Notes under the pieces: model-generated
The model's input: only the letters and a program-made list of their open reading frames with translations
What the model was told of the DNA's origin: nothing
Database searches by the model: none
In this document: piece by piece, positions 1-33,923 of the stretch
Layout: each line of letters starts with the position of its first letter
How positions within the stretch are numbered: position 1 is the first letter of the stretch
Program-made: the position numbers and the translations under genes
DNA from: Oscillospiraceae bacterium
GTDB lineage: Bacteria > Bacillota > Clostridia > Oscillospirales > CAG-272
Assembly (NCBI GenBank): GCA_015063485.1
Contig: SVUA01000017.1
Location: forward strand, 1-33,923
DNA length: 33,923 nucleotides
Direction of reading: 5' to 3'

Positions 1-2
1 AT

Positions 3-272
3 AATGAGATACACGACTGCGGACAGTGCGGTATCGTTGGAAATCTTGGCGGAGTATTCAGCCGCATCGAGCATAATCATATCCATCATATCGCGGGAAA
101 GCAGGAGTTTTGGGGACACGAGATAGCTCATATGCTTGAGATCGAGTGCGTAAAGGAATGTCAGCGTCGCGGTATCAAAGCACCCTGTTGGTCAAGCGCA
201 AATACCCCGGGCGGAGATGAAAAGAATGCGGCGTATCTTGAAAAATACAGTCCGAGAATTAAAATGCTATAA
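3..272 (+). CDS. C-terminal end of a right-handed beta-helix repeat protein (partial)
   Basis: An open frame runs in from the window edge and ends at TAA 270-272. The 89 visible residues contain NEIHDCGQCGIVGNLGG, then HNHIHHI, with the short N-x-I-H-x and G-I turns typical of parallel beta-helix coils in pectate lyase-like and polysaccharide-active proteins. The last ~40 residues (VKECQRRGIK ... YSPRIKML) look like a capping tail. The stop overlaps the ribosome binding site of the next gene, so this is probably the upstream member of the operon that runs to 2059. The fold call is by pattern only. Substrate and N-terminus, including any signal peptide, cannot be judged because the start is outside the window. 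Confidence 0.55.
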   Translation, partial: NEIHDCGQCGIVGNLGGVFSRIEHNHIHHIAGKQEFWGHEIAHMLEIECVKECQRRGIKAPCWSSANTPGGDEKNAAYLEKYSPRIKML

Positions 273-284
273 GGAGAAAAGGTA

Positions 285-980
285 ATGCAAAAAGGATTGA
301 ATCTATTATTAAAAAAATACTCTGTTGCGGCGAATGCGGTTCTGTCCGAAGACGGAAAGACCGTAACTGTTGACGGAACGCAGACTCCCGTTCTGCCTTG
401 GGAATCCGAGAGAAGATTTATTGAGCTTCGCAATCTCGTGGTGCTCGGCAGAGTAGGAAATATGTGTACCTATCGTATAGGACATGCGGCAAGAAAGGGA
501 ACAGACCTTTTCGAGCTTCTGGCGCGTGAGATAGGCATACTCGAATTTACAGTTGATTCAAGTGTAACGGAAATATTTGCTATTGCGGGAAATAACACAA
601 TGAACTGTATTGCCGAGACTAAAAATGGTTGCGTATGTACTATCGAGCTTGGCGCTACGCTTGAGGACAATGCTTCCGATATAGACAAGCATGAGATCAT
701 TACAGACAACGGCGTTGCCTGTGACCGAGTTGTCGACACACAAGTGCCTCAAAGCTCTGTTTACGTATTCGGCAAAAACGATAATGTCTACTGTGACACC
801 GATGCGGAGCTTTACGGCTATTCCGAGATCGAGATCAATACGATCAGAAACGCATTTGCTTTGGCTAAAGATGAGGCACTCAGAACTGCTGCAAAAGAAA
901 AGTACGCGCATATCGAGACAGTAGTTGAGTCGGCAAAGAGATCTGTCGCTACTCTTGAAAACGTTAAGGTAGGTGAATGA
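285..980 (+). CDS. Gfo/Idh/MocA C-terminal-domain-like protein without a Rossmann half
   Basis: This 231-residue protein starts at ATG 285 behind AAGGAG (271-276), which overlaps the previous stop, and its own stop is shared with the next start in an ATGA overlap; both point to translational coupling. There is no Gly-rich nucleotide-binding motif at the N-terminus. Residues ~60-125 (IGHAARKGTDLFELL, then VTEIFAIAG, then CVCTIELGATL) resemble the beta-sheet substrate domain of Gfo/Idh/MocA oxidoreductases, including a His near an Asp. The end (ALRTAAKEKY ... SAKRSVATLENVKV) resembles the usual C-terminal helix. The next gene is a full-length Gfo oxidoreductase, so this could be a partner or regulatory subunit. 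The family link is inference; a conserved unknown is the alternative. Confidence 0.5.
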   Translation: MQKGLNLLLKKYSVAANAVLSEDGKTVTVDGTQTPVLPWESERRFIELRNLVVLGRVGNMCTYRIGHAARKGTDLFELLAREIGILEFTVDSSVTEIFAIAGNNTMNCIAETKNGCVCTIELGATLEDNASDIDKHEIITDNGVACDRVVDTQVPQSSVYVFGKNDNVYCDTDAELYGYSEIEINTIRNAFALAKDEALRTAAKEKYAHIETVVESAKRSVATLENVKVGE

Positions 981-2059
981 TCATGAAAAGACTTAAGATA
1001 GCAATGATGAGCATGACCCACGGTCATACAAGAAAGTATTACGACGTTTTGAAAAACAACCCCAAGCTTGAGTGGATAGCAGTTTCCACCGCAAATGAAG
1101 AGGTTAAGGAAATATTCCTTAACAGTGTGCAGGGAATCCCCTGTTATGATTCCGACGAGGCGATGCTTGATGCGCATCCCGAGATAGAGGCGGTGGTCCT
1201 TGCGAGTGAGAACAGCGAGCATCTCCGTCAGGTACGCCTTTGCGCCGAGAGAAAGATAAACGTTCTTTCTATGAAGATCCCCTCCTTTGATATGAAAGAA
1301 TATGCCGAAATGGAAAAGCTCGTCAAAGAAAGCGGCATTACTTTCCAGATCGAGCTTGAGCTTCACTACAATCCCGTTGTTATGCGTATGAAGGAGCTTG
1401 TGAAGAGCAAGGCTGTCGGAGAGACAGATGCCTTTAATGCGACGAATATTACGCTTTCTCCCGTATGGGCATTTCCGTGGCAGGGCGTTCCCGAGAAGAG
1501 CTACGGCAAGCGTGTTCCTATAAAAGAAGGACACGAGAAGTTCCGCGGCGGTGCGCTTTGCGATCACCCGCACATCTTTGACCTTATCAGAGAGGTTACG
1601 GACAGCGACTTCGACGTGATCTTTGCAAAGGTCGCTCCGAATATGCGTCACGATATTGAGGAAGAAGATATGCTCGCGGTCGTTGGAAGAATGAAGAACG
1701 GAGTCATTTTCTCTCTCGACCCAAGCTGGTCAAGAGCTGAAAACAAGCTCAAAGTTCCGGGACCGGGGTGGGAGGTTTTCCCCAAGAGAATGGAGGTAAA
1801 CCTTGTTATCCACGGAAGCGAGGGCAGTATGCTGATTGACTGCTTTGGTCCTAACACCTATCACAACGGCTCTCCCGACAACAACTATACCGTGCAGTAC
1901 ACCTACTTTGACGAATGGGTCGGACTGATCGACGAGTTTGTTGACAACATCGACCAAAAGAGATTGCCGAAGATAAATCTTGAATGGCACAAGGATACTA
2001 TCAAGGCTATGAACGCTGTCTATGAAAGCATTTACACAGGTAAGGCTGTCAAGCTTTAA
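977..2059 (+). CDS. Gfo/Idh/MocA family oxidoreductase
   Basis: A 360-residue NAD(P)-dependent sugar or polyol dehydrogenase-like protein. ATG 977 overlaps the previous stop (ATGA); ATG 983, two codons on, is an equally possible start. The N-terminal segment MKRLKIAMMSMTHGH stands where the family normally has GxGxxG, so the dinucleotide loop is atypical. The usual EKP motif is replaced by MKIP, keeping the Lys. The substrate domain keeps GGALCDHPHIFDLIREV, with the His-Asp pair near residues 196-200, and a C-terminal ...VYESIYTGKAVKL helix. Neighbours are the C-domain-like protein upstream and, past a hairpin, a GH94 phosphorylase, which fits sugar catabolism. The substrate is unknown. Confidence 0.85.
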   Translation: MIMKRLKIAMMSMTHGHTRKYYDVLKNNPKLEWIAVSTANEEVKEIFLNSVQGIPCYDSDEAMLDAHPEIEAVVLASENSEHLRQVRLCAERKINVLSMKIPSFDMKEYAEMEKLVKESGITFQIELELHYNPVVMRMKELVKSKAVGETDAFNATNITLSPVWAFPWQGVPEKSYGKRVPIKEGHEKFRGGALCDHPHIFDLIREVTDSDFDVIFAKVAPNMRHDIEEEDMLAVVGRMKNGVIFSLDPSWSRAENKLKVPGPGWEVFPKRMEVNLVIHGSEGSMLIDCFGPNTYHNGSPDNNYTVQYTYFDEWVGLIDEFVDNIDQKRLPKINLEWHKDTIKAMNAVYESIYTGKAVKL

Positions 2060-2102
2060 GGCTGTTTTAATACACATATGACTGTTCATATATAATCAAA
2101 AT

Positions 2103-2140
2103 GACCAATCAAAGAAAAAAACACTTTGATTGGTCTGTTT
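2103..2140 (+). terminator. Hairpin between the Gfo operon and the GH94 gene
   Basis: A perfect 12-bp stem (GACCAATCAAAG 2103-2114 with CTTTGATTGGTC 2124-2135) has a 9-base A-rich loop and is followed by TGTTTT. It probably ends the upstream operon. A TATAAT at 2091-2096 has no good -35 partner; if it is a promoter, the hairpin would instead lie at the 5' end of the GH94 mRNA. Confidence 0.7.
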
Positions 2141-2158
2141 TAAAAAGGAGTTAACACG

Positions 2159-4444
2159 ATGAAAAATCCAAATGCAAAATACGGAATAAAGACCGAACAG
2201 TATGACGTTTCGTATGATGACTATATGAATTTTGAAAAGACCTTCGGAGAGTTTGGCAAGGACGGAAAAAGCTACACCGTGACCGATCGCAACACGCCGC
2301 GCCAATGGCTGAATTTTATGGTAAACGACCGTTTTGCGTCCGTTGCGGGAAACGATGGCTCGGGCTTTACCGCATTAAACTCGTTTTATCTGCGCATCAC
2401 AAAATACCATTCCTTTACAGACTATCTGCTACGTACTTTAAACGGAAGACGTGTTATCAAGCTTATTGACAAAGTGAGCGGAGAAGAATACGATCTTTTG
2501 AAGGACACTCAAAACATGAAATTCACCGTCAAGACGGGCTCTTCACTTTATGAGGGAGAGATAGGCGGCATTAAATTTTCGGTCGAGCTGTTTGTTCCAA
2601 ACAATGATACTTGCGAATGTTGGATAATAAAGCTGACGGGAGATAACAAGAAATACCGTCTTAGTGTTTCCGAGGATCTTGCGTTTATGAATCACAACAT
2701 TGGTGAAAAGGCTTCCGACGGAGATATGAACATGACTGCTCACAACGGATATATAATAGCCAATAGCGAAAAGGCTATGCCGAATCAGACTATCTATGCC
2801 GTATTCGGTATGGAGGGCTCTTTCCCGACCACAGAGAAATACAGTGAGTTTGGCATAAATAATAAGATATACGATTATACAACGGTAACACTCTCAAAAG
2901 AGGTCGCTTTGGGCAATGAGGAACAGATATTTTTGGTCGTCAGCGGTGCGGGGGCTGATAAAGAAGAAACAGAGGCTCTCTATCAAAAGTACATGTCACT
3001 TGAAAACGTATGTATGGAAAAAGAAGCGGTCGAGCAAAAGTGGGAGCGTATAATTGAGAGCAATAAATGCGAATTGCCCGACAAAAATCTTCAGCATTTC
3101 TTAAACGTCTGGCTTAAAAATCAAGTATATCTGACCATGCGATATAACCGCTTTAATCTGATCGGATACCGCGATATCATGCAGGATACATGGGGACATT
3201 TGTTGGTCGAGCCCGAAAGCATACGCCCATTCGTTTTGGGAGCTCTTTCAAAAATGTATCCGGATGGCAGATGCCCTCGACAATACGATCATTATACCGA
3301 TGAACTTGATAGACGTGATTTTATGGACTCTCCGTTGTGGATACCGATCACTGTGTGCGATTACATCAAGGAAACGGGCGATTTCTCTATCTTGAACGAA
3401 GAGATCGGTTATTATGATTCGGATAAAAAAGATACCGTTGCCGATCATATGCTTCTTTCTCTTGACTATCTGTATAATTCAAGAGGCAAAAACGGTTTGA
3501 TACTTATGCGCAGAGGTGATTGGCTTGACGGCTTGAACGGTATTGATCAATACGGCGAAGCTACGACCGTTTGGGGAACTATGGCGGCTTTCCACGTTCA
3601 GAATATGTTAGCGGAAATGTATCACGAGCTTGGAGAAACCGAGACCGAGAAAAAGCTGTTATCACGTTCCGCAGAATATAAAGAGATCGTAAATTCTGTC
3701 GCGTGGGACGGAAATTGGTACGTTTATGCATTTATTGATGACGAGCCTATTGGTTCTTCCAAGTGCCATGAAGGTAAAATATATCTGAATACGCAGTCAT
3801 GGGCTATCATGACGGGCATTTACGACGACGAGAAAAAGGTCGAAAAAATGTACCGTGCCATAGGAACTTATCTGATGACCCCATACGGTCCTCAGTTAAA
3901 TGCCCCCGCATATCAAAAGTACGGTGAAAAGTGCGGACGGTTGCAAACACAGCGTCCGGGAACGTTTGCGAACGGAGGTATCTACTTACACGCAACCTCC
4001 TTTATGGTAATGGCTCACTGTGCTTACGGCAAGTATGATGATGCCTTGGATCTTATGCAGAGAATACTTCCCAATCACCCCGATAACTGTGATACAAGAA
4101 GAACAAGCGAGCCTTACAGCGTGGGTAACGTTTATTACGGTTCAGAGCATTCCTGCCACGGAGAAAATTTGTATTCTTGGTTTTCCGCAACTCCTTCTTG
4201 GCTGATACACGACGGATTTGAAGGATTGCTCGGTGTAAAGGCAGATTACAAGGGACTTAAGATAACGCCTCATGAGATCGACGATTGGCAGGAATATTTT
4301 GTGAAAAAGACATTCCGCGGAACTACATATCGTATTACTTTCAGAAAAAGTACTGAAAAAGGAATTTATGTTGACGGTATCAAAAGCGATAGCAATAGCA
4401 TTTCCTCTACAAATAAAGAATGTAATGTTACGGTATTGTTTTGA
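2159..4444 (+). CDS. GH94-type glycoside phosphorylase (cellobiose/chitobiose phosphorylase-like)
   Basis: A 761-residue cytoplasmic protein starting at ATG 2159, 8 bases after GGAG (2147-2150). GH94 enzymes cleave beta-linked disaccharides with phosphate, giving a sugar-1-phosphate plus a free sugar. Layout fits the family: an N-terminal beta-sandwich (~30-280), a linker, then an (alpha/alpha)6 barrel from ~310. GYRDIMQDTWGH (Arg338, Asp339, Gln342, Asp343) matches the family's RD..QD site. GDWLDGLN (Asp454, Asp457) matches the GDWND motif, whose second Asp is the general acid; Leu replaces Asn. The C-terminal WFSATPSWLI ... LLGVKADYKGLKITP matches the closing barrel and phosphate-site region. 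It is somewhat shorter than typical cellobiose phosphorylases (~800). No signal peptide. The exact disaccharide cannot be told. Confidence 0.85.
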   Translation: MKNPNAKYGIKTEQYDVSYDDYMNFEKTFGEFGKDGKSYTVTDRNTPRQWLNFMVNDRFASVAGNDGSGFTALNSFYLRITKYHSFTDYLLRTLNGRRVIKLIDKVSGEEYDLLKDTQNMKFTVKTGSSLYEGEIGGIKFSVELFVPNNDTCECWIIKLTGDNKKYRLSVSEDLAFMNHNIGEKASDGDMNMTAHNGYIIANSEKAMPNQTIYAVFGMEGSFPTTEKYSEFGINNKIYDYTTVTLSKEVALGNEEQIFLVVSGAGADKEETEALYQKYMSLENVCMEKEAVEQKWERIIESNKCELPDKNLQHFLNVWLKNQVYLTMRYNRFNLIGYRDIMQDTWGHLLVEPESIRPFVLGALSKMYPDGRCPRQYDHYTDELDRRDFMDSPLWIPITVCDYIKETGDFSILNEEIGYYDSDKKDTVADHMLLSLDYLYNSRGKNGLILMRRGDWLDGLNGIDQYGEATTVWGTMAAFHVQNMLAEMYHELGETETEKKLLSRSAEYKEIVNSVAWDGNWYVYAFIDDEPIGSSKCHEGKIYLNTQSWAIMTGIYDDEKKVEKMYRAIGTYLMTPYGPQLNAPAYQKYGEKCGRLQTQRPGTFANGGIYLHATSFMVMAHCAYGKYDDALDLMQRILPNHPDNCDTRRTSEPYSVGNVYYGSEHSCHGENLYSWFSATPSWLIHDGFEGLLGVKADYKGLKITPHEIDDWQEYFVKKTFRGTTYRITFRKSTEKGIYVDGIKSDSNSISSTNKECNVTVLF

Positions 4445-4560
4445 TAATTGGCAGCAAGAGGATGTTTGAAAATTTGAAAAGATTATGGAATTATTAATTT
4501 ACTATTGTGGAGACGTGACATTAGCATGCCATCGGCATCTATTAAGGTCAGAACACACAG

Positions 4561-4594
4561 AAAAAAGCACATCTGTTTACAGATGTGCTTTTTT
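4561..4594. terminator. Strong bidirectional terminator after the GH94 gene
   Basis: A perfect inverted repeat of 16 bp: AAAAAAGCACATCTGT (4561-4576), then TT, then its complement (4579-4594), ending in TTTTTT. It works as a terminator in both directions. About 115 bases of unremarkable sequence lie between the GH94 stop and this hairpin, and the hairpin array begins directly after it. Confidence 0.85.
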
Positions 4595-4596
4595 CA

Positions 4597-4766
4597 GTTA
4601 TATTCGCCTACGGCGAGTTCTATTGCTTCGCAGTGATATTCGGCTTACGCCGAGTGATATTCGCTTCGCAAGTTTTGGAGGCGAATATAATATCACTGCG
4701 GAACGAAGTGGAGCAATATCACTTTTGCGAAGCAAAAATATCACGCTGACGAAGTCAGCATATCAC
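4597..4766. repeat. Hairpin array 1 with inverting spacer word GTGATAT / ATATCAC
   Basis: About 170 bases of short hairpins separated by a 7-base word. The left half has GTGATAT (4633-4639, 4654-4660, plus a degenerate copy near 4616). The right half has the complement ATATCAC (4690-4696, 4716-4722, 4738-4744, 4760-4766). Hairpins include CGCCTACGGCG (4605-4615), CGGCTTACGCCG (4641-4652), TTTTGC-GAA-GCAAAA (4723-4737) and GCTGAC-GAA-GTCAGC (4745-4759). The whole is therefore also a large imperfect palindrome. A 94-codon open frame through it is composed only of repeat and is not a gene. It has the same plan as the array at 33396-33560. Confidence 0.8.
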
Positions 4767-4773
4767 TAAACTC

Positions 4774-4802
4774 TTGACAACTTGCAATCTTTATGTTATA
4801 AT
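4774..4802 (+). promoter_or_regulatory. Consensus sigma-A promoter after hairpin array 1
   Basis: TTGACA (4774-4779), 17 bases, TATAAT (4797-4802): a perfect vegetative promoter starting 8 bases past the last array word. A second candidate follows, TTGCAG (4834-4839), 16 bases, TATAAT (4856-4861). Either would transcribe the interrupted small ORF at 4890. Confidence 0.85.
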
Positions 4803-4889
4803 AATCTCAACAAATAATTTTCAAAAACTTTTCTTGCAGTCTCGCTTTCTTTCGGTATAATGTGTTTACCACCCGAAAGGAGAACGAAA

Positions 4890-5081
4890 ATGCCAAATCT
4901 AAAACCATACTATCAAGTAAAGCTAACCCTTCTGCGATGCAAACTGTCTTTTCTCGAACCCCCCAAAAAAACCGAGGACGAGTAATATGCTTATGATATT
5001 ATCCAAAAGGCGTATGAGATCAACGAGAAAAAGATAGAAATGCTTGATTTTGATAATAATAAAAAGCTGTTAGAGGATTAA
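4890..5081 (+). pseudogene. Small ORF interrupted by one in-frame stop
   Basis: ATG 4890 follows AAAGGAG (4877-4883) and two good promoters. The frame reads 31 codons (MPNLKPYYQVKLTLLRCKLS ... TEDE) to TAA 4983-4985, then stays open for another 31 codons (YAYDIIQKAYEINEKK ... KLLED) to TAA 5079-5081. The second half has helical, lysine/glutamate-rich composition but no start near its beginning, so a single nonsense change in a ~63-residue protein is the simplest reading. The alternative is a genuine 31-residue protein followed by chance open frame. No family was recognised. It lies in the AT-rich patch next to hairpin array 1. Confidence 0.5.
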
Positions 5082-5131
5082 TTTAGGCGGCTTGATAGCA
5101 GACGAAAATTATAACGAAAGGCGGTGGATAT

Positions 5132-5503
5132 ATGGAAGATAATGTAGTTATGAGAATCATTTGCAATGAAACTAAAGCAAAGGATTTTCTTCGCCGTTTG
5201 TCAACACTTTGCGAAACTAACAATTTTCAATATACAGAAATTCAAAATGAGCCATATTGGAAAATAGAAGGTCGCAAAGAAATGTTAATAGAATTCGGCC
5301 CCGTTCCTGTATGGAATTATGGCAAATGGAGTGAAGTCTATAAATATTTATTTGAACAATATTTTACAATAGAATATGACACGGATGAAAATATTGATTT
5401 TTGTTATTATCCCTCTTTCGAAGATTCCGAATCATATTTTGTGATTTTCGGTATTCCGGCAAATTGTTTCTTTCCAAAGCCGTCAAAAAGCATTGTACAC
5501 TGA
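5132..5503 (+). CDS. Hypothetical protein, AT-rich orphan
   Basis: A 123-residue protein starting at ATG 5132, 3 bases after AAAGGCGGTGG (5118-5128). It is rich in aromatic and acidic residues (EPYWKIEGRKEMLIEFGP, VYKYLFEQYFTIEYD) and its alternating pattern suggests a small alpha/beta fold. There is no signal peptide, no membrane segment and no motif I recognise. Codons are mostly A/T-ending (gaa, aaa, aat), unlike the GC-richer housekeeping genes, which suits an acquired gene. It follows the interrupted small ORF and has its own terminator. Function unknown. Confidence 0.7.
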   Translation: MEDNVVMRIICNETKAKDFLRRLSTLCETNNFQYTEIQNEPYWKIEGRKEMLIEFGPVPVWNYGKWSEVYKYLFEQYFTIEYDTDENIDFCYYPSFEDSESYFVIFGIPANCFFPKPSKSIVH

Positions 5504-5534
5504 TGTCATCTAAAACGGTCACCAAACTGGGCGC

Positions 5535-5560
5535 AAAGGACGCGGGTAGGCGTCCTTTTT
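5535..5560 (+). terminator. Terminator after the orphan gene
   Basis: A 9-bp stem, AAAGGACGC (5535-5543) with GCGTCCTTT (5550-5558), loop GGGTAG, followed by further T residues to 5560. Confidence 0.85.
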
Positions 5561-5636
5561 GCATTCTCCCGTCACGTTTGAATATCTTATGGCATAATCT
5601 ATAACTACATTAAGAATTACAATGCGGAGGGAAGAT

Positions 5637-6146
5637 ATGTACTACAAAAGCAACGGTGGCAACGAAAAGGAATTTGATTCCTTACTTCGAAGATTGCCAC
5701 ACGCGGTAGCGATAGTTAAGGGAAGTGCAGAGTATAGCCAAATCAACGGGACGGTCAAATTCTATCAAGCGCGGAGCGGCGTTTTGGTGGCGGCGGATAT
5801 TCGCGGATTGCCTGTATCGGAGGGTATTTGCGATAGCAATATATTTGCGTTTCATATTCATGGAGGAATGTCGTGCACGGGTAACGACGACGATCCGTTT
5901 GCAAACGCGGGAACTCATTACGATCCTCTCTCTTGCCCACATCCTTATCACGCGGGAGATATGCCGCCCCTTTTTTCTGCGGACGGTCGGGCATTTCTCG
6001 CCTTTCTAACCAATCGTTTTACTGTGAATGAGATACTCTGCAAAACTGTTGTTATTCACGACCGCCCCGATGATTTTACAACACAGCCGTCGGGAAACGC
6101 GGGCAACAAGATAGCTTGCGGAGTCATTTCGCAAGTAAAGCGATGA
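5637..6146 (+). CDS. Superoxide dismutase [Cu-Zn] family protein, cytoplasmic
   Basis: A 169-residue protein in the SodC family, which turns superoxide into oxygen and hydrogen peroxide. The start at ATG 5637 is chosen because GGAGG (5626-5630) sits 6 bases before it; an in-frame ATG at 5622 would place that site inside the gene. Visible ligands: FHIHGG (His73, His75), GTHYDP (His94), HPYHAGD (His102, His105, Asp108) and VIHDRPDDF (His141), i.e. a complete copper and zinc set. Cys80 and Cys161 (IACGVIS) fit the conserved disulfide. TQPSGNAG near the C-terminus is the family signature. Unlike classical bacterial SodC there is no signal peptide, so it is probably cytoplasmic. It is convergent with hppA. 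Confidence 0.9.
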   Translation: MYYKSNGGNEKEFDSLLRRLPHAVAIVKGSAEYSQINGTVKFYQARSGVLVAADIRGLPVSEGICDSNIFAFHIHGGMSCTGNDDDPFANAGTHYDPLSCPHPYHAGDMPPLFSADGRAFLAFLTNRFTVNEILCKTVVIHDRPDDFTTQPSGNAGNKIACGVISQVKR

Positions 6147-6243
6147 TGGCGGAAAGAGGTTCGCATTCTTACACATATGTCCGTAGGGGCGCAGAGCATA
6201 CCAATTCTCGCCGCGAACGGAGTATTCGAGCGCCGAAATAAAT

Positions 6244-6276
6244 AAAATGACAGGATACACAGCTCCTGTCATTTTT
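6244..6276. terminator. Bidirectional terminator between sod and hppA
   Basis: A perfect 12-bp stem, AAAATGACAGGA (6244-6255) with TCCTGTCATTTT (6264-6275), 8-base loop. T runs on either strand serve both convergent genes. The ~95 bases before it (6147-6243) show no gene. Confidence 0.85.
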
Positions 6277-6299
6277 CTATATTATAGTTGATATTAAGA

Positions 6300-8384
6300 T
6301 CAAAGTATCGAGAAATTAACTACGACAGCCGCGAAAACTATGGAGACCATAGAAAGAAGCTTGATGAGAATGTTTATTGCGGGACCTGAGGTATCCTTGA
6401 AGGGATCTCCTACGGTGTCACCTACGACTGCTGCCTTGTGGCAATCCGAACCTTTTCCGCCATGAACGCCGCTCTCTATGTACTTCTTCGCGTTATCCCA
6501 AGCTCCGCCCGAATTCGACATGAATATCGCGAGGAGGAATCCCGATGCGGTAGCACCCGCAAGCATTCCGACAACTCCCGAGCAACCGAGAACTATACCT
6601 ACGATAACGGGAACTGCTACCGCAACGACGGTAGGAAGAACCATCTCACGCAGACTTGCCTTTGTGCAAAGGTCAACGCAGGTTGCGTAATCCGCGTCAG
6701 CCTTGCCGTCCATAAGACCCGTTATCTCCTTGAACTGACGGCGAACCTCTTTGACGACGCTCTGCGCCGCGCGTCCGACCGAGTTCATGGTGAGAGCCGC
6801 AAATACGAACGGGAGACATGCTCCGATAAAGAGACCGATAAGAACGGTGGGGTTGGTAATATTGAGGTTAGCTACCTTTTCTGCACCGCCTTCGATAGTG
6901 TTGACCTTGTCGATATAAGACGCCATAAGAGCAAGAGCTGTAAGTGCGGCAGAGCCTATTGCGAAGCCCTTACCCGTTGCCGCGGTGGTGTTGCCTAAAG
7001 AGTCAAGTGCGTCTGTGCGCTCTCTTACCTTTTCGTCAAGTCCCGCCATCTGCGCGATGCCGCCCGCGTTATCCGCAACGGGACCGTACGCGTCGGTAGC
7101 GAGAGTGATACCGAGAGTTGAAAGCATACCAACGGCAGCCAATGCAATACCGTAAAGACCTGCGGATGCGTTTGCCGCTCCGCCCGATACGAAGAAAGCG
7201 ACGAGGACGCATATAGAAACGATAACTATGGGAAGAAGAGTAGAAAGCATACCAACCGAAAGACCGCCGATTATAATTGTAGCTGTACCTGTCTCCGAAG
7301 TGGACGCAAGTTTTTTTGTCGGTTTGTAGCTATCGGAGGTATAATATTCAGTCGTAAGACCGATAAGTACGCCCGCGACAAGACCTGCGAGTATCGCGAA
7401 GTATATCGTCCAATTATCTTTTCCGAGAACGAAGTAAACGAGAGGGAATGCGACGAGCGCTATAACGATAGCGGAGAAATTGGTTCCGCGAGACAGAGCT
7501 CGAAGCAACTGCTTCTGCGTTGCGCCTTCTTTTGTTCTTACAAAGAAAGTTCCGAATACCGAGCAGATTATACCCACTGCGGCGAGGAGCATAGGAAGAG
7601 TCATAGCCGTTATGCTTCCGAATGCCGCAACACCCAGAGCGCAAGCGGAGATTATAGAGCCTACGTAGGACTCGTAAAGGTCAGCGCCCATTCCCGCAAC
7701 GTCTCCAACGTTGTCTCCGACGTTATCCGCGATAACCGCGGGGTTTCTGGGGTCGTCCTCGGGGATTCCCGCCTCGACCTTACCAACGAGGTCTGCGCCT
7801 ACGTCAGCAGCTTTTGTGAATATACCGCCTCCGACACGCGCAAAGAGAGCCATCGACGAAGCACCCATACCAAAGGTAAGCATAGCACCTGATATATCGG
7901 CAGTCGCAAGCTTGAATACGAACTTCAAAAGGAAGAACCATACGGAGATATCGAGAAGTCCAAGACCTACAACGGTAAAGCCCATAACGCTTCCAGCCGA
8001 AAAGGCAACTCGGAGTCCGCGGTTGAGTCCCTCTTGACAAGCATTTGCCGTTCTTGCGTTTGATGCGGTCGCTATCTTCATTCCAATGAATCCCGACATA
8101 GCAGAGAAGAAGCCACCCGTGAGGAAAGCGAACGGCACGAACGGAGAAAGAAACTTGAAAATAGCCATAACTCCAAGCACGACGAACATAACCGCAAAGA
8201 AAATAACTACTATCTTATACTGTCTTTTCAAAAAGGCGTTTGCGCCTTTTCTTATTGAGGAAGAGATCTTTTTCATAAGATCATTTCCCTCGGAAAATCT
8301 CATCACTTTTTTTGCTGTGAATACTGCGAAAAGTAACGCAATAACAGCAGCCGCAAAAGTAATTATTACGGATAACTTATCCAT
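6300..8384 (-). CDS. hppA: K+-dependent membrane-bound ion-pumping pyrophosphatase
   Basis: A 694-residue integral membrane protein that hydrolyses pyrophosphate and pumps Na+ and/or H+ outward. The start is ATG (complement of 8382-8384) with GGAGG 6 bases upstream; an in-frame TTG four codons earlier is not used because it overlaps that site. About 16 membrane segments are evident. The pyrophosphate site is [20 protein letters not shown] followed by [20 protein letters not shown] (~195-232). [10 protein letters not shown] carries Ala468 and Gly471 where K+-independent enzymes have Lys and Thr, so it should need K+. Glu in GADLYESY sits where Na+-pumping members place their gate residue; Na+ transport is therefore likely but inferred. 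A weak -10 (TATACT on the minus strand, 8402-8407) lies upstream. Confidence 0.95.
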
Positions 8385-8507
8385 GAAAACCTCCAAATTT
8401 TAGTATAATTTTTTAAGAATTTGTGTCTTTTTTAGGGAATAATGACAATTATATCACAATCTTTTTTGCTTGTCAAGTATTTAACAAGTTTTTTGAAATT
8501 TTTTGTG

Positions 8508-8536
8508 TTGAAAAAATATAAAATTTATGCTATAAT
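8508..8536 (+). promoter_or_regulatory. Promoter of the AraC-family regulator gene
   Basis: TTGAAA (8508-8513), 17 bases, TATAAT (8531-8536), giving a short leader before ATG 8596. The rest of the 8385-8595 gap is AT-rich with no other clear element. Confidence 0.8.
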
Positions 8537-8595
8537 AACTTTAGAAAAGAAGATATTTTTTGTTTTGCGTATTATTTATATAACGAGGACTTGCG

Positions 8596-9429
8596 ATGGA
8601 GATCGTACAAGAGATAAGAAGAAATGAAATAATTTGTCATACGCGAAAATATAAAACAGCGCAAAGTAATTTTCATTGGCATGAGAACTACGAGATATGT
8701 CAGGTGTTGAACAAGCCCTGTAATTTTCGTGTTGACGGTCAGCTTATAGAAGCAAACGTTGGTGATATTATCGCGATAAACGAGCATACTATACATCAGT
8801 TTTTAGTTTTGAATGACGAAACGGATATCAGAATATTTCAATTTCCTTTGAAAATTTTAATGAATTTCAATTCGGTCATAGAGCCCCTAAAGGTACATAT
8901 AACACACGAGGAAATATTCGCTATACCCGAGCTTGAGGAAAAGCTCGATATACTGTTTGATATGATGGAGAAAGAGGGGAAAGCGATAAAGGCTTTTGAA
9001 AATCCCTTTTTGCAAAGCATTGCGGCATCGGTATATCTCCTTTTAGAACGTCATTTTTCGGTTTCGCAAAGTGTTTTTGCAAAGAATAAGGATAGGCAGA
9101 TGTTTTATAAGATAGTCGAATATATCAACGAGCATTTTAAAGAGGAGATATCCGTCAGTTCTATATCAAACGAGCTGTATCTGTCGCGCGGGCGGCTTGC
9201 CGATGTGTTTAAAAAATATTCGGGTGTTTCGATCACCGAGTATATAAACTCGCTTCGTATAAATAACGCAAATTATATGCTCATGCACGGTTCAACAGCT
9301 ACCGAAGCCGCGCTTGAAAGCGGATTTGCGAGTGTCAGGACATTTAATAACGTTTATAAAAGCGTTATGAATATGACTCCGTCGGAGTACGTAAAAAAAG
9401 AAAGAATCATAAAAAAGGAAAAAGTATAA
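8596..9429 (+). CDS. AraC-family transcriptional regulator with cupin sensor domain
   Basis: A 277-residue regulator; ATG 8596 lies 7 bases after GAGG (8585-8588). The N-terminal half is a cupin-like sensor: FHWHENYEICQVL (metal/ligand-type histidines), VDGQLIEANVGDIIAINEHT, then IHQF. A helical linker follows. Residues ~175-270 are the double helix-turn-helix AraC domain: ISVSSISNELYLSRGRLADV, then FKKYSGVSITEYI, and the second helix-turn-helix ATEAALESGFASVRTFNNVY ending in MTPSEYVKK. Such proteins usually sense a sugar and control nearby catabolic genes. The best candidates here are the convergent TIM-barrel and Gfo pair (9485-11318), by proximity only. Confidence 0.9.
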   Translation: MEIVQEIRRNEIICHTRKYKTAQSNFHWHENYEICQVLNKPCNFRVDGQLIEANVGDIIAINEHTIHQFLVLNDETDIRIFQFPLKILMNFNSVIEPLKVHITHEEIFAIPELEEKLDILFDMMEKEGKAIKAFENPFLQSIAASVYLLLERHFSVSQSVFAKNKDRQMFYKIVEYINEHFKEEISVSSISNELYLSRGRLADVFKKYSGVSITEYINSLRINNANYMLMHGSTATEAALESGFASVRTFNNVYKSVMNMTPSEYVKKERIIKKEKV

Positions 9430-9463
9430 AAGACCGAGAATTTTTTGAATTTTCGGTCTTTTT
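9428..9463. terminator. Terminator between the AraC gene and the Gfo gene
   Basis: A 10-bp stem, AAAAGACCGA (9428-9437) with TCGGTCTTTT (9453-9462), overlapping the AraC stop codon. Its A and T tracts serve both convergent genes. Confidence 0.8.
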
Positions 9464-9484
9464 ATCGCAAAGTATTTTACGTTT

Positions 9485-10453
9485 TTAAATAAACACTTCG
9501 CAAGCCTTTTTTAAGCTTTCATATTCGGCAGTGTTGACCTTCATAGTCTTTAAACTATCGTCGGGCATACAAAGCAAAGGCTTTTCTTCGTTCGCAAGAC
9601 AGTGGCAAAAGTAGCTTATTTCGTTCAAAACTCCGTTGTCACCGAAAAATTCAGAAAATTCTTCGTATTCAAGCGGTTCAAAGCTGTCGTTGTCAATGTA
9701 AACTGTAAGTTTGTTTCCGCGAACCTTTATCCAAGCCTTTTCAAAAATAACGTCCATTCCTCTGTTAGAGGGCACTTTTCCAATGGGTCTGAATGCCGCT
9801 CCCGCATATGCCACAGCATCATCGTACTTGTAAAGAGTGCGGCAGATGGTATCGTTTCCTGTCGTAAATACGCTCTTAGGCATACCAAGCAAACCGACTA
9901 TCATATCGGTATCATGGATATGAAGATCTCTGACTACTCCGCCCGAGAGAGCGGCGTTGTTAAGCCAGTTGCCGACGCTCCACGCGGGTGTACCGTCCTC
10001 GCGAGTAGCGTTAAAGGAAATAAGCTTTCCAAAGCGTTTGTCCTCTACGCATCTCTTGATATATTCGTATTTTTTGTTAAAGCGCGCAACGTGTCCTATC
10101 ATGAAAAGGAGATCCTTTTCTTTGGCAAGCTTGAGCATCTCTGCAGCTTCATCGGCGTTTGAGGCGAAAGGCTTTTCGCACAGAACGTTTACTCCGTGCT
10201 CAAGAGCGCAAAGAGTTGCCGTGCAATGCAAATGTGTGGGCAGACAGATAGATACGATATCTATTTTTTCGTTTTCAAACATCTCGCAATAGTCCGCGTA
10301 AAATTTGCAGCCGTATTGCTCGGCAAGAGCCTTGCCCGTTTCCTCGTCGTTACCGCATACGATAAGTTTATCAACGGTCTCGCTGAAAGCTGCAAGATGC
10401 TTTTTGCCCATGTAGCCTGTTCCTATAACTGCGGCGGTAAAATTATATTTCAC
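9485..10453 (-). CDS. Gfo/Idh/MocA family oxidoreductase (GTG start)
   Basis: A 322-residue NAD(P)-dependent oxidoreductase. The start is GTG (complement of 10451-10453), with GAGG 9 bases upstream inside the end of the preceding gene; only one base separates that gene's stop from this start, so the pair is coupled. The Rossmann motif VIGTGYMGKKH is at the N-terminus, followed by NVLCEKPFA (the classic EKP motif). The substrate domain has VVRDLHIHDTDMIVGLLG, with the catalytic-type His and Asp. At 322 residues it is at the short end of the family. The substrate is unknown; the partner TIM-barrel protein may handle the same compound. Confidence 0.9.
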   Translation of the reverse strand: MKYNFTAAVIGTGYMGKKHLAAFSETVDKLIVCGNDEETGKALAEQYGCKFYADYCEMFENEKIDIVSICLPTHLHCTATLCALEHGVNVLCEKPFASNADEAAEMLKLAKEKDLLFMIGHVARFNKKYEYIKRCVEDKRFGKLISFNATREDGTPAWSVGNWLNNAALSGGVVRDLHIHDTDMIVGLLGMPKSVFTTGNDTICRTLYKYDDAVAYAGAAFRPIGKVPSNRGMDVIFEKAWIKVRGNKLTVYIDNDSFEPLEYEEFSEFFGDNGVLNEISYFCHCLANEEKPLLCMPDDSLKTMKVNTAEYESLKKACEVFI

Positions 10454-10454
10454 T

Positions 10455-11318
10455 TTACTTTACCTCGGACTTGGCCATCTTTTCTGCGTACCATTCCTCA
10501 TAAAGCTCGAAGTCTTCCTTGACCTCGTCCATATCTCTCTGGAATACACCGATAGCCGCGATATCGTTTGGCTTGAGTACGCTGAATACCTCGTCGTAAA
10601 CGCCCTTGATTATCTCTCTTTTTTCTTCCTGTGTCTTTCCAAGGAAGATCTGTCCTCCCGCAAATAGCTTGTATGCGATGACGGGCTTTGTGAGTTGTCT
10701 TATGGTATCGAGCATGAGAGGACGGTCCTGAGGATAGAACTTAACGTGAGCCTTAGTCTTTCCGCTAAGGAATCCGCTGGGTTCTCCTCTTCTGCCGCGG
10801 CGCGAGTTATGAAGACTCGTCAGATAGAAGTCAACGCCCCAATCTTCTTCCTCGCATCTCTGAATGACCTCGGGAAGATGCGACGCGATGCCAACGGGAG
10901 TGCCAAGTTCCCTCCACATCTTGATGTTTTCCTTGATCTTTTCTATATTGCCGTTTTCATAGAGGTAGTCGGTCGTTGTACCTTGATGGTAGATTCCTAT
11001 GGTATTGACCTTTGCGATCTCACGCATACTTACTTTCTGGTTCATAGGCATATAGGGCTGCCAGATGTACTTGAGGTTTCCGCCCGCCGCCTGATATTCC
11101 TGAATAAGTCTTACCATGTAAGGATCTGCAAGGGGAAGCATAGCGTTAAATCCGATTTCCTCGATATGCTTGAAGGTAGCCTTGATGTTTTCCGCGGTAT
11201 AGAACCGCTTCATATCCTCACCCGTGGTCTTGTCCTCAATATACGAGTGACCTGTCATTGGGTTGTCACCGATTATAAGCTTCGTTACTTTATGACCGAA
11301 AAAATCTACGGTATTCAT
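10455..11318 (-). CDS. TIM-barrel-like conserved hypothetical protein (GDNPMTGHS type)
   Basis: A 287-residue protein with GGAG 7 bases before its ATG (complement of 11316-11318). The N-terminal motif KLIIGDNPMTGHSYI is followed by repeating beta-alpha pattern (IEEIGFNAMLPLADP, LKYIWQPYMPMN, IGIYHQGTTTDYLYE, GTPVGIASHLPEV, VIAYKLFAGGQIF, IAAIGVFQRDMDEV), which reads as an eight-stranded TIM barrel. It has no signal peptide. A repeated G-x-NP-x-x-G-H/F-S opening is familiar from uncharacterised proteins encoded beside Gfo oxidoreductases, as here. A sugar-isomerase or aldolase-like role is possible but not shown. It is the first gene of a two-gene operon. Confidence 0.65.
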   Translation of the reverse strand: MNTVDFFGHKVTKLIIGDNPMTGHSYIEDKTTGEDMKRFYTAENIKATFKHIEEIGFNAMLPLADPYMVRLIQEYQAAGGNLKYIWQPYMPMNQKVSMREIAKVNTIGIYHQGTTTDYLYENGNIEKIKENIKMWRELGTPVGIASHLPEVIQRCEEEDWGVDFYLTSLHNSRRGRRGEPSGFLSGKTKAHVKFYPQDRPLMLDTIRQLTKPVIAYKLFAGGQIFLGKTQEEKREIIKGVYDEVFSVLKPNDIAAIGVFQRDMDEVKEDFELYEEWYAEKMAKSEVK

Positions 11319-11352
11319 AAAAATTCTCCTTTTAGGCTTATTTTGTAGTTTA

Positions 11353-11381
11353 ATTATACACCGATCTTTTTATGAAAACAA
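11353..11381 (-). promoter_or_regulatory. Promoter of the TIM-barrel/Gfo operon
   Basis: On the minus strand: TTGTTT (11376-11381), 17 bases, TATAAT (11353-11358). The -35 is a partial match, as would suit an activator-dependent promoter. Confidence 0.6.
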
Positions 11382-11450
11382 GAAAATATGTTATCAATTA
11401 TAGAAAATTTGTCGCGCAAAAAAGAGAATCGTATTATTTTTTCAAAAAGA

Positions 11451-11479
11451 TTGAAATATGAAAAAAATTGTGGTATAAT
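11451..11479 (+). promoter_or_regulatory. Promoter of hpt
   Basis: TTGAAA (11451-11456), 17 bases, TATAAT (11474-11479). Because the start of transcription would fall near 11486, the in-frame ATG at 11468 upstream of it cannot be used, supporting ATG 11522. Confidence 0.8.
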
Positions 11480-11521
11480 GAAATATATTTACAATATCTA
11501 ATATACGGGGGACAGTATTAT

Positions 11522-12076
11522 ATGAAAGAAATAAATTCAACAGCCGAATTTAAAAGCAGAATAAAAAAGATACTTATCACAAAGGAAGAGATAGACGAAG
11601 CTATCAAAAAAGCGGGTAAGGAGATAGACAAGATCTACGACGGACGTCCGATATTGCTCGTAAGCATTCTAAAGGGAGCTTTTGTTTTCATGGCTGACCT
11701 TTGCCGTGCGGTAAGTGTGCCTTGTGAGATCGGATTTATGTGCGCGAAGAGCTATTACGAGGGTACTGTGTCTTCCGGCGTAGTTAATATAACGATGGAT
11801 CTTGACAGAGATATAAGCAACTATCATGTCGTTATAGTAGAGGATATTATCGATACGGGCAGAACGCTTAACGATATCGTAAAGCTTCTTAATTCAAGAG
11901 AACCTCTTTCTATGCACGTAGTAACGCTTTTGGACAAGCCGTCGAGAAGAATAGTCGATTTCAATGCGGACATTTCGTTATTTACTATTCCCGATCTTTT
12001 CGTTATCGGATACGGTCTTGACTGCGGAGAGCTGTTCAGAAATCTTCCTTACATAGCGGAGTATTCAGAGGATTGA
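11522..12076 (+). CDS. hpt: Hypoxanthine phosphoribosyltransferase
   Basis: A 184-residue purine-salvage enzyme that joins hypoxanthine or guanine to PRPP. ATG 11522 is chosen because GGGGGA (11507-11512) lies 9 bases upstream and the promoter is just before it. The type I phosphoribosyltransferase PRPP loop is VVIVEDIIDTGRTL; upstream are ILLVSILKGAFVFMADL and the SYYEGTVSSGVV flexible loop. The C-terminal FVIGYGLDCGELFRNLPYI matches the family's closing motif. Length is normal. It is a stand-alone gene with its own promoter and terminator. Confidence 0.95.
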   Translation: MKEINSTAEFKSRIKKILITKEEIDEAIKKAGKEIDKIYDGRPILLVSILKGAFVFMADLCRAVSVPCEIGFMCAKSYYEGTVSSGVVNITMDLDRDISNYHVVIVEDIIDTGRTLNDIVKLLNSREPLSMHVVTLLDKPSRRIVDFNADISLFTIPDLFVIGYGLDCGELFRNLPYIAEYSED

Positions 12077-12080
12077 ATAT

Positions 12081-12122
12081 AATAAACAAACGGGCGAAAT
12101 TCGATTCGCCCGTTTGTTTATT
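12081..12122. terminator. Bidirectional terminator after hpt
   Basis: A perfect 18-bp stem, AATAAACAAACGGGCGAA (12081-12098) with its complement (12105-12122), loop ATTCGA. The right arm overlaps the stop of the convergent small membrane protein. Confidence 0.9.
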
Positions 12123-12420
12123 CTTGCTTTTTCTTTTTTATCTTTGAGAATAATTTTTTTATTCCGAGTGTGATAGATACGCACAAAACGAAAAAAGGTG
12201 AGAATGGACCTACCCAAAAGGCAAGACCTGCGGTAGCAAATACGAGTGCCCATTTCCATTTGAATATAAAAAACAGAAGATATCCGACCCACACCGGAGA
12301 GTAAACGACGATAATGACAAACAGCAAAAGAACAAGGGTACGCCAGTCCTTACACTCCTGCCATATCCAACGAAGGAAATCGACTATTTTATTTTTGATC
12401 CAATTAAAAAATCTTTTCAT
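12118..12420 (-). CDS. Small membrane protein, function unknown
   Basis: A 100-residue protein with an amphipathic, aromatic-rich N-terminus (MKRFFNWIKNKIVDFLRWIW), then two hydrophobic spans (LVLLLFVIIVVYSPVWVGYL; ALVFATAGLAFWVG with FFVLCVSITLGI) and a strongly basic tail (KKLFSKIKKKKQE). The composition suggests two or three membrane passes with cytoplasmic charged ends. The ribosome binding site is weak (ACGGA just upstream). Nothing beyond a membrane location can be assigned. It is convergent with hpt and shares its terminator. Confidence 0.7.
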   Translation of the reverse strand: MKRFFNWIKNKIVDFLRWIWQECKDWRTLVLLLFVIIVVYSPVWVGYLLFFIFKWKWALVFATAGLAFWVGPFSPFFVLCVSITLGIKKLFSKIKKKKQE

Positions 12421-12490
12421 ATCCGTTCCCGTTCTAAAAAATATCGCGCATTATTATTTACGAATATCCTGTACGATTTTTTGGGGTATT

Positions 12491-12519
12491 ATGCTATTTA
12501 TTTCCTCAAATTAAAAATT
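12491..12519. repeat. 29-bp direct repeat, copy 1
   Basis: A 29-base sequence beginning ATGCTATTTATTTCC occurs exactly here and again at 13790-13818. Identity stops abruptly on both sides. The two copies flank a 1.27-kb segment holding only the lipoprotein gene and its signals. Confidence 0.9.
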
Positions 12520-12545
12520 GATCATTGTCCAAACTTAAAAGAATC

Positions 12546-12574
12546 TTGACAAACGAGGCAAAAAATGGTAAAAT
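12546..12574 (+). promoter_or_regulatory. Promoter of the lipoprotein gene
   Basis: TTGACA (12546-12551), 17 bases, TAAAAT (12569-12574), 26 bases after copy 1 of the 29-bp repeat. Confidence 0.8.
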
Positions 12575-12648
12575 ATAAATGACGGCAAGGACAGTCAGCT
12601 TCGGTATGCGTTTTTTCACCCACCCCATCGCTTCGAAAGGAGGCGCTT

Positions 12649-13668
12649 ATGAAAAAAATATTAATAGTATTATCATTGATTTTAGTTTTAACGTTGACAT
12701 CTTGCGGTAGTTTTAACAATCATACGCACCCAACAACATCTGAATATAACCCACCGTATACATGGACTCCCGAAGTTCCCGAAACACCTAAAGATACGCT
12801 TACAAAAGGGGTCGTATATTCCTGTGGAACTATTTATAACGATCACGATATCCAAAATATAATGACTGTTAATCAATCGGTTCAAACGTATACGCTTCCT
12901 GAACTTAAAAGCGAAACCAAACAAAATATGCCAAATAAAACATTGACCGTAAATAATATTCAGATAACGCTTTCTTATGATGAATCCTACAGACCACAAA
13001 ACGTATCTTATTGGATAGACGATTATAAAAATACCGAGTACGGTGTAAGTGTGGGATATCTTGAAAACACAGATACGATTTATACCTTTTATGCGGGAAG
13101 TTTAAATATATTTGCTAAAAACGAGCAACCGAATACAGAAAGCGATTATCTTGCAATATGCAATGAATTTATGAAGGATAAAGCCGATTTCAATGTTTAC
13201 ACGCCGTCGTGCAGAACGCGTAAGATAACCACCAATCAATATGGCGTTAACACGGAAAACTTTTATAGTTTCGTTTCTGTCGCTGACAGTGAAGGAGTGG
13301 AAGTGTTCTATGAATTTAAATTTCAGCGATATATAAACGGAATAGAAGCGGCGGATATTATAACGATAACCTTGAACAAGGACGGCTCGCTCGATAGCTT
13401 TATGATGGGAGCTGCAGGAGATTTCTCACCATATCAAGACATGGTAATTGATCTTACGGAAGTTTATTTTCAAGAAAAAGTTGCGGTAAACCGTATGTAT
13501 ACGGTTTCAAATGGGTATGTGCTTCAAAACGTAGAGTTTTATCATACGTTGACTATCGTTGAAAATAAGCTTTGTTTGCACTCTTTTGCCACTCCTTTCA
13601 TTATAGAGAGCAGTACCGAAAGAATGATAACTGCTCCACAGATAATGTTATTATTACCCTTGACGTAG
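12649..13668 (+). CDS. Lipoprotein, function unknown
   Basis: A 339-residue protein starting at ATG 12649 behind AAAGGAGG (12636-12643). The N-terminus is a lipoprotein signal: MKK, a hydrophobic stretch, then LTSC with Cys19 as the lipid anchor. A Pro/Thr-rich linker follows (~25-50, TWTPEVPETPKDT). The rest is beta-rich with no recognised domain (YWIDDYKNTEYGVSVGYLEN, FEYKFQRY-like repeats of exposed strands), suggesting a surface-exposed sensor or binding protein. Codon use is A/T-rich compared with flanking genes, and the gene lies between two exact 29-bp direct repeats, both consistent with acquisition. Confidence 0.75.
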   Translation: MKKILIVLSLILVLTLTSCGSFNNHTHPTTSEYNPPYTWTPEVPETPKDTLTKGVVYSCGTIYNDHDIQNIMTVNQSVQTYTLPELKSETKQNMPNKTLTVNNIQITLSYDESYRPQNVSYWIDDYKNTEYGVSVGYLENTDTIYTFYAGSLNIFAKNEQPNTESDYLAICNEFMKDKADFNVYTPSCRTRKITTNQYGVNTENFYSFVSVADSEGVEVFYEFKFQRYINGIEAADIITITLNKDGSLDSFMMGAAGDFSPYQDMVIDLTEVYFQEKVAVNRMYTVSNGYVLQNVEFYHTLTIVENKLCLHSFATPFIIESSTERMITAPQIMLLLPLT

Positions 13669-13696
13669 GACAAACAAGAAAAAACAGTAAAATTTT

Positions 13697-13728
13697 CCGT
13701 TGCGTCTTTTAGGCGCAACGGATTTTTT
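13697..13728 (+). terminator. Terminator after the lipoprotein gene
   Basis: CCGTTGCG (13697-13704) pairs with CGCAACGG (13714-13721) across a 9-base loop, followed by ATTTTTT. Confidence 0.85.
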
Positions 13729-13789
13729 GTTTAATATTGCATTAATTTTTTGGAAAAATAATGTAACCTTTGTTTTTGAAGTCTGCTAA

Positions 13790-13818
13790 ATGCTATTTAT
13801 TTCCTCAAATTAAAAATT
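13790..13818. repeat. 29-bp direct repeat, copy 2
   Basis: Exact second copy of the sequence at 12491-12519. It ends 3 bases before the -35 element of the symporter promoter, so it could be an upstream activating site as well as a duplication scar. Confidence 0.9.
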
Positions 13819-13821
13819 ATG

Positions 13822-13850
13822 TTGCAAAAAATGTCGGGGTATGATATAAT
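13822..13850 (+). promoter_or_regulatory. Promoter of the NSS symporter gene
   Basis: TTGCAA (13822-13827), 17 bases, TATAAT (13845-13850). Confidence 0.8.
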
Positions 13851-13885
13851 ACTAATGATAGTTTTAAAAGATCGGACGGAAAAAT

Positions 13886-15247
13886 ATGAGTTCAAACAGA
13901 AGTTCCTTTACAGGAAAGATAGGATTTGTACTTGCGGCGGCGGGTTCTGCCGTAGGACTAGGAAACATATGGCGTTTCCCATACCTCGCGGCAAAGTACG
14001 GCGGAGGTATATTTTTGCTCGTTTATATCGCGCTTTCTCTGACCTTTGGCTTTTCGCTTATGGTCGCGGAAATAGCCATCGGACGAAAAACGCAGCTCTC
14101 TCCTATGGGAGCGTTCCGCGCGCTTGACAAGAGATTCGCTTTTGTTGGCGTTCTCGGCGCGATAGTTCCATCTATAATCTTGCCGTACTATTCGGTCATA
14201 GGCGGCTGGGTGATGAAATATGCGTATGGTTTTATTACGGGCGACGCTTTCAATATGGCGCAGGATTCCTATTTTGGCGGATTTATAGGACAGACGTGGG
14301 AGCCTCTTGTTTGGTTTGCCTTGTTTATAGGTATAACCGCTATCATAGTTCTTTTCGGAGTTGAAAAGGGCATTGAGAAGGTAAGTAAGGTAATGATGCC
14401 TGTGCTCGTCGTTCTTATCTTATTTATAGCTATATTTACGCTTTGTACCGTTGATGGAGCGCTTGACGGTCTTATATACTATATCAAGCCCGATTTCTCA
14501 AAGTTTTCGATAATGACCGTTGTCGCGGCAATGGGACAGCTCTTTTATTCGATGTCTCTTGCTATGGGCATAATGATAACCTTCGGCTCGTATATGAAAA
14601 AGGATATCAGTATCGAAAAATCGACAAAGCAGATAGAGATATTCGACACGGGTATAGCTTTTCTTGCGGGTCTAATGATAATTCCCGCTGTCTACGCCTT
14701 TTCGGGCGGTGACCCCGAGGCTCTCGGGAAAGGACCGAGCCTTATGTTTGGCGCGCTTCCTAAGATATTTGCCAATATGCCCGCGGGTACTGTTATCGGC
14801 GTTGTATTCTTCGTAATGGTATTCTTGGCGGCACTGACGTCTTCGATATCTCTTATGGAAACCGTTGTATCGACCATTCAGGACAAATTCGGTATTGGAA
14901 GAAAAGCATCTTGCTTCATAGTCTTGGGAATATCGATCGCTTTCGGCGTTCCGTCCTCTCTCGGATATAGCGCGTGGGGAGGAGTAAAGATACTCGGACT
15001 TCAGATACTTGATTTCTTTGATTTCGCAAGTAACAATATACTCATGCCGATAGTTGCGTTTTTGACCTGTATCTTTGTCGGATATATCTTAAAGCCGAAG
15101 GCTATCACGGATGAGGTCGAGCTTGAGGGTAACCGCTTAAAGCATAAAAAGACATTTAATATAATGATAAAATACGTTGCTCCCTTATGTATATTGATAA
15201 TCCTTATATCCTCGGTGCTTGACGTTTTCGGAATAGTTAAGATCTAA
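13886..15247 (+). CDS. Sodium-dependent transporter, NSS/SNF family
   Basis: A 453-residue membrane protein of the LeuT-fold neurotransmitter:sodium symporter family, which in bacteria mostly imports amino acids with Na+. The first helix has the family hallmark SAVGLGNIWRFPYLAAKYGGG in part (Gly-Asn at the Na+ site, NIWRFPY). VAEIAIGRKT is the conserved end of helix 2, YYSVIGGWVMKY helix 3, and GQLFYSMSLAMGIMITFGSY is the unwound helix 6. About 11-12 membrane spans are visible. ATG 13886 has a modest GGACGGA ribosome site (13874-13880). Na+ coupling would match the Na+-type pyrophosphatase. The transported amino acid cannot be told. Confidence 0.9.
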   Translation: MSSNRSSFTGKIGFVLAAAGSAVGLGNIWRFPYLAAKYGGGIFLLVYIALSLTFGFSLMVAEIAIGRKTQLSPMGAFRALDKRFAFVGVLGAIVPSIILPYYSVIGGWVMKYAYGFITGDAFNMAQDSYFGGFIGQTWEPLVWFALFIGITAIIVLFGVEKGIEKVSKVMMPVLVVLILFIAIFTLCTVDGALDGLIYYIKPDFSKFSIMTVVAAMGQLFYSMSLAMGIMITFGSYMKKDISIEKSTKQIEIFDTGIAFLAGLMIIPAVYAFSGGDPEALGKGPSLMFGALPKIFANMPAGTVIGVVFFVMVFLAALTSSISLMETVVSTIQDKFGIGRKASCFIVLGISIAFGVPSSLGYSAWGGVKILGLQILDFFDFASNNILMPIVAFLTCIFVGYILKPKAITDEVELEGNRLKHKKTFNIMIKYVAPLCILIILISSVLDVFGIVKI

Positions 15248-15266
15248 TTGAAATATAATATAAATG

Positions 15267-15309
15267 AACGGACTAAACAAAAGCTTTTTGATTTGTTTGG
15301 TCCGTTTTT
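15267..15309 (+). terminator. Terminator after the symporter gene
   Basis: A 15-bp stem with one G-U pair, AACGGACTAAACAAA (15267-15281) with TTTGTTTGGTCCGTT (15292-15306), followed by T residues. Confidence 0.85.
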
Positions 15310-15332
15310 CTGCTTTTAAATGTTTGATATAA

Positions 15333-15488
15333 TTCAAATTTTGATTTATCGGTGAGATGGAGCAATGAATAGAAGATGCAACAAAGTGTGTTTTGCGTAG
15401 CAAATTCGCGGGACGCAACCGCGAATCACTTTGTTGACGGAGGTGGCGAGTTTTTAACTCGCCACCGACAAACCGCAATTTGTTTGAA
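15333..15488. mobile_element. Element A: small structured element sharing ends with element B
   Basis: A 156-base element. The left end (15333-15354, containing AAATTTTGATTTATCGGTG) and right end (15463-15488, containing AAACCGCAATTTGTTTGAA) recur almost unchanged at 29200-29221 and 29422-29446. The ends are imperfect inverted repeats of each other (TTTATCGGTG against CACCGACAAA). The interior folds: CAACAAAGTG (15379-15388) with CACTTTGTTG (15427-15436), enclosing TTTGC-GTA-GCAAA (15392-15404) or ATTCGCG/CGCGAAT (15404-15410, 15420-15426), then GGTGGCGAGTT-TTT-AACTCGCCACC (15442-15466). No ORF of its own, so at most a non-autonomous element. It occupies most of the 340-base gap before the hemolysin III gene. 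Confidence 0.65.
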
Positions 15489-15518
15489 TAAATATAATAA
15501 AAATTTTTGCATAAGCTA

Positions 15519-15547
15519 TTGCATTTTTTAAAATAATATGATATAAT
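15519..15547 (+). promoter_or_regulatory. Promoter of the hemolysin III gene
   Basis: TTGCAT (15519-15524), 17 bases, TATAAT (15542-15547). Confidence 0.8.
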
Positions 15548-15595
15548 TACAACATGATATAGTTTTTAATACCACATAACATAGGAGGAATGATG

Positions 15596-16285
15596 ATGAC
15601 ACGTGGAGAAGCAAGAAAAAGAATACCGTTAAAACAAAGACTTCTGCCTGATTATACCAGAGGCGAGGAGATATTCAACATGGTGTCGCATATAGTCGGC
15701 GGAGGCTTGGGAGTAGTAACGCTTGTGCTTTGTGTTATTATTGCGGCGCTAAAGGGAAGCGTTGTTGGGATAATATGCGGAGCGATATTCGGAGTATCAA
15801 TGACTCTTCTTTACACTATGTCGAGCGTTTATCACGGGCTCAGAACTCATATATCAAAGCTTGTTTTTCAGATAATAGACCATTGTACGATATATTTTCT
15901 TATAGCGGGAACGTATACTCCGTTTCTTCTTTGCGCGCTTGTAAAAAAATATCCGATCCAGGCGTGCCTGACATTTGCGGTCGTGTGGGGCACTGCAATA
16001 GTTGCTATCGTGCTTAACTCGATAGACTTGAAAAAATATAACGTATTCAGTATGATATCGTACGTTGTGGTAGGCTGGGCGATATTGCCGTCTGTAACAT
16101 TGATGTTTGATGTACTAGGTCCTTGCGGCTTTGGCTTATTGCTTGGCGGCGGAATACTTTATACTGTGGGAGTAATATTTTATTCTTGCGGAAAGAAGGT
16201 TCGCTATTTTCATTCCATATTCCACCTTTTCGTTTTGGCGGGAAGCATACTTCATTCGCTCAGTGTAATGTTTTACGTGATCTGA
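15596..16285 (+). CDS. Hemolysin III family membrane protein
   Basis: A 229-residue, seven-span membrane protein of the HlyIII/PAQR-like family, whose cellular role in bacteria is not settled (membrane homeostasis is suggested; the PAQR fold binds a metal). Three ATG codons lie in a row; the third (15596) is preferred because GGAGG (15584-15588) ends 7 bases before it. Hallmarks: EEIFNMVSHIVGGGLG in the first span, MSSVYHGLR, IIDHCTIYFLIAGTYTPF, and FHSIFHLFVLAGSILH near the end. The His of YHG, the Asp of IDHC and the two His of FHSIFH form the expected metal-binding set. Confidence 0.9.
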   Translation: MTRGEARKRIPLKQRLLPDYTRGEEIFNMVSHIVGGGLGVVTLVLCVIIAALKGSVVGIICGAIFGVSMTLLYTMSSVYHGLRTHISKLVFQIIDHCTIYFLIAGTYTPFLLCALVKKYPIQACLTFAVVWGTAIVAIVLNSIDLKKYNVFSMISYVVVGWAILPSVTLMFDVLGPCGFGLLLGGGILYTVGVIFYSCGKKVRYFHSIFHLFVLAGSILHSLSVMFYVI

Positions 16286-16290
16286 AGCTC

Positions 16291-16319
16291 TTGACACGGA
16301 GAGGAGAAAAGGGTATAAT
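16291..16319 (+). promoter_or_regulatory. Consensus promoter of the U32 gene
   Basis: TTGACA (16291-16296), 17 bases, TATAAT (16314-16319): a perfect match, so this gene has its own promoter even though the hemolysin III stop is only 5 bases upstream. Confidence 0.85.
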
Positions 16320-16363
16320 AAAGGGGAGAGAATATTCTTTTTTCAGGAGAGTTATAGAACGGT

Positions 16364-18379
16364 ATGACAGAAAGGAAAAAACTTCCCGAGCTTTTAGCTC
16401 CCGCGGGCTCGCTTGACGCTCTGAAAGCCGCAATAGACGGCGGAGCTGACGCGATATACGTAGGCGGCTCGTCGTTCAACGCGAGAATAAACGCGAAAAA
16501 CTTTACTGCCGAGGAGCTTCGCGAGGGAGCGAAGCTTGCTCACGCATACGGCGCAAAGCTTTACGTTACTACAAATACACTTATACACGATATTGAAAGA
16601 ACGGCGTTTTTAAAGGCGGCAGAGGAAGCTTATCTTTGCGGAGCGGACGCTCTTATAATTGCAGATGTAGGCGCGGCAAGGCTCGTTTCCGAGCGTATTC
16701 CGATAGAGCTTCACGCAAGTACACAATTTTCGGGACATAACGCCGACGCGGCGCGCTTTCTTGCGGAGAACGGATTTTCAAGAATGGTCTGCGCCCGTGA
16801 GATGAGCGAAACTGAGCTTAGAAGATTCGTTGCGGAGTCTCCAATTGAAGCCGAGGTGTTCGTTCACGGTGCGCTTTGTGTTTGCCATTCGGGACAGTGC
16901 CTTTTCTCGTCGATAGTCGGCGGACGAAGCGGAAACCGCGGTGAATGCGCACAGCCCTGCCGTTTGCCGTACCGTACATCAAAAGGGAAGACCGATTATC
17001 CGCTTTCCTTGAAGGATCTGTCTTTGGCAAGACATATTCCAAAGCTTATAGATATGGGAGTAGCATCGCTTAAGATAGAGGGAAGAATGAAATCCCCCGA
17101 GTACGTGCGTGACGTAACACGTATCTGGCGCAGACTTCTTGACGAGGGCAGAGGCGCTGACGACAGAGATATGCAGGAGCTTTCACAAATATTCTCAAGG
17201 GGTGGCTTTACCGATGGCTATTTTACGGAAAGGATAGACGGAAAAATGCTCGGAATACGCTCCGACACGGATAAGGAGCGCACGAGATCGCTTGAAGCAT
17301 TTACGGGTATTACGAAAAAGATGCCCATAGAGATCTTGGCAACTGTTAAAAAGGGCGAACCAATGTCGCTCACCGAGAAAACGAGCAATATAACTGTGCT
17401 TGGAGAAGCTCCGATGGACGCGATAAACGCGCCTATCGATGCGGAAACGGTAAAGCGAAGCCTTTCGAAATGGGGGAATACTCCTTATGTGCCAAAGAGT
17501 GTAGAGGTCGAGATAGATAGCGGAGTTATGACTCCGATATCGTCGCTTAACGCGCTTCGCAGAGCACTTTGCGACGAGCTTTTAAAGGACCTTTCGGATA
17601 TGAGAAGCATATCCGATATTAAAAAGGAGACTTTGCCTAGCTATAAAAAGGAGAAGCCCACGCAAAGCAGAAGCGCGGTCTTTTACAGAGCCGAGAATAT
17701 TCTGAGCGAAGCAAGAGAGTATTTTGATATTATCTATCTTCCGATTCATGAATACAACGGTCAAACAAACGGAGTAATGCTTCCCGCTGTTATATACGAC
17801 GGCGAGATGGAAAGAATAGAAAAAATGCTTCAAAGGGCGAAGGCGATGGGTGCGGAGCATATTCTCGTCGGTAATTATGGTCATTTGCTTTTAGCAAGGA
17901 ATAGCGGTTTTCATATTCACGGGGATCTAAGGCTTAACGTAACTAACGAGACAAGTGCTGCGGTTTGTATGGAGAACGGCTTTGAGGACATGATACTCTC
18001 CCCTGAACTTACATTAGCGCAGATGCGCGATATAAAGGGCAGAAGCTTTGCGGTCGTTTACGGCAGACTTCCGCTTATGGTGACCGAAAAGTGTATTGGC
18101 AAGGAAATATCCGATTGTAATACATGTAAACGCGGAAGAGCCGAGCTTGTTGATAGAAAGGGAGCAAGGTTTCCCGTGTTCAATGACGGCGCGCACAGAA
18201 GTCTTATATTCAACAGTGTTCCCATATATATGGCGGACAAGATGCGAGATGTCGAGAGCAAGGGAATAATAATGCATCATTATATCTTTACCGTCGAGAC
18301 GCCAAACGAGGTCAGAGCCATAATAAACGCATATAAAAAAGGTACGCCGCCAAGCGTACCTGTGAGACGAATCAAATAA
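16364..18379 (+). CDS. U32 family (collagenase-like) protein with DUF3656, RlhA-type
   Basis: A 671-residue protein starting at ATG 16364, with AGGAGA (16346-16351) 12 bases upstream. Residues 1-300 are the U32 barrel: LPELLAPAGSLDALKAAIDG, GADAIYVGG, and the signature EVFVHGALCVCHSGQCLFSS, then GGRSGNRGECAQPCRLPY. The Cys residues in CHSGQC and CAQPC, with later ones, fit the Fe-S cluster known for this family. LKIEGRMKSPEYV follows. Residues ~300-430 correspond to the DUF3656 insert, and the C-terminal third continues with CNTCKRGRAELVDRKG. In E. coli, RlhA of this architecture hydroxylates a 23S rRNA cytidine; a similar RNA-modifying role is likely, with peptidase activity less so. Confidence 0.85.
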   Translation: MTERKKLPELLAPAGSLDALKAAIDGGADAIYVGGSSFNARINAKNFTAEELREGAKLAHAYGAKLYVTTNTLIHDIERTAFLKAAEEAYLCGADALIIADVGAARLVSERIPIELHASTQFSGHNADAARFLAENGFSRMVCAREMSETELRRFVAESPIEAEVFVHGALCVCHSGQCLFSSIVGGRSGNRGECAQPCRLPYRTSKGKTDYPLSLKDLSLARHIPKLIDMGVASLKIEGRMKSPEYVRDVTRIWRRLLDEGRGADDRDMQELSQIFSRGGFTDGYFTERIDGKMLGIRSDTDKERTRSLEAFTGITKKMPIEILATVKKGEPMSLTEKTSNITVLGEAPMDAINAPIDAETVKRSLSKWGNTPYVPKSVEVEIDSGVMTPISSLNALRRALCDELLKDLSDMRSISDIKKETLPSYKKEKPTQSRSAVFYRAENILSEAREYFDIIYLPIHEYNGQTNGVMLPAVIYDGEMERIEKMLQRAKAMGAEHILVGNYGHLLLARNSGFHIHGDLRLNVTNETSAAVCMENGFEDMILSPELTLAQMRDIKGRSFAVVYGRLPLMVTEKCIGKEISDCNTCKRGRAELVDRKGARFPVFNDGAHRSLIFNSVPIYMADKMRDVESKGIIMHHYIFTVETPNEVRAIINAYKKGTPPSVPVRRIK

Positions 18380-18382
18380 TTC

Positions 18383-18417
18383 AAGGAGCAGACTGTGGTT
18401 GAGTCTGCTCCTTTTTT
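18383..18417 (+). terminator. Terminator after the U32 gene
   Basis: A perfect 12-bp stem, AAGGAGCAGACT (18383-18394) with AGTCTGCTCCTT (18402-18413), then T residues. On the other strand it sits just past the stop of the convergent MBL gene. Confidence 0.9.
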
Positions 18418-18423
18418 GTAGCT

Positions 18424-19188
18424 TTAAAATTCCATAGATAATCCGTCGTATGCGGCAATCATTCCAAAAGAAGCGAGTCTTGCCGAAAGCTTATCGTGTT
18501 CCTCGTGAGCAAAACGTGAGAAGTGCGTAGCGCAAACAATGGAGCTTTCATTTAGCAAATTGCGGTTGCGTACCGTTTCCAACATAAGCTCTGTCATTCG
18601 GATGTTGTTATGCTCGAATATACGAGAGTCACCGATAACGTCACCGAGCGTTACCTCAAACACCACACAGTCGAACTTTTTTGTTTTCATGACAGCCCAA
18701 CTCTCGTATGGTATCCATGCCGAGTCGCACCCATAAAAGATACGCTTATTTTTGCCCTCAACGATATACATAAGTCCCTTTTCGCCGCAAGCATTTACGG
18801 AATGGTTTGCATTGAGAGGAATTATAGTGTATTCTCCCGCCTTATATTCCTGACCGAAATCAACGACGGTGACGTTATCGGATATACCGACAAGCATGTC
18901 AGCCGTTCGCTGATTACATAGAATTCGGCGGGATTTTCTTTCACATAGCTTTCGCACTGTTTCAATGTTGAAGTGGTCAACGTGAGAATGTGTAACGATA
19001 ATATCGCCCACTTCGTCAAGTAACTCTTCGCAGTTATTCTTTTTACAAAAATCAAAGATATGAGGGCCGGGATCGATAAGAAGGTCGTCGTCGATAAGCG
19101 CGCTTGAGAGTCTGCGAAAAAATTCACCCTCAACTCTTTTTTCTATATCCCAATCGGCAGCACCTGTTCCCAAAAAAGTGATTTTCAT
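18424..19188 (-). CDS. MBL-fold metallo-hydrolase
   Basis: A 254-residue protein with GGAGGG 8 bases before its ATG (complement of 19186-19188). It opens with MKITFLGTGAADWD, the usual first strand of small MBL hydrolases. The metal motif is THSHVDH (His67, His69, Asp71, His72); later ligands are NANHSVN, FYGCDSAW and CATHFSRF. The architecture is like PhnP and related phosphodiesterases. It follows the GH106-like gene with a 21-base gap, so it is probably the downstream member of that operon; a role on a sugar-phosphate ester is possible but inferred. Confidence 0.85.
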   Translation of the reverse strand: MKITFLGTGAADWDIEKRVEGEFFRRLSSALIDDDLLIDPGPHIFDFCKKNNCEELLDEVGDIIVTHSHVDHFNIETVRKLCERKSRRILCNQRTADMLVGISDNVTVVDFGQEYKAGEYTIIPLNANHSVNACGEKGLMYIVEGKNKRIFYGCDSAWIPYESWAVMKTKKFDCVVFEVTLGDVIGDSRIFEHNNIRMTELMLETVRNRNLLNESSIVCATHFSRFAHEEHDKLSARLASFGMIAAYDGLSMEF

Positions 19189-19209
19189 TTTGTTTACCCT
19201 CCTGATCTG

Positions 19210-22200
19210 TTATTTTTCTATTACAGTTATTTTTGGTGCTCGGAGTACACCCGTCTTTCGAAGTGTATATTCATAGGTAAAGTGGTCGCCCTCTTTGTAC
19301 CAATGATTAGGACCGTAATAGGTGTCTGTTATACAGCAGTGCAGAGAACCGAATGTGTTGTGTCGGTTTCCAAAATAGCGGATACGCAAGGTGTGTTTGC
19401 CCGAGGTTACGTCCTTTATCTTCACACGGTAGGGCGGCAGAATGACAGAACCCTTTTCCTCACCGTCAAGGCTTACTGTAAGCAGGTCGCCGCGATAGCT
19501 TGTAACAGCTATTTCAAGGTCGCAGTCGGGAGTGTCTATCTCATGCTCGTAAACGAGATTTCCACTGTAAAAAGGAAGTCCTTGGGTTGCCGAGTCACCG
19601 TATCCGATCATCTTTTTAGGAGAGGTCAGCGTTTTATCCGTACCGCAGAGAGTCACATCGAAGTCTCCGAGGATATACATAGGCTCTGCTCCGTACTTTT
19701 TGCCGACGAGTATCTTTACGAGCAACTCATTCTTGCCTATTTTCGTCTTTGGAAGCTTGACGGTATAAATGTCCATGTCTACGTAACTGCCCGTGGGAGT
19801 TGTATCAATGTTTTGACCGTTAAAACGTATTTCACATAGACGCTCAAAGGCTAAAGATACGTCTGCCTCGATATCGGAATCAAAGCAGAAGCGAAGCCAA
19901 AGCTCATGCTCGGGGTCATCGGTAACGCTCCACGGTTGAGCAGCAGCCTTGCCCATTATAGAGGGGAGTGAATAGAGCTTTCTGCATACCGTATCTATTC
20001 TCAATATTTCTTCCTCGGCTTCAAAATTCACGCCGTCGTGCGAATATTCCGCCATGTCGAGCAGAAGAACATTAGGCTCTTCGCGCGTATATTTTGCCTT
20101 GTGAGGAATACGGATAGGAACTTTTTTGATCTTCGGCTCTTCCTTTATTTCAAATTTCTTTTCTCCGTTGCTTAATTGGATAAGGAAGCTGTCGTAGATA
20201 TGAGCGGTCAGAGTAACAAAGGTATCTCCGTTTGTTTGGCGGTACTCGGGTGTATAGACATTTCCGCTCATAGTGTTATAGACAGAGGGAACGTAATTGC
20301 CCACAACGTGAAGTGTCAGATCGTCAGCGGTCGTGTCCTCCTTGCAATAGATCTCCTTTGCGGGGGTGATAAAGAGCCAACGGTTGCCGTCTATTATGCG
20401 TTCTTGATGGATATAGTTGTCTGCTCTTTGTCCGTTGCCACGGAAAAGCTCAAAGGTAGCGTAAGGCGCAAGCTCGGCGCTGATCGCTTCGCGCGTATAT
20501 GGAATACAGTCGCAGTCGAGCGCGAATTCCTCTGCCGTATCATTTTTGACACCGTTAACATGAGACGGAAGTCCGCCCGCAAAAATTATTTGAACGCCTC
20601 GTTTTTTCATATCTTTCAGCATATCGATGGTAGACGAACGAAGCGTTATGCAATCGGGAACTAAAATAGCGTCGTACTTCATTTCTCCGACGTATCCGTT
20701 TGAATATTGCTCGGGTATGAGAGACTCGTTTATATAGTCGAAATCATAGCTATCAAATATCAGCCACTCGCAAAGGTCGTGGAAGGAAACATCGCGCGCT
20801 TTTCGGATAGCCGAGGTCTTATCCTCCGACCCGCAGAAGAACCAGAAGCTCTCAACTGGGTGGATAACGCCGATCTTTACAACGGGCTTTCCAACTGTGA
20901 GCATAGTGTTAAGACGGGCAAAATGATCCTCAACTTTCGGAAATTCGAGATACCAGGGAGCTTGATATCCAAAGGTTGCGGGGTAGTCTCGCTTGCCAAC
21001 GCCCTGCATTGACATCCAGGTCAGATGATGAACTCGCGCGGTGATCCCCATAGCTGCTTGCCAGTTTCCCTGATGTATGTAGTCGCGGAAATCACTATCC
21101 CAGTTAGTAACGCCGTAAAGCTCACTCATTACGCGAGTTTTTCCGCTCTGTCTTGCAACCGATTGACATTGCTTTGCCGTGGTGTATTCAAAATTTCCGC
21201 GTAAAACGTCCATTCCGGGAATGTCGAAGTCGGGATAAGTACGCATTACATCACGCGTACTTTTGCTCTGGGTTTGGAGTCCCTCTTCCCACAGGCAATG
21301 ACCCGTAAAGGCAATGCCGTGCGAGCGACACCAATCGCCTATCTGCTTTGTATATGCCTTGCGGAAACGCACCGCTACGTGTTCATTATAGCGATAGCGC
21401 GTGGAAGAAAGTTCTCCGTCAGCGCGTTCGAAGACCAACTCGGGCAGACGATCTATAATGTTCTCGCCAAATGCCTTTTCATAGGTCGAGGGGAAATCGT
21501 CGCTCCAAGAAAAATGCGCGACGGTAAATCTTTCAATGTCGGTAAAAGCAAGAGGCTCAAAGCGAGCGACCTGTGGCTCATCGGTGAAAATTGCTTCAAT
21601 GGTGTTTCCAAAATCCTTGCCGCATTTTTCAAAATAAACGTCGTAGGTCGAGCGGATAAACTCTGCGATAGCCTCGTCGTTCATGGTGTCAACATAAGCT
21701 TGTCCGTTATATCTCGGTTTTCCCTCTGCCGTTTCAACGTAAGCAAAGAGATTTGCATTTTCCTCATCTGTTACACGGCAATTTTCAAGAAATCCGTCGG
21801 GCGTGAGAGTTACGTTATAAGCCGCAAGAAGATAAGGCTTACCGTCTCGTATAGCCTCGTCACGCGGAAATGATGTTATTTTGTTTTTCGTTATAGTCAA
21901 GTATTTTTGAGCGTATTTTCTGTTTTTTGTAACCATACCGCCCGCGCAACCCGAGGGCCATCTGTCCTCATCGTAAAGCCAAACGAGAAGGTCGCGTTTT
22001 TTTGCTTCATCAACAGATCTCGCGACGCGGTCGAAAAAGTCCTTGCCCATATATTCGTCCATAAGACCGTGACGGACGTGTATAACGAATCCGCCAAGCC
22101 CCATATCTTTAAAATCACCTATCTGTTTTTCTACTTTATCCTTTGTAACGGAGGTGTTCCACGCCCAAAAGGGAAGTCCTCTGTATTCCTTTTGAGGATT

Positions 22201-22248
22201 TTTGAATTTGTTTTCATCAAAAGAGACGTGTTGCCTTATGTTATCCAT
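19210..22248 (-). CDS. GH106-like glycoside hydrolase (alpha-L-rhamnosidase-like)
   Basis: A 1012-residue protein. The start is set at ATG (complement of 22246-22248); frame upstream is open but crosses its promoter. The ribosome site is weak (AAAGG ~12 bases away). The N-terminal FKNPQKEYRGLPFWAWN, then IGDFKDMGLGGFVIHVRHGL, and VWLYDEDRWPSGCAGG match the opening of GH106-type barrels. Acidic candidates include IEAIFTDEPQVARFE and RVMSELYGVTNWDSDF. A central region (~520-640, KYDAILVPDC, IIFAGGLPSHV) looks like a glutamine-amidotransferase-like barrel companion, and the C-terminus is beta-sandwich, including a galactose-binding-like segment. No signal peptide, so probably cytoplasmic. Specificity for rhamnose is a family inference only. 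Confidence 0.75.
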   Translation of the reverse strand: MDNIRQHVSFDENKFKNPQKEYRGLPFWAWNTSVTKDKVEKQIGDFKDMGLGGFVIHVRHGLMDEYMGKDFFDRVARSVDEAKKRDLLVWLYDEDRWPSGCAGGMVTKNRKYAQKYLTITKNKITSFPRDEAIRDGKPYLLAAYNVTLTPDGFLENCRVTDEENANLFAYVETAEGKPRYNGQAYVDTMNDEAIAEFIRSTYDVYFEKCGKDFGNTIEAIFTDEPQVARFEPLAFTDIERFTVAHFSWSDDFPSTYEKAFGENIIDRLPELVFERADGELSSTRYRYNEHVAVRFRKAYTKQIGDWCRSHGIAFTGHCLWEEGLQTQSKSTRDVMRTYPDFDIPGMDVLRGNFEYTTAKQCQSVARQSGKTRVMSELYGVTNWDSDFRDYIHQGNWQAAMGITARVHHLTWMSMQGVGKRDYPATFGYQAPWYLEFPKVEDHFARLNTMLTVGKPVVKIGVIHPVESFWFFCGSEDKTSAIRKARDVSFHDLCEWLIFDSYDFDYINESLIPEQYSNGYVGEMKYDAILVPDCITLRSSTIDMLKDMKKRGVQIIFAGGLPSHVNGVKNDTAEEFALDCDCIPYTREAISAELAPYATFELFRGNGQRADNYIHQERIIDGNRWLFITPAKEIYCKEDTTADDLTLHVVGNYVPSVYNTMSGNVYTPEYRQTNGDTFVTLTAHIYDSFLIQLSNGEKKFEIKEEPKIKKVPIRIPHKAKYTREEPNVLLLDMAEYSHDGVNFEAEEEILRIDTVCRKLYSLPSIMGKAAAQPWSVTDDPEHELWLRFCFDSDIEADVSLAFERLCEIRFNGQNIDTTPTGSYVDMDIYTVKLPKTKIGKNELLVKILVGKKYGAEPMYILGDFDVTLCGTDKTLTSPKKMIGYGDSATQGLPFYSGNLVYEHEIDTPDCDLEIAVTSYRGDLLTVSLDGEEKGSVILPPYRVKIKDVTSGKHTLRIRYFGNRHNTFGSLHCCITDTYYGPNHWYKEGDHFTYEYTLRKTGVLRAPKITVIEK

Positions 22249-22285
22249 AATAATGCCGTTCCTTTCCGTTAAATGTACATTACAT

Positions 22286-22314
22286 ATTATATCATATAAG
22301 CAGTTGTTTTTCAA
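22286..22314 (-). promoter_or_regulatory. Promoter of the GH106-like/MBL operon
   Basis: On the minus strand: TTGAAA (22309-22314), 17 bases, TATAAT (22286-22291). The AT-rich region 22315-22626 beyond it holds no gene that I can support; a TTGACA (22363-22368) with TGTAAT 18 bases on is a weak extra promoter candidate. Confidence 0.8.
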
Positions 22315-22626
22315 GTGTTTTAGTTTGTCATATGTTATGCCTTTTTTGCGTAATAGAATCCTTTGACATCTCACAGAGTGCTTTTCTGTAATTCAAGGTA
22401 GAGATACCGACGGCGCGCGTTATATTATTAAAATTAGGCAAAAAGAAAGCTATACAAAAGGTTTGTTTGTAATCAATAAGTTTATATAATAGCGAAGATA
22501 AAATAAGCTTATAAAAAATCTTCTGCTTTTTGATTTTATACTATATAAGTACGTAGTTGATAATCTCCAAAAAAATGTTAAATTTTTGGCAAAACTGACA
22601 AAATTAATAAATATTTTGCAAAAGTA

Positions 22627-22655
22627 TTGACAAACAATGTGCAATTTGATACAAT
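22627..22655 (+). promoter_or_regulatory. Promoter of the surface-protein gene
   Basis: TTGACA (22627-22632), 17 bases, TACAAT (22650-22655). Transcription should begin near 22662, leaving a leader of about 85 bases. Confidence 0.8.
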
Positions 22656-22666
22656 TACTTCATCAA

Positions 22667-22713
22667 GTGAGCCGATATTACCTAAATTCAGGTCGTGTCA
22701 AAGAGATGCTCAC
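22667..22713 (+). promoter_or_regulatory. Structured 5' leader of the surface-protein mRNA
   Basis: GTGAGC (22667-22672) pairs with GCTCAC (22708-22713) and encloses an inner hairpin, ACCT-AAATTC-AGGT (22680-22693). It would lie at the very 5' end of the transcript, a position typical of stabilising stem-loops of highly expressed surface-protein mRNAs. It matches no riboswitch I know. Confidence 0.5.
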
Positions 22714-22748
22714 AAAAAAATAATTTTAACTATTGAAAGGAGACAAAA

Positions 22749-23930
22749 ATGAAAAAGCTTAAGTTTATTGCTCTTATTTTGACACTTGTGACCGTAGTAG
22801 CTTCTTTGGCAGTAGCTATATCAGCGGCACAGAGCACTACCACTACATCCACCCCTCCCACAATGACCATGGACGGTATCATGGGAGCTAATGAGGGCTG
22901 GAGCGATGCAACCGTATTTGATTTCAATATGCACGTATTGAATGCAACAGGCGAAACCTTTGTAAAAAGAGAAAACAGAGTTCAGACTGTTACAGGCTCG
23001 TCTTCTATCAGATTTCGTAATGATAACGAATATCTGTATATCTATTATGAAACGTCTAATTCCGATACGCTCACCCAAGCGGCAGCAAACGGTGGATTGA
23101 TTTTACGTATAGTACCTCAAAATAATGTAGATATGCAGAATTCTGTATATACGGATGGTACTTATATGCATCTGTGGCTGAACGTTGCCAATAGTCTTGC
23201 GTTTTTGAATGAAGATAAAGTAGGTTCTATTTACGATTTTACATTTACCGATGAAGATCATACCGCATGGGGATTAGGTATTAAAACTCCTGTGAACCAG
23301 TTCGGTTTCAAGGGTTGGTATGATAGCTATGGAGATTACTCTTCTGCTTTTGCGAAAAAAACGACCATTGCTTTGCACGTAGAAAAGGAAAATAACGTAC
23401 CCATTAAAAAGGCTTACGAGATCAAAATGCCTCTTCCTTCCATGTATAAGAACCGTTTGGGTTCTGAAGAGCCTACGTTCTATTTCTCCGCATATGAAAG
23501 AAGCCGTCAGTATAACGGTTCTGTTGTGGAAGCCGAAAAGGATGGAAGTACCGTTATAAATGAAGGCACAAGCAATAGCGGATATCTTATTTCAACGAAT
23601 GGAACAACTCCTGTATCTTGGGGCTATTCTGATGCTGGCTTTAAAGACAACTCAAAGGTAACAGCAGGTATCCCCGTTACTCTTACAAAGTTCGTTGATC
23701 CCAACGCTCCCGAGACGACAGCTCCCGAGACTACAAAAGCACCCGAGACAACAAAAGCACCCGCTACAACAACCAAAGCTCCCGAAACTACAAAGGCAGC
23801 AGAGACTACCGCCGCTCCCGCAGAGGAGAAGGGCGGATGCGGATCTTCTATTGCTTTGACAAGCATTGCTATCGTTGCGACCGTAGGCACTTCGGCTATC
23901 GTTGTTTGCAAGAAGAGAAAAGACGACTAA
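22749..23930 (+). CDS. Secreted surface protein with CBM9/DOMON-like domain and GGCGSS-TM tail
   Basis: A 393-residue exported protein; ATG 22749 follows AAAGGAG (22736-22742). Signal peptide ~1-27 (MKKLKFIALILTLVTVVASL ... SAA). Residues ~38-320 begin DGIMGANEGWSDATVF and contain SIRFRNDNEYLYIYYETSN, the strand pattern of family-9-type carbohydrate-binding/DOMON domains. Then comes a Pro/Thr linker with APETTK repeats (~320-355). The C-terminus is GGCGSS (Cys364), a hydrophobic span (IALTSIAIVATVGTSAIVVC) and CKKRKDD. This tail is not an LPXTG signal; it resembles Cys-containing tripartite sorting tails of other phyla. The protein is probably wall- or membrane-bound and binds a glycan; both are inferred. 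Confidence 0.75.
   Translation: MKKLKFIALILTLVTVVASLAVAISAAQSTTTTSTPPTMTMDGIMGANEGWSDATVFDFNMHVLNATGETFVKRENRVQTVTGSSSIRFRNDNEYLYIYYETSNSDTLTQAAANGGLILRIVPQNNVDMQNSVYTDGTYMHLWLNVANSLAFLNEDKVGSIYDFTFTDEDHTAWGLGIKTPVNQFGFKGWYDSYGDYSSAFAKKTTIALHVEKENNVPIKKAYEIKMPLPSMYKNRLGSEEPTFYFSAYERSRQYNGSVVEAEKDGSTVINEGTSNSGYLISTNGTTPVSWGYSDAGFKDNSKVTAGIPVTLTKFVDPNAPETTAPETTKAPETTKAPATTTKAPETTKAAETTAAPAEEKGGCGSSIALTSIAIVATVGTSAIVVCKKRKDD
23706..23820 (+). repeat. APETTK-type tandem repeat in the surface protein linker
   Basis: Repeated codon groups for APETTK/APATTTK/AAETTA form a flexible, probably glycosylatable stalk between the folded domain and the membrane tail. Such repeats readily change copy number. 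Confidence 0.8.
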
Positions 23931-23950
23931 ACCAACAATTTAAATAAACA

Positions 23951-23990
23951 AAGGCATAGGTCAATAAAAGACCTATGCCTGTGCTTTTTT
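23951..23990 (+). terminator. Terminator after the surface-protein gene
   Basis: GGCATAGGTC (23953-23962) pairs with GACCTATGCC (23970-23979), 7-base loop, followed by TGTGCTTTTTT. Confidence 0.85.
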
Positions 23991-24016
23991 ACATGCTTTT
24001 ATTTGGTTTTCTTTTT

Positions 24017-24050
24017 GCTTACTTTTTCTTTTTTAAAAGAAAAAGTAAGC
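24017..24050. terminator. AT-rich palindrome at the 3' end of lepA
   Basis: A perfect 16-bp inverted repeat (24017-24032 and 24035-24050) with a 2-base centre, 8 bases past the lepA stop. It is likely the lepA terminator or 3' protective hairpin. Confidence 0.65.
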
Positions 24051-24058
24051 GCATCCTC

Positions 24059-25876
24059 TTATTCATCATCAAGCTTGAGGACAGCCATGAAGGCTTCGGG
24101 GGAGACCTGAACAGAGCCTAACTGGCGCATCTTTTTCTTACCCTCTTTTTGCTTTTCAAGAAGCTTCTTCTTACGCGTGATATCACCGCCGTAGCACTTT
24201 GCAAGGACGTCCTTACGCATAGCCTTAACAGTTTCTCGCGCGATGATTCGCGAGCCGATAGCGGCTTGTATCGGGATCTCGAAGAGCTGACGCGGGATAT
24301 TGTCTTTGAGCTTTTCGGCAATTCTTCTCGCTCTGCCGTATGCCTTTTCTTCGTGAACGATGAACGAAAGCGCATCGACGGGCTCTGCGTTAAGCAGAAA
24401 ATCAAGCTTAACGAGCTTACTCGGAACGTAATCTCCAAGCTCATAGTCAAGAGAAGCGTAACCGCGGGAGCGGCTCTTGAGCGCGTCGAAAAAGTCGTAG
24501 ATTATCTCGTTTAGCGGTAGGTCGTAATGCAATTCGACACGCGAGGTATCGATATATTTCATATCGAGGAATGTTCCGCGTCTGTCCTGACAAAGATCCA
24601 TAAGACCGCCGACGTATTCGGTGGGGGTAATAATATTCGCTCTTACGATAGGCTCGTACGCAGTTTCTATCTCGTCTGCGGGCGGGAAGTTCGAGGGGTT
24701 GTCTATACGCACCTTCTCACCGTCTCTGCGTGTTACCTCGTATATAACCGAAGGAGCGGTCGTGATAAGGTCGAGATTAAATTCTCGCTCAAGACGTTCT
24801 TCGATTATTTCCATGTGAAGAAGTCCGAGGAATCCGCAACGGAATCCAAATCCGAGCGCGATAGAAGTTTCGGGTTCGAAAACGAGCGCGGCATCGTTGA
24901 GCTGGAGCTTTTCAAGAGCGTCGCGAAGATCACCGTAACGCGCACCGTCCGCGGGATAGATACCCGCATATACCATAGGCTGAACGGCTTTGAATCCGGG
25001 AAGAGCTTCGCTTGTCGGGTCATCGTTTAACGTAACAGTATCGCCGACGCGCGTCTCACCAACGCTCTTTATCGATGCGGTTATATATCCGACCTCACCT
25101 GCCGAAAGACTTTCCGTCTTTTGCAGACCGAACGGAGTCATGTATCCGACATCAACTACTTCAAAGGTCGCACCGTTGCTCATAAGTCGTATAGTATCTC
25201 CGCTCTTTACCTTTCCGTCGAAAATACGAACGTTTACGACTACACCCAGATAGCTGTCGTAGTAAGAGTCGAAGATGAGAGCCTTAAGAGGCTTGTTTAC
25301 GTCACCTGTCGGAGCGGGAATGTCGCGCACGACCGCCTCAAGCACTTGCTCTATGTTAAGTCCTGTTTTAGCCGAGACGGCAGGGCAGTCCTCTGCGGGA
25401 ATACCGATAACGTCCTCTATTTCGGCGCGGACTCTGTCGGGGTCGGCGGAGGGGAGGTCTATCTTATTTATTACGGGAACTATTTCAAGGTCGGCATCAA
25501 CTGCGAGATAGGCGTTCGCGAGTGTCTGCGCTTCGATACCCTGCGTCGAGTCAACGACGAGGAGCGCACCGTCACACGCGTTGAGAGAACGGGACACCTC
25601 ATAGTTGAAGTCAACGTGACCGGGGGTGTCGATAAGATTGAATTGATAGGTCTCACCGTCGGGAGCGTTGTATTCAAGACGAACGGCACGCGCCTTTATG
25701 GTGATACCTCTTTCGCGCTCAAGGTCCATGTTGTCGAGCAGCTGCTCTTCCATCTCGCGAGTTGAGACGGTCTGCGTGAATTCAAGAATTCTGTCGGCAA
25801 GTGTGGATTTTCCGTGGTCGATATGAGCGATTATCGAAAAGTTTCTTATATGATTTTGTTTTTCGGTATTTGACAT
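24059..25876 (-). CDS. lepA: Elongation factor 4 (LepA)
   Basis: A 605-residue ribosome-associated GTPase that back-translocates or remodels stalled ribosomes and aids 30S assembly. G motifs are clear: [15 protein letters not shown] (P-loop), [29 protein letters not shown] and SAKTG. Domain II starts near residue 190. The EF-4-specific C-terminal domain ends [20 protein letters not shown] and [13 protein letters not shown]. Length matches the family (~600). The ribosome site is AAGGAAG just before ATG (complement of 25874-25876). It stands alone with its own promoter. Confidence 0.98.
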
Positions 25877-25921
25877 TTAGCTTCTTCCTTTAATTTTAAT
25901 TGAGAGGATAGTATTACTTAT

Positions 25922-25950
25922 ATTATATAATATTTTTTAAAAATTCTCAA
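25922..25950 (-). promoter_or_regulatory. lepA: Promoter of lepA
   Basis: On the minus strand: TTGAGA (25945-25950), 17 bases, TATAAT (25922-25927). Confidence 0.75.
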
Positions 25951-26019
25951 TAGATTTTTTGATTTTTTTACTTAAAAATAGCGTATATTATAAAAAAATG
26001 AAACTGAAAATCCCGAAAA

Positions 26020-26093
26020 AAATGCAAATGAGCAATATTTGTCTGGCATTTAGCAGAGAGTGTCTTGAAATCATAAGCTTTTTGTCTTATAAT
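26020..26093 (+). promoter_or_regulatory. Promoter and possible operator of the third Gfo gene
   Basis: TTGAAA (26065-26070), 17 bases, TATAAT (26088-26093). Just upstream is an inverted repeat, CAAAT (26025-26029) with ATTTG (26037-26041), flanked by AAATGC (26020-26025) and GCATTT (26046-26051), a plausible regulator-binding site. In the leader, TGTGCAGAG/CTCTTTGCGCA (26135-26161) forms a hairpin just before the ribosome site. Confidence 0.65.
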
Positions 26094-26187
26094 ACACTAT
26101 GAGGGAATGGCAACATTCGTCTCAATATAATAAATGTGCAGAGAAAAAAGCTCTTTGCGCATCGCCTGAAAGGAAAATTTGTTGATC

Positions 26188-27249
26188 ATGAGTAAAAAGA
26201 GAGTTGCTATTATTGGCTACGGCGGAATGGGAGGCTGGCACGCAAAGCATTTGCTTGTAAGCGACGTATGTGAGCTTGCGGGTATCTGGGATATAAAGGA
26301 AGAACGCCGTGCGCTTGCTGTTGAGAGAGGAATACATGTATATGGTTCGTTTGACGAGGTACTTGCCGATCCTACGGTGGATATCCTCACACTTGCAGTT
26401 CCGAACGAGCTTCATATGCCCCTCGCCATAGAGGCTCTCCGCGCGGGTAAAAACGTTATTTCCGAAAAGCCCGTAGCTATGAGCAGCGAAGAGCTTCAAA
26501 AAATGATAGACGCGTCAAACGAAACGGGTAAGCTTTTCACCACTCACCAGAATCGCAGATGGGACTGCGATTATTTGATGATGAAGGAGCTTTACGCATC
26601 GGGTAAGCTTGGAAAAGTATTCTGCATTGAATCGAGATATCACGGCTCGCGCGGAATACCGGGTGACTGGAGGACTGAAAAGGAACACGGCGGCGGAATG
26701 ATACTCGACTGGGGCGTACATCTTATCGACCAGATGGTAGGTATTGCGTACGACAGAAAGGTGGAAAAGGTATATTGCCGTTGCGATCACCTTCTCAATA
26801 CCGAGGTCGACGACGGCTTTAAGCTCGACCTTTATTTCGAGGGCGGACTTACCGCGCGTATAGAGGTGTCGACGTATAACTTTATCGCGCTTCCTCGCTT
26901 CTATATGGCTGGAAGACTCGGAACGGCTATAATCAAAGACTGGAAGGACGATTGTCATGTCGTTTGCTGCGACAAGTGGGACGAGGAGAACGTAACTCCC
27001 GTCGTTACTGCGGCAGGTCTTACGAGAACCATGGCGCCCAGAGATGACAAGACTACGACCGAAAGCGTTATCAAGCGTCCCGAATCCGACGTTCACGAAT
27101 TTTATCGCAACGTTTGCCTTGCGATCGATGGAAAGGCAAAGCAGATAGTAACTCACGCTCAGCTCATGAGAGTTATGAAGATAATGGAGGCGGCATTCCG
27201 CTCCGACGAGCTTGGTAGACCTGTCGAGATAGACGACGTAATTTGCTAA
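26188..27249 (+). CDS. Gfo/Idh/MocA family oxidoreductase
   Basis: A 353-residue NAD(P)-dependent dehydrogenase. The ATG at 26188 is given, but its distance from AAAGGA (26169-26174) is 13 bases; TTG at 26182 has ideal 7-base spacing and may be the true start, adding two residues. The Rossmann motif is VAIIGYGGMGGWHAKH; NVISEKPVAM is the EKP motif; HGGGMILDWGVHLIDQMVG carries the Asp and His of the active site. DWRTEKEHGGG fits sugar or inositol dehydrogenase relatives. It is monocistronic unless transcription continues into the 29-residue peptide gene. Confidence 0.9.
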   Translation: MSKKRVAIIGYGGMGGWHAKHLLVSDVCELAGIWDIKEERRALAVERGIHVYGSFDEVLADPTVDILTLAVPNELHMPLAIEALRAGKNVISEKPVAMSSEELQKMIDASNETGKLFTTHQNRRWDCDYLMMKELYASGKLGKVFCIESRYHGSRGIPGDWRTEKEHGGGMILDWGVHLIDQMVGIAYDRKVEKVYCRCDHLLNTEVDDGFKLDLYFEGGLTARIEVSTYNFIALPRFYMAGRLGTAIIKDWKDDCHVVCCDKWDEENVTPVVTAAGLTRTMAPRDDKTTTESVIKRPESDVHEFYRNVCLAIDGKAKQIVTHAQLMRVMKIMEAAFRSDELGRPVEIDDVIC

Positions 27250-27261
27250 GTAACAAAAATT

Positions 27262-27325
27262 ATGAGTCCTTCATATTATGTTATCGTAGGGGATAGCCCC
27301 GACAGACTTAATATGGAGGACTTAT
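27262..27325 (+). promoter_or_regulatory. Ribosome-site-sequestering inverted repeat before the 29-residue peptide
   Basis: ATGAGTCCTTCATATT (27262-27277) pairs over 16 bp, with two G-U pairs, with AATATGGAGGACTTAT (27310-27325). The right arm contains the whole GGAGGA ribosome site (27315-27320). The 32-base loop holds a second hairpin, GGGG-ATAG-CCCC (27289-27300). In any transcript covering both arms translation should be blocked unless the helix is opened. Confidence 0.75.
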
Positions 27326-27327
27326 TT

Positions 27328-27417
27328 ATGAATAACTGTCTTTGCAATCTTTTTGACGATAACGCGCTCTGGATCATCATCATCGCTTTGATCCTGATCT
27401 TCTGTTGCTGCGGCTAA
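27328..27417 (+). CDS. Cys-rich membrane micropeptide (29 residues)
   Basis: ATG 27328 is 7 bases after GGAGGA (27315-27320). The product reads MNNCLCNLFDDNALW, then a hydrophobic span IIIIALILIFCCCG. The pattern of an N-terminal N-N-C-x-C-N, one membrane helix and a terminal Cys cluster recurs in very small clostridial proteins; their role is not established, and some tiny membrane peptides of this type are spore-associated. The perfect ribosome site, the structured leader and a strong terminator 10 bases after the stop argue that it is a real gene. The four Cys near the membrane faces could bind metal or form disulfides. Confidence 0.8.
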   Translation: MNNCLCNLFDDNALWIIIIALILIFCCCG

Positions 27418-27427
27418 GACTAAAGAC

Positions 27428-27460
27428 AAAAAGCGGTGTCCCGTTGGGACACCGCTTTTT
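27428..27460. terminator. Bidirectional terminator between the micropeptide and GH3 genes
   Basis: A perfect 15-bp stem, AAAAAGCGGTGTCCC (27428-27442) with its complement (27446-27460), loop GTT. Confidence 0.95.
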
Positions 27461-27465
27461 GTTGT

Positions 27466-29070
27466 TTATCTCTTCAATTTGGAAATCGTTTGATAAGGCA
27501 TAGTACCCTTTGCCTCGATCTTACCCGCAAGTACGTCAAAGGCATAGATCTGGGAATTAGGCGACTTGTAGCCGTATAGTATTCTCGGAATATTCTCGAT
27601 AGCCTCTATATGCTCGATAGCCAAGGGGTTGCCGAAATGAACGAGAGCGCATATTTTCTTTGGAAGCGCGAGAGCGGTGATGACCGATTCCATTCTTCTT
27701 GTCATACAGTCAGAGCCAAGATAGGGCGCACAGGTGCAGTAGGTAACGAAAACGACCTCGTCGTATTTCGTAGCAGCGTTGAGCACTCTGTCGTTGTCGC
27801 GGCTTCCCGGGTATTCGCGGATAAATTCTATCTGCGCGTTCGGGAAACGCTCCTTGATAGCGTCGTAGATACGGTCGGGAGAGTACCAGCCTCTCATAGA
27901 GATCTCTCCGCCGACCTCCTTTTGCTCTTGTCCTTGAGCGTATTCCTCGGGTATAACTACCGCAAAGAGTCTGCTCTTTTCTGTATCGATTGCGGGGGTG
28001 TATCCGTCTGCGCAGTCAGCGGTTATACAGTCGCGCGCGATGTTTTCGAGTATCTCGTTGATGTTTTCGGGAACGGGATAGGGATTTTCGGGCGTACGGT
28101 CGCAGTATTCCTCAAGAACCATAACGCGACGGACAGCCTCGTTAAGAACCTCGTCGGTTATCTTTCCCTCGTAATAGGAATCTACCATCATTTGATATAC
28201 TTCTTTGGTAGGTGTACGGTAGTTGGGAAGAATGATGTCGTTGCCAGCCATTACAGCAAGTGCCATAGCGTTCTTCTCACCGTACTTCTGTAGAATACCC
28301 ATCATCGCAAGGCTGTCGGTGTAAATTACACCGTCATAACCCTGTTTTCTGATAATGTCTATTACTTTTTTGGACAGAGACGCGGGATAATCGGGGTCTA
28401 TGTTCTTATATACTGCGTGTCTGCTCATGATAGCGGGTAAAAGATCCTTCTTCATAAGATCAAGATATGGCTTGAGTGCGTAATTTAAAAGGTCTTCTTC
28501 GGTATCAAACTCAACCCCCTCTACCATGTGAGTGTCACGGTATCCGCCTGCGCTTTTACCGGGATAATGCTTTCCTGTTCCGTGGAAGTTATAGGAATCA
28601 AATACCTTGAGTATCTCCTCTGCAAAACGGGTAGTATCCTCGGGGTTGTCGGTAAAGGATCTTCCAACCGAGCAAGAATATATGCCGTTATTTCTTTGGA
28701 TATCTATTACAGGTCCCCAAGTTCCCGAGAATCCACACTCTTTAGCCTCTTTTGCGAGATTTGCCGCAAAGGCTCTTACGTATTCGAGATTGTTGCAGGC
28801 GGAAAGAGACATAAGCGGAACGAACGGAGATTTTGACAAGGGGAATTTCGTTTCCATATCGTTTACGATTATTACAGGATACTCAGCTGCCTCACGATAA
28901 AGCTTTGCAAGTTCTCTCGTTTTTTCATTAAACGGAAGCATTATCGCGCCGCAAGCTTGTTTTTTGACAAGTTCAAGAGTGAAATCAATGTCCTCTTGAT
29001 TTCTGAAGCGTCTTGCACACATAACTCTGCCGATTTTTTGTTCGGGTGTCATTTGTTCAATGGTAAGCAT
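27466..29070 (-). CDS. Glycoside hydrolase family 3, NagZ-like
   Basis: A 534-residue protein with AAAGGAG 8 bases before ATG (complement of 29068-29070). The GH3 N-terminal barrel is clear: MTPEQKIGRVMCAR, WGPVIDIQRNNGIY, GKHYPGKSAGGYRDTH and GVIYTDSLAMMG. Asp252 in TDSLAM is the expected nucleophile; Asp179 and His181 of DTH match the Asp-His dyad used by beta-N-acetylglucosaminidases of the NagZ type. A C-terminal alpha/beta domain (~370-520) resembles the GH3 C domain. No signal peptide, so it acts in the cytoplasm, probably on imported GlcNAc-containing or muropeptide fragments. Phosphorylase activity, known in some NagZ-like enzymes, is an alternative. Confidence 0.88.
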   Translation of the reverse strand: MLTIEQMTPEQKIGRVMCARRFRNQEDIDFTLELVKKQACGAIMLPFNEKTRELAKLYREAAEYPVIIVNDMETKFPLSKSPFVPLMSLSACNNLEYVRAFAANLAKEAKECGFSGTWGPVIDIQRNNGIYSCSVGRSFTDNPEDTTRFAEEILKVFDSYNFHGTGKHYPGKSAGGYRDTHMVEGVEFDTEEDLLNYALKPYLDLMKKDLLPAIMSRHAVYKNIDPDYPASLSKKVIDIIRKQGYDGVIYTDSLAMMGILQKYGEKNAMALAVMAGNDIILPNYRTPTKEVYQMMVDSYYEGKITDEVLNEAVRRVMVLEEYCDRTPENPYPVPENINEILENIARDCITADCADGYTPAIDTEKSRLFAVVIPEEYAQGQEQKEVGGEISMRGWYSPDRIYDAIKERFPNAQIEFIREYPGSRDNDRVLNAATKYDEVVFVTYCTCAPYLGSDCMTRRMESVITALALPKKICALVHFGNPLAIEHIEAIENIPRILYGYKSPNSQIYAFDVLAGKIEAKGTMPYQTISKLKR

Positions 29071-29105
29071 TTTTATATCTCCTTTATGGTTTTTGCTTTT
29101 TTATA

Positions 29106-29134
29106 AGTATACCATAATAATTTCAAGATTTCAA
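29106..29134 (-). promoter_or_regulatory. Promoter of the GH3 gene
   Basis: On the minus strand: TTGAAA (29129-29134), 17 bases, TATACT (29106-29111). Confidence 0.75.
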
Positions 29135-29199
29135 TAATGTATATTGCTAATTTATACCATTATATTGCTGTTTTTGAAAAATATTGCGATAAAAGCATA

Positions 29200-29446
29200 T
29201 TTAAATTTTGATTTATCGGTGTGTCGTGTTCGCATAAATTTAACCGAACGGCAATGGATCGTCGAGGACGCCGGTCCATACAGTGTGTAAAAATTGCACA
29301 CATATACCTCGCCGTGAGGCGATGGGAAACTCTAACGATCATAATTTATTTTGTAGGGACCGGCGTCCTCGACGGTCCTAATACAAACGATTTTAACCAA
29401 TCAATCGATATAACGATCTCTCCGATAAACCGCAATTTGTTTGAAT
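29200..29446. mobile_element. Element B: structured element sharing both ends with element A
   Basis: A 247-base element. The left end (29200-29221) matches element A at 21 of 22 bases, and the right end (29422-29446) at 24 of 25. TTTATCGG (29212-29219) and CCGATAAA (29422-29429) are exact inverted repeats. The interior is unrelated to that of A: GTGTG/CACAC (29283-29287, 29297-29301), TCGCC-GTGA-GGCGA (29309-29322), and a long inner inverted repeat of 26 bases (29256-29281 with 29353-29378, 24 Watson-Crick pairs and one G-U). No coding capacity is evident. It fills most of the 530-base gap between the GH3 and DUF1858 genes. Confidence 0.65.
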
Positions 29447-29539
29447 CGTTTTTCAAAACGCATTTAACGGATATCGGCAGCAAGCTTGTTTTGCGTTGAA
29501 AAATAAATAATAAATTTGTGTTTGCAGGACACAATGTTA

Positions 29540-29568
29540 TTGACATTTTAGGCACAAACCTTTATAAT
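29540..29568 (+). promoter_or_regulatory. Promoter of the DUF1858-trmK-nif3 operon
   Basis: TTGACA (29540-29545), 17 bases, TATAAT (29563-29568), a perfect vegetative promoter. Confidence 0.9.
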
Positions 29569-29601
29569 ATAAGTGTATAAAAATAAAGGAGGTATAATTA
29601 G

Positions 29602-29799
29602 ATGAAGATTACAAAGGAATCCATTATCGGTGACGTTTTGGACGCATATCCGGATACCGCTCAATTCTTCTTTGAGATCGGAATGCACTGCCTTGGCTGT
29701 CCTTCTGCAAGAGGCGAGTCTATCGAGGCTGCGTGCTACGTTCACGGAACCGATGCAGATGCTCTTATCGCTAAGATAAACGCTCATATCGGTCAGTGA
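29602..29799 (+). CDS. DUF1858 domain-containing protein
   Basis: A 65-residue protein with AAAGGAGGT (29585-29593) 8 bases before ATG 29602. MKITKESIIGDVLDAYPDTA, then FFEIGMHCLGCPSARGESI and EAACYVHGTDADALIAKINA is the DUF1858 pattern, also found at the N-terminus of ScdA/YtfE-type iron-repair proteins and hybrid-cluster-associated proteins. The CLGC motif (Cys31, Cys34) suggests a redox or metal function. It is the first gene of a probable operon with trmK. Confidence 0.9.
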   Translation: MKITKESIIGDVLDAYPDTAQFFFEIGMHCLGCPSARGESIEAACYVHGTDADALIAKINAHIGQ

Positions 29800-29825
29800 A
29801 ATAAAAGGAAAGAAGGAATTTCTGC

Positions 29826-29856
29826 GGGGAGCGTTGAGTATATATCTGCGCTCCCC
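29826..29856 (+). other. Intra-operon hairpin between the DUF1858 gene and trmK
   Basis: GGGGAGCG (29826-29833) pairs with CGCTCCCC (29849-29856) over a 15-base loop. No T run follows, so it is more likely an mRNA processing or attenuation element than a full terminator. Confidence 0.5.
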
Positions 29857-29870
29857 TATGAAAGAGTGAG

Positions 29871-30551
29871 ATGAACAAAGCTTTGAAATTAAGTAAAAGA
29901 TTACGCGCTGCTGCCGATCTTGTAAGGCAGGACGCATATATTGCAGACGTTGGCACGGATCACGCGTATCTGCCCATAGCTCTTTGTCTTGAAGGGCGGG
30001 TAAAAGGCGCGGTCGCTTCGGATATCAACGAAGGCCCTATATTGCGGGCGCGAGAACATATAAGCGCGTACGGACTTGATACGCGCATTGATACTGTCCT
30101 TGCCGACGGACTTGATGAAATAGGCGTTTATAAGCCTACGGATATCCTTATTCTCGGAATGGGCGGGGAGCTTATCGCAAATATTATTTCGAGAGCTTCT
30201 TTTGTGAAGGACGGGGCGATACGCCTTATATTACAGCCCATGACTCACCCCGAGATATTACGCCGTTTTCTTTTGGACAACGGTTACGCAATTATTGATG
30301 AGAATTTGGTTTTAGAGGAAAAGAAGGTATATCAGGTAATTTGCGCCGAATACACGGGCGAAACGCAAGAATATAGCGACGTCGAGTTGCTTTTGGGCAA
30401 AAAGAATATAGAACGCGGAGGAGAGCTTCTTCTTATGTCGGTCGAGCGATTTATCTCGGTATTTTCTGAACGTTTACGCGGAAAGAAAATGTCGGGGGCA
30501 GATACCACGGAGGAAGAAAAAATTCTCGCTGAATTGGAGGAGTTAAAATGA
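29871..30551 (+). CDS. trmK: tRNA (adenine(22)-N(1))-methyltransferase TrmK
   Basis: A 226-residue class I SAM-dependent methyltransferase. The N-terminal helix LSKRLRAAADLV leads into the SAM motif YIADVGTDHAYLPIALC; VASDINEGPILRAREHI is the acidic SAM-ribose site; DILILGMGGELIANII is the catalytic motif region of TrmK. The C-terminal third is a coiled helical segment, as in the Bacillus enzyme. It methylates A22 of tRNA with a long variable arm or tRNA(Tyr/Ser)-type substrates. The ribosome site is weak (GAGTGAG), and the stop overlaps the nif3-like start (ATGA), the usual trmK-nif3 pairing in Bacillota. Confidence 0.92.
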   Translation: MNKALKLSKRLRAAADLVRQDAYIADVGTDHAYLPIALCLEGRVKGAVASDINEGPILRAREHISAYGLDTRIDTVLADGLDEIGVYKPTDILILGMGGELIANIISRASFVKDGAIRLILQPMTHPEILRRFLLDNGYAIIDENLVLEEKKVYQVICAEYTGETQEYSDVELLLGKKNIERGGELLLMSVERFISVFSERLRGKKMSGADTTEEEKILAELEELK

Positions 30552-31315
30552 AAGTAAAAGAGCTTTACGACTATCTTGATGCGCGAATCCCACGCTCACT
30601 TTCTTGTGAATGGGATAACGACGGACTTTTATGCTGTCCTGATGGCGAACGAGAGGTTCGTCGGGTACTCGTCGCGCTTGACGTTACAGATAAGGTGTGC
30701 GATGCCGCGATAGAGGGCGGATATGACGTTATAGTTTCTCATCACCCCTTTATCTTTAAGGGGTTGACGGCAGTAAACGGTCAAGACATTGTAAGCGCAA
30801 AGGTAATAAAGCTTATCGCAAACGGAATCGCGGTAATGTCGTTTCATACTCGCCTTGATGCCGTTTCGGGCGGTGTCAACGATATGCTTGCGGCTTTGCT
30901 TGACCTAAAAAACGTAGAAGCCTTTGGCGAGGGAGACGAGACTCTCGGAAGAATAGGAGAGCTTGACTCGCCGATGAAAATATCGGATTTTGCAAAAAAG
31001 GTAAAGGACGCGCTTCACGCTCCCGTTGTATTTTACTCGGAGACGGATATCCCCGTTTTTCGCGTTGCGGTGCTTGGCGGCTCGGGCTCGGACGATATAG
31101 ATGCGGCTAAAGCGGCAGGTGCTGACACCTACGTTAGCGGAGAACTTAAATATTCGCGCATGACAGAAGCCTCGGAGACGGGAATAAATCTTTTAGCGGC
31201 AGGTCATTTTTATACAGAGAATCCCGTTTGTCACGTGCTCAAAGAGGTTATAATCGGAGCAGAGGCAAATATCGAGTGCGATATATTTTTTAGCGGAAAT
31301 ATTTTGGCAGTATAA
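30548..31315 (+). CDS. Nif3-like dinuclear metal-center hexameric protein
   Basis: A 255-residue protein (family label GTP cyclohydrolase I type 2/NIF3). ATG 30548 overlaps the trmK stop. Motifs: CEWDNDGLLC, RVLVALDVTD, VIVSHHPFIFKGL (His pair of the dinuclear site), FHTRLDAVSGGVNDMLA (His and Asp ligands), and AAGHFYTENPVCHVLKE at the C-terminus (His and Glu ligands). The complete metal set is present. The short form lacks the central extra domain of longer homologues. Its biochemical role is unsettled; pairing with trmK is conserved. Confidence 0.92.
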   Translation: MKVKELYDYLDARIPRSLSCEWDNDGLLCCPDGEREVRRVLVALDVTDKVCDAAIEGGYDVIVSHHPFIFKGLTAVNGQDIVSAKVIKLIANGIAVMSFHTRLDAVSGGVNDMLAALLDLKNVEAFGEGDETLGRIGELDSPMKISDFAKKVKDALHAPVVFYSETDIPVFRVAVLGGSGSDDIDAAKAAGADTYVSGELKYSRMTEASETGINLLAAGHFYTENPVCHVLKEVIIGAEANIECDIFFSGNILAV

Positions 31316-31341
31316 AAATCTTAAATAAAAGGAGAAAGATA

Positions 31342-32034
31342 ATGACATACGTAGTTTCCGATCTTCACGGATCGTTTGGAAAATTCAAAAAGCTTTTAAA
31401 GGAGATAAGATTCACCGACGATGACGTTATGTACGTCCTCGGCGATATCGTGGATTACGGCGAGGAATCCATAGAGCTTCTTTGCGACCTCAGTATGCGC
31501 TTTAACGTCATACCCATCGTCGGCGACCACGATCTTCGCGCGCTCAAACTCCTTACAGAGCTTGATAAAATGCTCAAAAACGGCGCGCCGAGCGATCCTT
31601 CTATTCTTACCGAGATGACGGCTTGGATTCAAGACGGAGGACAGAAAACGATGGAGGGCTTCAAGGCTCTTGATGACGATATGAAGGAAGGCGTTCTCGA
31701 ATATCTCTCCGATATGTCGCTTTACGAGGAGGTCGAGGTAAAGGGCAGAAAGTATCTGCTTTTACACGCGGGAATTGCCGATTTCGACCCCGATACGCCT
31801 CTTGAGGACTACATGCCCGAGGATCTTGTAAGCGAAGCTCTTGACGTGAACAGAGAATATTTTGACGATGTGACGATTATTGCGGGACATATCCCCACCT
31901 ATGAGATAGACGAGGCTGATAAGGGACAGATATATTACGGTGAGGGCAGTATAATAATAGACTGCGGCGCGGCGTTTGACGAGCCGCTTGCCTGCCTGCG
32001 CCTTGAGGACGGCAAGGAGTTTTACATCGCATGA
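31342..32034 (+). CDS. Calcineurin-like (PPP-type) metallophosphatase
   Basis: A 230-residue phosphoesterase; ATG 31342 follows AAAGGAGAAAG (31328-31338). Metal-site motifs run in order: VVSDLHGSFGKF, VLGDIVDYGEES, IVGDHDLRAL, LLLHAGIADFD and IIAGHIPT. Two of them depart from the PPP consensus: GDIVDYG for GDxxDRG (losing the phosphate-binding Arg) and GDHD for GNHD. The metal ligands themselves are retained. Relatives include Ap4A- and protein-serine/threonine-type phosphatases; the substrate here is uncertain. Its stop overlaps the rlmD-type start, so the two are co-translated. Confidence 0.85.
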   Translation: MTYVVSDLHGSFGKFKKLLKEIRFTDDDVMYVLGDIVDYGEESIELLCDLSMRFNVIPIVGDHDLRALKLLTELDKMLKNGAPSDPSILTEMTAWIQDGGQKTMEGFKALDDDMKEGVLEYLSDMSLYEEVEVKGRKYLLLHAGIADFDPDTPLEDYMPEDLVSEALDVNREYFDDVTIIAGHIPTYEIDEADKGQIYYGEGSIIIDCGAAFDEPLACLRLEDGKEFYIA

Positions 32035-33389
32035 AAAAGGACGACCGTATCGTCCTTGAGATAGGCGACATAAACAACTTGGGTTGCGGTGTCGGACGTG
32101 CCGAGGACGGAAGAGTAGTCTTTGTTAAGGGAGCGGTCACGGGTGACACGATAGAAGCAAAGATCATAAAAGTCAATAAAAGCTTTGCGGTAGCGCGAAT
32201 GGAGAAGTTGATAACGGCTTCTCCATGTCGTGTTGAAAGGGATAGCTGCACAGCTCCCCTCTCATGCGGTGGCTGTGTTTACAGACATATAAAATACGAG
32301 CATGAGCTTGAGATAAAGCGGGGCTATGTTAAAAACGCTTTTGTTAAAGTGGGACTTGCCGACGTGAACGTCTTGCCCGTTATGAATACGGGCAAAATTA
32401 CGGGATACCGCAATAAAGGTCAGTTTCCGCTGACGACGGTAAAGGGCAGAGTGACCGCGGGCTTTTACGCTTCAAAGTCGCATAATATCGTTCCGTCCGA
32501 TGAATGCGCTATCCAAGACCCCGCATTTGCCAAGGTAGTGGCAGAGGTCTGCCGTTTTGCGACGGAAAGGGGAATATCGACCTATAACGAGGAGACTGGC
32601 AAGGGAATCTTGCGCCACGTGTATCTTCGTATTGCGCAAAAGACAGGCGAAATTATGCTCTGTATCGTTATAAATTCGGATAATTTACCGCACGCGGACG
32701 AGCTTTGCCAAAGAATAAGAGAGATTTTTCCGCTCGTTAGCGGCATACTCCTGAACGTAAATAAGAAAAATACAAATGTTGTTCTTGGGGATAGATTTAT
32801 AACCCTGTGGGGAAATGATTACATAGAGGACGAGCTTTGCGGTCTGCGTTTCAGAATAAGTCCGCAGTCCTTTTATCAGGTGAATCGTGACGGCGCGGAG
32901 ATGCTTTATACCGAGGCGGCAAAGAAAGCCGAGCTTCGCGGCAATGAAGTCTTGATGGACCTTTATTGCGGAACGGGAACGATAGGGCTTTCGATGGCAA
33001 AAAATACAAAAAAGCTTGTTGGAATAGAGATAGTCGAGTCGGCGGTCGAGTGCGCAAAGGAGAATGCCGAGCGAAACGGTGTGCAGAACGCCGAGTTTTA
33101 CTGTGCCGACGCGTCGGACAGAGAAACTATCCTCAAATGTGCGGGCGGAGTGCGTCCCGACGTAGTTGTCATCGACCCGCCGAGAAAGGGAACGACAAGG
33201 GAGCTTGTCGAGTGCCTTGCATCGCTCCAAGTGCCGAGAGTGGTCTACGTTTCGTGCGACCCCGATACGCTCGCCCGCGACTGTGTGTGGTTTAAAGAAA
33301 TGGGTTATGAAATAGGCGAAGTTCAACCCGTTGATATGTTTGCGAGAACAGGGCACGTTGAAACTATTGTTTGTCTTCGCAAACAATAG
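32031..33389 (+). CDS. rlmD: 23S rRNA (uracil-5-)-methyltransferase RlmD/TrmA family
   Basis: A 452-residue enzyme that makes 5-methyluridine in 23S rRNA. ATG 32031 overlaps the previous stop (ATGA). Residues ~1-60 form the TRAM domain (VLEIGDINNLGCGVGRAEDG). CRVERDSC ... LSCGGCVYRH gives the Fe-S-type cysteines. The SAM fold has MDLYCGTGTIGLSMA, VGIEIVESAVECAKEN and VVIDPPRKGT; VVYVSCDPDTLARD carries the catalytic Cys. In Bacillota such proteins (RlmCD type) may modify two sites. The C-terminus ETIVCLRKQ is unusual after the conserved GHVET, and its codons form one arm of a perfect hairpin that opens the adjoining array. Confidence 0.9.
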   Translation: MKKDDRIVLEIGDINNLGCGVGRAEDGRVVFVKGAVTGDTIEAKIIKVNKSFAVARMEKLITASPCRVERDSCTAPLSCGGCVYRHIKYEHELEIKRGYVKNAFVKVGLADVNVLPVMNTGKITGYRNKGQFPLTTVKGRVTAGFYASKSHNIVPSDECAIQDPAFAKVVAEVCRFATERGISTYNEETGKGILRHVYLRIAQKTGEIMLCIVINSDNLPHADELCQRIREIFPLVSGILLNVNKKNTNVVLGDRFITLWGNDYIEDELCGLRFRISPQSFYQVNRDGAEMLYTEAAKKAELRGNEVLMDLYCGTGTIGLSMAKNTKKLVGIEIVESAVECAKENAERNGVQNAEFYCADASDRETILKCAGGVRPDVVVIDPPRKGTTRELVECLASLQVPRVVYVSCDPDTLARDCVWFKEMGYEIGEVQPVDMFARTGHVETIVCLRKQ

Positions 33390-33395
33390 TTTCAA
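33358..33395 (+). repeat. Perfect 16-bp palindrome spanning the rlmD stop codon
   Basis: TTGAAACTATTGTTTG (33358-33373) pairs exactly with CAAACAATAGTTTCAA (33380-33395); loop TCTTCG. The rlmD stop (33387-33389) lies inside the right arm. There is no T run, so it is not a standard terminator; it appears to be the first hairpin of array 2. Confidence 0.85.
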
Positions 33396-33560
33396 CAATG
33401 AATTGCAACCTTGCGGTTGCGTGAATTGAGTACAAGTGCTCATGAATTGCCTACGGCATGAATTGCGCTGCGGCGCATTGGGGTTGCAATTCAATTCATG
33501 GAGCGTAGCGAGAAATCATGAAGCAGTAGGCTTCAATTCATGACACAAAGTGTCAAATCA
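33396..33560. repeat. Hairpin array 2 with inverting spacer word TGAATTG / CAATTCA
   Basis: Short hairpins separated by a 7-base word. Left half: TGAATTG at 33399-33405, 33422-33428, 33443-33449 and 33459-33465. Right half: CAATTCA at 33487-33493, 33492-33498 and 33534-33540. Hairpins include GCAACC-TTGC-GGTTGC (33405-33420), GCC-TAC-GGC (33449-33457), GCGC-TGCG-GCGC (33465-33476), GAAGC-AGTAG-GCTTC (33520-33534) and TGACAC-AAA-GTGTCA (33541-33555). The plan is the same as array 1 but the spacer word differs. It ends 20 bases before the four-helix-bundle start codon. Confidence 0.8.
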
Positions 33561-33580
33561 TTCAAAAACGAGGATTTACG

Positions 33581-33923
33581 ATGAAAGAAAACTTTTTAGT
33601 TGATTTATCAAAGCAATTCGCTGTGGATATCGTCAATCTTTGCACCAATATCAAAGAAAACCGCAAAAGCAATGTTTTGCTAAACCAAATATTACGAAGT
33701 GGCACAAGTATTGGCGCAAATATTCACGAAGCCAACTACGCTGCAAGTAAGGCGGATTTTATAAACAAATTCCAAATAGCATTGAAAGAATGCTATGAAA
33801 CAGACTATTGGCTCGGTCTGTTCAAAGATACGCACATGATAACCGAGGAAGAATATAAGGATATGTTCGCAAAATGCAGTAAGATACGCAAACTGCTCAT
33901 CGCTTCCATCACCACCGCAAAGG
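33581..33923 (+). CDS. Four-helix-bundle protein, S23/23S-rRNA-IVS type (partial)
   Basis: ATG 33581 lies 8 bases after GAGG (33570-33573); the frame is open to the window edge (114 codons, close to the usual ~120). The family hallmark is obvious: LLNQILRSGTSIGANIHEAN followed by ASKADFINKFQIALKE and ETDYWLGLF, then a fourth helix FAKCSKIRKLLIASITTAK. Members are encoded within 23S rRNA intervening sequences of some bacteria, as free-standing genes, and as relatives of the Avd accessory protein of diversity-generating retroelements; they form basic pentamers that may bind nucleic acid. No reverse transcriptase gene is visible here. A/T-rich codons contrast with rlmD. It directly follows hairpin array 2. 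Confidence 0.9.
   Translation, partial: MKENFLVDLSKQFAVDIVNLCTNIKENRKSNVLLNQILRSGTSIGANIHEANYAASKADFINKFQIALKECYETDYWLGLFKDTHMITEEEYKDMFAKCSKIRKLLIASITTAK

Follow-up and report, generated by a model that had tools for sequence, protein, structure and literature searches.

Structure of the locus

The window, by which we mean the whole stretch of 33,923 nucleotides that was analysed and that makes up one entire contig, ends with the rlmD gene, a folded array of repeats and a second gene that runs off the contig. The features of this region are as follows:

32031..33389, plus strand: rlmD (rumA), 23S rRNA methyltransferase gene (TIGR00479, 396 bits); its 3' end is the target
33357..33396: junction hairpin, 17/17 pairs; the left arm is rlmD coding sequence, the right arm is its complement and is missing at empty sites
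33399..33477: left half of the array, TGAATTG starting at 33399, 33422, 33443 and 33459, with hairpins between
33482..33493: segment complementary to 33399-33410, 12/12 pairs
33487..33561: right half of the array, CAATTCA starting at 33487, 33492 and 33534, variant AAATCAT at 33513 and 33555, with hairpins between
33581..33922, plus strand: S23 / 23S_rRNA_IVP four-helix-bundle gene, truncated where the contig ends (PF05635, TIGR02436, solved relative 2rld)

The rlmD gene ends at 33389, within the right arm of the first hairpin. Through 33357-33566 this junction hairpin is followed by the left half and then the right half of a head-to-head array, and the S23 gene comes after them. The initial annotation had described a palindromic array whose separating word is inverted at the mid-point, and this is what is found, with TGAATTG in the left half and its complement (or the variant) in the right half. 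It had also counted about ten short hairpins; hairpins there are, the number being seven or so. Those of at least 4 bp lie at 33357-33396 (17 bp, perfect), 33405-33420, 33448-33458, 33464-33477, 33519-33535 and 33541-33555, and an additional one with a G.T pair is seen by eye at 33428-33441. Folding is both local and long-range, as had been proposed, since the first word and the arm of the first hairpin after it (33399-33410) pair with the start of the right half in the stem of 12 listed above.

As DNA, the region 33357-33566 folds with a z of -7.0 on the plus strand and -7.9 on the minus strand, and none of 200 shuffles is as good on either strand. The RNA fold of 33340-33600 has a z of -6.0, again with 0/200 shuffles as good. 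The folding shuffles, together with the background tiles given below, rule out chance or low complexity as the origin of the array.

The gene behind the array starts at 33581, 19 nt past the last separator, in agreement with the earlier observation of about twenty bases. Its assignment to the intervening-sequence (IVS) protein family holds, with matches to PF05635 at 94 bits (cut-off 33.8) and to TIGR02436 at 104.6 bits (cut-off 24). The frame is open to 33923 with no stop, and the gene is therefore partial, the window being the whole contig. The solved relative is reported to be a ring of five. The S23 gene has no PADLOC match and no match to a known defence or phage family, and its nearest named loci are from Oscillospiraceae and other Clostridia metagenome-assembled genomes (MAGs), many of them from the ruminant gut.

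Association of the array with S23 genes in related genomes

We consider the S23 genes of 30 genomes of the genus (23 with PF05635) and 196 genomes of the family (120 with PF05635), which contain, among the matches listed, 127 distinct S23 regions, 114 of them with at least 400 nt of upstream sequence. The strict detector asks for an exact seven-letter word with at least two forward copies followed by at least two complementary copies, six in total. Among the matches listed, 51 of the 114 S23 genes have such an array upstream and 0 of 104 have one downstream, whereas background tiles from these loci contain one in 4 of 871 cases (Fisher p 2.7e-48). This gene set, to which 60 separately retrieved regions contribute, leans to high-scoring matches, and some of its entries are incomplete or occur more than once (L153 three times, L108 twice). 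Of 80 named loci retrieved, 72 have enough upstream sequence, and strict arrays are found upstream in 45/72, downstream in 0/66 and in 4/1223 tiles, with 32 of the 72 sharing S23 DNA with the first set. The co-occurrence is thus far above chance in both sets, and the suggestion of the initial annotation that array and four-helix-bundle gene form a unit is borne out.

The remaining 63 of the 114 S23 genes, among the matches listed, have no strict array and belong mostly to lower-scoring branches. A softer detector that allows one mismatch was rejected as too loose at six words (upstream 103/114, background 216/400); at eight words it finds arrays upstream of 77/114, downstream of 13/101, in 22/400 background tiles and in 2/114 shuffled sequences.

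The array words differ between loci (TGAATTG, GTGAAGT, AATGATG, GTGATAT, GTGAAAT, GCTAAAT and others) and track the S23 tree. For 50 of the 51 arrays, L157 being left out as a plain seven-base tandem, the word requires 15 changes on the tree with a minimum of 12, against a mean of 36.5 after shuffling and with 0/200 shuffles as low, on a quick tree with strong support on 9 of 47 inner branches. As judged from this tree, the comparison shows array and S23 gene descending together, an agreement that is also expected from plain linkage.

Insertion sites at rlmD and behind tRNA genes

The initial annotation described the array as joined to the 3' end of rlmD. In the window this is so, through the 17-bp hairpin; as a rule it does not hold, and the unit is not tied to rlmD. 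Of all 51 strict arrays, 31 are preceded by a same-strand tRNA gene whose end is at most 130 nt away, 9 lie at rlmD and 11 occupy other places. For 46/51 arrays, against 17/434 control tiles, the 95 nt ahead of the first word contain a stem of 10 pairs or more, with one mismatch tolerated, and by eye these stems are terminator-type hairpins or the rlmD junction.

Thirty-six distinct rlmD 3' ends were compared: 18 have a strict array, 7 have an array or a remnant by eye and 11 are empty, with at most 10/17 matches in the complementary arm. The array as a conserved rlmD terminator, the alternative raised at the outset, is ruled out by these 11 of 36 ends without array or complementary arm, and 31 of the 51 arrays are at tRNA genes. 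Full 17/17 complementarity of the arms is seen at seven rlmD ends with five different left-arm sequences. At the 19 ends where the word directly follows the arm, the right arm fits its own left arm with a mean of 13.2/17 and swapped arms with 10.4, in an ungapped comparison where one-base shifts count against the fit. At L167, the right arm of the window stands beside a left arm that it does not fit.

The rlmD ends of L163 (G018), L172 (G002) and L174 (G023) carry array remnants made of the right arm, the first word and a few bases more; these might be scars left by excision, or the result of deletions. In six genomes of the genus (G001, G002, G017, G022, G027, G029), the 2.6 kb that follow rlmD contain additional copies of its 3' end, and some genomes have further copies on other contigs; a reversed control pattern gave none. 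Downstream of rlmD in L175, L176 and L178 there are small co-oriented genes with rlmD 3'-end copies between them, array-less sites included, and this region may be a wider cassette hot spot.

Behind tRNA-Tyr, 26 loci of the genus include 8 strict arrays of four word families, 3 arrays and 5 partial or truncated ones by eye, 7 loci with none and 3 that are unjudgeable. Sequence comparison shows the units in sites that are used repeatedly, behind tRNA terminators and at the rlmD 3' end, and that related genomes leave empty or occupy with arrays of other families. Direct copies of the target flank at the distal side (at least 26/30 letters) are found for 10/51 arrays; as the upstream control gives 5/51, they are no pillar of the case, and distal direct repeats of the target are weakly supported as a general rule.

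Loop types and the Gut-1 RNA

A hairpin of at least 4 bp is formed in 138 of 206 array units, against 179 of 2060 shuffled spacers. When the units are read word first, 79 of the 138 loops are of the type C(T..C)G and 1 is C(G..A)G; the named loci that share no S23 DNA with the first set give 37 of 58 loops against 2. The complementary strand therefore has C(GNA)G and C(GNNA)G loops, which are unusually stable DNA mini-hairpin types. Among the four-base loops UUCG is absent, and they are not restricted to GNRA. Both halves have the same polarity toward their own word, so one half is presented per strand. These loop types favour a folded DNA over a folded RNA.

The loop types bear on the possibility that the array acts on S23 expression as a regulatory region, in the form of RNA or of DNA (by self-repression or attenuation, for example), with mobility coming from another source. 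The TGAATTG-type array ends about 20 nt before the S23 start codon and its RNA folds strongly (z -6.0), which would fit such a region. In many tRNA-type units, however, a promoter-like sequence is seen by eye between array and S23 gene, and the array would therefore be outside the transcript; arrays also exist without S23, and the loops fit DNA better than RNA. We regard a control region as improbable.

The only Rfam match in the window is to the Gut-1 RNA (RF01706), at 4595-4665, with 54 bits against a gathering score of 50. It overlaps a second array, described below; the array at 33357-33566 has no Gut-1 match at the gathering score. Gut-1 matches S23-linked arrays on opposite strands, in some cases below the gathering score, and in the L030 array it is above it on both strands (G015:C6, 1715-1786 plus with 69 bits and 1805-1895 minus with 57.6 bits). 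Matches occur in 27 of 30 genomes of the genus, 18 of them over the cut-off, and one weak match occurs in 14 control genomes. Genomes with S23 have a mean of 6.7 Gut-1 matches (n=23) and those without have 1.9 (n=7; p 0.004), many of the genomes being incomplete. Arrays are present too in genomes without a detected S23 gene, most genus members being incomplete MAGs. In a 2010 paper, Gut-1 is listed as a noncoding RNA from human gut samples only (PMC2864571). With matches on both strands of the same arrays, the Gut-1 'RNA' can be re-read as probably one half of a two-sided DNA element.

Transfer, dispersal and a second unit in the window

The S23 gene of the window and that of locus L091 are 96.7% identical in DNA and 99.1% in protein, with 8% of the shared-residue codons changed, while the adjoining RlmD proteins are 66.7% identical. 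By segment, the DNA identity is 70% in rlmD, 67% in the array and 96% in S23; within the array the hairpin stems diverge strongly and the words are kept. In L076 and L160, the left array half is nearly letter-identical by eye and the rlmD ends are 62% identical. These identities show that the S23 gene and parts of the array have crossed between species at the rlmD site. Occupied sites, empty sites and transfer between species are what marks a mobile element, and all are found here. Of the earlier suggestion of an "RNA-protein or mobile unit", the mobile part stands with the transfer and the empty sites, and the RNA-protein part gives way to the folded DNA that the loops favour.

Seven further places in the genome of the window match the array; no S23 gene is detected on their contigs, and contig ends interrupt three of the seven. 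Aligned over about 230-250 nt, two of these copies show 96% and 86% identity to a third. The copies L002-L004 in this genome have common sharp outer ends and imperfect terminal inverted repeats, and with such shared ends the array therefore also moves as an element of the MITE type. At least two strict arrays are present in 18 of 191 oriented loci, and in several loci the alignments have a second hairpin and array past the cargo gene.

The second unit of the window contains:

4560..4595: terminator-like hairpin before the array, 16 bp
4604..4766: GTGATAT / ATATCAC array, overlapping the Gut-1 match
4767..5047, plus strand: promoter, post-S23 sequence and cargo frame without S23 (comparison with L056, L018 and L120)

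Here an S23-type promoter (4767-4803) is followed from about 4809 by the sequence that is found after S23 in the three compared loci, and then by a short cargo frame that begins at 4890 and is interrupted by a stop. An S23 gene is not detectable in 4560-5047, and the comparison makes this look like a unit that lost it.

With dispersed arrays at hand, one may ask whether the arrays are simply palindromic elements in their own right, of the MITE or BIME kind, which settle at terminators, with S23 sharing the same safe sites and the link being one of neighbourhood. The S23-less copies in the genome of the window, cut contigs included, would fit, as would the S23 gene being within the examined flanks of only 3/30 Gut-1 loci of the genus. 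Against this stand the strong one-sided linkage, seen upstream and never downstream among the matches listed, the word that tracks the S23 tree, and the array-only unit at 4560-5047, which resembles one that lost its S23. We consider independent elements unlikely.

Apparent cargo genes

Of 64 next genes assessed behind array-bearing S23 genes, 54 point in the direction of S23 and 10 in the opposite one (a raw count; 29 more cases have no callable S23 frame and 3 ended). The 54 co-oriented next genes have a median length of 160.5 aa and a median gap of 60 nt, and those at a distance of at most 400 nt encode, in the relatives, 53 proteins that fall into 49 clusters. Judged by eye, these comprise lipoproteins and membrane proteins besides proteins that resemble acetyltransferases, glyoxalases, phosphatases and flavodoxins. 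The unit appears to carry cargo genes; in the window, the cargo would lie past the end of the contig.

Seven-base repeats around S23 genes in other phyla

Beyond the Clostridia arrays, 19 of 26 records of plasmid S23 genes were examined (Cyanobacteria, Chloroflexota, Bacteroidota, Spirochaetota, Monoglobus). Upstream of S23, 14/19 have a best tandem period (z at least 4) of 7 or 14, and downstream 15/19 do; the best period is never another one. Among background tiles, 7/241 have period 7 or 14 and 8/241 have other periods. The repeats on the two sides of the gene are reverse complements of each other, and an exact inverted match of at least 12 nt is present in 13/19, against 10/342 crossed pairs and 1/126 control windows. 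Direct matches of at least 12 nt occur in 6/19. The clostridial S23 genes without a strict array (n=63) have an upstream period with z at least 6 in 10 cases, all of them 7 or 14, and an inverted match of at least 12 nt in 9/59. Tandem seven-base repeats before S23 are also described for the Coxiella intervening sequence (PMC4990558). We infer that the seven-base word may be the common partner of the S23 family, with the clostridial hairpin array as a derived form.

Some plasmid S23 genes lie between cas2 and cas1, csx2 and cas1, or hsdS and hsdR (L331, L339, L342, L348). Such a position between CRISPR or restriction genes would agree with S23 forming, with a structured partner of RNA or DNA, a pair for toxin-antitoxin function or defence, and a repeat array before a small gene is reminiscent of type III toxin-antitoxin systems. 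Yet the S23 gene has no PADLOC match, and the head-to-head symmetry and the dispersed array-only copies do not suit an RNA antitoxin, which leaves a pair of this kind very unlikely.

Proposed model and its meaning

Combining the above, we think it quite probable that the region 33357-33923 belongs to a small mobile gene cassette and forms its front end, the cassette consisting of a target hairpin, a head-to-head array of words and hairpins, an S23 gene and a variable small cargo gene. In this cassette, the S23 protein would bind the word beside a DNA mini-hairpin once the array is extruded or single-stranded, and would direct the unit to a DNA hairpin located where a host gene ends. The unit would then insert at the host hairpin, making or keeping the hairpin junction, and the strands would possibly be joined by a host recombinase. 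S23 binding, excision and the joining enzyme are parts of the model that we infer.

An integron integrase, an HUH transposase and a reverse transcriptase were each rejected as the driver, none being over the cut-off in the genome of the window (87% complete). The integron integrase IntI (TIGR02249) is over the cut-off in 0/30 genomes of the genus, and weaker tyrosine recombinase matches are present in 30/30. A Y1 HUH transposase is over the cut-off in 10/30 and reverse transcriptase (PF00078) is present in 7/30; neither is found in the genome of the window, at its 87% completeness. No published account of a unit of array and S23 gene was found in the open-licence literature, as judged from titles and the beginnings of abstracts.

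Such a cassette would let genes be exchanged by a path other than integrons and known transposons, varied small accessory genes appear to move among gut Clostridia in this way, and a published orphan RNA motif would be re-read as half of a DNA element. The function of the S23 four-helix-bundle proteins and the role of rRNA intervening sequences are given as open questions in PMC4990558. The pairing of array and S23 offers a first handle on the function of this family: with a consistent DNA partner, either seven-base repeats inverted around the gene or a hairpin array, the function becomes a question for a binding assay. A wider reading, speculative and to our mind doubtful, is that S23 proteins throughout bacteria have seven-base arrays as partners and read their word, which changes from one element to another, that in Clostridia they run a hairpin-finding, gene-carrying cassette system without known recombinases, and that rRNA intervening sequences and the Gut-1 'RNA' are pieces of the same system.

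Comparison with known systems

The nearest likeness is to the 23S rRNA intervening sequences, for example that of Coxiella, which combine a PF05635 protein with an insert that has inverted repeats; the one of Coxiella also has seven-base tandem repeats before S23 (PMC4990558). The unit of the window differs in lying outside rRNA, behind rlmD (in relatives behind rlmD or tRNA genes), and in its hairpin array and cargo genes. The S23 gene is conserved here, whereas the Coxiella frame is reported to be decaying (PMC4990558). As for a stem that closes around S23, as in an intervening sequence, both array halves of the window lie upstream of S23 and the contig ends inside the gene.

PF05635 proteins also resemble Avd of the diversity-generating retroelements, according to PMC10053308; here, however, there is no reverse transcriptase match in the genome of the window or in 23/30 genomes of the genus. 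The Gut-1 RNA (RF01706) matches halves of the arrays on opposite strands; it was published as a noncoding RNA (PMC2864571), whereas here it is half of a two-sided element.

Two mobile systems resemble the unit in their architecture. REP/BIME elements with RAYT likewise have inverted hairpin pairs beside a short conserved word and are dispersed in the genome, but the array words vary here, and the Y1 transposase is absent from the genome of the window and over the cut-off in 10/30 of the genus. Integron cassettes share the varied small promoter-near cargo (49 clusters for 53 proteins), the tandem units at fixed sites and a hairpin at the joining site. As regards a counterpart of the attC site that ends each cassette, distal copies of the target flank are seen for 10/51 arrays and 5/51 in the upstream control. 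They differ in their integrase, which is over the cut-off in 0/30 genomes of the genus, and in that each unit described here has its own S23 gene and its own multi-hairpin array.
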